Origin: Rosistilla oblonga
GTDB taxonomy: Bacteria; Planctomycetota; Planctomycetia; Pirellulales; Pirellulaceae
Direction of reading: 5' to 3'
NCBI RefSeq assembly: GCF_007751715.1
Contig: NZ_CP036292.1
Coordinates: 2,542,001 to 2,606,000, forward strand
Length of the DNA: 64,000 nucleotides
How positions within the stretch are numbered: position 1 is the stretch's first letter; every line of letters starts with the position of its first letter. The translations under genes were made by a program, and so were the position numbers. Positions 1 through 64,000 of the stretch are shown here, piece after piece. The notes under the pieces were generated by a model. It was not told where the DNA came from, made no database searches, and saw only the letters and a program-made list of their open reading frames with translations.

Positions 1-1017
1 CAGCTCGTCTTCGTTTTCTGGAGTAACAGCCAAGATCCGAGCGACCACATCGTCGCTGGTGACGCCTTCGCTCTCTGCAGCGAAGTTGACGACCATTCGA
101 TGCCGCAGCACCGCCGGGGCCAGTGCTTGAATGTCCGACGGTTGGACGTGGAAGCGACCTTCGAGCAGCGCTCGGGCTTTGCCCCCCAGGATCAGGTTCT
201 GAACCGCTCGCGGGCCAGCACCCCAACCGACCAAATCGTTGACGAAGTCGGGGACACCTTCGCTGCCAACACGCGTCTGGCGAACGATCGACAATGCGTA
301 TCGCACGACGTGGTCGCTGACCGGTACCTGTCGAACCAGTTGTTGCAGGCGAACGATCTCCTCGGCTTTCAAAACCGGTTGGACATCGTCCACGCTGGCG
401 CCGGTGGTTCGACGTGCTACCTCAAACTCTTCATCGAAGTTCGGGTATTCGACGTAGACCTTAAACATGAACCGATCCTGTTGCGCTTCGGGCAGCGGAT
501 AGGTCCCCTCTTGTTCGATCGGGTTTTGCGTCGCCAGAACAAAAAACGGATCGGCCATCGGGTGGCGTTGTCCGCTGACCGTGACCTGGCGTTCCTGCAT
601 CGCTTCGAGCAGAGCGGCTTGCGTTTTTGGCGGCGTCCGGTTGATCTCGTCGGCGAGGACCAAGTTGGCGAACAACGGGCCGGGCATAAACCGCATCTGG
701 CGGTGTCCCGACGCGCGGTCCTCTTCGATGATCTCGGTTCCGGTCACATCGGCTGGCATCAGGTCGGGGGTGAACTGGATCCGGTTGAACGACAGGTCCA
801 GGCACCGCGCAAGCGTGCTGATCATCAACGTCTTGGCTAACCCGGGGACGCCTTCGAGCATGCAATGCCCTCGGCTGAACAGGCTGATCATCAATTGATC
901 GATCACGTTTTGCTGGCCGACGATCACCTTGCCAAGCTGTTCGCGAACACGATTGCGGGCTTCGTGCAATCGTTGCGCGTCTTGTTCGGTGAACTCAGGA
1001 GGCGCCTGTGTGCTCAT
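1..1017 (-). CDS. MoxR-family AAA+ ATPase (3' end cut by window edge)
   Basis: MoxR-type AAA+ ATPases act as chaperones that remodel or insert cofactors into partner proteins, usually working with von Willebrand A-domain proteins. 339 residues are visible; the C-terminal end lies outside the window. Walker A is GVPGLAKT (residues 56-63) and Walker B is LVLADEIN (119-126). The stretches [20 protein letters not shown] and [20 protein letters not shown] are typical of the MoxR clade. The start is the ATG at 1015-1017 and gives a normal MoxR N-terminus. No strong ribosome-binding site is visible. The gene lies 228 bp downstream of, and in the same direction as, a giant PQQ-propeller protein, so co-transcription is possible. 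MoxR genes are commonly followed by DUF58 and VWA genes, which would be beyond the left edge. Family assignment is certain; the client is unknown. Confidence 0.95.
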
Positions 1018-1245
1018 CCAGATCCTTTCGAGTCTCTATAAGTAAAAAGTCGGAACCCGCGGTCGGCGGGGCCAACGTTCGTTTAATCGATCAACATTTG
1101 CTTCAAATTTGGGCGCGTTCAATGCTGCCGCTCTTTGTACTGTCGAGCGTCGTGATTTGTTCGCCCGCCGATTTGACGACCGACGGCAAGCGACGTGACA
1201 AGCTTACCCCAAATTCAATCAACCACCATAGCACGATCGGAGCAA

Positions 1246-4200
1246 CTATTCGACAGGTTCGAACAATCCGAACGGTTCCTTTGGCTTAATCGCATTCGCT
1301 CCATCGGCTGGGTCGGGTTGAGGTTGGATCGCACCGTCGGCAGGTTTTGGTGGCGGCGTGTCCTGCAACTTGATGCTCAATTGATTGCGAGCGATCGACA
1401 CGATGTACTGCCAATCGGTCGGATTGATGCTGACATTGGTGACGACTTCCATCGGAATTCGCCGCGCGACCAATTGAGTTGCTTCGTGGGCGAGTCGCCC
1501 GTCGCGGACATCGATCGCTTGCAACGTGATGCTCCAATCGGGGATCCCGTCGTCGGACCGCGCCGGCCGTTGGCGTCGCGATAGGAACAACAGCGGGCCG
1601 CCGACCGGTTGGCCTGGGCTGACGCCAAAGGCACCCATTTCGAAGGGAGCGTCCCACAGCGGTTTGCCGGTTTGTCGGTCGTACGCCATCGCGGGGCCAG
1701 CGACTTCGACGTGTTGTTGATCCTTGCCGCTGCGGCTGTATCGCATCTGTTGGTCGTCGGGCAATTCGATGTTGGGCAGAACGATCAGGCGATCTTCCCA
1801 AAGCATCGCCCGCACGTTCAACAGCGGACCGCCCGGTGGCAGCGACGAACTCTCCAAGGCCTCGCCAGTTTGGAGATCCCAGATGTTTAATTCCCCTTCG
1901 GGTTGCAGCGTGACGACATAACGATTCTCCGCCACGTAACCTTTGGTCCCCGCTGGCAGCGATCCGCTTTCGATAGCGACCTCGCCAGTCGTGGCGTCCC
2001 ATAATCGCAGCTTGAGCGAACCGGGCGTCTCGCCGCGAGCCGGAGTTTCGGTGTAGGTCAGCAGCCGGGATTCGACGCTCGCCCAAACCTGTTCGCCCGG
2101 TTCGACCCATGTTTCGGTTTTCATCGGCTGGCCATCGCTGGCGCGGAACCGGAAGACCTCACGCGTCGCTGGGTTGATGACCGAGACGATCGAATCGCTG
2201 ACCGCGACGTAGCCGTCGTCGACGTTCACCGCCGCCCGCCAGAGGTCTTTGCCTGTCAGCACGTCGACTGCCGCAAGCGATCGAGGCTGCAGCATCATGA
2301 AGCGACCGTCGACGATCGAACTGGTCCGCAGCACCGGCTGGTTTTGCGCGTTGACGTGCCGCCGTTCCAGTTGGCCCCAGACATTGGGAGCCGGCCGAGT
2401 TTGGATGTGATTGTTGGTATTGGACGATCGCCAGACGCGACGCCAGATCTCCATGTCGTTCGGATTTTGAGTCGCTTGGAATAGATCGATGCCGATCACC
2501 GCAGTCGGCAACACCACGATCATCATGCCGTGATCGATGTAGACTTTTTCCGGCCCATTGCGATCGTTGTTGTTGCTGCTTTCCAGGTGGTACATCGGGC
2601 CCAAGGTTCCTTGGGGCGTCTGCATCTGCAGGCTGTCGGTGCTCTCGCTAGCCAGGATCTTCCAGTTGGCAAACGCCAGCCCATCGCTCTGCATCAGTTC
2701 CAACAGATCCGAACCGCCGCCGATTTCATTGGGGAATTCCATCGGTTGGGAGACTGCGTATTTAGGCCAGTCGGCCAGCGTCAAATTGGTTGACTCTTCG
2801 TCGCTCGTCATGCGCAGCAATTGTTTCCATTGGTCGCTCCCCCAGGGATCGTCTAGCTCGATCGCATCGGGAGCTTTGATTTTCGCAAACGTCGCCAACG
2901 CGTCGGATTCCCATTGAGCATTCAGATAGAGACCGGCGAGGGCGGCGAGCCAGCGGTCGCGGCGCGAATCCGTGTCGGCAGCGGCGATCGCTCCCCGCAG
3001 CAAGCGTTCGGCGGCCAGGAACGATCCCTCTTTGCGGAACCGTTGGGCGACGGCGAGCAGGACCGGATCACATGCTTCGAAATATCCAAAGTGCCGCTGC
3101 AGTTGTTGACCGCGGGGGCCGGTGATCGATGTCAGGTTCTGCAATCGCTGGGCGACGAGATCGTTGATCTCTGCCAACGCGTCGTCGTCGGCGCTTTGTA
3201 CCAACTCACCAACCCGAGCTGCGATCCAGCCGTCGAGATTGGCGGTCCGGCCGTCGGCCAGTTCGATCCGTTGGGTGGCGTCGATCGTTTGCATGCCCAT
3301 GAAGTTGACTTGAGGGGCCGAGAGTTCCAGCAACGCTTCGGCGGCCGCTACGAATTTCCCAGACTCCAGCAGACCAGTCGCCTTGAGTCGCAGCACTTCG
3401 GCTCGTTCTTGCGGCAGTTCGGCGACGCGATCGAGTTCATCGAGCAGTTGGATGTTGGCGGCAAAGTCGTCGCGCAGGGCGCCGACCATCGCTTCGACGA
3501 TCAGGACGCGGGCTTCTTCGTATTCGGGGGCCTCGCGTGGGACGCGCCGCAGCCACTCGAGCGCCTCGTCGCGTTTCCCCTCTTCCAACAACAGTTCGCC
3601 TTTGCAGATCGTCGCCCAAATGTTGTTGGGATCAGCTAACAACGCGCTGGCAACGCTCTCGGCAGCGGTTTGCCGGCCGCGGGCCATCGCGATGTGAGTC
3701 GCCGATTGCGACAGCAGTTGACCGCGGACCGAGACGAGATTGCCCAGCGGGTAATGGACCTCTTGGCTGTTGCGCTCGCGTCCGTCGCGAGTCCCGATCG
3801 CAACCATCCGATTGCCGCTGGTCGGGAAGATAAATTGCTCGGGGCCAAACGCGCCGCGGCCGACGATCGATTCACCTTGGGTTAGCGGAGCCTCATAGTC
3901 CCAGCGTCGCTTGCCGGTGGCGACATCGATACCGCGGATCGTGTCGTTGCCGACCAGGATCGCTGTCCCGTCGGAGACGCCGCCGAGGTATTGCCAGTCT
4001 TCCCGTGGCAGTGTCGACCAAGCCGGTTTACCCGAACGTAGGTCGAGCGCGTACAAGCGGTCGCCTTCGACGGGAGTGAACAAAACGCGGCCCTGATAGA
4101 TCACCGGGGTGCCGTCGTTCCATCGCGCCAGATAGGAACTGCTGTCGGTGTTGCCGCGTCCGCCAAAGGATCGCGACATCTGATTCATCATGTCGGTGCG

Positions 4201-5946
4201 TGGATAGCGAAATCCCCATCGCAGAGTTCGGGTGGCGAGATCCAACGCCACCATCGCGCCGTGCCCGGTCGGGCAGACCAGCGTGCCATCGGCGTAAGCC
4301 GGCACCGCGCCACCGATGCGACGGATCGGATCGTGTTCGATCGAACCCGCATCGACGGCTACCAAATGCTGACGCCACTGCAACGCACCGCTGGCGGGAT
4401 CCAAGCAGATCAGAAAGATATCAGCCTTCTGTTCGGCGATCGCATACAGCAGGCCGTCGATCGGAAGCGGAGGGCCTAGGAAAAAGGTGTCGTCCAGTTG
4501 CGGTTCGGCTGAAAATTCACCGCCGATCGTCCAGACCAGTTTCCCTTGAGTCGCGATGTCCAGGGCGACCAGGGTGTTGGTTCCGCCGGCTGATTTCTGA
4601 ATCCCTTGGATTCCCATCCCGCCAAATTGATTGAAGGTCGTCGGCCGGACTTCGCCCAAGTCCATCAGCATATAAACCCGTTTTCCGTCGCTGCTGATAC
4701 GGCCAAAGGGAAGGTCGTTCCAGACCCTTTGCACCAACAGGCGATGCCGTTGATCGTCGTCGGGAATCTCGTCGGTCGGGATCGCGGTCCCGTCGAGGTT
4801 GTCGGAGAACCAAGGGTATTCCCAGACGTATTTCCCAGTCTCGAAGTCGATCGCGACCATCCCTTCGGTCGTCTTGGCGAGGACCGTATCGTCGACGACG
4901 ATCGGTTGCCATGAGGGGATTGGGAACGCGCCGCCAGCTTGCTGCTTGGCTTCAAACTCCTGCAAAAATTCCTGCTGTCGCACGCTCCATGTCGTCTGCT
5001 TCATCCAGCGTTCGTTGCGCATCGGCAGCTCGCTGCCGCGGTATCCCGTGCGCGAAGCGTCACCGCCGGCAAGCGGTTGGTTGGCGGGGCTTTCGTCGTA
5101 GTGGGGTGTCTGTAGAGGGAAGTGTTTTTCTAACCACGTGGTGAGCGTTTTGACATCGGCTGTCGATTGAGGCAAGTCGACATCGCGGCCGTTGAGTTCG
5201 ACGCGTCCAGTGGAGAGATCGCCCAGCGACACAAGGACGTCGACGGCGCGGTCGGTCTGCCCCGCCTGATACCAGCTGCCCGCCAAGGTGACGATCAAGC
5301 TAGATCCCAGCTTGTTTCGCATCCGTTCGTAGCGATACAAGCGATCGAGCGTCAGCGCGGCGGCTAGCGGTTTGCCTTGCGTAAGGTCGCGATAGCCTAA
5401 CAGCAGAGTCGCTTGTTGGCCGGCGTCGGTGTGCAGGAATTCACGCGATACCTGAGCGATGCCACGCCAGTCCTGTTGCGCAACGGCTTGTTTCAGTTCG
5501 GCGGCGGCGCGGCTGCCATAACGCAAGTCGTAGATTTCGAGCCCCTTGCTGGGCAGCCGGCTCAACAGGTCTTCGGCTTCTCGCAACAAACTGTTGTCGG
5601 CTAGTGCTGGTTGTTCGTTGGGCAAGAAGAAGTCCTGCCCCTGCATCTCGCTGAGCCGTGAGTTTGTCTTTCGCGCCAGCAGTTCGCCCAGCAGAATGAT
5701 AGCGTCGCCGTACCTCGCTTCTTCGATCGCCTCTTGCGCGTCGGACATCTCCTGCCGCAGCGATCGATCGGGTTCGATGAACTGCCCGCCGTCGGTGGCT
5801 CGTCGGTCGCGAACGCCGAACTGTCCCATCGCGTCGCTCGCGATCGCGAGGGTTGCGAAGATCAGCACCCCGGTGGTGAGCCTCTGCCAGGCGGAAAATC
5901 CAACGGGAGCGAAGAGGGCGAGGCGGGGCTGAAAAGCTTCAGGCAT
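1246..5946 (-). CDS. Exported PQQ-like beta-propeller / TPR protein, about 1566 aa
   Basis: Very large exported protein. After an N-terminal hydrophobic signal (LTTGVLIFATLAIASDAMG) comes a helical region, then a first PQQ-type propeller at roughly residues 290-760 with repeats such as MVAIDFETGKYVWEYP, LVALDIATQGKLVW, MVALDLATRTLRWGF and LYALDLRSGKPAWS. A TPR-like region follows (about 770-1000, e.g. GKRDEALEWLRRVP), and a second propeller (about 1130-1560) contains LAAVDVLTGKDLWRAA, LNIWDLQTGEALESS and MAYDRQTGKPLWDA. I start at the ATG at 5946 because it puts the signal peptide at the N-terminus; the ATG at 5961 is equally possible, and upstream sequence in frame looks non-coding. No alcohol-dehydrogenase catalytic segment or heme motif is seen, so a scaffold or sensor role is more likely than quinoprotein catalysis. 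The function is unknown. Confidence 0.85.
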   Translation of the reverse strand: MPEAFQPRLALFAPVGFSAWQRLTTGVLIFATLAIASDAMGQFGVRDRRATDGGQFIEPDRSLRQEMSDAQEAIEEARYGDAIILLGELLARKTNSRLSEMQGQDFFLPNEQPALADNSLLREAEDLLSRLPSKGLEIYDLRYGSRAAAELKQAVAQQDWRGIAQVSREFLHTDAGQQATLLLGYRDLTQGKPLAAALTLDRLYRYERMRNKLGSSLIVTLAGSWYQAGQTDRAVDVLVSLGDLSTGRVELNGRDVDLPQSTADVKTLTTWLEKHFPLQTPHYDESPANQPLAGGDASRTGYRGSELPMRNERWMKQTTWSVRQQEFLQEFEAKQQAGGAFPIPSWQPIVVDDTVLAKTTEGMVAIDFETGKYVWEYPWFSDNLDGTAIPTDEIPDDDQRHRLLVQRVWNDLPFGRISSDGKRVYMLMDLGEVRPTTFNQFGGMGIQGIQKSAGGTNTLVALDIATQGKLVWTIGGEFSAEPQLDDTFFLGPPLPIDGLLYAIAEQKADIFLICLDPASGALQWRQHLVAVDAGSIEHDPIRRIGGAVPAYADGTLVCPTGHGAMVALDLATRTLRWGFRYPRTDMMNQMSRSFGGRGNTDSSSYLARWNDGTPVIYQGRVLFTPVEGDRLYALDLRSGKPAWSTLPREDWQYLGGVSDGTAILVGNDTIRGIDVATGKRRWDYEAPLTQGESIVGRGAFGPEQFIFPTSGNRMVAIGTRDGRERNSQEVHYPLGNLVSVRGQLLSQSATHIAMARGRQTAAESVASALLADPNNIWATICKGELLLEEGKRDEALEWLRRVPREAPEYEEARVLIVEAMVGALRDDFAANIQLLDELDRVAELPQERAEVLRLKATGLLESGKFVAAAEALLELSAPQVNFMGMQTIDATQRIELADGRTANLDGWIAARVGELVQSADDDALAEINDLVAQRLQNLTSITGPRGQQLQRHFGYFEACDPVLLAVAQRFRKEGSFLAAERLLRGAIAAADTDSRRDRWLAALAGLYLNAQWESDALATFAKIKAPDAIELDDPWGSDQWKQLLRMTSDEESTNLTLADWPKYAVSQPMEFPNEIGGGSDLLELMQSDGLAFANWKILASESTDSLQMQTPQGTLGPMYHLESSNNNDRNGPEKVYIDHGMMIVVLPTAVIGIDLFQATQNPNDMEIWRRVWRSSNTNNHIQTRPAPNVWGQLERRHVNAQNQPVLRTSSIVDGRFMMLQPRSLAAVDVLTGKDLWRAAVNVDDGYVAVSDSIVSVINPATREVFRFRASDGQPMKTETWVEPGEQVWASVESRLLTYTETPARGETPGSLKLRLWDATTGEVAIESGSLPAGTKGYVAENRYVVTLQPEGELNIWDLQTGEALESSSLPPGGPLLNVRAMLWEDRLIVLPNIELPDDQQMRYSRSGKDQQHVEVAGPAMAYDRQTGKPLWDAPFEMGAFGVSPGQPVGGPLLFLSRRQRPARSDDGIPDWSITLQAIDVRDGRLAHEATQLVARRIPMEVVTNVSINPTDWQYIVSIARNQLSIKLQDTPPPKPADGAIQPQPDPADGANAIKPKEPFGLFEPVE

Positions 5947-6354
5947 ATTTAAACAATCCATAGCTAAACTCGCGATGCATGGCAAATGGTCGGCCGCGGC
6001 GCACGGTAATGACGATCCGGCGGCAACGCCATGTTTGTTAAATTGTAGCGTATCGGTAGTGTGAAGGAATCCGAGTGCTGCGCCAGACGGGACAATCGGT
6101 GCGATCCCTACCATCCACACAGCTGGCCCCCTATTGGAGCCCATTCTTTTAATGCGTGCTCAAATTTCGAAGATTGATCAAACCGCTTTTGGATGTCAGA
6201 CGATCTGTGACTTGGGTGGAGCATTTGAAGACGCTTTCCGAACCAGATTAGTTGTTTGCACTGCAACGAAGAGGGTCGCCGACCGCTCGGTCGACTATTC
6301 CCAGGTTGCGACTGCAAACAGGGGTGGTGGATCGAACTACGTTAAGACAGAGCA

Positions 6355-6948
6355 GTGAAAACAATGCGAAATACAAAACTATTGAAGTCTGTTGTCACGA
6401 TCGTGACATGTGCGGCGATGATCGTACCGCAGCCCGCCATGGCGGCGGCGCGAGCGACACAAGTTGTCGATGGTATCCAAGTTAGCTCGGATATCAAAAA
6501 TGTACGTCGTGGAAAAACGGTTGCGCTTCGCGGTGCGATCGTCGACCAAAGTGGCAAGCCAGTTGTCGGGGCACCTGTGGTGATTGCCCAACAAGGCAAT
6601 GTCGTCGCCGAGCTGAACACAGCAGCCGACGGTCGCTACCAATTGGCCGACGCAGCACCAGGCGTTTATCAAGTGGCTAGCTACGCTGGCGTTCAAACGA
6701 TCCGCCTGCACGCGGCAGGTGCTCCTGCCGATTCGGTCGACGGAGTCGTTCAAGTGATCGACAACGAAGGCGTCGCACGCGGCCAATATTGTGCCGGTGG
6801 CGCCAGCTGCCAAGGCTGTGACCAATGCCGTCCAAAGCGTTTTGCTTTGTTGAAGAAGGTTGCTACCAGCCCGCTGACATGGACCGCTGTCATCGCTGCT
6901 GCGATCGCGATTCCTCTGGCATTGGACGATGACGACGACGCCAGCTGA
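6355..6948 (+). CDS. Exported membrane-anchored protein with carboxypeptidase-regulatory-like domain
   Basis: 197-residue exported protein. It has a signal peptide (cleavage near PAMAAA, residue 30), then a beta-sandwich segment (residues about 55-120) with the carboxypeptidase-regulatory/CNA-B-like pattern GAIVDQSGKPVVGAPVVIAQ and DGRYQLADAAPGVYQV. Four cysteines follow at 146, 152, 155 and 158 (CxxCDxC core), then a basic patch, a C-terminal membrane segment (about 173-190) and an acidic tail DDDDDAS. The frame opens with GTG at 6355; an ATG four codons later (6364) is an alternative. Such small proteins are common in planctomycetes and have no established function. Cell-envelope location with the fold outside the membrane is inferred. 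A strong bidirectional terminator lies just downstream. Confidence 0.75.
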   Translation: MKTMRNTKLLKSVVTIVTCAAMIVPQPAMAAARATQVVDGIQVSSDIKNVRRGKTVALRGAIVDQSGKPVVGAPVVIAQQGNVVAELNTAADGRYQLADAAPGVYQVASYAGVQTIRLHAAGAPADSVDGVVQVIDNEGVARGQYCAGGASCQGCDQCRPKRFALLKKVATSPLTWTAVIAAAIAIPLALDDDDDAS

Positions 6949-7002
6949 TTGCGGTTTGGCATCGGGGCAAGCCGACGCAGTTAGTTAATGATGAAATGAA
7001 AG

Positions 7003-7031
7003 AGAGCCGGTTCGCAATTCGAACCGGCTCT
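7003..7031. terminator. Bidirectional rho-independent terminator
   Basis: Perfect 12-bp stem AGAGCCGGTTCG / CGAACCGGCTCT with a 5-nt loop, located between two convergent genes. The plus-strand transcript continues TTGTTGTTTA and the minus-strand transcript continues CTTTCATTTC, so both flanks are pyrimidine-rich. It probably ends both the exported-protein gene and the acyltransferase gene. Confidence 0.85.
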
Positions 7032-7060
7032 TGTTGTTTAACGATCGTCGTGGGGCGTGA

Positions 7061-9355
<2,295 letters not shown>

Positions 9356-9430
9356 CTTGGGCCGTGTTGGTAAAAGAGTACGAGGGTAAAGGGAGATCGC
9401 AGCGACCTATTCCCCAGTTTACCGATAAAC

Positions 9431-9455
9431 CGTCTCCAGAAGGAGACGAGTTTTT
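9431..9455 (+). terminator. Terminator-like hairpin in divergent intergenic region
   Basis: CGTCTCC / GGAGACG, a 7-bp stem with a 4-nt AGAA loop, is followed after AG by five T residues. It sits between two divergent genes, upstream of the candidate promoter at 9512. It could insulate the downstream DUF1080 promoter from read-through, or attenuate an upstream start. No experimental support can be claimed. Confidence 0.45.
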
Positions 9456-9511
9456 CCCTTGTTGACTAGAGCCTGTTTTTCGATCGCGTTTCGGTTTTAA
9501 GCGGAAGATCT

Positions 9512-9520
9512 TGCTATACT
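9512..9520 (+). promoter_or_regulatory. Candidate extended -10 promoter for the DUF1080 gene
   Basis: TGCTATACT combines an extended -10 TG with TATACT (5 of 6 matches to TATAAT). No convincing -35 box is seen 17 bp upstream. The predicted start near 9527 would leave a leader of about 80 nt before the ATG at 9610. Confidence 0.35.
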
Positions 9521-9609
9521 GTTCCACGAGTCTACAGGACTTCCTTCCATCCCGCCGCTTGGCCTTGCCACGCCTTCCTCCTTTCCCTTCCGCCCCGAGT
9601 TCCGCTGCT

Positions 9610-11133
9610 ATGAATAGGTTGAGCTTCCCTGGTTCGTTTCTATCCCTTGCCACGTGTTGTTTGCCGTCGCTGCAAAACAAGCCGGCCGTTCTGACTGTCG
9701 CCAGTTTGGTCTGGTTTTCGGTTTGCGGGCTGTCGGTTCCCGCTTCCGCTCAGAAGGGCAAGCCCGATCCCAACGTGGCGGCTGCTCAAGCGGTCGATGC
9801 TCGGTTGGCGGAAACCGCCGCTTGGGCTGATCTGTTTAATGGGAAAGATCTCAGTGGCTGGAAGGGAGACACCGCCGGCTACGTCGCGCAGGACGGCCTG
9901 CTCGTATGTAAGAAAGGTGCCAAGTTGCTGCTCACCGAAAAGGAGTATTCCGACTTTGCCTTCCAGTTCGATTTCAAATTGGAGCCCAGCGGAAACAACG
10001 GCATCGGGATTCGCGTTCCCGAAGGTGGTCATCCGTCGACCGACGGCATGGAGATTCAGATCCTCGACCACGATGGCGACAAATACAGCACGCAAATCGA
10101 TCTCGGCAACGGAAAAACGCGATCGGTGAACCAATTGAAGCCGTGGCAATACCATGGTTCGGTCTACGGAATCTATCCAGCCAAAACGGGATACCTGAAA
10201 CCTGTCGGGGAATGGAACACGCAAACCATCGTGGCGATCGACGACCACATCATCGTGATCCTCAATGGGGCGGTGATCGTCGACGTTTTCCTCGACGATC
10301 AGCTGCCGATCGATGGCAAGGCACACCCGGGCAAAGACGCTCGCAAGGGGCATCTGGTGTTGGCCGGCCACAACGACCGCGTCGAATTCAAGAACCTCCG
10401 CATCGCCGACTACAGCGTCTCGCCGCCACGCCCTCAATCGGAGACCGACAACACGCCGCCGGCAGGTTTTGTCAGCCTCTTTAATGGCCAGGACCTCAGC
10501 GGTTGGAAGGGGCTCGCCGACAAGAACGCCAACAAACGTCGCAGTCTGTCCGGCGAGGCGCTAGCGACTGCGCAAGCCGCCGCCGACGAAGTAATGCAGG
10601 CTCACTGGAGCGTCGTCGAGGGCGTGCTCACCTACGATGGCAAAGGCCAAAGTCTGTGCACCGACAAAGATTACGGCGATTTCGAGCTGTACGTCGATTG
10701 GAAGATCCCGCCGGGGGCCGATTCGGGGCTTTATCTGCGAGGCACGCCGCAGGTTCAGATCTGGGATCCTTGGGATCCGCGGGTAAAACCGGGCCAGTCG
10801 CCGCCAGCGGATCCGCAAGCTTGGGTTGCCGCCTACACCAACGGTCGCAATCTCGGCTCCGGCGGCCTCTGGAACAATCGCCGTTGGCGAAACGCGCCGA
10901 CGATGCTCGCCGACAATCCGCCGGGGCAATGGAACACGTTTTTCATTCGAATGGTTGGGGAGAAGGTCAGCATCTGGTTGAACGAAAAACTGATCGTCGA
11001 CCGCGTGAAATTGGAAAACTACTGGGATCGATCGGGCAAGCAGCCGTTGGCTCGAGCCGACCAGATCGAGCTGCAGCACCATGGCAGCGAGCTGTTTTTC
11101 AAGAACATCTATCTCCGGCAGCTCCCCTACTGA
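9610..11133 (+). CDS. Exported protein with two DUF1080 (3-keto-disaccharide hydrolase-like) domains
   Basis: 507-residue exported protein. A long N-terminal signal ends near VPASAQ. The first DUF1080 jelly-roll (about 55-260) begins WADLFNGKDLSGWKG and contains NGIGIRVPEGG and MEIQILDHDGD. The second (about 275-507) begins FVSLFNGQDLSGWKG and contains GADSGLYLRGTPQVQIWDP. DUF1080 domains are concanavalin-like folds abundant in planctomycetes and linked to 3-keto-glycoside/disaccharide hydrolysis or glycan binding. The ATG at 9610 is chosen because the signal peptide starts there; in-frame sequence upstream of it is not signal-like. Enzyme versus binding function is not resolved. Two domains in one chain suggest either duplication or a catalytic and a binding copy. 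Confidence 0.88.
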   Translation: MNRLSFPGSFLSLATCCLPSLQNKPAVLTVASLVWFSVCGLSVPASAQKGKPDPNVAAAQAVDARLAETAAWADLFNGKDLSGWKGDTAGYVAQDGLLVCKKGAKLLLTEKEYSDFAFQFDFKLEPSGNNGIGIRVPEGGHPSTDGMEIQILDHDGDKYSTQIDLGNGKTRSVNQLKPWQYHGSVYGIYPAKTGYLKPVGEWNTQTIVAIDDHIIVILNGAVIVDVFLDDQLPIDGKAHPGKDARKGHLVLAGHNDRVEFKNLRIADYSVSPPRPQSETDNTPPAGFVSLFNGQDLSGWKGLADKNANKRRSLSGEALATAQAAADEVMQAHWSVVEGVLTYDGKGQSLCTDKDYGDFELYVDWKIPPGADSGLYLRGTPQVQIWDPWDPRVKPGQSPPADPQAWVAAYTNGRNLGSGGLWNNRRWRNAPTMLADNPPGQWNTFFIRMVGEKVSIWLNEKLIVDRVKLENYWDRSGKQPLARADQIELQHHGSELFFKNIYLRQLPY

Positions 11134-11304
11134 TCGCGGAATTCCCTGCGACCGTTAAGTTCGCCGCTGCGGCGGACCGACTTTTCACATGATTTCCAAA
11201 ATAATTCCAGTCGCGAGTCGAGTGCTCGTTGACGGCTGGCTTTGACTGGCTAACATGATGATATTGAGACCGGTTATCAACAGCTTTTTTTCTGGCGATT
11301 CCCT

Positions 11305-11604
11305 TTGAGTAACGAAACCCTCCTAAACGTGTTCCCCACCGACGATGAACGTCGCCGCCTGGTCGTAGCGATCCAGCGTTGCGAGGGGGGCGTCGACCGA
11401 TTGGTACTGCGTCAAGAATCGTTTTCTCAAGATGTCGGCTGGTTCACGCAGAGCAGCATGGCGATCGAGCCGGAGCAGTTGCCCGGGCTCAAAATGGCTC
11501 TGACCAGCAATACCGCTCGCAAGTTGCAACGCCCTTGTCGCAGCGGCGGCGCGTCGCCAGCGGTACTCAGTTTCAGCGAAGCGGCGACAAGCCGAGTTGG
11601 CTGA
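11305..11604 (+). CDS. Small hypothetical protein, about 99 aa, TTG start
   Basis: I do not recognise this with certainty. The first 70 residues look protein-like, with alternating beta pattern (RRRLVVAIQRCEG, DRLVLRQESFSQDVGWFTQ, EPEQLPGLKMAL). The C-terminal 30 residues are low-information and arginine/serine-rich. I have an impression of similar small cytosolic proteins in planctomycetes with an RQESxxxxVGWFTQS signature, but cannot verify it. The only early start codons are TTG at 11305 and GTG at 11329. No membrane segment or signal is present. It is convergent with the ferritin-like gene. Confidence 0.5.
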   Translation: MSNETLLNVFPTDDERRRLVVAIQRCEGGVDRLVLRQESFSQDVGWFTQSSMAIEPEQLPGLKMALTSNTARKLQRPCRSGGASPAVLSFSEAATSRVG

Positions 11605-11636
11605 AATCGCCGCCGTTCGATTCGGCAGCGTCCTGC

Positions 11637-12095
11637 TTAGCCCGACTTCTTAGCCGAGTGGGTCGCAGCGGCACCGGCGGCTGTTGAATTTCGCAGCAGC
11701 TTGGTGTATTCGTCGACGCCCTCTTGTTCGTCGTTGAGGATGTCTTCGAGGAAGATTACCAGCGGGCGATTTCCTTCGGCGAGGTCGAGTGCTTTTTCGT
11801 ACATGTCGACAGCTTTGGATTCGAATTCAAGGCTGAACTGCAAAACCTCTTGCAGGTCGCGCGATTGTTGAATCTCGTTGCGAGTCGCGACGGGGACACC
11901 GCCGAGAGCGACGATCTTGTCGCCGATCAATTGCGCGTGTCCAAACGATTCTTTTGCGTCGCCGAGGAAACGTTCGGCGTAAACTTCGCGCCACACACCT
12001 TCGATGATGAAAGCGGCTTGCGAGTATTGGGCTACGCCGGTCCACTCGTGTTTCAGGATTTCGTTCAGGTGCGCGATGAGTTCTTGGCTTGCCAT
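11637..12095 (-). CDS. Bacterioferritin-like / ferritin-like diiron four-helix protein
   Basis: 152-residue ferritin-like protein, close in length to bacterioferritin. The four-helix pattern is clear: helix A HEWTGVAQYSQAAF with E17, helix B AKESFGHAQLIGDKI with E49/H53, the connecting ALGGVPVATRNEI, helix C QFSLEFESKAVDMYEKAL (E90/E92) and helix D FLEDILNDEQEGVDEYTKLL (E117, E123). The bacterioferritin-type His two residues after the helix-D glutamate pair is not present (glycine at the aligned place), so the second metal site may be altered. The expected role is iron storage or oxidation of Fe(II) by peroxide or oxygen. A Ser/Ala/Lys-rich tail ends the protein. The start ATG at 12093-12095 is preceded on its strand by AGGAGCC, an acceptable ribosome-binding site. 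Confidence 0.8.
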   Translation of the reverse strand: MASQELIAHLNEILKHEWTGVAQYSQAAFIIEGVWREVYAERFLGDAKESFGHAQLIGDKIVALGGVPVATRNEIQQSRDLQEVLQFSLEFESKAVDMYEKALDLAEGNRPLVIFLEDILNDEQEGVDEYTKLLRNSTAAGAAATHSAKKSG

Positions 12096-12840
12096 GATGA
12101 GGCTCCTATTTAAGCTGGGAGGCAGTCTGTAGTCTTCTAACTATCCACTTGAAGCCTATCGAGATAACAGGCGGAGAAGAAGACCAGAAAATGGCGTTCT
12201 ACGCTGGTTTTTCAATATATTTTGCCGTCTTGAAAGTGAGTCTCAGTTGCCTGCGTCAGCCGCCATTTTTTCGTTGTGAGCGCGCGATTGAGGGCGTTCT
12301 TTGGGTGGGGGATCGTCCGGCGATTTGCTGAGGTGCTGCGCGCGAATTTTCCTTCGACGTTATCCTCGCAGTTCGGGGGATCAACCGATCCGTAGCCACA
12401 AGATAACGGGTGGTTGCATTGGAACCGCCAGGGCAAGGCTGTGCGACGGCGCAAAGATGTTCCGGCAGTCGATCGTTTGGTGGACAATTGGCGAAGTCGG
12501 ATGCGGTTATTCGGTGCTACCCCACTGGAGTGCTGCCGATAGCAAAGCTGCTGTCTCGATCGATTGCTGGACTGAACGCCGCGCACTTCTCGCGGATACC
12601 AACAGTGATCGTTCGATTTGCGATCACTGTGCAGTTTGCAACCGTTGCCGGCGTTGCAGGCGGAGGACAAATACATTCTGACCTTCTTGCGAAGGTTCGT
12701 TTTTGGTGGCGGCTGGTAGCTTAAATTCAAGCAGCGATTTGCCCTGGCGTGCGCGGGAGGTCGCTGGGGGCTACTGCAGTTGCTATTCTGAATGTCGTTG
12801 CGCAGGCAGCGCGATTCGATTCCTTTTGCCGGAGTGGGTT
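12096..12840. other. 745-bp gene-poor interval
   Basis: No convincing gene is seen on either strand between the ferritin-like gene and arsR. A long open frame on the minus strand (12212-12730) is arginine/serine/threonine-rich without any recognisable pattern and is probably fortuitous. The interval holds one clear structure, the 10-bp hairpin annotated at 12602-12630. The 5' region of the ferritin-like gene occupies the left end. Confidence 0.5.
12602..12630. repeat. 10-bp perfect inverted repeat in gene-poor interval
   Basis: ACAGTGATCG, a 9-nt loop, then CGATCACTGT. No T-tract follows on either strand, so it is not an obvious intrinsic terminator. It lies about 210 bp upstream of the ArsR gene and may be a protein-binding palindrome or RNA hairpin. 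Confidence 0.55.
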
Positions 12841-13170
12841 ATGTCAGATCCAAATCTCGATGACGAAACGCGATGCGCGGTCTATTTGAAGGCTTTGGCC
12901 GATTCGTTGCGACTGCAGATCATCCGGGCATTGCAGAACGGACCGCTGAGCGTTTCCGATTTGGCGTTGGCGTTGGATCAGGAAATCGGCACTGTCTCGC
13001 ATCATCTACGCGTGCTCTATCACGCCGATCTCGTCACGACCGAGCGAGAGGGGAAGTTCATCTATTATTCGTTGAACAAGCAGGTGCTGGGGGGCAAGTC
13101 GAAGGCGCGGCGAGGGGCGTTGGATTTCGGCTGTTGCAAGTTGGACATGGGGCCGATTGCGCGGACTTGA
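12841..13170 (+). CDS. ArsR-family metalloregulator-like HTH repressor
   Basis: 109-residue winged-helix protein of the ArsR/SmtB family. The core reads ALADSLRLQIIRALQNGPLS, then recognition helices around SVSDLALALDQEIGTVSHHL, then the wing VTTEREGKFIYYSLN. The C-terminus carries an adjacent cysteine pair in DFGCCKLDM, plausible metal ligands, although the classical ELCVCDL motif in the DNA-binding helix is absent. ArsR proteins leave DNA on binding metal or thiol-reactive ligands. The ATG at 12841 matches the family's N-terminus; frame upstream of it is non-coding. It is followed by a CobW-family GTPase, itself a metal-handling protein, and by a palindromic promoter region at 13184-13213, so it is probably the local metal sensor. 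Confidence 0.88.
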   Translation: MSDPNLDDETRCAVYLKALADSLRLQIIRALQNGPLSVSDLALALDQEIGTVSHHLRVLYHADLVTTEREGKFIYYSLNKQVLGGKSKARRGALDFGCCKLDMGPIART

Positions 13171-13183
13171 TGGCGGGCGATGA

Positions 13184-13213
13184 TTGACTTTCATTCTGAC
13201 GATAGTAAGAATG
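13184..13213 (+). promoter_or_regulatory. Candidate promoter with overlapping palindromic operator upstream of cobW-like gene
   Basis: TTGACT (13184-13189, 5 of 6 to the -35 consensus), a 17-bp spacer and AAGAAT (13207-13212, weak -10). An inverted repeat CATTCT-N10-AGAATG (13192-13213) covers the spacer and -10 box, an arrangement expected for repressor occlusion. The obvious candidate repressor is the ArsR protein encoded just upstream. The leader to the GTPase ATG would be about 240 nt. Confidence 0.4.
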
Positions 13214-13459
13214 TTAGCATGTCCGATGCTGCCCCCCCCGGACTGCGCTGCTCAAATTGCTGGAACCCGAACCAATGCCGACTCTCCACGATGCCACGCT
13301 CGGCTGCTGCTGGCAGTAATAGTATCGCTGGCTCGAGCTGTTTGCTCCCGCCTTTTTCTTCGCTGATCTGGTCGCTTGCAGCGCCCGCCCGCGAACCTTC
13401 CAGTTTCGCACCCCGTTAAAAAATCCTTCCCTCGCTACCATCTTCAAGGTTTGTTGCCG

Positions 13460-14557
13460 ATGTCCGCTCCTATCCGTTTCATCATGATCGGCGGCTTTCT
13501 TGGCGCCGGCAAGACGACGCTGATCCAACAGCTTGCCAAACGATTTCAAGCCGACGGCAAACACGTTTGTATCGTGACCAACGATCAAGCCGCGGGGCTG
13601 GTCGATACGGAGTTGCTGAAGAGTCAGGGGTTCGAAGTCAACGAGGTTGCCGGTTCCTGCTTCTGCTGCAACTTCGATGGACTGACCGACGCGATGGACG
13701 AATTCGAATCGCGGCGTCGCCCCGATGTGATCCTTGCTGAACCGGTCGGCAGCTGTACCGATCTGATCGCAACGATCGCGATTCCGATGATGGAGCAGTT
13801 GGGCGAAAAGTTTGTTCACAGCCCGTACGCAGTGATTCTCAAACCGAAACATGGGCTGAAGATCTTATCGGGAACCGGAGGCGGGTTCTCGGAGAAGGCC
13901 GAATACATCTTCCGCAAGCAGCTGGAGGAGTCGGAGATCATTCTGTTGAATCGCATCGACGAGTTGTCGGCGAGCGAAGTCGAAGAGCTGAAGCGGCTCG
14001 TCGATCAACAGTATCCGGGCCGGCAGGTGATTTGCATCTCGGCCAAGACGGGCGAAAACCTCGATTCTTTGCACCATGCGTTTCAGCAACTCGCTTCACC
14101 CCGCGACGCGACGATGGAAGTCGATTACGACGTCTACGCCGATGGCGAAGCAGAGCTCGGTTGGTTAAACGCTACGGCGACGCTGGAGAGTACAGCATCG
14201 ATTCCGCTGGATCGCGTGGCTGTCGAGCTGGTTGAACATCTGCGGCGCAGCTTGTCGCAGGTCGGTGCCGAGCCGGGGCATTTGAAGGTGTTGTGCAGCG
14301 GTGGTGACGACGTTAGCGTCGCCAATCTAATAGACAGCGATTCGTCGACCGTGCTGTCGGTCTCCAGTGAAGCTGGCGCCGCCAAGGTGACGGCGATCAT
14401 CAACGCTCGCGTCCGTCTGGCTCCAGAGCAACTGAGCACGCTCGTCAACGAAGCCGTGGCCGCAACGGCCAAGCTGTTCGATGCGTCCGCCGACGTTCAG
14501 CAGCTGGAGAGTTTCCGTCCGGGGCGTCCGACGCCAACGCATCGCGTCAAGTTGTAA
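13460..14557 (+). CDS. CobW/COG0523-family metallochaperone GTPase
   Basis: 365-residue G3E P-loop GTPase of the CobW/COG0523 group, which delivers or inserts metals (Zn, Co, Fe) using GTP. Walker A is GGFLGAGKTT (11-20). The family-defining CxCC metal-binding motif is CFCC (67-70) within AGSCFCCNFD, and the guanine-specificity loop is NRID in place of NKxD. The C-terminal 120 residues do not show the usual His-rich CobW C-terminal segment, so this is a divergent subgroup. The ATG at 13460 gives the canonical N-terminus (IRFIMIGGFLG) and has AAGG about 12 nt upstream. It lies downstream of an ArsR gene in the same direction; together they suggest a metal-homeostasis module. Which metal cannot be told from sequence. 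Confidence 0.88.
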   Translation: MSAPIRFIMIGGFLGAGKTTLIQQLAKRFQADGKHVCIVTNDQAAGLVDTELLKSQGFEVNEVAGSCFCCNFDGLTDAMDEFESRRRPDVILAEPVGSCTDLIATIAIPMMEQLGEKFVHSPYAVILKPKHGLKILSGTGGGFSEKAEYIFRKQLEESEIILLNRIDELSASEVEELKRLVDQQYPGRQVICISAKTGENLDSLHHAFQQLASPRDATMEVDYDVYADGEAELGWLNATATLESTASIPLDRVAVELVEHLRRSLSQVGAEPGHLKVLCSGGDDVSVANLIDSDSSTVLSVSSEAGAAKVTAIINARVRLAPEQLSTLVNEAVAATAKLFDASADVQQLESFRPGRPTPTHRVKL

Positions 14558-14741
14558 GCGATCGGAGGCGGCAGCAGGCTCGCTGGCAGGAGTTGTCAGC
14601 TGCATTTGGCGGGTTTGGTCGGGGGGGCTTCGATCGTCCGGCAGGGTGCTGTTAATGGGGACGCGTTGTCCGCTGCGTTCTTTGCGACAGTTGGGAGGCG
14701 TGTTGCGCCAACGTTTACAGGTGTCCAGGTTTTCACTAAAT

Positions 14742-14769
14742 AAAAAAACCCAGGCTGCGACACCTGGGT
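14742..14769 (-). terminator. Rho-independent terminator of the DUF1559 gene
   Basis: On the minus strand ACCCAGG, an 8-nt loop and CCTGGGT are followed by seven T residues, a classic intrinsic terminator. It lies about 37 bp beyond the stop codon of the DUF1559 gene. Confidence 0.9.
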
Positions 14770-14805
14770 AGTTCGTTTCAAATTGCTGGCAAAGATCGCT
14801 AGCGA

Positions 14806-15912
14806 TTACATGTCTTCGTCCGAAAGGACGTATTCTGGAAATGGTACGTCCGAGCCCTTCCCATAAGGGGTCATCATCGCTTGGTAGACGCGGTAGTCGA
14901 TCTCGTCGTTGATGAATCGCATACCGCCATCGGCGAACGCAGCGTTCGCTCCACCTGTGTGGAACGAACTCGGGCGGGCACGCAGTTGGAGTGCGCCAGA
15001 AGCCAGTGTTTCGGTGTAAATGTCACCGCCATTTATCTTGACCACGTCTGCTGGAGCAGAGGCGCCACCAGCGCCTTGCGAGTCGGCATACCACCACAAC
15101 GCTCCGGTGCTCGCTTCGACAGCTCCCGCACTGATACCGTTGAGTCCACCTGTAACCAAAGTGGTGGACGGTGCGGAGCTAACCCAATACCATTGACGCG
15201 CTTGGACGTTTTCCGAAAACAGCATGGTTTGCGCCTTGGAGTCCCGAATGTTTTCCATTCGAACCTTTGGGCCGTTTGCAAGCCCATCGCTCCATGCTAC
15301 GCCCGTTACGCCGGTTGCGTCAGTTGGTTGAGCATTCAGATTGAAAATGCCGTTGGCTGGAATCTCAGGAGTCGGCAGTCCCGCGGTTGGGAAGCCTGCT
15401 GCTGCAAACGTGCCGTTATTGCTGACGTAGCTGTTCTTGCCGTACTCTTCATTCGAATTGGCGATATCGCTAGGGCATTGGAAGATTTCCATGTTTGGGA
15501 TCTTCCGGCTGTCATAGCCATCCGGCGATGAGTGTGCGGAGTCGGTGGAAAGCAACGAATATTTGTTGACGGTCCAAAATTCGTATACCGGTTGGTTATC
15601 GAGATCGGCCAGCAACGCAACGGCCCAGGTGCCGAATTTTGCGTGGGCACCAGGCGTAACGTCAGTGATCAGCGGATCGCCACTGGCGTAATCGCCGTAA
15701 TGTTGCATGTATCCAGGGAATTTACCCTTTCGCATTTCGTATTGGATCGCTGCCAGACCGAGGTTGCGGATGTTGTTGGCACATTGCGTCTTACGAGCGG
15801 TTTCCCGGGCTCGTTGGACCGCGGGAACCAACAATCCCATCAGGATCCCGATGATGGCGATCACCACCAACAGCTCGACCAATGTAAAACCTAACCGTTG
15901 ACGCTGCGCCAT
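14806..15912 (-). CDS. DUF1559 type IV pilin-like (pseudopilin) protein
   Basis: 368-residue protein of the planctomycete-specific DUF1559 family (large, often highly paralogous). It starts with a prepilin methylation motif, [17 protein letters not shown] (residues 8-24), followed by the long N-terminal helix [21 protein letters not shown]. The C-terminus has the family signature [18 protein letters not shown]. By homology it is processed by a prepilin peptidase and assembled or held in the cytoplasmic membrane; exact function is unknown. The ATG at 15910-15912 has a strong ribosome-binding site, GAGGAGTGGAGAC. A Rho-independent terminator follows. It is divergent from the BBP7 gene. Confidence 0.92.
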
Positions 15913-16231
15913 GTCTCCACTCCTCTGATATCAAGATAAGAATTTTGGGGGTGTGTTTTCAGTCCCTAGTAACGGAATTGTCTCACAATGGTGAATCAAA
16001 GTCCAGCAAACAAACATTAAATTTTTGAGCCCCGACAAGGAACGTAAACCGCACGAAAATCAGAGTTTAGTGAATGTTTTGTCGTTCGCCCCTCCATTGG
16101 TTGGAAGGATGGGCAGAGTACGTCGCGATTGACGCTTCCGCGATCGTTTTTGCTGGTCAGGCTTATCCGATGTCGATGACTTGTATCAATTACTCGGATC
16201 ATTTCGTTTGCCTGAACGCTCGACTTTCAGC

Positions 16232-16265
16232 AACGCCCCCGGATCGAGGGGGGCATCGGGGCGTT
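16232..16265 (+). promoter_or_regulatory. Pair of mutually exclusive GC hairpins in probable 5' leader of the BBP7 gene
   Basis: The 380-bp interval 15913-16292 separates two divergent genes. Near its right end an 8-bp stem AACGCCCC (16232-16239) / GGGGCGTT (16258-16265) overlaps a second possible stem GCCCCC (16235-16240) / GGGGGC (16249-16254). They cannot form together. The structure ends 27 nt before the BBP7 ATG, so it may act in the mRNA leader. Nothing else recognisable is seen in the interval. Confidence 0.4.
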
Positions 16266-16292
16266 TCGTTACGACAAGAAGGAAGCAGAGCT

Positions 16293-17441
16293 ATGGGGAT
16301 ACGGAACCTATTAAAGGGACTCGCATTATTGTGCAGCGGGGTGCTGTCAATTCACGCGGCCCAAGCTCAAGAGGTTTTTCAGAATCACGATGTCCTGCCG
16401 ATTGCCAGCGCGATCGACGATGCGGGCGAGATCCAACAGGTCGGATTCAATTCGATGTGTTGCGATGGGAATTGCGACAACTGTGATATCTGTCAAACAT
16501 CTCCATGCGACGACGGATTCGCCGACGCGCTATGCACACCTCCATGGTGGGCTCACCGCACCGGCGTGTTCGGCGAGTTTCTGTACCTGCGACCGGGCGA
16601 CACCGATACTGTCTATGCGATCGAACAGAACGACACGACGGCGGGCGCGTTTCCGACCGGACCGATCGGGACGACAGCCGTCGACTTCTCCGCCGGCTTT
16701 CGCGTCGGTGCCATGCTAGCGAACACTTATACGACCAGCTTGGTTGTCGCGTACACGCACTGGGAAGGTGACACGCAGGACAGTATCGCCCGCAACGGCA
16801 CCAATGTCTTGAACTCGCAGATCATTCATCCGAGCACCTTGACCACTGGCGGCAACAGCTTGCGATCGAGTGCGTCGAGCAGCATCAGCTTCGACCAGAT
16901 CGATGGCATCTATCGCCACAAACTGTTCTGCACCGACACGACGATCTTCAATTGGTCGGGCGGTTTTCGATACGGCCAGATGGAACAGGGGCTGTTGGCT
17001 CAACAGGACATTTCGGTAGCAACCGGCTTGGTCACGGTCGACACCGATATCGACTTCAACGGCTTTGGCTTGCTGATGGGAATCGATGCGGAACGCCGCA
17101 GCTGCAAGACCGGCATGTTGTGTTACACCAAAGGCGTAGCGTCGTTCTTGGGAGGCGAATGGACCGGCACCTACCGCCAAGCGAATCAATTTGGTGGCGG
17201 CGTCGTCGCAAACCAATACGAAGACTTCCGGATCACGCCCGTCTTGGAAGCCGGACTAGGCGTGGGCTGGCAGAGCGATTCGGGGTGCATCCGCGCCACC
17301 GCCGGCTACACCGCGACGTGTTGGTATAACGCCTTGAGCACACGATCGTACGTCGACGCGGTTCGCAGCGGCAGCTACGTTGACGTCGACGAATCGATAG
17401 CGTTTGTCGGCTTGACCTCGCAGCTGGAATTCCGATTCTAA
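16293..17441 (+). CDS. BBP7-family outer membrane beta-barrel protein
   Basis: 382-residue exported protein with signal peptide ending at HAAQAQ (residue 26). After a short linker comes a cysteine cluster (C56, C57, C61, C64, C67, C72), then WWAHRTGVFGEFLYLRPGD, the opening of the planctomycete BBP7 (PF07585) beta-barrel family. Alternating amphipathic strands run to the end, and the chain closes with a terminal phenylalanine (QLEFRF), the classic outer-membrane insertion signal. The expected location is the outer membrane. The ATG at 16293 is preceded by GAAGGAAG; longer in-frame starts lack a signal peptide. Pore, receptor or structural role is not known. Confidence 0.85.
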   Translation: MGIRNLLKGLALLCSGVLSIHAAQAQEVFQNHDVLPIASAIDDAGEIQQVGFNSMCCDGNCDNCDICQTSPCDDGFADALCTPPWWAHRTGVFGEFLYLRPGDTDTVYAIEQNDTTAGAFPTGPIGTTAVDFSAGFRVGAMLANTYTTSLVVAYTHWEGDTQDSIARNGTNVLNSQIIHPSTLTTGGNSLRSSASSSISFDQIDGIYRHKLFCTDTTIFNWSGGFRYGQMEQGLLAQQDISVATGLVTVDTDIDFNGFGLLMGIDAERRSCKTGMLCYTKGVASFLGGEWTGTYRQANQFGGGVVANQYEDFRITPVLEAGLGVGWQSDSGCIRATAGYTATCWYNALSTRSYVDAVRSGSYVDVDESIAFVGLTSQLEFRF

Positions 17442-17472
17442 GTCGATCGTCCAGCTGAACACTTTCCCGCGA

Positions 17473-20400
17473 TCACTCGCTGAGTGATTGCAGATAGTCC
17501 AACAGCGATGCGAGATCGTGCACGCTGTAGGTGTTCATCAGGCCGTCGGGCATCACCGAGGTCGGCAGCGTTTTGCGGATCTCGATGTCGTCCTTCATGA
17601 CCGTGTACTCCTTGGCCTGATGGTCGCGCAACGTCACGCGGTCGCTCTGCTCGTTGGTCACAAAACCGGTTGACGTGTCGCCGTCGAGCGTCACGATCAC
17701 GTTGGTCACGAAGCCTTGAGCGATCGTCTTGCTCGGCTGCAAGATCGCCGCGGCCAGTTCGGGACGCTTGTAGGTGCGAGCGATATTCCCCAGGAACGGC
17801 CCCTTCTGAGGTTCGTCTTTGCTGATCGTGTGGCATGCGGTGCAGTTGGCTTTGGCGAAGACCTGCTTGCCCCAGCTGACATCTCCCGGTTTCGCAACCG
17901 CTTGTTGCAACGCCGCTTCGATCGCCAACGAGCTCACTTTCGGCGACATATCGGCCGGCCGCGGTTTCAGTTTCAACCGCTTCGCCGCCGCCTTGGCAGC
18001 TTCCGCCAGCGGTGCATCCGAAGCATTGATCGAAGCCAAAATCTGTTCGTCCAACAGATGGCTGTCCGTTGCCGCGGCGGCTCGGATCAACCGCGCGGCT
18101 CGGTCGCTGGCCTTCACCCAAACGCTGTCGATCGCTTCGCGGGCGACCTCGCGCGTCTCAGGACTGCGATCCTTCTGCTCCGCCAATGCGATTAGGCCGG
18201 CATCGGCCCACAGACTCGCTTGCCGCGCCGGATCGTTCGCCAATGCGACCAAAGCCGCGGCATATTGATCCAGCTTCGGCGACTTCAGAAACGCCGCCGT
18301 CGCCGACTTCAGCGGGTCGCGGGCTCCCGAGACTTTGCTCAGCGAATCCATCGCGGTCACAATCGCGGCGACCGCGTCGGGCCCTTCGACTTTCGTGAGC
18401 GCCGCGACTGCTTCAGCCAACGTGGCGGGAGAAGTCTCCGATGAATTGGCCGCTCGAGTTAACAGTGCCAACCCGGCCGGCGAGACATCTCTGGCGGCGG
18501 CCAATTGAGTCACTGCCGTTGAGATCAGGCTGGGGTCGCTGGCGGCCAGTTGCAACAGTCGGTCGAGCGCTTCGGTCGATTCGATCCGATTGGCAGTCAT
18601 CGTCTGCACCAACCAAGCCGCTTCGTCTCCAGAAGCCTTCGCCAGTTCTGCTTTTAAGGTTGCGGCGATCCTAGGCGTCGCTTCCCACGGTTCGGGTTGA
18701 TAATACGGCCCGCGCGTATCGGGCCGCGTTCCCCACGATTGCCCGTTCCAAACGCCTTCGTGGAAATGCAATCGGCACAGGGTTGCCAGGATCGCCCGGC
18801 GATCCGCGGTCGCGTCGGCTTTCGCCAAACATTCGATCAAACTGTCGACAACGTCGGGCGAATGCATCATCGCCAGGGCGCGAAAGGCTGCGTCGGCGGC
18901 AAGCTTGTCGCCGTCGATCGCTCGCCAGCAGACCTCGCTGCTGCCGCGATGAGCCAACGTGCGGATGGCGACATGCACGACCACCGGGTCGGTCGAAGCG
19001 AGAGCCTTGATCAGTTCGTCGTCGCTGGCGTCGGTCTGCAAGTGTTCGACAAGGTTCCGGTCGCTCGAGCGCGCCTGCTTGGCGTCGGCCAACAACTTTT
19101 CCGCGGCGGGATGATTGCGATGCTTCAGTTCCCGCTGTGCCGCGATCCGGCGACGGTAGCTGGTCGATTCCAGTGCAGCGACAAGGTCTTCGTCCGAAGC
19201 TTTGGCAAAGTCGATCATCGGCTCGGGCTGGAAATCCTTCGGCGTCACGCGAACGATGTAGCCGACATTGGGTCCTTCCCATTTAAACGTTGCCCCACGC
19301 CAGCTAGCGACATACAGACCGCTGTTTCCATCGACGTCGGCGTCGGTCGGGCGAGTCATTTTTACGATCGGTTTGGGCGGAGCGGTTTCGACAAAGGTTG
19401 ATCCTTTGGGCTCCACCGTGTGTCGATACAAGCCACCGGTTCCCCAGTCGGCAGTCAGCGGAGCGTCGTTCCATTGGCCAAAGCCAGGTTCGTCCAGATA
19501 GACCGCGCCACATCCCGAACCGCCACCGTAATCGGCCAGCGGCGCAACGCACTCGTCAGCGAAGTTCTTGTACAAACGCGGGTACCCGTGGTCGTCCATC
19601 CCGGTGAAGTGATGCAGTCGCACATCCCAACCGCCACCATCGTTGGTGTTGTCGCGAGCGAACAGATCCATCCGCGGACTGATCGCCACCTCCAAGATAT
19701 TCCGCGTGCCGGTCGAATAAACTTCCAATCCGGTCCCATCGGTGCGGACGCGGATCACGCCGCCACCGCGATGTTGCAGCTTGCGACCATCGCGACCGAC
19801 GGCGTTCATAAATCCAAAATCTCCGCCGGCGATGTACAACCATCCGTCGGCCCCCAGACTGACACCGTTGGTTGTGTGATCGGCGGGGCGTTTGTCGTAA
19901 CCAAACGCCAAGTCGCGGACCAATATGTTTTGCTCATCGGCGATCCCATCGAGGTCGTGATCGATGAACTCACTCAAATGCGGCGGGTGCATCAGATACA
20001 AACGGTCGCGATCCCAGACGAGCCCGCGCGGCGCGTCGACGGTGCAGAACGTCTTCGTTTCGTCGGCGCGACCGTCGCCATCGAGATCGCGCAACCGGAT
20101 CACGCGGCCCCGTTCGGGATCGCGTCCCAGCGAACCGTTGCCATCGGAACTGACGTACAACGTTCCTTCAGGTGCCGCGGCGACGAAGACGGGATAATTG
20201 ACGGCCGGCGGAGCGGCGAAAATGGTCGCTTCAAAGCCATCGGCCACCCTGACGTCCTTGAGAATCTCCGCCTCCCGCTCGGGCGAAAGGGGCCGGATCT
20301 CGGGCGGTGAGTTTCCGAAGGATGTGTAAAGTTCTGCCGCGAGAGGTTTGAACGCCTGCGGTTCCCCATCGGGATCGGCGGGCCACAACGCGTTGATCCC

Positions 20401-21687
20401 TTCCCCGTTCAACCGGATCTCGCGGATGCTGCACCAGTTGCCGCCGCTGGAACAACCAACTCCCGTTAGCCGCAGAAATTTGAACGCCTTCGGTTGGGCG
20501 ATCTCGTGCGGCCCGTCCTCCCGGTTTTGATTGTCGGTTTGATCCAACAGCATCGTCCATGTTTTGGCGTCGTTCGATCCCTCGACGCGGTATCGATAGA
20601 TGTGATTGGATTCCCACTTCAATCCGATCTGCGCGACCGCTCGCGGCTGTTCGAATTCGAATTGAATCCACTGGGGATAACTACCATTGGCGGCACACCA
20701 CCGCGTCTGATCCGAACCGTCGATGGCATGCGCCAACGGGTGCCCGGTCTGCGTGCTCGAAGAACTCATCCGCACCAACGTCGCATCGTTGGGCATCACA
20801 TCGGCAGGCCCGTCGCTGGATGGACGCAGCTTGGAATCGATGAACGTGACCTTGTTCGGTCCGCTGTAAGGCTGCAAATCTTCTTCGGTCAACCGATCGC
20901 AAGCCCACAGTAAACCGCGAGTTATGAGGTCCATGTATTTTTCATCGGCGACCGTGGCGGTGTTGTGTCCCAGCGTGGTGCTGAAGCCGCGGATGCCATC
21001 TCGTTCGGTCGTCCAGGCGACGATCGCATCGACCACTTCTTCTTTGCCGTCCTTGCCAACGACCTGTTTGCCCATCGCCAGCGGTTTGGCGTCGAAGACT
21101 TTGACGTTGTTGTACAGCTCTTCGTTGATCGTCGTCCAATCGGTCAGCGTCCTGGTGATCGGATGCTGCGGGTCGACGTATCGGACTGCGATTGGTTTCT
21201 GTGGGCCGTGCGAATTCGATTGCAGTCCCAGGTGCCGGAACCAGGCGTCGCCGCCGGTGCGGAAGCTGTGCATGGCACAATGCAGATGAACCGCCGGGAT
21301 CTTTTGATGCACCTGCAGGATCCGGTTGACGATCGCTTGGTCTCGGATCCCCGCGGCGCATTCGTCGTGGATGATCACGTCGTAACCATCGGCCCAGTCC
21401 AATCGTTCGAACAGCGGGAACGGCGGCGTGACGGTCTTGTCGTCGGTCCAGTAGACGTCGACACGAACGTTCGCGCGGGCCGAGATCTCTTTGGCGATCA
21501 CCGCTTGTTGACCGGCGTAATCGTGGCAGCAACCGCCGGCGATCAGAAGAGCTCGCAGCGGAGGACGGCCCGCTGGCTCTTTTGATTTACTTTCTTCGCC
21601 GCCGGCGCTGGCGGCGAGCGAAAAAAACTGGGTAAGCAGAATCGCTTGGCAGAGCAGTCCCGGGCGGAAGCAAAAACGTTTGTTCAT
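17473..21687 (-). CDS. PVC-type heme-binding protein: ThuA + F5/8C + propeller + HEAT + cytochrome c
   Basis: 1404-residue exported multidomain protein. In order: signal peptide (1-27); ThuA-like domain (about 45-285, ALLIAGGCCHDYAGQQ); F5/8-type C (discoidin) carbohydrate-binding-like domain (about 305-430, HAIDGSDQTRWCAANGSYPQ); a sugar-dehydrogenase-type propeller (about 475-870, VRVADGFEATIFAAPP and DLDGDGRADETK); HEAT-repeat region (about 880-1250); and a C-terminal cytochrome c domain with CTACH at 1282-1286 and a likely distal Met near 1379. This is the PVC-type CxxCH dehydrogenase architecture of planctomycetes, thought to oxidise carbohydrates or related alcohols in the periplasm and pass electrons to heme. 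The substrate is unknown. ATG start at 21685-21687. Confidence 0.9.
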   Translation of the reverse strand: MNKRFCFRPGLLCQAILLTQFFSLAASAGGEESKSKEPAGRPPLRALLIAGGCCHDYAGQQAVIAKEISARANVRVDVYWTDDKTVTPPFPLFERLDWADGYDVIIHDECAAGIRDQAIVNRILQVHQKIPAVHLHCAMHSFRTGGDAWFRHLGLQSNSHGPQKPIAVRYVDPQHPITRTLTDWTTINEELYNNVKVFDAKPLAMGKQVVGKDGKEEVVDAIVAWTTERDGIRGFSTTLGHNTATVADEKYMDLITRGLLWACDRLTEEDLQPYSGPNKVTFIDSKLRPSSDGPADVMPNDATLVRMSSSSTQTGHPLAHAIDGSDQTRWCAANGSYPQWIQFEFEQPRAVAQIGLKWESNHIYRYRVEGSNDAKTWTMLLDQTDNQNREDGPHEIAQPKAFKFLRLTGVGCSSGGNWCSIREIRLNGEGINALWPADPDGEPQAFKPLAAELYTSFGNSPPEIRPLSPEREAEILKDVRVADGFEATIFAAPPAVNYPVFVAAAPEGTLYVSSDGNGSLGRDPERGRVIRLRDLDGDGRADETKTFCTVDAPRGLVWDRDRLYLMHPPHLSEFIDHDLDGIADEQNILVRDLAFGYDKRPADHTTNGVSLGADGWLYIAGGDFGFMNAVGRDGRKLQHRGGGVIRVRTDGTGLEVYSTGTRNILEVAISPRMDLFARDNTNDGGGWDVRLHHFTGMDDHGYPRLYKNFADECVAPLADYGGGSGCGAVYLDEPGFGQWNDAPLTADWGTGGLYRHTVEPKGSTFVETAPPKPIVKMTRPTDADVDGNSGLYVASWRGATFKWEGPNVGYIVRVTPKDFQPEPMIDFAKASDEDLVAALESTSYRRRIAAQRELKHRNHPAAEKLLADAKQARSSDRNLVEHLQTDASDDELIKALASTDPVVVHVAIRTLAHRGSSEVCWRAIDGDKLAADAAFRALAMMHSPDVVDSLIECLAKADATADRRAILATLCRLHFHEGVWNGQSWGTRPDTRGPYYQPEPWEATPRIAATLKAELAKASGDEAAWLVQTMTANRIESTEALDRLLQLAASDPSLISTAVTQLAAARDVSPAGLALLTRAANSSETSPATLAEAVAALTKVEGPDAVAAIVTAMDSLSKVSGARDPLKSATAAFLKSPKLDQYAAALVALANDPARQASLWADAGLIALAEQKDRSPETREVAREAIDSVWVKASDRAARLIRAAAATDSHLLDEQILASINASDAPLAEAAKAAAKRLKLKPRPADMSPKVSSLAIEAALQQAVAKPGDVSWGKQVFAKANCTACHTISKDEPQKGPFLGNIARTYKRPELAAAILQPSKTIAQGFVTNVIVTLDGDTSTGFVTNEQSDRVTLRDHQAKEYTVMKDDIEIRKTLPTSVMPDGLMNTYSVHDLASLLDYLQSLSE

Positions 21688-21925
21688 AGAGTTTGCGAAA
21701 CGTTGGTGTGAAGTTGGGCGGTTATGGCAGCGTGGGAGCTAGGCAGGATATCCGCTCGCGAGGCTCCCGTCACCTTGGGGGGCTTTTCCATCGTAGTTGC
21801 TGAAGAAGTAGCCGTCTCAGCAAACGCGATTCGTGCGATTCGGTCTTTTCGGCGGACGGATCGTTTTGATACGGTCCCAGCGAATTCGACGACCAGAACC
21901 GACGTTTCCCAAGGTGGAGAACAGA

Positions 21926-23059
21926 ATGACACGCGGGCAGTGGGTAAAACAACAACTTTTACGATCGATCACCGTGGTAATGTTGATTGCTGGCAGCGGC
22001 ATCGCCGCCGCCGCGCCTCCATCGTTCCTTAATATGTTCACGCGTCGGACGGTCGAAGCCGATCCGAATGTGGAATACGTATTGAGCGAAGAGAACGGTC
22101 CCTGGTTGATCCTGGCTGCCTGTTTCGGCGGCGAACAGGGTAGAGAGCAGGCCTCCGATTTGGTGATGGAACTGCGGCAGGACTACAACTTGCCTGCATA
22201 CATCCACCAAGAAAATTACGATTACACCCGCCCGCTGATGGGATCGGGGCCCCAACCGGTCAAGATGCGTCACCTGAACGGACGCAAATACGATTCGTAT
22301 GCGGTATTGGTCGGCGAGTTCGACTCGCTGCAAAACCCATCGCTTGAAAAGACGCTGGACCTGATCAAGCATGCCCAGCCGAAGTCGCTCGATTTTTCGA
22401 AGACCGGCAAGACCAGCCAACGCTTCGCCGCCTTCCGCCAGCTGCAAGCGAAGCTGTTCAGCAAGGGAGAGGAGAATCGTCAGAAGGGCCCGATGGCCAT
22501 GGCTTTCGTCTCCAAAAACCCGCTGCTACCCGATGAATTCTTCAACGCACCGGTCGTCGATGCGTTTGTTCGCAGCATGAACGAAGACGTCGAGCACAGC
22601 TTGTTGGACAATCCTGGCAAGTTCACCGTCGTCGTCCGTTCCTTCGGCGGCAACGCCACCACCGACTTTGGCAACGGTGCGGGAGCATCGAAACTGGTCC
22701 CCAATCCGAATCGATTGAACAAGGGTGCTGAACAGGCGCACAAGATGGTGGTCGCTCTGCGAGCCAAGGGCGTCGAGGCGTACGAGTTCCACGATCGCTA
22801 TCGCAGCATCGTGACCGTAGGTGAATTCGATCGCCTGGGCGAAGAGGTTCCCGGCGGCGAATTTCGCTACGCTCCTGAGATTTTGCAGACGATGCAGCGG
22901 TATTCGGCGGGCAAATCGATCCAGCAAGCCTCTCATGGCACGCAACTGGCCGCCAACCACATTGCCGGGATTCCTTTTGACCTGAATCCGCACCCGATCG
23001 CGGTTCCACGGTCGAGCAAGCGCAGCCTGTACGCTGGGGCCCTGGGCTTCGGCGGCTAA
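21926..23059 (+). CDS. Exported protein with two SPOR-like repeats (function unknown)
   Basis: 377-residue exported protein; signal peptide MTRGQWVKQQLLRSITVVM... ends near IAAAAP. Two similar segments are visible: residues about 58-145 (GPWLILAACFGG, then AxxLVMELRQ, then KYDSYAVLVGEFDSL) and about 230-335 (GKFTVVVRSFGG, then AHKMVVALRAKGVEAYEF, then RSIVTVGEFDRLGE). The beta-alpha-beta-beta pattern with a leading beta strand, an A/Q-rich helix and the closing VGEFD strand is like SPOR/sporulation-related peptidoglycan-binding repeats, by eye only. The ATG at 21926 has AAGGTGGAGAACAG upstream, a good ribosome-binding site. It is followed 101 bp later by purL, probably unrelated in function. 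A planctomycete-restricted family seems likely. Confidence 0.65.
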   Translation: MTRGQWVKQQLLRSITVVMLIAGSGIAAAAPPSFLNMFTRRTVEADPNVEYVLSEENGPWLILAACFGGEQGREQASDLVMELRQDYNLPAYIHQENYDYTRPLMGSGPQPVKMRHLNGRKYDSYAVLVGEFDSLQNPSLEKTLDLIKHAQPKSLDFSKTGKTSQRFAAFRQLQAKLFSKGEENRQKGPMAMAFVSKNPLLPDEFFNAPVVDAFVRSMNEDVEHSLLDNPGKFTVVVRSFGGNATTDFGNGAGASKLVPNPNRLNKGAEQAHKMVVALRAKGVEAYEFHDRYRSIVTVGEFDRLGEEVPGGEFRYAPEILQTMQRYSAGKSIQQASHGTQLAANHIAGIPFDLNPHPIAVPRSSKRSLYAGALGFGG

Positions 23060-23160
23060 TGCTGTCAACGCCCCCTTCACGTCGAGGGCTAGGTTTGCGA
23101 AATTTGTGAACGATTCGTTCACTTTTTGCGGCACCGGTTTTCGACGATTGAAGGCAGCTC

Positions 23161-26079
23161 ATGACCCTCTGGCAAATCGATATTTATCCCAGCGAAGGCA
23201 CGGTCGACCGCGATGGGGCGCGAATCGCCGAAGAGATCTTCGAACTTCGCCTGGCCGACCACTTGGACGTTGCGATGTCCAAGAGCTTCCTGGTCGAAGG
23301 TGATTTGGACGCCGATGCGGTCTCCGCGATCGCTGCCAATTATCTCGTCGATCCAGTCACGCAGCGATCGGTGATCGCCACCGTTGGCAGCGAAAAACTG
23401 CTCGCTTCCCCCAACGCCAACAAGACCTTGGTCCATGTCATGGCCAAGCCGGGCGTGATGGATCCAGTCGCACAAAGTACGATCGCGGCGATCCGCGACG
23501 GCGGTTGGCAAGTCGAAGGCGTGCGGACGGTGCGGAAGTACTGGTTGCCCGAACTACCGCCGCAACAGCTCGATCAGATATGCAAGCGAGCGCTCTCGAA
23601 CGATTCGATCGAACAAGTCATCGTCGGTCCGTTGCAATTGGACCGGCTGCAAATCGGTTCGGCTTACGAGTTTGAATTGCAACATGTCGCCATCCGCGAC
23701 TTGGACGATGCTGCGTTGGAACGCCTGAGCAAAGAAGGCCAACTGTATCTGACGCTTGTCGAGATGCAGACGATCCAAAAGCACTTCCGCGACTTGGATC
23801 GCGAGCCGACCGATATCGAACTGGAATCGGTCGCGCAGACCTGGAGCGAGCACTGCAGCCACAAAACGCTGGCGGGCCGGATCGCTTACCGCGACGAAAA
23901 CGGCGAGCGTCGTTTTGAGAACATGCTTAAAGAGACGATCTTTGCCGCGACGCAGACGATTCGCAAATCGCTGGGCGACGACGATTGGTGCGTCAGCGTG
24001 TTCGAAGACAACGCCGGCGTCGTCACCTTCGACGACGAATACAACATCTGTTTCAAAGTCGAAACGCACAACCATCCCTCGGCGCTGGAACCTTACGGTG
24101 GAGCAAACACGGGCATCGGCGGCGTGATCCGCGATCCGCTGGGGACCGGGATGGGAGCCAAGCCGATTTGCAACACCGACGTCTTCTGCTTCGCTCCGCC
24201 AGAAACCGCTCCCGAAGATCTCCCCGCTGGCGTCCTGCATCCCCGCCGCGTGATGAAAGGTGTCGTCTCGGGCGTCCGCGACTATGGCAACCGGATGGGA
24301 ATCCCGACGGTCAACGGCGCGGTCTATTTCGACCCGCGTTACCTCGGCAATCCGCTGGTCTATGCCGGCAACGTCGGCCTGCTGCCTGTCGACAAATGTT
24401 TTAAAGAAGCGTTGCCGGGCGATTATATCGTGGCAATGGGAGGCCGGACCGGCCGCGACGGGATCCACGGCGCGACGTTCAGCAGTGCGGAATTGACCAG
24501 CGAGAGCGAATCGCTTTCCGGTGGTGCGGTTCAGATCGGCAATGCGATCACCGAAAAGATGGTCGCCGACGTTCTGCTGCAGGCTCGCGACGAAGGACTC
24601 TACAACGCCGTGACCGATTGCGGTGCGGGCGGTTTCAGTAGTGCTGTCGGCGAGATGGGCGAAAAGATTGGTGCGGAGGTTTGGTTGGACAAGTGTCCGC
24701 TCAAATACGACGGACTCTCTTACACTGAGATCTGGATCAGCGAAGCGCAAGAGCGAATGGTGCTGTCAGTTTCGCCCGACCAGTGGGATCGCTTGCAGCA
24801 GTTGTGCGAAAGCGAAGGGGTCGAAGTCACGCGGATCGGAAAGTTCGAAGCGACCGGCAACCTGCGACTAAAGTACGGCGAGAATTTGGTCGGCGAAGTC
24901 ACTATGCACTTCCTGCACGACGGCCGACCGCCGATCGTTCGCGATGCGATCTATCAAGCTCCGCAAGTCTGCCCGTTGGAGGGAACGGTTCCCGCCGACC
25001 ACGATGAGACGCTGCGAAAGATTTTGGCCGCGCTGAACGTCGCCAGCAAGGAATGGATCATCCGCCAATACGATCACGAAGTCCAAGGTGGCAGCGTGAT
25101 CAAGCCGTTGGTTGGTGTGCAAGCCGATGGTCCCGGCGACGCCGCGGTCGTGCGGCCGCGAGTCGAGAGTCGCCGCGGGATCGTGATCAGCAACGGCATG
25201 AACCCGCACTTCGGCGACTTCGATACTTATCACATGGCCGCCAGCGCGATCGACGAAGCGATGCGAAACGCCGTCGCGGTGGGAGCGGATCCGGCGAAGA
25301 TTGCGATCCTCGACAACTTCTGTTGGGGCTACACCGATCGTCCCGAAACGCTTGGGTCATTGGTCCGTGCGGCGATCGCTTGCCAAGACATGGCGATCGC
25401 GTTGGGGACGCCGTTCATCAGCGGCAAAGACAGCTTGAACAACGAATTCAGCTACAACGACGACGACGGCAACCGTCAAACGATTGCTATCCCGCCGAGC
25501 CTGTTGATCAGTGCCATGGGACAGGTCGAAGACGTTTCAAAGTGCGTTACGATGGATCTGAAACAGGCTGGTAACGCGATCTATCTGGTCGGCGAAACCA
25601 AAGACGAATTGGGCGGATCGCACTTCTCGTTGGTCAACAAACTGTCCGGCGGCCAGGTGCCGACCGTCGAAGTGCAGACAGCCAAAGCGATCTTCGCGGC
25701 GATGCACCAAGCGATCGGCAGCGGCAGCGTCCGCGCGTGCCACGACCTCAGCGAAGGTGGATTGGCAGCGGCAGTTGCCGAGATGTGTTTCGCTGGCGAA
25801 TTGGGAGTCGACCTGCAGATTGGCAACCTGACGCAAAATGGCCTGCCACCCGAAGTGGTCCTGTTCAGCGAGTCGAACTCGCGATTCCTAGTCGAAGTTG
25901 CGAGCGATGCGACGGATAGCTTTGAAGCTTGTTTTGCCTCGTTGCCACTGACTCGCTTGGGCTCGGTCGTCGAAGGCGAAACGCTGACGATCCGCGACGC
26001 CGACGAAACGGTCATGGAATCGCAGTGGCCCGCGTTGAAGCAGACCTGGCAGAAACCACTCGCCTTCGAATCGCACTAG
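23161..26079 (+). CDS. purL: Phosphoribosylformylglycinamidine synthase, PurS-PurL fusion
   Basis: 972-residue enzyme for step 4 of purine synthesis (FGAR + Gln + ATP to FGAM). Standard PurL is about 740 residues; here the extra N-terminal ~220 residues look like two PurS-type beta-alpha-beta units (about 1-80 and 90-160), the second containing KPGVMDPVAQSTIAAI and VRTVRKYW. The PurL part has TWSEHCSHKTL, VETHNHPSALEPYGGA, GRTGRDGIHGATFSSAEL, CGAGGFSSAVGEMG and ISGKDSLNNE, all typical. No glutaminase (PurQ) domain is fused, so PurQ must be encoded elsewhere. The ATG at 23161 follows GAAGGCAGCTC. Cytosolic. The transformylase gene purN lies elsewhere in this window (52 kb), so purine genes are scattered. 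Confidence 0.92.
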   Translation: MTLWQIDIYPSEGTVDRDGARIAEEIFELRLADHLDVAMSKSFLVEGDLDADAVSAIAANYLVDPVTQRSVIATVGSEKLLASPNANKTLVHVMAKPGVMDPVAQSTIAAIRDGGWQVEGVRTVRKYWLPELPPQQLDQICKRALSNDSIEQVIVGPLQLDRLQIGSAYEFELQHVAIRDLDDAALERLSKEGQLYLTLVEMQTIQKHFRDLDREPTDIELESVAQTWSEHCSHKTLAGRIAYRDENGERRFENMLKETIFAATQTIRKSLGDDDWCVSVFEDNAGVVTFDDEYNICFKVETHNHPSALEPYGGANTGIGGVIRDPLGTGMGAKPICNTDVFCFAPPETAPEDLPAGVLHPRRVMKGVVSGVRDYGNRMGIPTVNGAVYFDPRYLGNPLVYAGNVGLLPVDKCFKEALPGDYIVAMGGRTGRDGIHGATFSSAELTSESESLSGGAVQIGNAITEKMVADVLLQARDEGLYNAVTDCGAGGFSSAVGEMGEKIGAEVWLDKCPLKYDGLSYTEIWISEAQERMVLSVSPDQWDRLQQLCESEGVEVTRIGKFEATGNLRLKYGENLVGEVTMHFLHDGRPPIVRDAIYQAPQVCPLEGTVPADHDETLRKILAALNVASKEWIIRQYDHEVQGGSVIKPLVGVQADGPGDAAVVRPRVESRRGIVISNGMNPHFGDFDTYHMAASAIDEAMRNAVAVGADPAKIAILDNFCWGYTDRPETLGSLVRAAIACQDMAIALGTPFISGKDSLNNEFSYNDDDGNRQTIAIPPSLLISAMGQVEDVSKCVTMDLKQAGNAIYLVGETKDELGGSHFSLVNKLSGGQVPTVEVQTAKAIFAAMHQAIGSGSVRACHDLSEGGLAAAVAEMCFAGELGVDLQIGNLTQNGLPPEVVLFSESNSRFLVEVASDATDSFEACFASLPLTRLGSVVEGETLTIRDADETVMESQWPALKQTWQKPLAFESH

Positions 26080-26166
26080 ACAGCCATTTATTTGGTTCAC
26101 CATTTCGGTCGTCCGCAAACGCGGCGACCGACGAATCCGGCGGGGCGATGCAGCAGCTGGGTGTCG

Positions 26167-26556
26167 CTATTTCGCGGTGTGAACGAATCGTTCCCACTGG
26201 ATCTTGGGATAGCTGGCGAAGTTGACTAGCAGCCCCAGTTGGAAGCCGCTGGCGTTCAAGTAGTTGATAACTTGAGCGCGGTGTTCGTCGATCAACTGAC
26301 TGACCGCTTTGATCTCCACGATGATCTTGCCGTAGCAGATGAAGTCGGGGATGAACTTCTGCTTTAGTTCGATCCCGCGGTAGGACAGACCGATAGCTTG
26401 GCGAGGGACAAACGGGATCTGTTGATACTCGTGTTCGATCTCCAAGCACTCCTGGTAGACCGGTTCCAGGAAGCCGCATCCTTTGTCGTTGTAGACTTCG
26501 AAGCAGGCGCCGATGATCTTGTAGCACTCCTCGCGGAAAATCAAATCCTCTGGCAT
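26167..26556 (-). CDS. GxxExxY protein (PDDEXK-fold nuclease-like)
   Basis: 129-residue member of the GxxExxY family (PF13366, PDDEXK_3). The name-giving motif is GFLEPVY, followed by ECLEIE. A complete PD-(D/E)xK core is visible: PDFICYGKIIVEIKAV. The rest matches the family, including QAIGLSYRGIELKQKF and QVINYLNASGFQLGLLVNF. The fold predicts metal-dependent nucleic-acid cleavage but no member's function is established to my knowledge. The ATG at 26554-26556 gives the normal N-terminus. The frame stays open to 26682, running into DNA that resembles the adjacent repeat array. The array lies directly upstream of the gene on its strand. Confidence 0.88.
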   Translation of the reverse strand: MPEDLIFREECYKIIGACFEVYNDKGCGFLEPVYQECLEIEHEYQQIPFVPRQAIGLSYRGIELKQKFIPDFICYGKIIVEIKAVSQLIDEHRAQVINYLNASGFQLGLLVNFASYPKIQWERFVHTAK

Positions 26557-26693
26557 GGAAGTATCCCCAATCAAAAGCGGAAGGAAGAGTTCTGCCCGCC
26601 AATCACGCGAAAAACAGAAGTCAGATCCCAATAGGTTCTTTGGGGACAAGTTGATTGACGACTCGCGTTTTAGGTAGAGCATGGTGAAATTTT

Positions 26694-27671
26694 CCCGCGA
26701 ATCACGCGAATAGCGCGAATGGGAACCGGTCCTCTCAACATCAGGATGTTTTTATTTGGCGTGCATTCGCGTGATTCGCGGGCAAACTTACCGCTAAGCA
26801 CACAAGACGTTTGGCAGGCTGTGGATCAAGACGCCCGTTGTGGACTGATAAGATTATTGCCCGCGAATCACGCCAATAGCGCGAATGGGAAACAGTCGCT
26901 TTGACATCTCAATGTTTCTATTTAGCGTGCATTCGCGCGATTCGTGGGCAAACCTACCACCAGGCAAACAATAGGTTTGTCAGGCCGTGGATCGGGGCGT
27001 CCGTTGTGGACCGATCACATATTATTGCCCGCGAATCACGCTAATAGCGCGAATGGGAACCGGGGACACGGAACATCTTAGCGTTCTTAATTAGCGTGCA
27101 TTCGCGGGCAAATCTACTTTCAGGCAGACAAGAGATTTGGCGGGAGGTGGATCGAGACGCCGGTTGTGGATCGATAGGATTATTTCCCGCGAATGACGCT
27201 AATAGCGCGAATGGGAACCGGGGACACGGAACATCCTAGCGTTCTTAATTAGCGTGCATTCGCGGGCAAATCTACTTTCAGGCAGACAAGAGATTTGGCG
27301 GGAGGTGGATCGAGACGCCGGTTGTGGACCGATAGGATTATTTCCCGCGAATCACGCTAATAGCGCGAATGGGAACCGGGTACACGGAACATCTTAGCGT
27401 TTTTAATTAGCGTGCATTCGCGCCATTCGCGGGCAAATCTACTTCCGGGCAGGCAAGAGATTTGGCGGGAAGTGGATCGAGATGCCGGTTGTGCACCGGT
27501 AAGACCATTGCCCGCGAATGACGCTAATAACGCGAATGGGAACCGAGCTTTCTTAACATCTGAATGCTCGTTTTTTGGGCGTGCATTAGCGCGATTCGCG
27601 GGCAAACCTACTGCCAGGTACACAAGAGATTTGGCGGGAGGCGGAGCCAACCGATCGCTCAGGAACAACGG
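26694..27671. repeat. Tandem array of six ~158-168-bp units with internal inverted repeats
   Basis: Units begin at 26694, 26860, 27028, 27186, 27344 and 27511 (periods 166, 168, 158, 158, 167). Each starts CCCGCGAATCACGC and contains AATAGCGCGAATGGGAA, then GCGTGCATTCGCG and a GGGCAAA junction, then a less conserved ~85-bp tail with AAGAGATTTGGCGGG and GGTTGTGGA. In unit 1 the arms 26694-26711 and 26765-26782 are perfect 18-bp inverted repeats. Units 3 and 4 differ at only three positions by eye, showing recent duplication. No sustained coding frame is supported. The array fills the 1.18-kb gap between the GxxExxY gene and the sulfatase gene. It is not CRISPR-like, since there are no short repeats with unique spacers. 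Confidence 0.92.
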
Positions 27672-27739
27672 GCAGACTTCTCCGCTAGGAAGAGTTGCCC
27701 GCTGGTTTAACGTATCAAACGTGTCGCAATGACTTTGTG

Positions 27740-29176
27740 TTAATAGTCTTTGCCGAGGTAGCTGGCGTCGACGGAGGTGAGCCAGGCTTCGAGTGCTTGT
27801 TGCATCTCTGTAGCCCGTGGACTCTTGGCCTGCTTCGCATACAGATCGTTTTCCTCATTCGGATCGCTGGCGAGGTCGTACAGTTCGAACTTCGCCTTGC
27901 CGTCGTTTTCGATGCGGTGCAGTTTCCAGTCGCCATCGATCCAGGCGGAGTGGCCTTGGGCGTGAACGATAGGTTCGGTGGGGAGCGTCGCGGCGTTGGC
28001 ACTCGCGGGATCGGGCGGTAGGTCGTTGCCGGCTTGTTGCGCCGCGTAAAGTTCTCCCATCCAGACAGCCGACGGGGTGATGATGCCCTTGATCGCGTAG
28101 TTCCAGAATCCCATCGGCTTCACTCGCTCGGTAACCTTCTCTTCGATCAACGGCAGCAGGCTGATGCCATCGACGATCGGCTGGTTCTCCATCTTCACTC
28201 CTGCCACGTCTAACAGCGTCGGATAGATGTCGGTGGTGTTGCAGCGAACTGAAGTCGTCCGCGGACGCGGAATCTTCGTCGGCCATTCGAGAATCGCGGG
28301 GACTAACAATCCGCCTTCGTAGACCTTCCCTTTGAGTCCCCGATGTCCGCCGGTCGATCCCACTCTCGGAAGCGCTCCGTTGTCGCTGCAGTACCAAAGG
28401 ATGGTGTTCTCACGCAGCCCACGCTCTCCCAGCCCGTCGCGCAACTTTCCAAATGCGCGGTCCATTCCAGTGACCTCGCCCAGGAACTCTCGCATCCGTT
28501 TGTTCTGATCTTTGTAGAGGGCACTGTCTTCCGGAGCGGCTTGGTGAGGGACGTGAGGTGATCCGAACCAGACGACAGCCAAAAAGGGCTCGGGCTTCTT
28601 GCGAACGTCGTCGATCCATTGCATTGCCGCATCGACGGCGATCGCGGAGCTTTCGCCGACTGTCTTCACCGCCTTACCGCGATGGGACATGATCGCATCG
28701 TTGTCGTAGAAGTTCGGCGCGCTAAACCACTCGTCAAACCCGTGGGCTGTCGGATTCGCAGGACTGCCACTGCGGACCGATCCGAGATGCCACTTTCCAA
28801 AATGCCCCGTCGTGTAACCGGCCGTTTTTAGTGCTTCGGCGATCGTGATCTCTTGCGGCCGCAGAGGAAATCCCCATTGAAAGACACCGCTGCGGTTGGG
28901 ATGCCGGCCGGTCAACACGCTAGCTCGAGTAGGCGAGCAGACGGGAGCGGCGGCGTAGAAGCGATCGAAACGCAATCCGGTCGCCGCGGCGTCATCGAAG
29001 TTCGGCGTCTGAACGATCGGATGGCCGTTGTAAGCCATGTCGCCCCAACCCTGATCGTCGGCCATCACGAGGATGATATTCGGCTTCGTTGTGGCGGAAT
29101 CGTCGGCTCCGGCAGCGGCCAGCCAGGGTGTGAAAAACAAGCTCAGTAGCATCCATCGAATCGGTCGTCTTTGCAT
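27740..29176 (-). CDS. Exported arylsulfatase-family sulfatase
   Basis: 478-residue exported formylglycine-dependent sulfatase. The signal peptide (about 1-25, IRWMLLSLFFTPWLAAAG) is followed by KPNIILVMADDQGWGDMAYN with metal-binding D40/D41 and the sulfatase signature CSPTRASVLTGRHPNR with C80, the residue converted to formylglycine. Sequence and length fit the S1 family acting on sulfated polysaccharides or esters, very abundant in marine planctomycetes. I use the ATG at 29174-29176; a TTG 24 nt upstream is possible. It is divergent from the PSCyt1/DUF1549 gene. The specific substrate cannot be read from the sequence. The 219 bp to the divergent gene contains no feature I can name. Confidence 0.92.
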   Translation of the reverse strand: MQRRPIRWMLLSLFFTPWLAAAGADDSATTKPNIILVMADDQGWGDMAYNGHPIVQTPNFDDAAATGLRFDRFYAAAPVCSPTRASVLTGRHPNRSGVFQWGFPLRPQEITIAEALKTAGYTTGHFGKWHLGSVRSGSPANPTAHGFDEWFSAPNFYDNDAIMSHRGKAVKTVGESSAIAVDAAMQWIDDVRKKPEPFLAVVWFGSPHVPHQAAPEDSALYKDQNKRMREFLGEVTGMDRAFGKLRDGLGERGLRENTILWYCSDNGALPRVGSTGGHRGLKGKVYEGGLLVPAILEWPTKIPRPRTTSVRCNTTDIYPTLLDVAGVKMENQPIVDGISLLPLIEEKVTERVKPMGFWNYAIKGIITPSAVWMGELYAAQQAGNDLPPDPASANAATLPTEPIVHAQGHSAWIDGDWKLHRIENDGKAKFELYDLASDPNEENDLYAKQAKSPRATEMQQALEAWLTSVDASYLGKDY

Positions 29177-29395
29177 CGGGCAAGCCTTTGTTGTTTGCAA
29201 ACGAGGTGGGAAGGGAAGTCGATATCATAATCGATCTGGCGGCCAATTTCGGGATCCCGCCACAGGTTACGGCGCCAGCGATCGTCACCACGTTGTCGGA
29301 GCTGCTCGCAAAAAAGCTGCAAAAAGCGACGAAACTCAGCAACCGCGTTCGGGTTCAAACACTCAGACAACGACGAGGGTTCTCATCCTGGAGAG

Positions 29396-32056
29396 ATGGA
29401 CGTGCAATACCGAACGACACAAATCGGCCTGATCGTGATGGCGATCGCATTTTGGGGCTCGGCTGACGCCGCCGAGGTGACGCCGGATCAGGCCGATTTC
29501 TTTGAGACGAAGATTCGTCCGGTATTGGTCAAGCAATGCTACGGATGTCACTCCAACGAATCGGGGAACGCTCGCGGCGGCTTGCGGTTGGATACCCGTG
29601 AACTCACCCACATCGGCGGCAGCAGCGGACCGGCGATCGTGCCGGGGGATCTCGATGGCAGCTTGCTGTTCAACGCGATGACGCACCAAGACTTTGTCAT
29701 GCCGCCGCGCAGCGAGATGCTGCCCGAATCGGTCATCGACGACTTCCGCAAATGGATCGAAATGGGAGCCCTTGACCCGCGATCGGGAGCCGTGACGGAG
29801 ATTCGGTCGTCGATCGACGAGCAACAGATCCAGCAGGCGAAGGCGGAGTTCTGGGCCTATCAAAAGCCGGTCCAACGCCCCGCCCCGATCACCGACGGCG
29901 ACTGGTCGCTGACCGACATCGACCGTTGGATCCAGGCGGAACTTGCGGAGAACAAACTCACACCGGCATCCGGGGCGTCGGCCTACACCGTCGCTCGGCG
30001 GCTCTATTTCGATCTGATTGGACTCCCTCCCACCGCAGAACAGATCACCGTTTTCCAAAAAGCATGGCAGCGCGATCCGACCGCGGCGATCGCTAGTGCG
30101 GCCGATCAACTGTTGCAGTCGCCGCAGTTTGGTGAGCGATGGGGACGTCATTGGTTGGACGTTGCGAGGTACGCCGAATCGAGCGGCCGCGGCGTGAACA
30201 TGACCTACCCGCAAGCCTGGCGATACCGCGACTACGTCATCGATTCGTTCAACAGCGACAAACCGTACGACCGCTTCGTTCAAGAGCAGCTTGCCGGCGA
30301 TCTGCTGCCCGTTTCCAGCGACCAGCAATGGGCGGAAAACTTGATCGCGACAGGCTTCTTGGCAATGGGCCCCAAAGATGTCAACCAACGCAACGGAGCT
30401 CAGTTCGCAGCCGACCTCGTCGATGAACAGATCGACGTCACGACACGCGTCCTGATCGGCACATCGATCGCGTGTGCCCGCTGCCACGACCACAAATTCG
30501 ATCCGATCCCGCAGACCGACTACTACGCATTGGTTGGCATCTTCGGCAACATGTCGACCTACTTTGGAGCTCCCGCGTCTTCGATCGGCATCGCTCGCGG
30601 TCTGCAAACCCAACAGACGAGCAACTTGTTGCGGATGCCAATCGACGATCCCAACCCGTTTGAAAAAGCGGTCTCGCCGACGGAACTCGAGAGCATGCGA
30701 GAGCGGCTCGCGTCGCTGTCGACCGAATTACGAGAAACGCGAATGAACCAACGCCGCCCCGGCGCGACGCAGGTTCCGGTCTCCCGAATCGTGCGGATGA
30801 CCAGCGAGATTGAATATCTGTCGGCAAAGTTGGGAGGCTACGATCCGGAGGGACGACCGATCAGCTTTTGCATGGGCGTTCAAGCGAAAGAGCAACCCGA
30901 AGAGGTCCGCTTGCTGGTCCGTGGCGAAATCGCTCAACCCGCACAGGTCGTGCCGCCAGGCTTTCCGCGAGTTCTCAGCGACGCACCGGCATCGATTGCC
31001 AAGGGCTCGACGGGGCGGTTGGAGTTCGCTCGCTGGATCACCGAGCGCGACCATCCGTTGACGGCGCGAGTGATGGCGAATCGAATCTGGCAACATCTGC
31101 TGGGACAAGGCATCGTCGCGTCTCCGGAAAACTTTGGTTCCTCCGGTTCGGCGCCAACGCATCCGGAACTGTTGGACCATCTGGCGGTGGAGTTTGTCGA
31201 GTCGGGATGGTCGATCAAATCGCTGATCCGCCAGATCGTGACGTCACGCGTCTACCGAATCGATTCGTCCTTCGATCAAACAAGCTTCGAGAAAGACCCC
31301 GAAAACAAGCTGTTGTGGCGAGCGAATATGCGGCGATTGGATGCCGAAGCGATTCGCGATGCGATGCTCTTTGTCAGTGGCAAGATCGACCTCCAGCGCC
31401 CGCCGGCATCGCTGGTCGCCGAATCGGGATACATGCGTGTCCGCGATGGCAATCTCGTCAACCTCTTTGATTCCGCCGGCAATGCGTCGCGACGCGGCAT
31501 GGGATCGGGGATGGCGATGGCGATGGGGATGTCGGGAGGAGCGATGCGGGATCGATTCCGCAACCAACGACGCGGCCGTTTCGGTGGCAATCGCGAAGGA
31601 GGCGGGATGTCGCAAGCGACGCTCCCGACGCCCGGGACCGATCGATTGGACATGGCGTCGGCCGAATATCGCAGCGTCTATTTGCCGGTCGTTCGCGACG
31701 AGGTACCTCGCGCTTTGGCCGTCTTCGATTTTGCCGAACCATCGATGGTCGTCGGCCAACGCGAATCGTCCAGCACGCCCAACCAAGCGTTGTTCCTGAT
31801 GAACAATCCTTTTGTGACAGCTCAAGCCGACGCGTTGGCCCGTCGCGTTGTCGATGAAGCGGCAACGCCGGCGGCTCGCTTGCGGCTGGCCTTTGAACTC
31901 TGCTTCGGTCGCTCGCCCAACGCGACCGAAGTCTCCGCAGTCCGCCAGTTTTTAAACGACTTCGAAGATGTGCAATCGTCGCGAGGCCGCGTGCTGGCGA
32001 TGACCGCGCTGTGCCAATCGTTGTTGGCCTCGGCAGATTTCCGTTACATCGATTGA
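29396..32056 (+). CDS. PSCyt1 (planctomycete cytochrome c) / DUF1549 / DUF1553 protein
   Basis: 886-residue exported protein with the standard planctomycete order: signal peptide (to about residue 26); cytochrome c-like PSCyt1 domain with CYGCH at 48-52 and VMPPRSEML as possible Met-ligand region; DUF1549 (about 160-370, RRLYFDLIGLPPT, FGERWGRHWLDVARYAES, CARCHDHKFDPI); DUF1553 (about 540-860, RVMANRIWQHLLGQGIV, SSTPNQALFLMNNPFV). A Met/Gly/Arg-rich insert (about 698-745) interrupts the C-terminal domain. The ATG at 29396 follows GGAGAG directly; the GTG at 29402 would place GGAGAG at a better 6-nt distance. It is followed by a DUF1501 gene, the usual partner. Roles in periplasmic redox or polysaccharide use are proposed, not proven. 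Confidence 0.92.
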   Translation: MDVQYRTTQIGLIVMAIAFWGSADAAEVTPDQADFFETKIRPVLVKQCYGCHSNESGNARGGLRLDTRELTHIGGSSGPAIVPGDLDGSLLFNAMTHQDFVMPPRSEMLPESVIDDFRKWIEMGALDPRSGAVTEIRSSIDEQQIQQAKAEFWAYQKPVQRPAPITDGDWSLTDIDRWIQAELAENKLTPASGASAYTVARRLYFDLIGLPPTAEQITVFQKAWQRDPTAAIASAADQLLQSPQFGERWGRHWLDVARYAESSGRGVNMTYPQAWRYRDYVIDSFNSDKPYDRFVQEQLAGDLLPVSSDQQWAENLIATGFLAMGPKDVNQRNGAQFAADLVDEQIDVTTRVLIGTSIACARCHDHKFDPIPQTDYYALVGIFGNMSTYFGAPASSIGIARGLQTQQTSNLLRMPIDDPNPFEKAVSPTELESMRERLASLSTELRETRMNQRRPGATQVPVSRIVRMTSEIEYLSAKLGGYDPEGRPISFCMGVQAKEQPEEVRLLVRGEIAQPAQVVPPGFPRVLSDAPASIAKGSTGRLEFARWITERDHPLTARVMANRIWQHLLGQGIVASPENFGSSGSAPTHPELLDHLAVEFVESGWSIKSLIRQIVTSRVYRIDSSFDQTSFEKDPENKLLWRANMRRLDAEAIRDAMLFVSGKIDLQRPPASLVAESGYMRVRDGNLVNLFDSAGNASRRGMGSGMAMAMGMSGGAMRDRFRNQRRGRFGGNREGGGMSQATLPTPGTDRLDMASAEYRSVYLPVVRDEVPRALAVFDFAEPSMVVGQRESSSTPNQALFLMNNPFVTAQADALARRVVDEAATPAARLRLAFELCFGRSPNATEVSAVRQFLNDFEDVQSSRGRVLAMTALCQSLLASADFRYID

Positions 32057-32088
32057 TCGATCGCTAATCACGTCACATTGTATTTTTC

Positions 32089-32157
32089 GGTTTAACCGCG
32101 AGCCCATCGGGCCGCGCGGGTGTTTAAAACGCGGGGCGATGCCCACGCGGTTAAACC
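32089..32157. repeat. Long imperfect palindrome with perfect 12-bp arms
   Basis: GGTTTAACCGCG (32089-32100) and CGCGGTTAAACC (32146-32157) are perfect inverted arms. The interior continues the symmetry, with GGGCCGCG near the left and CGCGGGGC near the right. It lies between the PSCyt1 gene and the DUF1501 gene. It could be a terminator-like or REP-type element; there is no T-tract. Confidence 0.7.
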
Positions 32158-32249
32158 AAAATACTATTTGATGGCTGCTTAGGTTCCGTCCCCCGCTTCA
32201 CGCGTGTCCGCTGAAAAAACGTTCCCTCGTACTGAAGAGACTTTGACCG

Positions 32250-33647
32250 ATGAGTTATTCCTTGACGCGACGCGAGCTGCTGCAGAGTGCCTCTTCGGGC
32301 TTCGGGTATCTCGCATTTGCTGGACTCAGTAGCGCCGCCGCCGCAGCCGACGCGGGCGTTTCCGCGGCGAAGAACCCTTTGTTGCCGAAGCCGCCTCATT
32401 TTCCTGCGACTGCGAAACGCGTGATCTTCCTGTGCATGACCGGTGCACCGTCGCATGTCGACACGTTCGACTACAAGCCGCAATTGGCGAAGGATCACGG
32501 CAAACAAGGACGTTACGGCGGCCAGCTGCTAAAGAGTCAGTGGGACTTCCGTCAGCGTGGCGAAAGCGGGCTGTGGATCTCCGATCTGTTCCCCGAGGTC
32601 GCCCGGCACGCCGACGATCTGTGCCTGATCCGATCGATGAACTGCGACCAACCGGTTCATCCGGGAGCCCAAATCCAGATGCACACCGGGACGGCTCAGT
32701 TCGTTCGGCCTTCGTTGGGAGCTTGGACGCTGTACGGATTGGGAACGGAAAACGACAGCCTACCCGGCTTCGTTTCAATCAGTCCGCCCGCCGGGTCGGC
32801 TCAACTGATCGGCAGCGCATTCCTACCGGCGATCTACGGCGGCACCGGTGTCGGCCGTGCTTCGCGAATTGGTGGAGCCGGAGGCCAACGCGGCTCGGGC
32901 GGCGACACGGTTCCCGATATCCGCAACACGCGACTTTCGTCGAACCAACAACGGACGCAGCTCGATTTGATCCAAGCCCTCAATCGCGACAAGCTGGATC
33001 GCGTCGATCACGCGCCGGGAATCGAAGGAGCTATCGAATCGTTTGAGCTGGCGTTTCGGATGCAGGACGCGATGCCCGACGTGATGGATTTAAGCGACGA
33101 GACGCCGGAGACGCTGGCAATGTACGGAGCGGATCGCGGCGACACAGCGGCGTTTGGAAAGCAATGCCTAATGGCGCGGCGATTGGCCGAATCGGGCGTG
33201 CGGTTTATCGAAGTAACCAAAGGGGGCTGGGATCATCACCAAAACCTTTCGACCGACCTGCCGCAGCGCTGCGGAGAGATCGATCAACCGATCGCCGGCC
33301 TGCTGGCCGACCTCAAGCAACGCGATCTGTTGAAAGATACGCTGGTGATCTGGGGTGGCGAATTCGGCCGGACACCGGCGGCTCAAAACGGCGACGGCCG
33401 CGACCACAACAACAAAGGTTACACGACCTGGATGGCCGGCGGCGGCGTGAAAGGGGGCTTCAGTTATGGCGAGACCGACGAACACGGCTACGCGGCAGTT
33501 ACCGATCCGTGCCACATCCACGATTGGCACGCCACGATTTTGCATCTAATGGGGCTCGATCACACGCGGCTGACCTACCGCTACGCCGGCCGCGACTTCC
33601 GGCTGACCGACGTGCATGGCAACGTGATGAAGAGGATTCTGGCCTAA
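32250..33647 (+). CDS. DUF1501 protein with Tat signal
   Basis: 465-residue exported protein of the DUF1501 family (alkaline-phosphatase/sulfatase-like fold). The N-terminus has a twin-arginine pattern, LTRRELLQSASSGFGYLAF, ending in an alanine-rich cleavage region (AAAAADAG). Family motifs include VIFLCMTGAPSHVDTFDYKP, SMNCDQPVHPGAQ, GWDHHQNL and WGGEFGRTPAAQNGDGRDHN. DUF1501 genes are almost always paired with PSCyt1/DUF1549/DUF1553 genes in planctomycetes, as here (193 bp apart, same strand). The Tat signal implies folded, possibly cofactor-loaded, export. Enzymatic activity has not been established for the pair. Confidence 0.92.
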   Translation: MSYSLTRRELLQSASSGFGYLAFAGLSSAAAAADAGVSAAKNPLLPKPPHFPATAKRVIFLCMTGAPSHVDTFDYKPQLAKDHGKQGRYGGQLLKSQWDFRQRGESGLWISDLFPEVARHADDLCLIRSMNCDQPVHPGAQIQMHTGTAQFVRPSLGAWTLYGLGTENDSLPGFVSISPPAGSAQLIGSAFLPAIYGGTGVGRASRIGGAGGQRGSGGDTVPDIRNTRLSSNQQRTQLDLIQALNRDKLDRVDHAPGIEGAIESFELAFRMQDAMPDVMDLSDETPETLAMYGADRGDTAAFGKQCLMARRLAESGVRFIEVTKGGWDHHQNLSTDLPQRCGEIDQPIAGLLADLKQRDLLKDTLVIWGGEFGRTPAAQNGDGRDHNNKGYTTWMAGGGVKGGFSYGETDEHGYAAVTDPCHIHDWHATILHLMGLDHTRLTYRYAGRDFRLTDVHGNVMKRILA

Positions 33648-33666
33648 ACGCGACGCCAGAATGCCT

Positions 33667-33973
33667 TAGAGCCGGACAGAAACCGAGCTTTTTTAAAAAA
33701 AGCGGTGTCGGTCCAACCAAAGGGTTTTATCTGCTTTTAAAGCCGGAGATCAACACATGCGGGCGATGGATGTGTCGGCCTCCGGCCTCTTGGTTTGTTC
33801 GCGCACAAGCCACCGGCGGCTGACACCGCCGGCACTAGATCTATCGACCTCCGGCCTGCGGTGCGGAGGCAGCGACTGGAGCACTCCAACCAAGCACACA
33901 GTTCTAAGAGCCAACAGAAAACCAAGATTTCTAAAAAAGTCAGTGTCGGTCCAACCAGAAGGTTTTTGTCCGC
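33667..33973. repeat. ~68-bp direct repeats (33667-33734 and 33905-33973) filling an intergenic region
   Basis: Both copies read TAgAGCC..ACAGAAA.CC.AG, an A/T-rich part, then GTGTCGGTCCAACCA.A.GG and T-rich sequence ending near CTGC/CCGC. They are 238 bp apart and bracket a 44-nt hairpin element (33813-33856). The first copy contains the palindrome GCTTTTTTAAAAAAAGC. The second ends 4 bp from the NAD kinase stop codon. This accounts for the 329-bp gap 33648-33976, in which I see no gene. Confidence 0.75.
33813..33856. repeat. 44-nt hairpin element, copy 1 of a dispersed family
   Basis: CCGGCGGCTGACACCGCCGG forms a hairpin and is followed by a tail ending TCGACCTCCGGCC. Length and layout match the two copies at 52692-52735 and 52762-52805. 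Confidence 0.7.
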
Positions 33974-33976
33974 CTC

Positions 33977-34876
33977 TTAGGTTTTGCTGATCGTATTGCC
34001 GCTCCAGCCCAGCTTTTCGCGGAGCGTTCGGTAATCGTTCTGACCCGGCACGGCAACCATTTGAAAACTGTAAGGCGATCGCTGCACGCGAATTCGGTCG
34101 CCCGGTTGGATCACGTCGACGACGCGGCCATCGACGACAAGGCTCGTCGAATCGTTGGGGTTGGCGACTGACAAATCAAACGTCCGGTCGGCGGTATCGA
34201 CAACCGAGCGATGCGTGAGCGTGTGGGGGCTGATCGGCGAGATCACAAACGCTTGCAGGTTCTTCCGCAAGATCGGCCCGCCCGCCGAAAGGTTATGCGC
34301 GGTCGAACCGATCGGTGTGCTGATGATCAACCCGTCACAGCTGTAGCTGGTCGCATGGACTTGGTCGACTGAAAGATCGATGTTGAGGATCCGATAAGGG
34401 GGGCCGCCGAGTATCGCCGCTTCGTTTAATCCCAGCTGAACCGCGACCTCTTCGCCGTCGCGAATGATCGAAGCTCTCAACATCAAATGGTCGACGAGTT
34501 CGCAATCGCCGTTGGCAACGGTCCCCCAGATATCGAGGAATGCGTCGGGCGTGAGCGCGGCCAGGAAACCGAGGTGCCCGCAATTGACGCCTAAGATCGG
34601 CAATTGGTTCTCGCCCATCTGTCGCGCCGTTTGCAGGATCGATCCGTCGCCGCCAAGGACGATCACGAGATCGTGCTGGGCGTGTTCAAAGTCGTAACTG
34701 AAATCGAGATCGACCGCCGCGATCTCCGCTCGTTCGGCGATCAACGATCGCAAACGATTCAATTCCGACGCGACGCTGGGACGATCCAACGCCCCGACGA
34801 CAACGACATCGGGTCGCGAACGCCCGGCACGTGGCCAGCACGGTCGTTTCTCGTCGGACGATTCAGATTGCGACAT
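33977..34876 (-). CDS. nadK: NAD(+) kinase
   Basis: 299-residue ATP-NAD kinase, which phosphorylates NAD to NADP in the cytosol. The family core is plain: DLVIVLGGDGSILQTARQM with GGDGS at 75-79, LPILGVNCGHLGFLAAL, the substrate-loop region LNEAAILGG, and DGLIISTPIGSTAHNLSAGG. Length is normal for the bacterial family, with a slightly longer N-terminus. ATG at 34874-34876. It is the first of two convergently facing genes with the DUF1501 gene; the intervening region is repeats. The EEP-fold gene lies 110 bp upstream on the same strand, so the two may share a transcript, though no functional link is evident. Confidence 0.93.
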   Translation of the reverse strand: MSQSESSDEKRPCWPRAGRSRPDVVVVGALDRPSVASELNRLRSLIAERAEIAAVDLDFSYDFEHAQHDLVIVLGGDGSILQTARQMGENQLPILGVNCGHLGFLAALTPDAFLDIWGTVANGDCELVDHLMLRASIIRDGEEVAVQLGLNEAAILGGPPYRILNIDLSVDQVHATSYSCDGLIISTPIGSTAHNLSAGGPILRKNLQAFVISPISPHTLTHRSVVDTADRTFDLSVANPNDSTSLVVDGRVVDVIQPGDRIRVQRSPYSFQMVAVPGQNDYRTLREKLGWSGNTISKT

Positions 34877-34986
34877 GAGAGCCTGGCACTGTTGTGTTGT
34901 GGTTTGTGTCCGCGCTGCGCAGCGCGAAGCCTAATCATACGCCAGCCGTTGCCGATCTGCATGTTTTTGCAGATCGAAACGGGCGA

Positions 34987-36018
34987 TTAAAACTGGATCG
35001 CTTCGCGGATTTGGAATTCGGCCCAAACCGGCAGATGGTCGCTGATCGCTTCGGCTTCGGCGATCGTCAGGTTGTACTGCCGCAGGAAATCGATCGCCCC
35101 CGATTCGCCGAGGAACTCCGTCGTATTGTTGCGGTTGAACAACAGGTTGGCTGTCTGACGTTGCGCATGGATGTCCGACGGGGTCCCTTCCAGGGCGAAG
35201 CGGATGTCGGCCGATGCAAACCGGGCAAGTTCGTGATCGCCGGCAAAAAAGCAGCCGGCCAGAATGACATCGTCCTCACCGCGGCCGTCATGTTGGATCG
35301 AATGGAACAGCGACGTCAGCAGTTCCAGTTCCTTCTGCGGGTTGTCGGGATCGACGTAGACGTTGGCCAGCGAAAAGGTCCAGGCATCGAGAGGATCGAC
35401 GCCGACGGTGCGGAACCATCCGACCAGCGGTTCATAGGCGATCTGATTGGCGGGATCGGTAACTGTATAGGTTTGCTTGAGGTCGGCTTCGACCCGCTGG
35501 CGATCGAAGATAAACCCAAGCAGTTGTTGATATCCGTCGGGGCCAACTTGTGGGCCCGCGATGAAATCGTAAGTCCGCCCGTCGCGATTCAGATATTCGA
35601 CGATCCGGGGGAACAGTTCGCGGCGGTCGGCGTCGACTTCCTGGACGGCGATCAGATCGATCTGCTGCAGCAACCGCACGATGAAGTCCATCGTTTTGGG
35701 ATCGTTGACCTTTTCGCGGCTGAATTCCCGCAGGTTGAAGGTCCCCAGTCGGATCGTGCCCGGGGCCCCTTGCCGGCTGGAAACCGTCTGCACCCCAACG
35801 CCGGGAAGACTCGGCAACGGCTGGCCTCCCGGAGCGGAAAATCCACTGCCCGGTTCGGCGGTCGCCGACGAGAACATCGCGCGGAGATCCTGGACCACGC
35901 CGGCGCTCGATTCGCGTCGCTTCAAGTGCAGCCCGTCGATCCCTTCGATCTCGTAGAATTTGACCAGCGCAATAATCGCAATGACAGATACGACGATGAG
36001 ATTAAGGACAAACTTCAT
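34987..36018 (-). CDS. Membrane-anchored endonuclease/exonuclease/phosphatase-fold protein, probably inactive
   Basis: 343-residue protein with an N-terminal membrane segment (MKFVLNLIVVSVIAIIAL), a Pro/Gly/Ser linker and a DNase I-like EEP domain (about 88-343). Conserved pieces are IRLGTFNLREF, LIAVQEVDAD (E127) and ISDHLPVWAEF (D327, H328). Two catalytic positions are replaced: the usual NVH is NVY (Y221), and the usual GDFN is GCFF (C256, F258). This is visible directly in the codons (GGC TGC TTT TTT). Loss of His, Asp and Asn would abolish normal phosphodiesterase chemistry, so I infer a binding or structural role, or altered chemistry. The ATG at 36016-36018 places the membrane segment at the N-terminus. 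Confidence 0.8.
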   Translation of the reverse strand: MKFVLNLIVVSVIAIIALVKFYEIEGIDGLHLKRRESSAGVVQDLRAMFSSATAEPGSGFSAPGGQPLPSLPGVGVQTVSSRQGAPGTIRLGTFNLREFSREKVNDPKTMDFIVRLLQQIDLIAVQEVDADRRELFPRIVEYLNRDGRTYDFIAGPQVGPDGYQQLLGFIFDRQRVEADLKQTYTVTDPANQIAYEPLVGWFRTVGVDPLDAWTFSLANVYVDPDNPQKELELLTSLFHSIQHDGRGEDDVILAGCFFAGDHELARFASADIRFALEGTPSDIHAQRQTANLLFNRNNTTEFLGESGAIDFLRQYNLTIAEAEAISDHLPVWAEFQIREAIQF

Positions 36019-36302
36019 TTTTGCGGTCTCCGAGCCCCGGGACATGCGATCACCAATGATTTCCTTGTTTTCGGCAATTTCGGTTAATGGAAGTCAGTCG
36101 CGGCGGCCGCTTCGATCGATCCCAACGCCAGCGAAGCGGATTGCAACGATCTTGACGATCAGGCTGGCAACGGCTAATGGCAGGCTGACAAAAAGCTCGA
36201 TGATCGGTATCCTGGGGGCTTCCGAAGCCGTGTCGGATTGGCGCGGTGCGGAGTTCCCATTACTCGCACACTTTCCTGCCGCTATCTACAGTTAAACATC
36301 TC

Positions 36303-37535
36303 ATGGTTGAAGTCAAAGTACCCACCGTCGGCGAATCGATTAGCGAAGTTCAAATCGGCCGTTGGCTGAAGCAGCAAGACGAATGGGTCGAAGCAGACGA
36401 AGATCTGGTCGAAATCGAAACCGAAAAAGCCTCGGTTCAAATCCCTTCGCCCTCGGCCGGCTATCTGCGGAACATCACCAAGCAGCAGGATGAGTTTGCC
36501 AAAGTCGGCGACGTGATCGCTCAGATCGAAGCCGGTGAAGCTCCTTCGGCCAACGGTTCGGCATCGACCGCCGCAGCGGCATCGTCGGGTGAATCTGCCG
36601 ACGACGCCCGCGTGATGCCAGCGGCAGCTCGATTGATCGCCGAACACAACCTCAACCCGGCGGACATCAAAGCGACCGGACCGGGCGGACGCCTGTTGAA
36701 GGAAGATGTCCTCGACCACATCTCCGGCGCAACGATTTCCAAAGTTCCCGCAGCCGCGCCAAAGCAGCCTGCAGCCGCACCGGCTAAAGCCAGCGAAGAG
36801 CGTCCACGGACATCGCTGATGACTTCGGGCGAACACCGTGCCGAGGAAGTCAAACCGCTCAGCATGCTGCGTCGCACGATCGCCGCACGGTTGGTCGAAG
36901 CTCAACACAACGCGGCGTTGTTGACCACGTTCAACGAAATCGACATGGAACCTGTCAAGGAATTGCGATCCAAATACAAGGACGCGTTCCAGAAGAAGCA
37001 CGGCGTCAAGCTGGGCTTTATGTCGTTCTTCGCCAAAGCGGCTGTCGAAGCGCTCCGTCGCTTCCCGGCCGTCAATTCGGAGATTCGCGGCAACAACATC
37101 GTCTATCGCCATTACTACGACATCGGAATCGCGATCGGTGGCGGTAAGGGACTTGTTGTGCCGATCCTGCGAAACGTGGAGTTCATGTCGTTTGCCGACG
37201 TCGAACGAGCGATCTCCGATTTCGCCGACGACGCTCAGGCCAACCGCTTGAACCCGCAGGATCTCGATGGCGGAACGTTTACGATCAGCAACGGCGGGAT
37301 CTACGGATCGCTGCTGTCGACGCCGATCGTCAATCCTCCGCAGAGCGGCATCTTGGGACTGCACTCGATCCAAGATCGTCCGGTCGCGGTCAACGGTGAA
37401 GTCGTGATCCGACCGATGATGTACGTCGCGTTGACCTACGACCATCGCGTTGTCGACGGCCGCGAAGCTGTCAGCTTCCTGCGTGTCATTAAAGACGTTT
37501 TGGAAGATCCAGCACGACTGTTCCTGGAAGTGTAG
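36303..37535 (+). CDS. odhB: 2-oxoglutarate dehydrogenase E2, dihydrolipoyl succinyltransferase
   Basis: 410-residue E2 component of the 2-oxoglutarate dehydrogenase complex (TCA cycle), transferring succinyl from lipoyl to CoA. Lipoyl domain at 1-80 with the lipoylated lysine K42 in [12 protein letters not shown]; a peripheral-subunit-binding domain at about 108-145 ([36 protein letters not shown]); Ala/Pro-rich linkers; catalytic domain about 180-410 ending in the active-site [15 protein letters not shown] (H381, D385). The ATG at 36303 gives the exact E2 N-terminus. E1 (sucA) and E3 genes are not adjacent. A 12-bp hairpin follows the gene. Assignment as succinyl rather than acetyl E2 rests on the single lipoyl domain and the VPTVGESI N-terminus. 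Confidence 0.92.
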
Positions 37536-37592
37536 AATGGGGCGATTGTCGTCCCTTCGGGTGGAATAGCGGCCCCTTCTGCAACCACCAAA

Positions 37593-37621
37593 GGTGAAGG
37601 TTCGACAAGCGAACCTTCACC
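37593..37621 (+). other. 12-bp perfect hairpin just upstream of a ribosome-binding site
   Basis: GGTGAAGGTTCG, loop ACAAG, CGAACCTTCACC. No T-tract follows. The CGGAG ribosome-binding site of the next gene (37621-37625) begins at the last base of the stem, and the TTG start is at 37634. It may terminate the E2 transcript weakly, or modulate translation of the FAD oxidoreductase gene. Confidence 0.55.
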
Positions 37622-37633
37622 GGAGCCGTTGCA

Positions 37634-40330
37634 TTGAACCTCTCGCTTTCACGCAGCCTGCGTTTTCGCACCGCTGCGTTTTTTCTTGTGCTTGCCCTGC
37701 TGGGCCCCGCCAATTCCTACGCCGCTCCCGCTGCGACAACGATCGCCAGCGCGGATCTATTGATCGTCGGAGCGACCGAAGCTGGCTGGGCCGCGGCAAT
37801 TCAAGCCGCTCGCGGCGGTGTCGATTCCATCGTGATCGTGCACGATGGCAAGTGGTTCGGCGGCCAGTTCACCGAACAGGCGTTGGCCTGCGTCGACGAA
37901 GATAAAGGTGTCGGCCGCGTCGGCTGGGGCGTCGATTGGCATCCGATGAAGCGATCGTTCCATCGCTCGGGGCTGTTCAAAGAGTTGATGGACCGGATCG
38001 AAGCTTTCAACACGCAAAAGTATGGCTCGCCGATGCCCGGGCGTCCCTATCACGGACCGTCGACGTTTCGGCCTGCTGAAGCCGAGGCGATCTTCCGCGA
38101 GATGATCGCTCCCTACATCGACAGTGGTCAGATCCGCGTCCACTGGAACCTGTATCCCGTGGCTGCCGATGTGAGAGGTTCCCGGCTGCATGGCGTCACG
38201 TTTGCAGCGACCGATGGCGGCGAAGGTCGCTTGGCGGTCGCAGCGCCGCTGACGATCGACGCCTCCGATTGGGGCGAGGTGATCCAAGTCGCAGGTGCAG
38301 GATTTTTGTGCGGCCCCGATCCCAAGTCGCGTTTCGGCGAACCGAGCGCCCCGGATGATCTGAGCTGTCATCCGGCAAACGAGATGAATCCGATCACTTG
38401 GGCGATGATCGTCGCCGAATCGGATGGCGAGACGCCGATCGGTCGGCCGCCGCGATTCGACGATCGGAATTACCCGCGGGCGACGCATTTCAGCCGCCAA
38501 GCGTTTGCCGATCTGCAATGGGATCAAGCGAATCCGGGGCTCGGTGCGATCCCGCACTGGCCCGATGCGGGAAAGGAATCGCCGCGTCAATTGAGCGTCT
38601 ATACGGTCCGACGGATCGTCGACGGATTGACCAGCCGCGATGGGAAGACATCGATCCTGTTGAACTACATGAACGGCCAGGACTATCCGCTGGAACGCTT
38701 GCCGGCGCCCGTCGTCGCGGCGTTGGAAGCGACCGACAAAGGAGCATCGACGCAGAACATCGTGACGATGAATCGAGAGCAGCGACAGATCATCTTCGAC
38801 GATGCAAAACAGCATGCGTTGGGCGTGCTGTATCACTTACAGAACTTCGTCGATCAACGTGCCCCCGACAAAACGAACAGCTTCCGCCGCTTCCACTTGA
38901 GCGATGAATTCGGTACTCCTGATCGGCTGCCGCCCAAACCGTACATCCGCGAGGGCCTGCGTTTGCAGGCGATGTACATGATGCGAGAACAGGACGGCCG
39001 CAATCGCGATGGCGTCACGAAGAACCTCGCCAAAGAGCGATTTGCCCACGTGATGTATCCCGACGGCCTGTTCGCTTGGCAGTTTCACTACGACTTCCAC
39101 CGCACGGGACGAACCTACCTGAAGTCCGAAGGGAACGACGGACCGTGGATCGATTTCCACAAACCGAATCGCCACACGAACTTCATGAGCGATCGATCGG
39201 TCTTCCCGCTGCGGAGTCTGATCCCAGCCGAACTGGACGGCCTGATCGGCTCGCAAGGGAATGTCGGTTTCAGCAGCATCGTCAGCGCGGCGATCCGGCT
39301 GCACGATCAACGGATCCACATCGGCCAAGCGAGCGGCGCGGTGGCGGTGGTTGCGCTGCGAGAAGGGATCGATCCGCGAGCGATCCCCTACGACCGAGCG
39401 TTGCTGGAAGCGGTCCGCCACGAATTGTGTGATCCCAGTACCGCGGGAGTGCCGCTTTTGATCTGGCCTTTCCGCGACCTCGATCCCAGCCACGGGGCGT
39501 TTATTGCGATCAATCGCTTGGCGGCGCTCGGCCTGTTGCCGATCGATCCGCGCGAAGTCGACTTCGCGGCCGACGAACCCGCGACCGAACCGTGGCTGGC
39601 GGAACTTCGCGACCGCGGTTTTGAATTCGAACAATCTGCGGAATCGGAGGTCACTCGCGGAGAGATCTGTCGCCAATTTTGGGATCAAGTTCAGCAGCAG
39701 GACTGGACGCGATTCGCCCTGCACCGCGTCGACGATCGGGACGCCGATGGAGATGGGATCGCCGACCGCGACGATCCGCTATTGTTCACGCCCAACGAAC
39801 CGATCGTGTTCGAGATCGAGCGACCGAAGCTAGGCCCCGACAGCGACGGAGTCCCGGCGGTGGAACTGACCAGCGGAAACGCTGACGATCTCCGCTTGAT
39901 CGACTTCCGTGGTCCCGGCGGTTCGCCACCGCAAGGTTGGTCCACCGATCACGGCGCCGCGTTCGATGACGAACGAGGTTACGGCTGGGGCCGCGATCTG
40001 CGTTCCAACCATCGCCGACGTCACGTTTACGAAGGCCCTCGCGATACGTTCCTGTTCACTCGCAAAAGCGACCTTTGGGAGTGCACGCTCCCCAACGGAA
40101 AATACTCGGTGACCATCTGCGTTGGCGATTCGGGACACGACCAGCCCGGTCAAAACGTCGTCGTCGAAGGCGTTCCTTTCGCCGAGGATCTGTCGACGGT
40201 TGCCGGCATGTTTGCGGAGCGGACGAAGATCGTCGAGGTCCGCGACGGCCGGCTTTCGATCGAGCTAGGCAAGCCGTCGGCGTCGTCCAACACTGCGATC
40301 AATTGGCTGGCGATTCAAGCGATTCGCTAA
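37634..40330 (+). CDS. Exported FAD-dependent oxidoreductase with C-terminal malectin/CBM-like domain
   Basis: 898-residue exported flavoprotein of the FAD_oxidored (PF12831) type. The signal peptide (FRTAAFFLVLALLGPANSYA) is followed by the dinucleotide-binding fold ADLLIVGATEAGWAAAIQAA, then KWFGGQFTEQALACVDED. Farther on are VGFSSIVSAAIRLHDQRI and a flavin-site segment IGQASGAVAVVALREG. Residues about 700-720 contain a Ca-binding-type DRDADGDGIADRDD loop. The last ~150 residues (RLIDFRGPGGSPPQGW, VTICVGDSGHDQPGQN, TAINWLAIQAIR) look like a malectin or CBM beta-sandwich. Substrate is unknown; carbohydrate oxidation is inferred from the domain partner. The start is TTG at 37634 with CGGAG 8 nt upstream. 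It is convergent with the ureide-type cluster. Confidence 0.85.
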   Translation: MNLSLSRSLRFRTAAFFLVLALLGPANSYAAPAATTIASADLLIVGATEAGWAAAIQAARGGVDSIVIVHDGKWFGGQFTEQALACVDEDKGVGRVGWGVDWHPMKRSFHRSGLFKELMDRIEAFNTQKYGSPMPGRPYHGPSTFRPAEAEAIFREMIAPYIDSGQIRVHWNLYPVAADVRGSRLHGVTFAATDGGEGRLAVAAPLTIDASDWGEVIQVAGAGFLCGPDPKSRFGEPSAPDDLSCHPANEMNPITWAMIVAESDGETPIGRPPRFDDRNYPRATHFSRQAFADLQWDQANPGLGAIPHWPDAGKESPRQLSVYTVRRIVDGLTSRDGKTSILLNYMNGQDYPLERLPAPVVAALEATDKGASTQNIVTMNREQRQIIFDDAKQHALGVLYHLQNFVDQRAPDKTNSFRRFHLSDEFGTPDRLPPKPYIREGLRLQAMYMMREQDGRNRDGVTKNLAKERFAHVMYPDGLFAWQFHYDFHRTGRTYLKSEGNDGPWIDFHKPNRHTNFMSDRSVFPLRSLIPAELDGLIGSQGNVGFSSIVSAAIRLHDQRIHIGQASGAVAVVALREGIDPRAIPYDRALLEAVRHELCDPSTAGVPLLIWPFRDLDPSHGAFIAINRLAALGLLPIDPREVDFAADEPATEPWLAELRDRGFEFEQSAESEVTRGEICRQFWDQVQQQDWTRFALHRVDDRDADGDGIADRDDPLLFTPNEPIVFEIERPKLGPDSDGVPAVELTSGNADDLRLIDFRGPGGSPPQGWSTDHGAAFDDERGYGWGRDLRSNHRRRHVYEGPRDTFLFTRKSDLWECTLPNGKYSVTICVGDSGHDQPGQNVVVEGVPFAEDLSTVAGMFAERTKIVEVRDGRLSIELGKPSASSNTAINWLAIQAIR

Positions 40331-40373
40331 CGCCGCCAGTGTGAGGATCACGAATACCACGAAGTGGCGTGCT

Positions 40374-41114
40374 CTATTGGTTGGGAGCCACGGTGTCGGC
40401 TGGGACCAACGGCGCGATCATACGGGCGACTTCAGCGTACTTTAAGATCCGCGCGTAGCGGTCGCGAAGCGTCGCCAGGGAGGCATCGTGCAGTTCGGGC
40501 GTCACGGTGGCACAGCAGTCTTCGACGACCGTCACCAGGTAACCGAGATCGCAGGCATCGCGGACTGTCGTTTCCACACATTCATTGGTGTAGACACCAA
40601 CGACAAACAGCGATTCGATCCCCATGTTTTTCAGCACGTAGTGCAAGTTGGTCGACGAGAAGACGCCACTAGCCGTTTTGTTGATCACGATCTCGTCGCG
40701 CGATTCGTCGGGGCCGACGATCTCTAGGAAATCGGCTTCCCGCGATCCGGGCGCCGCCAATAGCCCAAGCCGCCGATGTCCTTTGCTGCGGTCGCGGCCG
40801 TCGCGGGTGAGGGCTTGAATCCGCGTGTGGATGACTTCCAGTCCATGGGATCGGAAGGCGTCTTGAAGCCCGCGGACGTTAGGCAGCACCGTCTGCTGCA
40901 AGCGATCGAAATAATACTCTTGCGCCTCCTGAGGCACTCCGCTGTTCATCGCATCTTTAAAAACGCCATGACCGGGAGCGGCATCTAGGTATTGCAGATC
41001 GATACACAATAGCGCCGTCCGCCCCTCGATCAAGAACTCCTTGTGCGCGGGGTTCTCGACAAACGATTCGTGATAGACCTCTTTGAGCGGATCGACGTGT
41101 TCGTTATCGGTCAT
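40374..41114 (-). CDS. Isochorismatase-family cysteine hydrolase
   Basis: 246-residue alpha/beta hydrolase of the isochorismatase superfamily, whose members include N-carbamoylsarcosine amidase, ureidoacrylate amidohydrolase, biuret hydrolase and nicotinamidase. The Asp-Lys-Cys triad is intact: D39 in LLCIDLQYLD, K146 in INKTASGVFSST and C179 in VYTNECVETTVRDA. No signal peptide. An N-terminal ~30-residue extension precedes the fold. The ATG at 41112-41114 starts a normal cytosolic protein; an upstream in-frame ATG overlaps the preceding gene. It is the last gene of a seven-gene minus-strand run that includes another amidohydrolase and a carbamoyltransferase-family enzyme, suggesting hydrolysis of an amide, ureide or carbamoyl compound. 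The exact substrate is not determined. Confidence 0.88.
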   Translation of the reverse strand: MTDNEHVDPLKEVYHESFVENPAHKEFLIEGRTALLCIDLQYLDAAPGHGVFKDAMNSGVPQEAQEYYFDRLQQTVLPNVRGLQDAFRSHGLEVIHTRIQALTRDGRDRSKGHRRLGLLAAPGSREADFLEIVGPDESRDEIVINKTASGVFSSTNLHYVLKNMGIESLFVVGVYTNECVETTVRDACDLGYLVTVVEDCCATVTPELHDASLATLRDRYARILKYAEVARMIAPLVPADTVAPNQ

Positions 41115-41164
41115 CGGCAACTTTTCCTGACAGCGGGTTTTGTTCGGGTGAAATATTCGGAGGT

Positions 41165-42412
41165 TCAGTTGGTGGCGGAACTCAGCTGCACCAAGGTTTG
41201 CAACATCAAATTTGCCCCCGCTTCGATGTCCGACCAAGCTGTCCATTCGGCAGGCGAATGACTCTGCCCGTTTTTACTGGGCACAAAGATCATCCCGACC
41301 GGAACCATGCTCCCCATGATCTGGGCGTCGTGAGCGGCTCCGCTGGGCATCCGTAGGTGATCGAGTTCCAGTTTGCTGGCCTGATCCATCAACAGTTGGA
41401 CGATCGCGTCGTGGCAAGCGACCGGCCGCAGATAACTCTTCTGTGCAAACTCAAACATCAGATTGCGTCGGCGAGCGATCGCTGAAAGCGCTTTGCGAAA
41501 AGCCGTCCCGAGTTCTTCGAGCACCGCTTCGCTGGTATCGCGAACGTCCAAGGAGAATTCGACCAGACCGGGGACGGTATTGGTAGCCCCCGGTAGGATC
41601 TGGGCTTTGCCGATCGTCGTGCGGCTGCGATCGCTGCCGTTCTCTTCCAGGATCCGCGGGATTTCATGAGCGAAATCGGCCAGCCCCATGAAGGCGTCGT
41701 TACGCATTTCCATCGGTGTCGTCCCGGCGTGGTTCGCTTCCCCACGCAACGTGACCGCCCATGTGAACAGCCCAGTGATCTCGTCGACGACTCCGACCGC
41801 CTTCTTGGTTCGATCCAAGACCGGTCCCTGTTCGATGTGCAGTTCGATGTAGGCGGCGATCGATTCGGGGACCCGAGCCGCGTCTAAAGCCGACAACGCA
41901 TCGTGACCGTGCCGGCCCAATTCGTCGCGCAACAGAACGCCGTTCATGTCGGTCGTCGTTTCCAACGACTGAGGGTTCAGTTGGCCGCAGACGGCTTGTG
42001 AACCAAACATCCCGCCAAAGCGGCCCTCTTCGTCGCTGAACGCGATCAGTTCGAGCGTCCTGTCGGGTTGGAAACCGGTCTCTCGCAGCGTCCGCAGACA
42101 CTCCAGTCCGACCACGACGCCAAGCGTTCCGTCCAACGCACCGGCACACGGCACGGTGTCGATGTGCGAACCGACCAGCACGCGCGGGGCGTCGGTGGTT
42201 CCCGAAAGCTCTCCCGAGATGTTCATCGCACCATCGGTCGAAGCGATCAGGTCCGCTTGTTCGATCTGTTGTGTCAGCCAACGTTTGCCCTGGATGTCGG
42301 CGTCGGTGAACGCCATCCGGTAGATTCCACGATCGGATTCGCGGCGGCCGATTTTGGCCAGCGTCAGGATGTCGCGTTTGATGCGTTCGAGGTCGACGCG
42401 GATTTCCATCAT
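41165..42412 (-). CDS. M20-type N-carbamoyl-L-amino-acid / allantoate amidohydrolase
   Basis: 415-residue Zn-dependent amidase of the hydantoinase/carbamoylase family, which hydrolyses N-carbamoyl amino acids, beta-ureidopropionate or allantoate to release CO2 and NH3. Metal-site motifs are VGSHIDTVPCAGALDGTLGV (H83, D94), AFSDEEGRFGGMFGSQAVCG (E128/E129), ELHIEQGPVLD and HAGTTPMEMRNDA; the late MPSGAAHDAQIMG varies from the usual SGAGHDA. Cytosolic. Two adjacent ATGs (42412, 42409) with CAGGAACC upstream decide the start. It lies 50 bp before the cysteine hydrolase gene and 53 bp after the asparagine-synthetase gene, so it is probably co-transcribed. Substrate within the family is not resolved. 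Confidence 0.9.
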   Translation of the reverse strand: MMEIRVDLERIKRDILTLAKIGRRESDRGIYRMAFTDADIQGKRWLTQQIEQADLIASTDGAMNISGELSGTTDAPRVLVGSHIDTVPCAGALDGTLGVVVGLECLRTLRETGFQPDRTLELIAFSDEEGRFGGMFGSQAVCGQLNPQSLETTTDMNGVLLRDELGRHGHDALSALDAARVPESIAAYIELHIEQGPVLDRTKKAVGVVDEITGLFTWAVTLRGEANHAGTTPMEMRNDAFMGLADFAHEIPRILEENGSDRSRTTIGKAQILPGATNTVPGLVEFSLDVRDTSEAVLEELGTAFRKALSAIARRRNLMFEFAQKSYLRPVACHDAIVQLLMDQASKLELDHLRMPSGAAHDAQIMGSMVPVGMIFVPSKNGQSHSPAEWTAWSDIEAGANLMLQTLVQLSSATN

Positions 42413-42465
42413 GGTTCCTGTAGAGATAAGATCCCCGGCAAAGCTGCTGGGGAAGCGTGAGTGAA

Positions 42466-44385
42466 TCAATCGACAGCGGGCAGCGGCATCCCTTCGACAT
42501 ATTGGCCGTGCAGGATATGCAACTGCAAAGCGTGGTTCATGATGATGTCGTTGCGGCGAGCGATCGTGTGATCGGTCTCCTGCCACGCTTGGTCGATGAA
42601 ATCACGCAGCTTTTTCGTGTCGAAGACGCCCAACGCCGCGATCCGGGCGTCGGTCAACCAATGGTCGATCATGTCCTGCAGCGCCGCCCGAATCACCGGC
42701 GACGTGTGGGCTGGCGGAGCCATGAAAGCAAACTTCTTCCGCTCGTACAGTTCTCGTGGCAGGACGTTGACCATCGCCTCTCGCAACACCCACTTTTCGA
42801 TTCCATCGCGGATCCGCACGTCGGGCGGAATCGTGACAGCGTATTCGGCGATGTGATGGTCCAGGAACGCCGGCCGGGCTTCCATGCTGTTGGCCATATC
42901 CATTCGGTCGCCACCCCAAGTCAAGATCTGCCCTTCGAGCATCGTCTTGCACCAGGTGTATTGCGAGACGTCCAAGCGGTGTCGGCCGCGAACCTGATCC
43001 GGATCGATCGCTCCGGCAACTTCGGCAACGGGATCGTACTGCTGCATCAGATCTTGCATCGACGACGACAACAGCGGCCGAACGCGGGCCAGCGTCATCA
43101 TCCAGGGCTGGATCCACGATGGCGTGAAGCCACACAGATCGTCCCACGCCGGGTGGCGAAGATCTTCTTCGGCCAGGATCGCTCCTGCAAAGATCCCCGC
43201 ATCGTCCTCGCGGCCCAACCAATCGCGTTTGAAGAATGGGTAGCCGCCAAAGAGTTCGTCGGACCCTTCGCCGGTGATCACCGCTTTGTAATTGCAAGCT
43301 CGCACACGGCGGCTCATGTGCCACTTGGCAACCGCCAGCGTGTTGTAGAACGTCCGTTCGGCGTGCCACGTGGCTCGTTCGAAGGCAGGTCCATAGAGTT
43401 CCTTTTCGGTCAGCAGCAGCAATTCCTGCTCCGCCCCGGTCCGCTGTGCCATCAGTTTGGCGATGTTCGATTCGTCGTATTCGTCGCTGTCGAATGCGAT
43501 CGTAAAGGCTTTGATCGGCGATTGTTGCAGCGTCGTTGCCAGCCCCAAGATCGAACAGCTGTCGATCCCGCCCGACAGATAACATCCGACCGGCACGTCG
43601 GCTTCCAACCGCGTTGCGACTGCGTCGATCAAGCGATCTTGAACGCCTTGCACGTATTCTGCTGGATCGGCGTTTTCGACGTGTGACTCGGGGAACTCGA
43701 GATCCCACCAACGCTTGAGCGATGTTTCCAAGCGGCCGTCGCGCTCTTGAACGATCAACATGTGACCGGGCTGCAACGCCTGGACGTCTTCGAACGCCGT
43801 CGATCCCGGCACCATCACCTGCATCATCTGATGGATGACTGCTTTGGGGCACATCCGCGGCTGGATGTCGGGATGTTTGAGGATCGATTTGACCTCCGAT
43901 CCCCAAGCGATGCCGTTGTCGTTGACGGAGTAGTAGAGCGGTTTAACGCCAAACCGATCGCGGATCAGGATCAGTCGATTTTCGCGGGCGTCGTACAGCA
44001 CGACGGCAAATTCGCCTCGCAGATGTTCGACAAAGCTGAGCCCGTATTTGCGGTACAGCGGCAGCGTGATCGCACTGTCGCTCTTGCCCCCCGTCGTCAG
44101 CGTCTCACACGCCAATTGAGTCCGCAGTTTTTTGTAGCCATACAATTCGCCGTTGACCGTGACAGCCAGTTCGCCGTCGCGCGATTCGATCGGTTGGTGA
44201 CCGTGATCTAAACCGACGATCGAGAGCCGCGTGTGCCCCAGGGCGAGCCCTTTCTCTGGGTACAGTCGACTGCCGCGATCGTCGGGACCGCGGTGATCGA
44301 GGACGTCGAGCATTTGGTCGAGCGCGGTGCGCAGTTGACGTTCGCTGGTTCGCGATGGGTTCCAGAATCCGGTGATTCCACACAT
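42466..44385 (-). CDS. asnB: Asparagine synthetase (glutamine-hydrolysing)
   Basis: 639-residue class II glutamine amidotransferase plus ATP-pyrophosphatase. The N-terminal nucleophile is Cys2 (MCGITGFW), with HRGPDDRGSR (31-40), VNGELYGYKKL and RFGVKPLYY completing the glutaminase. The synthetase domain has the PPi loop SGGIDS at 271-276 and VITGEGSDELFGGYPFF. The reaction is Asp + Gln + ATP to Asn in the canonical enzyme; paralogues amidate other carboxylates. It lies in the middle of the gene run with an ATCase-family gene 93 bp upstream and an M20 amidohydrolase 53 bp downstream, so a specialised amide-forming role is possible. ATG at 44383-44385. The asnB family call is secure; asparagine as the product is by homology only. 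Confidence 0.9.
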   Translation of the reverse strand: MCGITGFWNPSRTSERQLRTALDQMLDVLDHRGPDDRGSRLYPEKGLALGHTRLSIVGLDHGHQPIESRDGELAVTVNGELYGYKKLRTQLACETLTTGGKSDSAITLPLYRKYGLSFVEHLRGEFAVVLYDARENRLILIRDRFGVKPLYYSVNDNGIAWGSEVKSILKHPDIQPRMCPKAVIHQMMQVMVPGSTAFEDVQALQPGHMLIVQERDGRLETSLKRWWDLEFPESHVENADPAEYVQGVQDRLIDAVATRLEADVPVGCYLSGGIDSCSILGLATTLQQSPIKAFTIAFDSDEYDESNIAKLMAQRTGAEQELLLLTEKELYGPAFERATWHAERTFYNTLAVAKWHMSRRVRACNYKAVITGEGSDELFGGYPFFKRDWLGREDDAGIFAGAILAEEDLRHPAWDDLCGFTPSWIQPWMMTLARVRPLLSSSMQDLMQQYDPVAEVAGAIDPDQVRGRHRLDVSQYTWCKTMLEGQILTWGGDRMDMANSMEARPAFLDHHIAEYAVTIPPDVRIRDGIEKWVLREAMVNVLPRELYERKKFAFMAPPAHTSPVIRAALQDMIDHWLTDARIAALGVFDTKKLRDFIDQAWQETDHTIARRNDIIMNHALQLHILHGQYVEGMPLPAVD

Positions 44386-44478
44386 GATTGAATTCGCTTT
44401 GTACAGTTCGTGACGAAAAGGGTTTCCGCGGCGGCGCGACGCCAGTAGGTCGCGGGCACGATCCGGCGCCGGAGAGGA

Positions 44479-45555
44479 CTAGAGATCGCTGATCCGGTTG
44501 AGTCGCTGGAGCACCGAGACCAGCAGCGCTTGGCGGACGAAGACCGCACCAGCCGCTTGGGCGAAGTAGAGGTTGTGATCGGTGTCGTCGAGATCTTCGG
44601 AGAGTTCATCGTTGCGAGCCAGCGGATGCATCACCACAGCCCCCGGCTTCAGATCGCTGGCGAGTTCCAACTTGTAGCGGCCATCGAGATTCCGATAGCT
44701 GTCGCCGAGGAATGCGATCGAATTGACATAGACGACATCCAGCTCTTTCAGAACTTTCTGCACGTCGTTGGTGACTTCGATCGGAATCGGCGATTGTTCG
44801 ATCGGTTCGGTCAGGTCCAGCCCGACCGGATCGGCCATTTCCGAGACCAGCGTGATCTTGGAAACAGCGCCGGCGAACATCAACGACAATCGCAGGAAGC
44901 TTTTCACAGCACGCATCGATCCGGGCGTACCGATGATTCCCAAATGGATCCGCCGCTCGGGCGGACAATCGGGGCGGCATAGTTCGGGACGCCACTTCAG
45001 CAGCGCGTACCAATCGATCAGCGCCTGAGTCGGATGATGGCCGCTGCCATTGCCGGCGTTGATCAACGGACGCTGCAGATTCTTTTGGATCTCTTCGATC
45101 GAATTCGTATCGGGATGCCGCATAATCACGATATCGCCGTACGTGTTGAACATCTCGCCGATGTCGGCTAGCGATTCCCCTTTGGCGATTCCGGTCACTT
45201 GGCCGTCGGGGACCGACAGAACTTTGCCGTCGAGTCGCAGCAGGGCGCTCTCAAACGAGAGCCGCGTGCGGGTGCTCGCTTCGAAAAACGCAGTGATCGC
45301 GATCTTGCCATCCAGCGGCTTTTCCATCTCGACGTTGCGCGTCTCTAACAACGCCGCTAACTGGGCCAGCGCAACGACCGTGCGGCGATCGAATTGCCGG
45401 GGGTTCAAGATCGATTGACCAGCGAGGGCTTCGAGCGCTTCCCGATCGATCTTGCCGTCGGTGGCATCCAACAGGCGCTGCGGATCCAGCAGCTGGCCTT
45501 TGGAGTTCGATGCATTAGGTTGCAGTGCGAGCGATCGTAATTGTTCGGTATTCAT
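44479..45555 (-). CDS. Aspartate carbamoyltransferase-family enzyme (PyrB-like) with altered acceptor site
   Basis: 358-residue member of the aspartate/ornithine carbamoyltransferase family, about 45 residues longer than E. coli PyrB at the N-terminus. The carbamoyl-phosphate half is intact: STRTR (94-98), K125 in AKGES, R146 in VIMRHP, HHPTQALID (173-181) and R215. The acceptor half is not. Where E. coli PyrB has YMTRVQ (Arg229, Gln231 bind aspartate) this protein has YVNSIA (276-281), and HPLPRVDE becomes HPLARNDE (310-317). The alignment is by eye. It may be the pathway ATCase of this lineage or carbamoylate another amine. ATG at 45553-45555, only 14 bp after the microprotein stop, with TAGGA as the ribosome-binding site. 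Confidence 0.88.
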   Translation of the reverse strand: MNTEQLRSLALQPNASNSKGQLLDPQRLLDATDGKIDREALEALAGQSILNPRQFDRRTVVALAQLAALLETRNVEMEKPLDGKIAITAFFEASTRTRLSFESALLRLDGKVLSVPDGQVTGIAKGESLADIGEMFNTYGDIVIMRHPDTNSIEEIQKNLQRPLINAGNGSGHHPTQALIDWYALLKWRPELCRPDCPPERRIHLGIIGTPGSMRAVKSFLRLSLMFAGAVSKITLVSEMADPVGLDLTEPIEQSPIPIEVTNDVQKVLKELDVVYVNSIAFLGDSYRNLDGRYKLELASDLKPGAVVMHPLARNDELSEDLDDTDHNLYFAQAAGAVFVRQALLVSVLQRLNRISDL

Positions 45556-45569
45556 TGGAATCAGATGTC

Positions 45570-45692
45570 CTACCAAATGCGGTTTTTACGTGAGTCACAA
45601 ATTAGGAACACAATCAACAGCACTGCCCCCGCAGCACACAACAAAAGTCCACCAAAAACGATGAGCTTCAGAAACCAGATTGGAAACATCAT
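45570..45692 (-). CDS. 40-residue single-pass membrane microprotein coupled to symporter
   Basis: A short gene whose ATG (45690-45692) overlaps the symporter TGA in an ATGA, ending in TAG at 45570-45572. The product starts MMFPIWFLKLIVFGG, continues through one hydrophobic helix (about residues 7-31) and ends with a charged cytosolic-type tail CDSRKNRIW (positive-inside rule places the C-terminus in the cytosol). A good ribosome-binding site, GGAGG, sits 10 nt before the first ATG. Translational coupling and context suggest an accessory subunit of the symporter, analogous in size to small accessory proteins known for other secondary transporters; I do not recognise a family. Coding reality is supported by the ribosome-binding site, overlap and clean membrane topology. 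Confidence 0.75.
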   Translation of the reverse strand: MMFPIWFLKLIVFGGLLLCAAGAVLLIVFLICDSRKNRIW

Positions 45693-47173
45693 GATACGCA
45701 ACCCTCCGTTGTCGTGGGCGACCCGTCGGCCGGCCCCGGTTCCTGTCGCGACAGCTGGTCGAACTCAAAACTGTCGGGAACTATCCAGGTTATCAGACCA
45801 AAGACAATCCCCGAAACGGTTGCTCCGACCAACGAAGCGACAAACCATCCAATAGTAAAATAGGCAACCAGGCCGAGGCTGCTGCCAGCGACCATCGCCG
45901 CGCCGGCAGCCACAGGGCTGGGGCGGCCGAAATAGAGACCGCCGACGATTGGCCAGATACAGCTGCCGACCATCGGTCCGGCAAAAAACAGGACCGTCGC
46001 CAGCGTGCCGATGTTGGCCCAAGCCACCGACCAAGCGATCAAGCCCAAGATCAAAATGCTAAGCACCGACAGCTTGCGTTTGGTGGCATCGGGCATCGTT
46101 TTGCCAGCGGCGCGTTCGAAGATGTCGTTGACCATCAGGTCGCTGGTCGCGGCTAACAGGCTGTCGATACTCGAGGCCAACGAACAGAAGACGATCACAA
46201 ACACAAACAGCGCTCCGCCGGTTCCCAGCAGGGTCGCAGCGACCAACGGTCCGGCGATGTCGGGTTGGCTGATGCCGATCCCAAGAGCTGGCGCGGCCAG
46301 GCCCAGGAAGCCAGCAACGATTGGCACTGGCAACCACAACAGCCCGCCGAGAGCGTACGCCTTGGGGCCGACGCCGTCACGCATTGCAAACGCGCGGCTC
46401 CACCAGACGTTGCTGTGAAATATCTCTCCAAAACCAAATAACATGTTGTTGAACACGGCCATCAACGCGGCGGGGAACATCACCGATAACAACATCGGCC
46501 GCTCCGTCTGCAGTTTGCTGTGGACGTCGGAGATGTCGACGTGCAATAGGACAGCGATCGCCACGACGACCAGCCCGACAAGGATGATCAAGCTCTGGAT
46601 AAAATCGGTTCCAATCACGGCGTACATACCGCCAAAGAGCGTGTACAGAACGCAGACGCCCAGGACGACCGTCATGCCGACTTCGTAGGGGATTCCCGAG
46701 AGCACATTCAACAGCTTGCCGCCGGCCATCGCCATCGAGATCAACCAGGTCATCGCATAGAAGAGCGAGATGATCAGGAACGGGATCGCGCCGAGTTGGC
46801 CGTAGCGGCGATGGACAAATTCGACGGCGGTGTAGCCATGAGGCATCAGTTGGCGAATCCGGCCACTCATCGGAGCAAACGCGAACAGGCCGAAGCTGGC
46901 TGTCGAATAGGTCAACGCACCCCAGATCCCCAGCTGCAACGCGAACTGCGGAGCTAGCATCGTCGTGTTCGATGTGATCCAAGTCGCGACGGCGGTTGCG
47001 GTGCCCAGGGCGAGTCCGACGTTGCGGCCAGCGACTGCAAATCCGTCGTACGATTTCGCTTGCCGTCCCCACCAGACGCCCAGGCCGACCCAAAGGACTC
47101 CAAATGCGAACAGCAACGCGTAGCCCGCGTTGGGACTTAATATCGTGTTTGCGGCAATCAATCCGTCGATCAT
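45689..47173 (-). CDS. Sodium:solute symporter (SSS family), DUR3-like
   Basis: 494-residue polytopic membrane protein with about 13 membrane segments, SSS family. Stretches such as VLYTLFGGMYAVIGTDFIQS, MAMAGGKLLNVLSGIP, AYALGGLLWLPVPIVAG with FLGLAAPALG, and LASSIDSLLAATSDLMVNDI resemble the urea/polyamine DUR3 branch of SSS as I remember it, more than proline or glucose carriers. A urea- or ureide-type substrate is therefore plausible but unproven. The ATG at 47171-47173 overlaps the upstream stop in ATGA, and the TGA at its 3' end overlaps the microprotein ATG, so three membrane proteins are translationally coupled. Na+ dependence is inferred from the family. Confidence 0.9.
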   Translation of the reverse strand: MIDGLIAANTILSPNAGYALLFAFGVLWVGLGVWWGRQAKSYDGFAVAGRNVGLALGTATAVATWITSNTTMLAPQFALQLGIWGALTYSTASFGLFAFAPMSGRIRQLMPHGYTAVEFVHRRYGQLGAIPFLIISLFYAMTWLISMAMAGGKLLNVLSGIPYEVGMTVVLGVCVLYTLFGGMYAVIGTDFIQSLIILVGLVVVAIAVLLHVDISDVHSKLQTERPMLLSVMFPAALMAVFNNMLFGFGEIFHSNVWWSRAFAMRDGVGPKAYALGGLLWLPVPIVAGFLGLAAPALGIGISQPDIAGPLVAATLLGTGGALFVFVIVFCSLASSIDSLLAATSDLMVNDIFERAAGKTMPDATKRKLSVLSILILGLIAWSVAWANIGTLATVLFFAGPMVGSCIWPIVGGLYFGRPSPVAAGAAMVAGSSLGLVAYFTIGWFVASLVGATVSGIVFGLITWIVPDSFEFDQLSRQEPGPADGSPTTTEGCVS

Positions 47174-47637
47174 TTTCGACTCCCTTCGCTGTGCGGTTCA
47201 GACGCCGAGGCGTGAGCGGGGCGAGTCCGCCAAGTTCCCACGGCAATCAGGCTGATGATCGCCAGGAAGACGACAAGACCGCACGTCATCAGCGTCATTG
47301 CAAACGCGACCGACCAGTGTTTGACTTCGACCTGGGCGGGGACCTCCGACTCGGCCAAAGCGTCTCCGTTGGCATCCAGCGCCCGCACGCGGAAGCTGTG
47401 CATGCCATCGGCTAACCCGGAAACAAACGCTTCGGGGAACAGGCCTTGATAGAGCGTGACGTCTCGGTCATCGATCACCTGGTACTCCGCCGCGCCAGCG
47501 ATCTCGTTCCATCGCAGCGTCAGATAGCCCTCTTGAGCAGTGGCGAATTCGGTTTCGGAGAATCGAAGCGCATCTTCCGCGGCAGCGGCGAAGTTAGAAA
47601 CGGTTAAGAACGCTAGGGCAACAGCAGCCAATCGCAA
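47170..47637 (-). CDS. Exported fibronectin-III-like single-pass membrane protein
   Basis: 155-residue protein: signal peptide (MRLAAVALAFLTVSNFAAAA), one beta-sandwich resembling fibronectin type III (about 25-105; LTLRWNEIAGAAEYQVIDD and DGMHSFRVRALDANGDALAE), a membrane helix (about 110-137) and a short polar cytosolic tail. The start is TTG at 47635-47637, supported by a GAGGA ribosome-binding site 7 nt upstream; an ATG nearby is in another frame. The stop overlaps the symporter ATG. It is the first gene of the run, and by position it is a probable extracytoplasmic partner of the symporter, perhaps a solute-recognition or assembly subunit. No named family is recognised. Confidence 0.8.
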   Translation of the reverse strand: MRLAAVALAFLTVSNFAAAAEDALRFSETEFATAQEGYLTLRWNEIAGAAEYQVIDDRDVTLYQGLFPEAFVSGLADGMHSFRVRALDANGDALAESEVPAQVEVKHWSVAFAMTLMTCGLVVFLAIISLIAVGTWRTRPAHASASEPHSEGSRK

Positions 47638-47976
47638 GCAACCGTCCTCATTGTGGTGGTGTTTATAGTTAGTGCTGTAAGCACATTGATGATGGGGACG
47701 CTGCAGTGGCGCAATTTCCGTTCATGAGATTGCCGCGTGAAAACGAAGTCTCCCGTGGCGTTTCGTTCGATCGTAACAGAAAATGCTTTGAGCTGAAAGT
47801 ATTGTTGCCGCAATGCCGTTGGATGTGTTGCCAGCGATGGCGGGTCGCGTCACAATCGGGTTCGGGGGCGGCGAGGTCGGCCCCCGGCGAGTGGTTGGGA
47901 GTTCTTTCCCGGCCCCAGAAATGACTTTGCAGTAACTTTGGTTAACGACGCCGACGGCGGCAAGCGTGCGATAGGA
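47638..47976. other. 339-bp divergent intergenic region
   Basis: Between the fibronectin-III-like gene (minus) and the MarR gene (plus). The left part holds the candidate promoter/operator at 47662-47684. The remainder shows no gene or RNA that I can recognise. Confidence 0.6.
47662..47684 (-). promoter_or_regulatory. Candidate promoter/operator of the symporter cluster
   Basis: On the minus strand a palindrome GTGCT-TAC-AGCAC is followed 4 bp later by TATAAA, a good -10 box; the -35 region (ATCAAT at 17 bp) is poor. A start near 47654 would give a 17-nt leader containing the GAGGA ribosome-binding site and ending at the TTG codon. The palindrome just upstream of the -10 box is a suitable repressor site. 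The divergent MarR gene is the obvious candidate regulator. Confidence 0.4.
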
Positions 47977-48504
47977 ATGAAAACAAAGGTGCCCGTGCTT
48001 TCGAACGAAGACCAGATCGTCGCCGCGATTCGACAGATCATCCGGGCGGTCGATCTACACTCGCGACACTTGGTCAACGGACATGGGATGACCGGTCCGC
48101 AGTTGGCTGTGTTGCAGGAGGCGAAGCGATTGGGGCCGGTTTCGCCGACGGCGCTGTCGCGAGCGGTCCATCTGAGTCAGGCGACGGTCACGGGGATCCT
48201 GCAGCGACTCGAACGCCGCGGATTGATCCAACGCGAACAGAGCGTCTCGGATCGGCGTTCGGTCTCGGTCCAGACCACCTCGGCGGGACTCGAATTTTTG
48301 AGCGGTTCGCCATCGCTGCTGCAGGACCGTTTTCGCGACGCGCTCTCGGCGCTCGAAGATTGGGAGCGGTTGCAGATTCTTTCGACACTGCAGCGGGTGG
48401 CGTCGTTGATGGATGCCGACGAGATCGACGCGGCGCCGCATCTAACCTCCGGCGACATCCCGACACCAAGCGACGATCTGTCGGGGCCGGGCGAGAGTTC
48501 TTAA
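47977..48504 (+). CDS. MarR-family transcriptional regulator
   Basis: 175-residue winged-helix regulator. The core AVLQEAKRLGPVSPTALSRA, VHLSQATVTGILQRLERRGL and the wing QREQSVSDRRSVSVQTTSAG are diagnostic for MarR. MarR dimers usually repress a divergent or own operon and are released by small aromatic or metabolic ligands. It is transcribed away from the seven-gene symporter/amidohydrolase run, whose promoter region contains a palindrome (47672-47684), so regulation of that run is the most economical inference. The ATG at 47977 is preceded by ATAGGA. A Ser/Pro/Asp-rich tail ends the protein. Confidence 0.9.
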   Translation: MKTKVPVLSNEDQIVAAIRQIIRAVDLHSRHLVNGHGMTGPQLAVLQEAKRLGPVSPTALSRAVHLSQATVTGILQRLERRGLIQREQSVSDRRSVSVQTTSAGLEFLSGSPSLLQDRFRDALSALEDWERLQILSTLQRVASLMDADEIDAAPHLTSGDIPTPSDDLSGPGESS

Positions 48505-48620
48505 TCCCGCGATGTAGCGATTGGCAAAAGGGGGTAGCAATTGGTAAAGTTGCTGCGCCGTTGGGGACCGCCAACCAATCCAATACTTCGCCATCTTCCA
48601 TCGATTAAAAGAACCGAGTC

Positions 48621-49658
48621 ATGAAAATTGAACAACGTCCATTTGGTACGACGTCCGACGGGCACGCGGTGACGCTGTTTACGTTGACGAACAATCACGG
48701 CAACTCGGTCGAATTGATCGATCGCGGCGCGACAATCGTCAGCGTCAACGTTCCCGATCGCGACGGCAAACGGGTCAACGTCAACCTCGGCTTCTCGGCG
48801 CTCGACGGCTATCTGCAGCGGCATCCCTATTTCGGATCGACTGTCGGCCGGGTTTGCAATCGGATCGCCAACGGTCGGTTTGCGATCGATGGCCGCGAAT
48901 ACCAAGTCGCTCAAAATCTGGGAGCCCATCATTTGCATGGCGGCTTGGTCGCGTTCGACGCTTTGATGTGGACGGCGGAACCGATCCAGACGTCGTGGCA
49001 AGTCGGCGTGCGGATGCGGTTGGTCAGTCCCGATGGAGACGAAGGTTATCCGGGAACGCTCGACACGACTGTCGAATTCACTTGGAACGACGACAACGAA
49101 TTGACTTATACGTTCACCGCGGAAACCGACGCACCGACACATCTGAATCTGACCAACCACGCCTACTGGAATCTGGCTGGCGCGGGATCGGGCACGGCGC
49201 GAGATCACGTGGTGACGATCCAGGCCGATCAATCGCTGGAGGTGGACGACGATCTGATCCCCACCGGCCGCCAGATCGATGTCGCCGAAAGCGTCTTGGA
49301 CTTTCGCCAACCGCGAGTGATCGGCGATCGGATCGACGAACTGCCCGAGACCAAGGGGTATGACCATTGTTACGTGTTGCGAGGGACCCCCGGCGAACTA
49401 CGGCCTGCCGCCCTGGCTGTCGATCCCGCCAGCGGCCGGACGATGGAAGTCATGACGACTCAGCCGTGCATGCAGCTTTACACGGGCAATCATTTGAGTG
49501 GCCAGGCCGACGCGGGGGGCTTCCGGCAGCACGAGGCGTTTTGTTTTGAAACCCAGCATCCCCCGAATGCCGCCAACCAGTCGGCGTTTGCGACGACGCG
49601 GTTGAACCCAGGCGAGACGTTTAAGCAAACGACGCTCCATCGTTTTGGGATCGAGTAG
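48621..49658 (+). CDS. galM: Galactose mutarotase (aldose 1-epimerase)
   Basis: 345-residue aldose 1-epimerase that interconverts alpha and beta anomers of galactose/glucose. Family motifs: GRVCNRIANGRFAIDG, NLGAHHLHGGLVAFD (first catalytic-site His region), SPDGDEGYPG, LNLTNHAYWNL (catalytic His), KGYDHCYVLR and EAFCFETQHPPNAANQ (catalytic Glu). Length is standard. No signal peptide, so cytosolic. ATG at 48621. It leads a same-direction series with the STAS and histidine kinase genes but is 190 bp from the next gene, so it is probably a separate unit. Confidence 0.93.
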   Translation: MKIEQRPFGTTSDGHAVTLFTLTNNHGNSVELIDRGATIVSVNVPDRDGKRVNVNLGFSALDGYLQRHPYFGSTVGRVCNRIANGRFAIDGREYQVAQNLGAHHLHGGLVAFDALMWTAEPIQTSWQVGVRMRLVSPDGDEGYPGTLDTTVEFTWNDDNELTYTFTAETDAPTHLNLTNHAYWNLAGAGSGTARDHVVTIQADQSLEVDDDLIPTGRQIDVAESVLDFRQPRVIGDRIDELPETKGYDHCYVLRGTPGELRPAALAVDPASGRTMEVMTTQPCMQLYTGNHLSGQADAGGFRQHEAFCFETQHPPNAANQSAFATTRLNPGETFKQTTLHRFGIE

Positions 49659-49848
49659 TCGGTAGCATGGCGGGGCGCGATCGAGGCGGTGCTGGGCCGC
49701 GAAGCAGCCTTTGAGTTGCCCCGCGTCGGTCGATTGCAGCGCGACAAGCCGCGTGGTAATCTTGTCGCAGATCTTAAGATCCACCGCGCCGATTCGGCGG
49801 CGCCCCGATCTCCCATCCTCGTTCTCCGACCAATTGAAAGCAGGTGCG

Positions 49849-50214
49849 ATGGCCGCTACCACAATCGAAGTCAAAGAAGAAGTCGTGGTTGTCTATTTTT
49901 CCGATGGAAAGATTCTCGACAGCCAGCGCATCGAACAGGTCGGCGGAGAACTCCAGAGCGCGGTTCCCCAAGCGATCCACAAAAAGTTGCTGCTTAACTT
50001 CCGCGGCGTTTCGTTCATGTCCTCGGCGATGATCAGCAAGCTGGTCTCGTTGAGCAAGGCGTGCAAGGGAGCTGGCGTCGAGATGAAGTTCTGCGAAGTT
50101 TCGCCGAACGTGATGGAAGTCTTCAAGATCACCAAGTTGAACAAAGTGTTCGACATCAAGCCAGCCGAAGACAAGGCGATCGCCAGCTTTGGTAAGAAGA
50201 GCTGGTTCGGTTAA
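49849..50214 (+). CDS. STAS-domain anti-sigma-factor antagonist-like protein
   Basis: 121-residue single STAS domain, as in SpoIIAA/RsbV-type anti-anti-sigma factors. Visible elements: the first strands EVVVVYFSDGKILDSQRIEQ, the phosphorylation-loop region LLNFRGVSFMSSAMISKL with Ser-Ser in the expected place (canonical DxSGL is here FMSSAM), helix SLSKACKGAGVEMKF and the final VFKITKLNKVFDI. Partner-switching control of sigma factors or kinases is the family role. The ATG at 49849 has AGGTG upstream. A sensor-less histidine-kinase-type ATPase gene follows 73 bp downstream, a natural candidate partner. Confidence 0.9.
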   Translation: MAATTIEVKEEVVVVYFSDGKILDSQRIEQVGGELQSAVPQAIHKKLLLNFRGVSFMSSAMISKLVSLSKACKGAGVEMKFCEVSPNVMEVFKITKLNKVFDIKPAEDKAIASFGKKSWFG

Positions 50215-50287
50215 CAGCGAACATCGGAGTCCTGTCTGCTGGACTCGATCTTGCAGCTGTGATCGCTAACTGACAACTGCGAGTAAG

Positions 50288-50935
50288 ATGAACAACCAAG
50301 AAGAATCTGGCAAACAATCCGCGTCCGAACTGGCTGAGCTGGAACGGACGTGGATGTCTCATGAGCTGCACGATGGTTTGATGCAGTGGATCGTCGGAGC
50401 CAAGATGCAATCCGAGTCGCTTTATGCGCGGAGCATGGATGGCAAGCCACCGACGGCCGACCAGTTGCAATATCTGTGTACGCTGCTGTCGCGAGCGGTC
50501 TTGGAGGGGCGTCGATTGATGGCCGGGCTGCGTCCGCCGGAACTCGATGAATCCGATTGGCACGTTGCGCTGACGCATTGGGCCGACATCGCTCGCACGG
50601 GCGGCCAAACCGTCGTCGAATTTAATCTCGACCCAGCGACGCGGACGATTCCCGATGCGACGCAGCGGTGCATCTACCGGATCGTCCAAGAGGCTGTCGG
50701 CAATGCGCTCCGGCACGCCAAAGCCGAAAAGGTTCAGGTCGATGCCAATTTCGTCGGCGACGAGCTTGTCGTTTTGATCGAGGACAACGGCAGCGGATTC
50801 GATAAAGCGAGCGTGGGAGCCGATCGTTATGGGCTGAAGGGAATCCACGAGCGGGCGTCGCTGATCGAAGGCTCGGCGTCGATCACGTCGCAGATCGGCA
50901 GCGGGACCCGCGTCGAGGTGCGGTTGCCGCGCTAA
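50288..50935 (+). CDS. Small soluble histidine kinase (HisKA_3 / HATPase_c), no sensor domain
   Basis: 215-residue NarL-type histidine kinase reduced to catalytic parts. The dimerisation/phosphoacceptor helix has SHELHDGLMQWIVGAKMQSE with H28, followed by GRRLMAGLRPPELDESDW, and the ATPase part has the N box QEAVGNALRHAKAEKVQV, the G1 box VLIEDNGSGFD and the G2-type RYGLKGIHERASLIEG. There is no membrane segment or input domain, so it is cytosolic and probably receives its signal by protein contact. No response-regulator gene is adjacent; the gene just upstream encodes a STAS protein. ATG at 50288. It may act as a kinase or as an anti-sigma-like switch kinase. Confidence 0.88.
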   Translation: MNNQEESGKQSASELAELERTWMSHELHDGLMQWIVGAKMQSESLYARSMDGKPPTADQLQYLCTLLSRAVLEGRRLMAGLRPPELDESDWHVALTHWADIARTGGQTVVEFNLDPATRTIPDATQRCIYRIVQEAVGNALRHAKAEKVQVDANFVGDELVVLIEDNGSGFDKASVGADRYGLKGIHERASLIEGSASITSQIGSGTRVEVRLPR

Positions 50936-51079
50936 CGGCGACGCGTCGCACATTGGCCGGTTTTCCTCTAAAATGCGTGGGGCAGCGTCGTCCGCTTGCC
51001 AACGGAGGCTATGGTTTATCTGCCGCAGGCTTCTGGGGCTTCAATCCCGTCCTCCTTTCTCCATCACGAAACCGCCTTC

Positions 51080-51574
51080 ATGAATCGAATCGGTGTTTAT
51101 ACGGGGTCCTTCGATCCCGTGACCCTGGGCCATCTGCACATCATCCGTCGCGCGACGCGGTTGTTCGACGAATTGATCGTCGGGATCGGCATCAACGCGG
51201 ATAAGCGGTCGCTGTTTGAAAGCCAGGAACGGATCGAGTTGATCGCCGAGGTGACTCGCGATATTCCCAACCTGCGGATCGAAACCTTCGACGGCTTGGC
51301 TGTCGATTTTGTTCGCAACTGCAACGCCGCGGCGATGGTTCGCGGGATCCGTCCGCTGACGGACATCGCCGGCGAGTTTACGATGATGATGGCCAACCGC
51401 CAGTTGGACGATTCGATCGAAACCGTCTTCTTGATGGCCGACGAGGAATACGCTCACATCAGCAGTTCACTGCTGAAGCAGATCGCCGAACTCAGTGACG
51501 ACGATTTGCGACTAGCGAAGTTTGTCCCCGCCGCGATCATTCCTCAGTTGCGTGAGAAGCTGCGTCTTCGATAA
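51080..51574 (+). CDS. coaD: Phosphopantetheine adenylyltransferase
   Basis: 164-residue coaD enzyme (4'-phosphopantetheine + ATP to dephospho-CoA), the penultimate step of CoA synthesis. The nucleotidyltransferase signature YTGSFDPVTLGHLHIIRRA with TxxH is complete; other motifs are VGIGINADKRSLF, MVRGIRPLTDIAGEF, MMMANRQL and the ISSSLLKQIAEL region. Length is standard. The ATG at 51080 is chosen because upstream in-frame sequence does not match. Its last 38 bp overlap the 3' end of a convergent gene. Confidence 0.95.
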   Translation: MNRIGVYTGSFDPVTLGHLHIIRRATRLFDELIVGIGINADKRSLFESQERIELIAEVTRDIPNLRIETFDGLAVDFVRNCNAAAMVRGIRPLTDIAGEFTMMMANRQLDDSIETVFLMADEEYAHISSSLLKQIAELSDDDLRLAKFVPAAIIPQLREKLRLR

Positions 51575-52004
51575 CCATTTCGTAGACGCCGCGGGCTCCG
51601 CTGGGTAACCGCCCGGTCACGGTGATCGTTTGGATCGGGTAGTTGTCCGGATTGAAGCGGAGGCTGCTTTTGGTCGAGAAGATCGACTGGGGCAGCACCA
51701 ATTCCTCGTGCGGCGCCAGCGGCGAATCGCGATACAAGAAGTATTGCGCGTTGATCGAGATATCGATTTTCGGCAGCGCATCTCCGCTGAGATTCGTCAG
51801 CACGATCACGTCGGTCAGCCGAGCACCGCTGCCATCGGGAACGTCGACCATGCGTTGATCCAGTTCCGCCTTAACCGGCAGCGGTTGGTCCGACGCCTGG
51901 CCCATCCAAACCGTCGACCCGACGACTATCGTGATCGTGGCGATAATCAAACCATACAACAGCAGCGTCGTCTTGGGACCACTTAAACTAGGGCCTGGTC
52001 TCAC
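51537..52004 (-). CDS. Single-pass membrane protein of unknown function, GTG start
   Basis: 155 residues: short N-terminal tail (VRPGPSLSGPKT), membrane helix (LLLYGLIIATITIVVGSTVW), then a ~110-residue beta-rich domain (VIVLTNLSGDALPKIDISIN, DNYPIQTITVTGRLPSG). I do not recognise the family. The GTG at 52002-52004 overlaps the purN TGA as GTGA, so translation is probably coupled to purN. Its stop lies inside the coaD coding region, giving a 38-bp convergent overlap. The topology places the beta domain outside the cytoplasm, by inference. Confidence 0.8.
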   Translation of the reverse strand: MRPGPSLSGPKTTLLLYGLIIATITIVVGSTVWMGQASDQPLPVKAELDQRMVDVPDGSGARLTDVIVLTNLSGDALPKIDISINAQYFLYRDSPLAPHEELVLPQSIFSTKSSLRFNPDNYPIQTITVTGRLPSGARGVYEMVIEDAASHATEE

Positions 52005-52633
52005 GATGATCTCTCTGTGGGTTGAGTGTGAACGCGGCGACCGGTGACCGAAACGCGGCCTTCGGCGATCGCTTGAACCACGCGTGGCAACGCATCGCAT
52101 TCGCGTTCAAAGACCCGCGCTGCAAGCGATGCCGCGGTGTCGTCGCCGCGGACTTCGCAGGCGTGTTGAGCGATGATCGGTCCGTGATCGAAATCGTTGT
52201 CGACAAAGTGAACGGTGCAGCCGCTCAGTTTGGCGCCAAAGTCGAGGACCGCTTGATGGACCCGCGATCCATACATCCCCGCTCCGCAAAACGAAGGGAT
52301 CAAACTGGGGTGGATGTTAACGACGCGGTTTTCAAAATCGGTGGGGATCAGGACGTGTTTCAGGAAGCCCGCCATCACGACTAGTTCCACACCGGCGTCG
52401 CGACAGGGTTGGAACATCGCTTCGCTATAGGCTTTGTCGTCGGCGAATTGAGTTTTACCGATCACTTGATGCGGGATCGATTCCCCGGCAGCGAACTCGA
52501 GTCCCTTAGCGTTTGCGGCGCTACTGATCACCAACCGAAAGTCGACATCCAATTGGCCGCGCTGTTGCCAGGCAATCAGGTTGCGCAACGTCGTTCCGCC
52601 ACCGGAAATGAAAACAGCGATTGGAAGTGACAT
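52001..52633 (-). CDS. purN: Phosphoribosylglycinamide formyltransferase
   Basis: 210-residue GAR transformylase using 10-formyl-THF (purine synthesis step 3). Motifs: IAVFISGGGTTLRNLIAWQ at the N-terminus, VVMAGFLKHV, VVNIHPSLIPSFCGAGMYG with N106 and H108, and GCTVHFVDNDFDHGPII with the catalytic Asp near 149. Length is normal. ATG at 52631-52633. Overlaps the downstream membrane-protein gene by GTGA. A 232-bp spacer with two copies of a 44-nt hairpin repeat separates it from ileS upstream on the same strand. Confidence 0.95.
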   Translation of the reverse strand: MSLPIAVFISGGGTTLRNLIAWQQRGQLDVDFRLVISSAANAKGLEFAAGESIPHQVIGKTQFADDKAYSEAMFQPCRDAGVELVVMAGFLKHVLIPTDFENRVVNIHPSLIPSFCGAGMYGSRVHQAVLDFGAKLSGCTVHFVDNDFDHGPIIAQHACEVRGDDTAASLAARVFERECDALPRVVQAIAEGRVSVTGRRVHTQPTERSS

Positions 52634-52691
52634 GGAGATTGGTTGGGTGGAAGAAAGAGTTGTGGGGTGAAGAAGTGAGTTGGCCTGCTAG

Positions 52692-52805
52692 CCGGTGGCT
52701 TACATCACCGGCAGATCTTATGTCGCCCTCCGGGCTGTGGGGCGGTTGTTGTCTTCTGTTTCCGGTGGCTTACACCACCGGCAAATCTTTTGTCGCCCTC
52801 CGGGC
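52692..52805. repeat. Two 44-nt hairpin elements in tandem (52692-52735, 52762-52805)
   Basis: Each reads CCGGTGGCTTACAyCACCGG, then a tail with ATCTT and TGTCGCCCTCCGGGC. The first 20 bases form a hairpin, and the two copies are 70 bp apart. They match the single copy at 33813-33856 in length and layout. They sit in the purN-ileS spacer, which contains no gene. Confidence 0.85.
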
Positions 52806-52865
52806 TTGGGAACACGTTAGCTTTGGAAGCAACGTGTCTACAGCCGCGACGCCGGGCCGCTTGCC

Positions 52866-55800
52866 TCATTTCCCAGCCAGGGTGACGTAGAACTGGACTT
52901 CAAAATCGCCGAGTGTGCCGGCGACCGATTCGGTTTCCGGAAGCGAGGCGAGCGCCAGGTCTTCGGCTAGCGTCTCTTCGCAAATGAAGGCGTTGTTCTC
53001 TTGGATCGCTTGCCGGACCTCTTCGCTGTCGGTCTCGACGCCCACGCGGATGCGATCGGTGAATTGCAGATCCATTCCCTTGCGGCGTTCTTGAACAAAG
53101 CGAACCAAGTCGCGGGCCATTCCCTCGCGAACCAGTTCCGGCGTCAGGTCGGTCGACAAGACGACGACACAGCCACGGCCTTGGGCTGCCGTCCAACCAT
53201 CGCGAGCTGTCAGGCTGATCTGAATGTCATCGCTGTCCAGGTCGATCGCGGTGCCACCGACATCGATCGTGACTTTGCCATCGGATTGCATTTGAGCCAT
53301 CATCTGGCCGCCATCGGCTTTGCCCAGCAATTGCTTGACTTGCGGGATCAGTTTGCCGACGCGAGGGCCCAGGCGTTTGAAGTTCGGCTGTACGTTGTAG
53401 GTGACGTATTTGTCCGCTTCGGTCGTGTAATTGACTTGCTTGACGTTCAGTTCTTCACGCAGCAAGGCGTCGTGCATTTCCAGCCACGCTTGATGCGAGT
53501 TGTCCGCCAGGACGACTTCGACGCAGGCCAGCGGTTGGCGAACCTTCAGCTTTGCGTTTGCGCGAGCCGAACGGCCCAACGAAGCGATCTCGCGCAGAAG
53601 GCTCATCCGCTGCGAAAGCGTTTCGTCGATGTAGTCTTCGTTGGCGGCGGGGTAATCGCACAGATGGACGCTCTTTCGCGGGGTCCCGACCGAAGCGGAA
53701 GTTGCCGATTCGGTGAAGGGGGCCGTCAGGTTCTGCCAAAGCGTTTCGGCCAGGAACGGCACAAACGGCGCGATCACCTTGGAGACTTCCAACAACACCT
53801 CGTACAGTGTCCAGTAGGCGTCTAGTTTGTTTTGGTCTTGCTTGTCGGCGGCCCAGAAACGATCGCGGCTGCGGCGGACGAACCAGTTGCTCAGTCCATC
53901 GACAAGTTCGTTGATCGCCTGGCAGGCGGCGTAGTTGTCGTAGGCATCCATCCGCTCGACGACGATCGCAACGTTGCGATGCAGTTCCGAAAGGATCCAG
54001 CGATCGATTTCGGCACGCTCCGAAACGTCGCGGTATCCGTTGGCCGAAACGAGTTCGGCCGGCGACAATTGGTCGACTGAATCGATTCCGGCGGTCGGAT
54101 CGAACCCGTCGATCTCGGCATAGATGCTGAAGAAACTGAAGACGTTCCACAGTCGCAGCAGGAACTCGGGGATCGATTCCTTGATCGTCCGCTCGCTGTA
54201 GATGATCGAATTCCATGGCGCTTGGTTGGCGAAGAAGTACCACCGCAGCGCGTCGGCGCCGTACTGGTCGAAGATCTCGTTAGGACTGCGGTAATTGCGC
54301 AGCTGTTTCGACATCTTGCCGGTCTTCTTGTTGAAGCCTTTGTCGCCGCACGCTTGGCGGGCTTCGTCTTCGGAAAGGTATCGCTTGCTGGGATCCTTCT
54401 TATCTTCGTACCACTCGGCCAGCATCAGCCCCAGCACGATGCAATTCTTAAACGGATGCGGGTAATCGACGGGATGCTTCGGATCGCCCGCGTTCAACAG
54501 CGTGCTGATCGCCAGCTGGCTGTAGAACCAACCGCGGGTTTGGTCCAACGCTTCGCTGATGAAGTCGGCAGGGAATTGCGACTTAAACTCGTCGGCGTTC
54601 TGGTGCGGGTATCCCCACTGGGCAAACGGCATCGCACCGCTGTCGTACCAGCAGTCGATGACTTCGGTCACGCGTCGCATCCGCGATCCGGCGGCGAACG
54701 GCGAGTCGTACGAGACCTCATCGATATACGGTTTGTGGACGCGGAGATCGTCGACCAGTTCGGGGTTCTTCGCTTTCGCTTCGGCCCAGACTTCGGTCCC
54801 CGTGATGCCTGGCTTGGCGAGCAGTTCGTCGTAGCAACCGATCGCTTCCATCTGGCCGGTTTCATCGCAGACCCAGATCGGCAGCGGCGTTCCCCAGTAG
54901 CGTTCGCGCGATAGGGCCCAATCGACGTTCGATTCCAGGAAGTTTCCGAACCGCCCCTCTTTAATATGACCTGGCAACCAGTTGATCTTTTGGTTGTTGG
55001 CCAGCATCGCATCCTTGAACTCGGTCGTCCGCACGAACCAGCTCTCGCGAGGATATTGGATCAACGGATCTTGATCGGCTCGCCAACAGAACGGGTAATC
55101 GTGCAGGTACTGTTCTTGGTGCAGCAGCAGGCCGCGGTCTTTCAGATCGCGGCTGATCGCTTTGTCGGCATCCTTGACCCACTGGCCTTCGAATTCGGGG
55201 AAGGCTGCGGTGAACTTGCCGTCGGGACCGACGCAGTAGAGCAGTTCGGGAGCCTGGCCGTCGGCGAAGCGAGTTTGCTGTTGAGCCAACACGTCGTAAT
55301 CGACTTCACCAAACGCAGGGGCTTGGTGGACCAAGCCGGTTCCGCTGTCGGTCGTCACGAAATCGGCAGCGACAACGCGCCAATAGAGGTGCTGTTTGCC
55401 CGAGCCATCGGCCAGCGCTCCCTCGGCGTCGGCGAGCTGCTTCGAATAGATATCGAATGGCGGCGTGTAACGTTTGCCGATCAGATCGGTTCCCTTGCAG
55501 GTGGAGACCACCTCCAACGTCAGCTTCGCTTTATCGGCGATCGTCTCGACCAATTGGCTGGCGACGTAGAACTGCTGGTCCGAGTCGGCATCTTTGACCA
55601 ACGCGTATTCCAGCTCGGGATGGACCGCGGCAAACATGTTGCTCGGCAGCGTCCAAGGAGTCGTCGTCCAGACCAGCAGACTGGTGCTGGGATCATCGAC
55701 CAAGGGGAAGCGAACGTAGACGCTGGGGTCGGCAACTTGGCGATAGCCCTGGCCAACTTCGCCCGCCGACAGCGCGGTTCCACCTTGCGACCACCACCAA

Positions 55801-56336
55801 ACGATCTTGTGCCCTTTGTACAGCAGGCCGCGATCGAAGAAGTTTTTCAGGCTCCACCAAACGCTTTCGACGTAGCTCTGGTGATAGGTGACGTACGCCT
55901 TTTGCAGGTCGACCCAGAACCCGAGCCGGCGGGTCAGGTGTTCCCATTCCTGCATGTAACGCCAAACGCTCTGTTGGCATTTTTGGATGAACGGTTCGAC
56001 GCCGTAAGCTTCGATCTGTTCCTTGCTGTGGATTCCCAGTTCCTTGCCGACTTCGACTTCGACCGGCAGCCCGTGCGTATCCCAGCCCGCTTTGCGTTCG
56101 CACAGATAGCCTCGCATCGTGCGGTATCGCGGGAACAGATCCTTGATCGCGCGGGTCAAGCAGTGGCCGGGGTGCGGCATGCCGTTGGCGGTTGGCGGAC
56201 CTTCGTAGAAGACAAACGCCGGGGCATCCTTGCGCAGCTTCAGCGATTCTTGATAGATCTGGTTCTGATCCCAGAACTCCAGGATCTGTTGTTCTTGCGC
56301 GGGGAAGTTTACGTCCGTGGAAACTGCTTTGAACAT
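52866..56336 (-). CDS. ileS: Isoleucyl-tRNA synthetase
   Basis: 1156-residue class Ia aminoacyl-tRNA synthetase, charging tRNA-Ile in the cytosol. The HIGH motif is HPGH (55-58) in [15 protein letters not shown], followed by [20 protein letters not shown]. The CP1 editing domain occupies about 190-400. The KMSKS motif is KMSKQ (about 671-675) in [13 protein letters not shown]. The anticodon-binding domain and a ~250-residue C-terminal extension follow. Size and GLPVE...GKELG style resemble the long (IleRS2/eukaryote-like) group rather than the ~930-residue E. coli type; no C-terminal Zn finger is obvious. ATG at 56334-56336. An acidic protein gene lies 157 bp upstream. Confidence 0.95.
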
Positions 56337-56493
56337 GAGTTTATGTCGCGTGCTCTGGCGAAGAAGTTGTAGTGCGTCGGCTCGGTGAGGGCGTCCCGCG
56401 TTGGGAGTCCATGCTGCGTTGGGGCCCCGCGGCGATGCGGCCCGGTTCGATCATCGAAGCGCACCGCTTGGTCAGCGGCGGCCGAGCGTTGCT

Positions 56494-56880
56494 TTAGTCG
56501 ATGTCTTCGAAATCGCCATCGGCATCGTCTTTGTCGTTGCCGGTGGAGAGATCGTCGTTGAGATCCAATTCGTAATCGTCTTCGAGTTCTTCTTCGAAAT
56601 CGTCGTCGAAGTCGTCGTCGAAATCATCGTCGTCGATATCTTCGAAGTCGTCCAGGTCGTCGCTGTCGAGGTCGTCGCCAAAATCATCGTCGGCGAACTC
56701 GTCGTCCTCTTCCTCGTCGTCGTCGTCATCATCGTCGTCGCTGTCGTCATCGTCGTCGTCGAAATTCGACAGCTCCGCTTGCGAGCCGCTACCGATCCAG
56801 CCGGGGGAAGCTGGAACTCCTGGCGACAGGGGCGAGATGAAGGTTTCCGGTACGATCGGGGCAGCTAGCGAGGCGAGCAT
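56494..56880 (-). CDS. Acidic low-complexity protein (Asp/Glu-rich)
   Basis: 128 residues. The N-terminal ~35 residues are neutral (MLASLAAPIVPETFISP, then PASPGWIGSGSQAEL); the rest is about 90 residues made mostly of Asp and Glu, with scattered Phe, Leu, Tyr and Gly. The DNA is GAC/GAT/GAA triplet-rich, so the tract probably varies in length by slippage. I use the ATG at 56878-56880; a TTG at 56931 would add 17 residues. No family is recognised. Position directly 5' of ileS on the same strand suggests a constitutive transcript. Acidic tails can bind basic proteins or nucleic-acid-binding factors, but this is speculation. It could be an unexpressed repeat tract. Confidence 0.6.
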   Translation of the reverse strand: MLASLAAPIVPETFISPLSPGVPASPGWIGSGSQAELSNFDDDDDDSDDDDDDDDEEEDDEFADDDFGDDLDSDDLDDFEDIDDDDFDDDFDDDFEEELEDDYELDLNDDLSTGNDKDDADGDFEDID

Positions 56881-57178
56881 AGGGTGGCGGTTCCGGTACG
56901 CGATTGGGGGATTGGGTGCAGTTGGGTTCAAGAAGATATCAAAGTTTCGTCAACCTGGTTGGTTTGTCAACGCAACTTGATGCCAGTTTACAGTTTAGAT
57001 CTGCGGGTTTTGTCCAATTCTGGGACTGCATCGGCCAGATTTCGAAAGCCGAGCTTGATCGATGACCGATCATGCCTGTAGGACCCTATATATTCCGCGG
57101 CCAATTCGTGGGGAGTCGCTCCGCGGCCCCCCAATTCGACGGATTGGCCCGCAGTTAGCTAGCAATGGAGCCCGCGCG

Positions 57179-57907
57179 ATGGATCGCCGAACTTTTCTGT
57201 GCCTGACCGCTGCCACGACTGTCGCAGCGACCGGCTGCCGCAGCCACAATTACGCCCACATCCTCAAAGGGGACGACATCGATCTGGTCGGCAGCCACCA
57301 GGCCGGCGCTGCGGTCTGGAATCCATTGGTCGACGAATCGGTCGCCAAGTTGATGGGCCGATGCGTGCCGGGGGTTCAAGCAATCCAACCAGCGGGCCCC
57401 GAGGAGATCCCTCCTGGGGTGATGATGCCCGCCAGCCATCAATTGCCGCTGGTCGGAACTCGTCCCGCGACGGTCTGCTTTGTCGGGATCGAGAACAAGA
57501 GTTCTGAAGAGATCGGCGACTTCAAGGATCAATTGTACGAACGGATCGATTCGCAGGTCTCCGGGCACGATTCGTTCCAATTGGTCAGCCGGCGGATGGT
57601 CGAAGCGGCGCTTCGCGAAACCCGGCTCCGCCCCGATTCGTTGTTCCTGCCGACCAACCGCGACGTCTTTGCCGGGACGCTGGGACGCCAGGGATCGCCG
57701 ATCGATTTCTTGATGCACGCCACGATCACGTCGGGAACGACCGAGCGGAACAAGTCGACGCAGCGCGATTATCTGCTGTCGTTGGAGATTACAAATATTC
57801 ACACCGGCGAATACTTCAAGGAATCGGCGACGATCCGCAAGGGCTACCACGGTTCGCGTGGCGGCAAGTGGTGGCAATACGGAGTCTTCCAACAGGGCGA
57901 TGGTTGA
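57179..57907 (+). CDS. LpoB-like lipoprotein (penicillin-binding-protein activator family)
   Basis: 242-residue lipoprotein: MDRRTFLCLTAATTVAATGC with Arg-Arg near the start and a lipobox Cys at residue 20. Residues about 95-235 match the LpoB (PF13036) pattern: TVCFVGIENKSSEEIGDFKD, FQLVSRRMVEAALRETRL, DFLMHATITSGTTER and YLLSLEITNIHTGEYFKES. In E. coli LpoB is an outer-membrane lipoprotein that activates PBP1b. In planctomycetes the partner is uncertain. The ATG at 57179 gives the signal; upstream in-frame sequence is not a signal peptide. A second lipoprotein gene follows 55 bp later. Confidence 0.82.
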   Translation: MDRRTFLCLTAATTVAATGCRSHNYAHILKGDDIDLVGSHQAGAAVWNPLVDESVAKLMGRCVPGVQAIQPAGPEEIPPGVMMPASHQLPLVGTRPATVCFVGIENKSSEEIGDFKDQLYERIDSQVSGHDSFQLVSRRMVEAALRETRLRPDSLFLPTNRDVFAGTLGRQGSPIDFLMHATITSGTTERNKSTQRDYLLSLEITNIHTGEYFKESATIRKGYHGSRGGKWWQYGVFQQGDG

Positions 57908-57962
57908 TCGCGTGGCCGCTGTGAAGTCGGGCATTTACCGCCAACCCGAATCGGGCGGGCGG

Positions 57963-59288
57963 ATGGCGACGCTGCGTCGCTGGTGTTTGGTTGGGCTGGC
58001 ACTTCTGTGCTGTCTGCCGGCGGGATGTCGTGGCGGGATGCAGCTGACGACGGCTCGCAACCAGTTCTACCACGGCGCGTTCGACGATTCGCAAGCGACG
58101 CTCGAGAAGATCAAAGAGTCCGACCGGAAGGCTTCGGTCGTTTCGACGCTCGACCTGGCGATGGTCCACTTGGCCGCCGGTGAGACCGATGCCGCCGAGC
58201 AGTTGTTGCTGGAAGCTCGCGGTACGCTCGACGAAAATCAGGCGGCCGATCCGGTCGCCGGGACGATCAGCTACATCACCGATGATACCGCCCGCCAGTA
58301 TCGCGGCTGGGGTTACGAACAGGTGATGATTCGGGCAATGTTGGCTCTTACCAGCATGATGTCCGACGCCGTCGATGCCGAAGCGTATGCGTTGCAGGCG
58401 CAAAGCAAACAGATGGAGCTGCAGCAGGCGGCGATCGATGCCGGCATGCTGGACGCCGACAAACACTATCAACCGTTGGCCTTCGCACCGTATGTGCGCG
58501 GCGTGCTTCGCGAGATGAACTACCGCGATTACGACGACGCCTCGCGGGCCTATCGCTTGGTCTCGGAGATCCAGCCGAGCTTTGCTCCCGCAGAAATCGA
58601 CATCGCCCGCGCCGAGAGCGGAGTCCATTGCCAACCGGGGCACGGCGTCGTCTACATCTTTGCTTTGGTCGGCCAGGGACCGCAGCGAGTCGCTCAGCAG
58701 GCTCCCGTCACCAGCAATGTATTGTTGCTGGCCGACCGCGTCGTTTCGGCGGTCGGAAAGTACAGCGTCCCACCGACGATGGCTCCGATCGAGATCCCGG
58801 CGGTGGCGATTCCCGAGACCGCGATCGACACAGTTTTTGTGATGGCTGACGATCAGCCACTGGGGCTGACGCAGTCGATCACCGACGTCGGCCAGATGGC
58901 GGTGCAGCAGTACGAAGCGGAGAAGACCGACCTGTTGGTCCGAGCTGTCGCGCGGCGGATCGTCAAGAAATCGGCGGTCGCCGCCGGCAAAGACGCTTTC
59001 GGAATCCAAGACCCGATGTTGCAATTGGTCGTCGATCTGGCTGGCAGCGCGTGGGAGGCGACTGAAAAGACCGATACGCGATGTTGGAGCCTGCTGCCTC
59101 GCGAGATCCAAGTCCTCCGCGCCGAACTGCCGGTCGGCACGCACAACATCAGCATGCAAGCCTTTGGCCGCGGCAGCCCGTTGCAGCGAGATCCGACAGC
59201 TCGCACGATCGAGGTCGAAGACGGGCGCAACACCTACGTCCTGGCCACCGCCCCCAGCGACCGCGTGATCGCCGCGGCGGCGCGATAA
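57963..59288 (+). CDS. COG3014-like lipoprotein with TPR-type helices
   Basis: 441-residue lipoprotein; signal and lipobox RRWCLVGLALLCCLPAGC (Cys about residue 22). The next ~200 residues are helical and TPR-like (YHGAFDDSQATLEKI, LAMVHLAAGETDAAEQLL, YDDASRAYRLVSEIQPSFAP). The remainder contains GVVYIFALVGQGPQRVAQQA and a beta-rich end with RTIEVEDGRNTYVLATAP. It resembles the COG3014 family that in some Proteobacteria is encoded with LpoB-like proteins, as I remember it; this is unverified. The ATG at 57963 is preceded by GGGCGGGCGG and gives the lipoprotein signal; an ATG at 57900 is possible. It probably acts with the LpoB-like protein in the envelope. Confidence 0.75.
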   Translation: MATLRRWCLVGLALLCCLPAGCRGGMQLTTARNQFYHGAFDDSQATLEKIKESDRKASVVSTLDLAMVHLAAGETDAAEQLLLEARGTLDENQAADPVAGTISYITDDTARQYRGWGYEQVMIRAMLALTSMMSDAVDAEAYALQAQSKQMELQQAAIDAGMLDADKHYQPLAFAPYVRGVLREMNYRDYDDASRAYRLVSEIQPSFAPAEIDIARAESGVHCQPGHGVVYIFALVGQGPQRVAQQAPVTSNVLLLADRVVSAVGKYSVPPTMAPIEIPAVAIPETAIDTVFVMADDQPLGLTQSITDVGQMAVQQYEAEKTDLLVRAVARRIVKKSAVAAGKDAFGIQDPMLQLVVDLAGSAWEATEKTDTRCWSLLPREIQVLRAELPVGTHNISMQAFGRGSPLQRDPTARTIEVEDGRNTYVLATAPSDRVIAAAAR

Positions 59289-59393
59289 CGCTGCGATTGC
59301 CGCTCGGACGCATCTTTTTTCCGGGCGACCGCGAACCCTCTGCTCCACATCCCGCTCTGGGTTGTGGATTTGCTCATTTGGGCCAGGAAAGGC

Positions 59394-59422
59394 TTGCCAA
59401 CCGACCGGTCGGTCGGTATGAT
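59394..59422 (+). promoter_or_regulatory. tetR promoter with operator in the -35/-10 spacer
   Basis: -35 TTGCCA (59394-59399), exactly 17-bp spacer, -10 TATGAT (59417-59422). The spacer contains the perfect palindrome ACCGACCGGTCGGT (59400-59413), a typical TetR operator. Expected transcription start is 59429-59430, coinciding with the ATG at 59430, which would make the mRNA leaderless. Confidence 0.7.
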
Positions 59423-59429
59423 CGCCGCG

Positions 59430-60014
59430 ATGTCAAATTGCGAACAACCTAGCGAAGCTACCGACACGGTGACGAGGATCCTCGACGCGGTGATGGTGCT
59501 GATTCGCGATGGCGGACTGCCGGCGGTAACATTGTCCGCCGTCTGCCGCAAAGCGGGGCTCAGCAAGGGAGGGCTGATGCATCATTACCCTTCCAAAGAA
59601 GCGTTGGTCAACGCGTTTCTGCAGCGGGGCGGGCAGGAGCATTTGGCGCTTATTCAACAGGCGATCGAGCGACATCCCGCCGGTTCGGGGAATCGTTTGC
59701 GGGCGTATGTCGATTTGTTGGTTGGCGAATCGACAACCTTGCAGTGCGACGAGGACCGCGATTGCGCCGCCGTGATGATGGCGTTGATCCAAGGGGGCCG
59801 CGACAGCGACGAGGTCCGGAAGTTCTACGAGAGCTTGCATCAGATGTTGAGCGGCGATGGCGTATCGGATGAATTCCTGGAATTGATCCTGGCCACCGTC
59901 GACGGCGTTTGGTTGCAATCGGTGATCGAACCGCCCGAGACGATCGGGCCGCGGTCCGAACGCATTCGTCAGAACTTAAGGCGTTTGATCGCCAATGAAA
60001 TCGCCGGCAAATAA
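59430..60014 (+). CDS. TetR/AcrR-family transcriptional regulator
   Basis: 194-residue TetR repressor. The DNA-binding domain is RILDAVMVLIRDGGLPAVTL, SAVCRKAGLSKGGLMHHYPS and KEALVNAFLQ (a standard TetR helix-turn-helix). The C-terminal ligand domain contains LRAYVDLLVG and ATVDGVWLQSVIEPP. I choose the ATG at 59430 because an upstream ATG at 59418 lies inside the predicted -10 box; the transcript is probably leaderless. It is followed 26 bp later by the MFP and RND genes, so it probably represses its own efflux operon through the palindrome at 59400-59413. Confidence 0.92.
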   Translation: MSNCEQPSEATDTVTRILDAVMVLIRDGGLPAVTLSAVCRKAGLSKGGLMHHYPSKEALVNAFLQRGGQEHLALIQQAIERHPAGSGNRLRAYVDLLVGESTTLQCDEDRDCAAVMMALIQGGRDSDEVRKFYESLHQMLSGDGVSDEFLELILATVDGVWLQSVIEPPETIGPRSERIRQNLRRLIANEIAGK

Positions 60015-60040
60015 CCGAACACTTTTAGGAAACTACAACG

Positions 60041-61255
60041 ATGAATCAAACGGTTGCTCCCGGCTCACGCCTGCGGTGGCTCCGCACTGCGATCGGGTCG
60101 ATCTTGGTCGTGTTGGCCGTCGTCGGCATTTTGGCGGCGATCGGGTATGCCAAGGTCTGGCAGATCAAGTCAGCGATGGCCGCTCCACCGCCCCCAGAGA
60201 TGCCGATCTCGGTCACGCTGGCGGCCGCCGAAGAATCCTCCTTCCGCCGCTCGTCGGTTGTTGTCGGAAATGTCCTGGCTCCCGAATCGATCACGCTGAA
60301 GACCGAACTGGCGGGCACCGTGACCGAAATCCCAATGATCCCCGGTGGCGAGGTGCAACGTGGCGAGGTGCTGTTGCGGCTGGATATCCGCACCGAAGAG
60401 GCGATGCTGAAAAGTCTTGAGGCGTCGCGAAAGCTGGCCGAATCGACTGTCCAGCGGTCGCGGCAACTCAATCGCATCAACGCGGGAAGCGAGTCGGAAT
60501 TGGACATCGCCGAAGCGGAGCTCTCGCGAGCCGAGGCGGGAATCGAAGAGCTGCGGGTGCGGATCGACAAGAAGACGTTGCGAGCTCCGTTTGACGCGCG
60601 GGTTGGTTTGTTCGATTTGCACGTCGGCCAGTACCTGGTCGAAGGGAACCAGGTCACGACGCTGGAAGGGATCGCCGATTATTTCTTCATCGACTTTTCG
60701 ATGCCCTCGCACGTCGCCGACGCGATCGAGATTGGCGACGACGTGTTTCTGCAGATCGGAGCGGACAAATTGCAGGCGACCGCGACGATCGTGGCTGTCG
60801 ATGCATCGGCCAATCCGATCTCTCGCTCGGTGACGGCCCGCGCTCGGCTGTCCAATCCTCCGCCAAAGTTGCAGCCGAACGATTCGGTACACGTCACGGT
60901 GATGTATGGGCAACCGATTCCCGTTCGCCAGATTCCGGCGACAGCGGTTCGCCGCGGTCCCAGTGGATCGGTCGTTTTTGTCGCCACCGAAACCGAGAGC
61001 GGCTTGCGAGCCCAGTCGCGGAACGTGGTCGTGGTTCCCGGCGGAAGCGCTGTCGCGCGGGTGATCGATGGGATCCAGGCGGGCGAATCGATCGTGGCCG
61101 ATGGATCGTTCAAAGTCTACGAAGGGGCGCTGTTGGCCGACGCGCGGTCGACGGCGGCATCCAACGATGAATCGGCGGCGTCGGTGCAAGATGCGGGTGT
61201 GCCGGCGGCAGTTGCGGCTGACGGTGCAATTCAGAATCGGGAGGCGGGAGAGTGA
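60041..61255 (+). CDS. RND efflux periplasmic adaptor (MFP/HlyD) subunit
   Basis: 404-residue membrane fusion protein linking an RND pump to an outer-membrane channel. N-terminal membrane anchor (IGSILVVLAVVGILAAIGY), barrel-sandwich half ITLKTELAGTVTEIPMIPGG, coiled-coil hairpin (about 125-185, LAESTVQRSRQLNRINAGSE, LSRAEAGIEELRVRID), second half LRAPFDARVGLFDLHVGQYL, beta-barrel and membrane-proximal domain. No lipobox; it is anchored by the N-terminal helix. Its TGA overlaps the RND gene's GTG as GTGA, so translation is coupled. It lies 26 bp after the tetR gene. Confidence 0.93.
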   Translation: MNQTVAPGSRLRWLRTAIGSILVVLAVVGILAAIGYAKVWQIKSAMAAPPPPEMPISVTLAAAEESSFRRSSVVVGNVLAPESITLKTELAGTVTEIPMIPGGEVQRGEVLLRLDIRTEEAMLKSLEASRKLAESTVQRSRQLNRINAGSESELDIAEAELSRAEAGIEELRVRIDKKTLRAPFDARVGLFDLHVGQYLVEGNQVTTLEGIADYFFIDFSMPSHVADAIEIGDDVFLQIGADKLQATATIVAVDASANPISRSVTARARLSNPPPKLQPNDSVHVTVMYGQPIPVRQIPATAVRRGPSGSVVFVATETESGLRAQSRNVVVVPGGSAVARVIDGIQAGESIVADGSFKVYEGALLADARSTAASNDESAASVQDAGVPAAVAADGAIQNREAGE

Positions 61256-64000
61256 AATCGTTTACCGATATATTTATCCGCCACCCGGTCCTTGCGATCG
61301 TGGTCAATCTGATCCTGGTTTTGGTGGGGATTCGGTGCGCGTTGTCGCTGCCGATCCAACAGTTTCCGAAACTCGAAAGCACATCGATCACGGTCACGAC
61401 CGTCTACTTTGGCGCTAGCGCCGAAACGGTCCGCGGCTTTTTGACAACTCCCATCGAACGAGCTGTCTCTTCGATCGCGGGGATCGATTACGTCGAATCG
61501 AGCAGCATCGCCGGGATCAGCACGGTCACGCTGCGATTGAATCTGAACCACGATTCGACCAAAGCGCTTGCCGAAGTGAACGCGCGGTTGCAACAGGTTC
61601 GCAGCGAATTGCCTGCCGAGGCAGAACCGCCGTCGATCGAATTGGTCCGCGCCGACCGGCCTTACGCCACGTTTTATCTAAGCTTCACGTCGGACCGATT
61701 CGATCTGCCGGCGCTTACTGATTATCTGACTCGCAACGTGCAACCGCGGCTGTCGATCATCAACGGCGTGCAGAAGGTAGGGATCGAAGCGGGGCAGACG
61801 CCAGCGATGCGGATCTGGATCTCGCCACAACGGTTGAGCGAATTGAACCTGACTCCGGGCGACGTTTATTCGGCGCTGCAGCGGAACAACTTTTTGGCGG
61901 CGATCGGACAGGTCAAAAACGACTTGGTGCAGGTCGACCTGCTGACCAACACCGACCTTCGCAGCGTCGATGAATTCGACGACTTGATCGTCTGGCAGGC
62001 ACCAGCGTCCAGCACCGCCCCGGGGACGATCATCCGTCTGTCCGATGTGGCTCGCGTGGAGTTGGGGAGCGAAGAACCGACAGCGACAGCGCTCTATCGC
62101 GGTGAGAAAGCGATTTATGTGAGCGTTTGGCCACTGCCCGGCAGCAACGAGATCGAAGTCGCGACGCGGTTGCGGGCGGCGATGGCTGATCTACAACCCG
62201 ATCTGCCGACGCACGTCGACATGCAACTGGCGTACGACGGCACCAAGTTCATGACGAAATCGTTGTCGGAGATCTCCAAGACGCTCACCGAAACGATTCT
62301 GATCGTCGGCTTTGTCGTCTTCCTGTTCATGGGCTCGGTCCGAACCGCGATCGTTCCCTTGGTCGCGATGCCGGTCTCGCTGGTCGGTGCGGCGATCGTG
62401 ATGTATCTGATGGGATTCTCGTTGAACCTGCTGACTCTGCTGGCGATCGTGTTGGCCGTTGGTCTGGTTGTCGACGATGCGATTGTTGTCGTCGAAAACG
62501 TGCAGCGCCACCTGCAGGAAGGGAACGACAAAATCAAAGCCGCGCTGATGGGATCGCGCGAATTGGTCGGTCCGATTTTGGCGATGACGATCACGCTGGC
62601 GACCGTTTACGCACCGATCGGTTTTCAGGGAGGGCTGACCGGGATGCTGTTCCGCGAGTTCGCCTTTACCTTGGCCGCGGCGGTTGTCGTTTCCGGGATC
62701 GTGGCGGTGACGCTGTCGCCGATCATGAGCGCCTATCTGGTTCCTTCGGGAGGTCGCGAGGGAGCGATGACTCGTTTCGTGAACCGCATGTTTGCAGCGG
62801 TTCGCGATTTCTATGGCAAGCTGTTGGGCGGAGTCTTGCAGCTGCGTTGGTCGATCGCTTTGGCGACGCTGTTGGCCGGTGCGGCGGCGGTTCCGTTGTA
62901 CATGTTCTCTCCGAAAGAACTCGCGCCGGTCGAAGACGAAGGGGCTGTTGCGGTGATGCTGACGGCCGCTCCCGATTCTACGCTCGCTTCGTCGACGCGG
63001 TGGACTCAGCAATTGTCCGACGGTTTTCAGGGGATCGAAGAGACCGATTACATGTGGGCTGTCGTCACGGCGAGTGGCGGGTTTGGCGGTTTGATCACCA
63101 AGGATTGGGACGACCGCCAGCGGAATACTCAAGCGATGTTGCCCGAGGTGTTTGGTGCGGCGTCGCAGAGTGCTGGGCTGGAAGCGTTTCCAGTCCTGGT
63201 GCCTCCGTTGCCCGGAGCCGGAAATTTCGATGTCGAATTGGTGCTCAAGAGCGATCTGCCGGTCTCGCGGCAGCGCGAATTGGCTGAAGAAATTGTGAAA
63301 CGTGGCCGCGAAGCGAACATGTTTATGTTTGTCGACGCCGATTTGAAAGTCGATCTGCCGCAGGCGCGAGTGATCGTCGACCGGGAACGGCTGGCTGATC
63401 TTGGGCTAGACCAAGCCGCGGTTGGCCGCGAGCTTGGCGTTTTGCTGGGCGGTGGTTACGTCAACCGCTTCAATTATTTCAACCGCTCGTATCGAGTGAT
63501 TCCACAGCTGGAGGCCGCCGATCGACAATCGACCGGCGCGCTGATGGACCTTCGCGTCCGTGGCCCTTCGGGAGAACTGATCCCCGTTTCGACATTTGCT
63601 TCGATCGAACCCGAGACCGCCCCGCGGACGCTCAGCCGATTCCAGCAGCAGAGTTCGTTTAAGGTCTTCGCCGCAGTCTATCCCGGCGTGACTAAAGAAC
63701 AGGGGCTGACGACGCTGGAGAATATCGCCACCGATGTTGTCGGCGGATCGATGACGCTCGATTACGCGGGCGAATCGCGGCAGATTCGCCACGAAGGCGG
63801 CTCGCTGGCGGTCACGCTCGGCTTCGCGCTGCTGCTGATCTATCTCGTCCTTGCGGCTCAGTTTAAATCGTTCCGCGACCCGTTGATCGTATTGTTGGGG
63901 TCGGTGCCGTTGGCGATGACTGGAGTTCTGACGTTAACCTGTTTGGACTTCACCACGATCAATATCTATTCGCAAGTCGGGCTGATCACGCTTGTCGGGT
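61252..64000 (+). CDS. RND multidrug/hydrophobe efflux permease (3' end cut by window edge)
   Basis: 916 residues visible of an expected ~1030. Inner-membrane proton-driven efflux pump, HAE1-like. Membrane helix 1 is in FIRHPVLAIVVNLILVLVG, followed by PIQQFPKLESTSITVTTVY. In helix 4 the proton-relay pair is present in VGLVVDDAIVVVENV. The large periplasmic loops and the GFQGGLTGMLFREFAFTLA segment are typical. The start is GTG at 61252, overlapping the adaptor stop (GTGA). The frame stays open to the edge. Substrate range is unknown; the TetR gene in front suggests induction by a hydrophobic compound. Outer-membrane channel gene may lie beyond the edge. Confidence 0.93.
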   Translation, partial: MKSFTDIFIRHPVLAIVVNLILVLVGIRCALSLPIQQFPKLESTSITVTTVYFGASAETVRGFLTTPIERAVSSIAGIDYVESSSIAGISTVTLRLNLNHDSTKALAEVNARLQQVRSELPAEAEPPSIELVRADRPYATFYLSFTSDRFDLPALTDYLTRNVQPRLSIINGVQKVGIEAGQTPAMRIWISPQRLSELNLTPGDVYSALQRNNFLAAIGQVKNDLVQVDLLTNTDLRSVDEFDDLIVWQAPASSTAPGTIIRLSDVARVELGSEEPTATALYRGEKAIYVSVWPLPGSNEIEVATRLRAAMADLQPDLPTHVDMQLAYDGTKFMTKSLSEISKTLTETILIVGFVVFLFMGSVRTAIVPLVAMPVSLVGAAIVMYLMGFSLNLLTLLAIVLAVGLVVDDAIVVVENVQRHLQEGNDKIKAALMGSRELVGPILAMTITLATVYAPIGFQGGLTGMLFREFAFTLAAAVVVSGIVAVTLSPIMSAYLVPSGGREGAMTRFVNRMFAAVRDFYGKLLGGVLQLRWSIALATLLAGAAAVPLYMFSPKELAPVEDEGAVAVMLTAAPDSTLASSTRWTQQLSDGFQGIEETDYMWAVVTASGGFGGLITKDWDDRQRNTQAMLPEVFGAASQSAGLEAFPVLVPPLPGAGNFDVELVLKSDLPVSRQRELAEEIVKRGREANMFMFVDADLKVDLPQARVIVDRERLADLGLDQAAVGRELGVLLGGGYVNRFNYFNRSYRVIPQLEAADRQSTGALMDLRVRGPSGELIPVSTFASIEPETAPRTLSRFQQQSSFKVFAAVYPGVTKEQGLTTLENIATDVVGGSMTLDYAGESRQIRHEGGSLAVTLGFALLLIYLVLAAQFKSFRDPLIVLLGSVPLAMTGVLTLTCLDFTTINIYSQVGLITLVG

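Follow-up and report, generated by a model that had tools for sequence, protein, structure and literature searches.

A conserved carbamoyltransferase, amidotransferase and symporter gene cluster of Rosistilla oblonga as a candidate compatible-solute cycle

Several gene clusters for compatible solutes combine a synthesis enzyme with a MarR-type regulator. As far as the text available to us goes, the N-acetylglutaminylglutamine amide (NAGGN) operon has an AsnB-type enzyme and a divergent MarR gene and is required for growth at high osmolarity (PMC8070244), and the ect clusters of planctomycetes carry a MarR gene (EctR) and an SSS-type transporter, EctI (PMC13342039). N-carbamoylglutamine amide (CGA) is an established osmolyte (PMC1224877), described from Ectothiorhodospira, with Ectothiorhodospira marismortui as its known producer; in the accessible parts of the open-access literature that was searched, no genes for its synthesis were found. 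Here we describe a conserved gene cluster that may fill this place.

The cluster lies in a window of 64,000 nucleotides of the R. oblonga genome, the whole stretch of DNA that was analysed, and consists of seven minus-strand genes at positions 40374-47637. Gene calls and Pfam matches bore out the arrangement proposed in a sequence-only reading of this DNA, which had described seven genes in one direction, no more than 93 bp apart, and a divergent MarR gene. With the starts chosen here, the gaps from the first gene, FN3, to the last, ISO, are -4, -4, 14, 93, 53 and 50 bp. Two of the listed reading frames appear too long: that of the M20 gene (41165-42586) overruns the AsnB-type gene and more likely starts near 42412, and that of the isochorismatase gene, which begins too early, more likely starts near 41114. 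Each of the following Pfam scores exceeded its cut-off: isochorismatase, 122.9 bits; Peptidase_M20, 102.6; SSF, 74.6; MarR, 59.2; Asn_synthase and GATase_7, 306.4 and 124; OTCace_N and OTCace, 117.9 and 47.9. Between the cluster and the MarR gene (47938-48504, plus strand) is a 300-bp intergenic region (47638-47937) that presumably holds divergent promoters and an operator; a search of this region yielded a single imperfect palindrome, at 47692-47715, as candidate operator.

The comparison with other genomes rests on 80 homologous loci kept from 107 scan matches (L015, a duplicate of L039, was excluded from the counts). The core order FN3-SSS-P40-CTA-ASN was unchanged in all 58 of the 80 loci with enough flanking sequence, the other 22 having flanks too short for this count, and the carriers belong to at least five phyla. 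Cultivated carriers are Stieleria tagensis, Roseiconus nitratireducens, Reichenbachiella agariperforans and Haloferula luteola. This order goes beyond chance, and answers the expectation of the sequence-only reading that gene order would be conserved among relatives. The M20 and ISO genes form a second module, apart from the five-gene core. No flanking gene was recurrent across phyla in a survey by neighbour clustering, with nine genes assigned by Pfam. A phage origin was rejected, no viral relative being confirmed among 206 pattern matches, as was a plasmid origin: all 59 plasmid records showed less than 60% identity, and of the 20 listed, 14 were annotated as ATCase and 6 had no annotation.

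The first three core genes encode membrane proteins. An SSS-family symporter (45689-47173, minus strand; PF00474) has homologues in 79 of the 80 loci, and its best solved structures by sequence are those of the urea symporter DUR3 (E 1.1e-27). Upstream of it, FN3 (47170-47637, minus strand) has a signal peptide-like start, one fibronectin-III-like domain and a C-terminal TM-like helix. Homologues occur in 74 of 80 loci, with all six misses at contig ends. The protein itself has no Pfam match, fn3 matches being found in 2 of 27 aligned homologues (best E 0.0014). Its AlphaFold2 model (mean pLDDT 90.4) shows a beta-sandwich and a C-terminal helix, and the best domain-sized matches in the PDB were FN3-like modules (E ~3e-4); we propose that it may serve as an accessory subunit of the symporter. 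Downstream, P40 (45570-45692, minus strand) encodes 40 residues with one hydrophobic stretch and a D-x6-W end. Of the 80 loci, 79 have a homologue, and only L065, where the contig ends, lacks one. When these 79 are aligned with the homologue from L014, one Asp and the C-terminal Trp are unchanged in all 80 sequences. In the five tested, no NCBIfam family scored above a cut-off. This conservation establishes P40 as a real gene.

CTA (44479-45555, minus strand) is an ATCase-like carbamoyltransferase with an altered acceptor site. All 50 fold matches listed in a structure search were ATCases, and the carbamoyl phosphate residues and R167 are retained in 82 of 82 homologues. In the acceptor site, S80, R229 and Q231 are each replaced in all 82; R229 has become Ser in 81 and Q231 Ala in 80, with R and Q at these positions in none. 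The genome's own PyrB-like protein retains S80, R229 and Q231, in a comparison of these two proteins that leaves aside a third PF02729 gene (L009). Thus the acceptor of CTA should not be aspartate. An assignment as aspartate carbamoyltransferase also fails on TIGR00670 (169.6 bits, below the 236.95 cut-off), that of a mere PyrB duplicate on the loss of the acceptor residues and the presence of another gene that has them, and that of a YgeW- or putrescine-type transferase on weak scores far below the cut-offs. We propose a neutral amino acid as the acceptor, most likely glutamine; the loss of R229 and Q231 is in itself no proof of glutamine.

The adjacent ASN gene (42466-44385, minus strand) encodes a glutamine-dependent AsnB-type amidotransferase, with an N-terminal Cys glutaminase and a synthetase domain and a score above cut-off against TIGR01536 (406.8 bits). 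Among the 73 of 79 aligned proteins (window included) longer than 500 residues, the glutaminase Cys is present in 71 and replaced by Ser in the other 2, and the position of AsnB R325 is replaced in all 73. Since the glutaminase site is retained, ASN should release ammonia for amidation, and for the same reason a hydantoin- or lactam-forming enzyme is disfavoured. Nor is this the NAGGN system: ASN scored 274.5 bits against the AsnO equivalog TIGR03104, with its cut-off of 570.1, and profile scores revealed no ngg gene among the cluster genes.

The second module comprises an M20-family N-carbamoyl-L-amino acid amidohydrolase (41165-42412, minus strand) and an isochorismatase-fold amidase, ISO (40374-41114, minus strand; PF00857). 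M20 exceeded the cut-off of TIGR01879 (hydantoinase/carbamoylase; 350 bits, cut-off 204) and that of the broader NF006771 'allantoate amidohydrolase' subfamily (524.4 against 399), and fell short of that of the allantoate deiminase AllC (TIGR03176; 266.9 against 597.75). Its best PDB match is the N-carbamoyl-L-amino acid hydrolase 3n5f (6.5e-78), and the positions that we take to be its metal and base residues are retained in 49-50 of 51 homologues, the remainder being gaps. In ISO, the Asp, Lys and Cys that presumably form the catalytic triad of isochorismatase-fold cysteine amidases are found in 45 of 45, 44 of 45 and 44 of 45 homologues, with one gap. Its nearest relatives are biuret hydrolase-type enzymes, and it failed the equivalog cut-offs of the biuret hydrolase BiuH (72.4 against 370 bits) and the ureidoacrylate amidohydrolase RutB (49.2 against 377.95). 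Each of the two proteins thus appears to be an intact hydrolase of the expected kind.

ISO tracks CTA: each gene is present in 2 of the 146 genomes sampled from the order and in 2 of the 392 sampled from the phylum, both times in the same two genomes, of which one is the window's own, and ISO was found only in CTA-positive genomes of these samples. M20 is present in all 43 of the 80 loci that have ISO (the class with M20 only includes L043, whose match is a different, 965-residue protein). When the 31 loci with short flanks are set aside, both hydrolases are absent nearby in 8 of 49; in these eight genomes ISO lies elsewhere in three and was not found in five. Overall, 25 of the 37 carriers without ISO near the core were searched, and 15 of them yielded no ISO, which counts against the osmolyte cycle proposed below.

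The links to osmoadaptation come from the regulator and from neighbouring genes. We inspected 12 of 30 plasmid records with MarR homologues, hand-picked from the list: 9 have ectA/ectB no more than 5 kb away and 1 stands divergently to a BCCT gene, so that 10 of the 12 are near ect or BCCT genes. The protein is 76% identical to the MarR at a GSMT-SDMT-BCCT-cluster island (L016) and, judged by such neighbourhoods, is EctR/CosR-like. In 6 of the 80 loci, a raw count covering two arrangements, the cluster stands next to genes for glycine-betaine synthesis and BCCT genes, and an MscS-type channel gene adjoins MarR in one locus (L060). The relatives of MarR and some adjoining genes are those of compatible solutes, and the architecture by analogy matches known solute clusters; together, these three lines point to osmoprotection. 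Against such a role, just 19 of the 80 loci have a MarR of this type (14 of the 49 long-flank loci), and the plasmid homologue of highest identity (46.8%; L121) has no adjoining solute gene.

The observed gene content and order, their conservation, the catalytic and acceptor-site residues and the osmoadaptation links suggest to us, with slightly better than even confidence, that the cluster is a compatible-solute cycle, whose substrates and product we infer, with glutamine as the most likely acceptor. The molecule that its genes most likely synthesise, import and recycle would be small, rich in nitrogen and protective against salt, and is probably one long known chemically but lacking known genes. 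CTA would use carbamoyl phosphate to carbamoylate a neutral amino acid, in all likelihood glutamine, at its alpha-amino group, and ASN would amidate the carboxylate of the carbamoylated product. The symporter with FN3 and P40 would import or recover the solute, the direction of transport being presumed. Once the solute is no longer needed, ISO would hydrolyse the amide and M20 then strip the carbamoyl group, yielding the amino acid, CO2 and ammonia. The MarR protein would repress the operon at low osmolarity, with presumptive induction by salt.

This scheme accounts for the mix of carbamoyl-forming and carbamoyl-cleaving enzymes, which the sequence-only reading had found odd and in need of explanation, as synthesis by CTA and ASN plus its reversal by ISO and M20. 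That reading had suggested a ureide/N-carbamoyl uptake and processing system, perhaps an undescribed nitrogen pathway. Its ureido/carbamoyl chemistry, its coupling of uptake to processing in one conserved unit and its DUR3-like symporter are upheld. In a pathway for scavenging nitrogen, the symporter would bring in ureides or N-carbamoyl amino acids for hydrolysis by M20 and ISO, and CTA would run backwards to carbamoyl phosphate; the DUR3-like symporter, the family of M20 (carbamoylase/allantoate) and the relatives of ISO would suit this. The purpose is what lacks support: a fixed core of transporter, carbamoyltransferase and an amidotransferase consuming ATP and glutamine indicates synthesis, the hydrolases are the part that can be missing nearby, the relatives of MarR and some adjoining genes have osmotic roles, and neither an allantoinase nor a hydantoinase is among the cluster genes. 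We consider nitrogen scavenging improbable. Still less probable is that CTA and ASN produce a secondary metabolite or a signalling molecule, which the symporter would export or bring back in. AsnB-type enzymes do serve natural-product pathways, and the PDB matches of ASN include the hydroxyamidotransferase 7ylz and beta-lactam synthetase, but a five-gene core constant over several phyla, a linked degradation module, the osmotic links and the lack of recurrent tailoring genes among the clustered neighbours all argue otherwise.

A closer contender keeps the compatible solute and changes the product to an N-carbamoyl amide other than CGA, derived from asparagine, from a dipeptide or from a beta-amino acid. 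Nothing in the sequences singles out glutamine, and the acceptor site of CTA has been seen only to lose its contacts with the Asp side chain; yet we know of no N-carbamoyl amide osmolyte besides CGA, and regard this variant as rather unlikely. Other observations weigh on the osmolyte cycle as a whole. Some carriers (L049, L056, L066) appear, judging by their names, to be soil or gut Bacteroidota and are not obviously saline. Among the 80 loci kept from the 107, none is from Ectothiorhodospira. A Rhodopirellula baltica assembly (BR-MGV, L026) has the cluster, with a split ASN reading frame; an NMR study of this species (PMC3694870) reports sucrose, glutamate, trehalose and MGG as its solutes, and its available text never uses the word 'carbamoyl', which counts against the cycle. 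So does the main text of a paper on salt shock in R. baltica (PMC2754498), where neither carbamoyl nor asparagine synth- occurs, nor symporter, nor betaine.

A further-reaching reading seems to us evenly balanced: that the cluster, found in at least five phyla, is the first known set of genes for making, importing and recycling a carbamoylated amino-acid amide osmolyte, that CTA has an acceptor specificity new to the ATCase family, and that the SSS transporter is of a new kind, with two fixed small partners (the membrane protein with its FN3 domain, and P40, a peptide of 40 residues with Trp at its end). The cluster offers a concrete two-enzyme route that is directly testable. If the proposal is true, carbamoyl phosphate would supply osmolyte synthesis besides arginine and pyrimidines, several phyla would have an overlooked solute, FN3 and P40 would be new symporter partners, and CTA and ASN would be easily mistaken for PyrB and AsnB.

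Compared with its nearest single-protein relatives, CTA shares with PyrB the fold, the carbamoyl phosphate site and R167, and differs in the replaced S80, R229 and Q231 and in clustering with an AsnB-type gene. DUR3 is the closest solved SSS relative of the symporter by sequence, but the latter has 494 residues where DUR3 chains have 704-773, adjoins FN3 and P40 and sits in a synthesis operon. The Planctomycetota ect clusters likewise bring together a MarR repressor gene, an SSS solute transporter and synthesis genes, with other enzymes and another solute, and FN3 and P40 partners are not mentioned in the available text (PMC13342039). The NAGGN operon, asnO-ngg-peptidase with a divergent MarR gene (PA3458-PA3461), resembles the cluster, as far as the available text describes it, in an AsnB-type enzyme that amidates an N-acylated glutamine compound, in osmoprotection, in the divergent MarR and in a hydrolase gene within the operon (PMC8070244). 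There Ngg is an acetyltransferase and peptide-forming enzyme, whereas here the N-acyl donor enzyme would be a carbamoyltransferase, and the cluster adds a symporter with two small partners and has as its hydrolases an M20 carbamoylase and an isochorismatase-fold amidase.

Seven genes lie on the minus strand at 40374-47637 in the order FN3 (an FN3-like membrane protein), SSS (a DUR3-like symporter), P40 (a 40-aa membrane protein), CTA (an ATCase-like carbamoyltransferase), ASN (an AsnB-type amidotransferase), M20 (a carbamoylase) and ISO (an isochorismatase-fold amidase), with an EctR/CosR-like MarR gene divergent and 300 bp from the cluster. The sequence-only reading had described a one-strand, seven-gene cluster with gaps of at most 93 bp and a divergent MarR, and the ORF positions bear this out: after two over-long ORF starts were trimmed, the gaps are -4, -4, 14, 93, 53 and 50 bp. 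An 898-aa FAD-dependent oxidoreductase (PF12831) is encoded at 37634-40330, convergent with the cluster.

We used three aligned CTA proteins to scan genomes, one for each species, kept 80 of the 107 relatives, and located the core genes at these loci with profiles built from the loci themselves. The conservation of gene order that had been proposed as a check was found for the five-gene core: FN3-SSS-P40-CTA-ASN occur on a single strand in fixed order in 58/58 loci with enough flank (among the 80 scanned), 55 directly, L019 and L026 with a split reading frame and L063 with two overlapping matches. Across the 80 loci SSS and P40 were each found 79 times, ASN 78 and FN3 74, the misses lying at contig ends, and an Asp and the final Trp of P40 are invariant in 80 aligned homologues. 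The cluster is conserved. In L026, an R. baltica assembly carrying the cluster, the ASN frame is in two pieces (L026:11062-12971), through an assembly error or a real break. By record titles, the kept loci belong to Planctomycetota, Verrucomicrobiota, Bacteroidota, Myxococcota, Calditrichota and GN15; in the CTA tree the Verrucomicrobiota (99/95) and the Bacteroidota (83/88) are grouped, and the window CTA is nearest to its counterparts in Stieleria and Roseiconus (family Pirellulaceae). CTA is sparse in planctomycetes, occurring in 2/146 order and 2/392 phylum genomes in evenly drawn samples that include the host's own 7.25-Mb genome. The sample names of several carrier metagenome bins presumably denote soda-lake sediments, and we take a number of the named isolates to be marine; some carriers are soil or gut bacteria. 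No description of the cluster was found in the accessible portions of the open-access literature searched.

The predicted CTA structure has the ATCase fold (pLDDT 86.8), and all 50 PDB matches listed are ATCases. Among 82 sequences (81 loci plus the window; E. coli numbering), S52-T55, K84, R105, H134, Q137 and R167 are unchanged in 82/82, S80, which lies close to a gap in the alignment, is Gly in 82/82, and R229 and Q231 are replaced by Ser in 81/82 and by Ala in 80/82, respectively. In ATCase, we take S52-T55, R105, H134 and Q137 to bind carbamoyl phosphate, R167 to contact the alpha-carboxylate, and R229, Q231 and K84 to contact the aspartate side chain. We read the acceptor of CTA as one that would have an alpha-carboxylate but no charge on its side chain. 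The PyrB-like protein of the host genome, in which PF02729 occurs three times, retains R229 and Q231. ASN keeps its glutaminase residues (Cys in 71/73, Asn74 and Asp98 in 73/73) and its synthetase motifs, and has Gly, Ala or Ser in 73/73 at the position of AsnB R325, presumably required for beta-aspartyl-AMP formation. R325 loss by itself is not specific to ASN, since two further AsnB-like genes of the host (L001, L003) also lack the motif.

In the cycle that we propose, all of whose substrates we infer, CTA would make an N-carbamoyl amino acid from carbamoyl phosphate and an amino acid, ASN would convert this, with ATP and glutamine, into the N-carbamoyl amino-acid amide, SSS, FN3 and P40 would take up the solute, and ISO (amide hydrolysis) and M20 (carbamoyl hydrolysis) would regain the amino acid. 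The DUR3-like symporter fits a ureido-group ligand. The nearest relative of M20 is the N-carbamoyl-L-amino acid hydrolase 3n5f; that of ISO is the cysteine hydrolase 6xix, which we take to be triuret hydrolase, with biuret hydrolase lower in the match list. The substrates of carbamoylase-type M20 enzymes are N-carbamoyl amino acids whose carboxylate is free, so ISO would act first, on the amide, and M20 second, reversing CTA-then-ASN.

ISO is present at 43/80 loci, always with M20, 28 on the core strand and 15 with both genes on the opposite strand; the 49 long-flank loci have both in 38, M20 alone in 3 and neither in 8. At 37 loci no ISO lies near the core; a whole-genome search for 25 of them found it elsewhere in 10/25 carriers (E 1.8e-83 or better), adjoined by M20 in 5 of those 10, and none in 15/25. 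ISO occurs in the same genomes as CTA in both the order (2/146, E <= 1e-30) and phylum (2/392, E <= 1e-40) samples, the window's genome being one of the two each time; from this co-occurrence, this subfamily of ISO appears specific to the pathway, with few genomes positive. At L043:11077-13971 a 965-aa protein, with no family in a Pfam search and a C-terminal part weakly similar to M20 carbamoylase, lies between CTA and ASN and may replace the usual M20; a partial homologue is at L041:3544-4182.

Some neighbouring genes and the relatives of MarR point to a probable link with osmoadaptation. At L016, L017, L021, L022 and L023 the cluster follows glycine/sarcosine methyltransferase, sarcosine/dimethylglycine methyltransferase-like and BCCT transporter genes, and at L035 (Phycisphaerales) the same three genes are divergent from the core, BCCT being cut by the contig end. 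NF051855 was over cut-off in 3/3 tested proteins (L022, L023, L035), NF041675 under it in 3/3 (374-403 vs 550 bits; L017, L022, L035), and TIGR00842 over it in two proteins (L016, L022) and under it in the truncated one of L035. The window genome has no glycine-betaine methyltransferase of that type over cut-off. Short, apparently decayed methyltransferase and BCCT fragments (L024:6482-7230, TBK1r) lie beside an intact cluster, and in Pelagicoccus an MscS-type mechanosensitive channel gene (L060:5484-7121) adjoins MarR and the cluster. The L016 MarR, divergent from the methyltransferase-BCCT island, is 76% identical to that of the window. Relatives of the window's MarR occur in 30 plasmid records (E <= 1e-8, 37-47% identity); among 12 hand-picked for inspection, ectA and ectB lie <5 kb from MarR in 9, with ectC in 8, one has a divergent BCCT gene (407 bits to the L016 BCCT), and two (L121, of highest identity, and L126) have neither ect nor BCCT nearby. 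No solute gene was seen beside MarR at L121:5028-5525, where two ABC transporter ORFs were noted by eye, or at L126:3938-4426, where a YihY/BrkB gene is present.

We consider it very probable that the cluster serves an osmolyte, and we lean slightly towards N-carbamoylglutamine amide (CGA), an osmolyte of Ectothiorhodospira, as its product. Against this reading count the R. baltica solute data, the presence of MarR at only 19/80 loci and the 15/25 searched carrier genomes in which ISO was not found. CGA is not among the main R. baltica solutes by NMR in the available part of that study (PMC3694870), and the main text of a salt-shock paper on R. baltica is without the words carbamoyl, asparagine synth-, symporter and betaine (PMC2754498). 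A genome survey of phototroph solute genes names no CGA gene in its accessible sections (PMC7824335).

As far as the available excerpts go, CosR and EctR1 are MarR-type repressors of compatible-solute genes (PMC7876524), and known osmolyte systems resemble the cluster: an NAGGN operon in another bacterium, whose divergent MarR controls osmoadaptation, shares with it an AsnB-type gene and the divergent MarR (PMC8070244), and planctomycete ect clusters, from what can be seen of their description, share its MarR and SSS transporter genes (PMC13342039).
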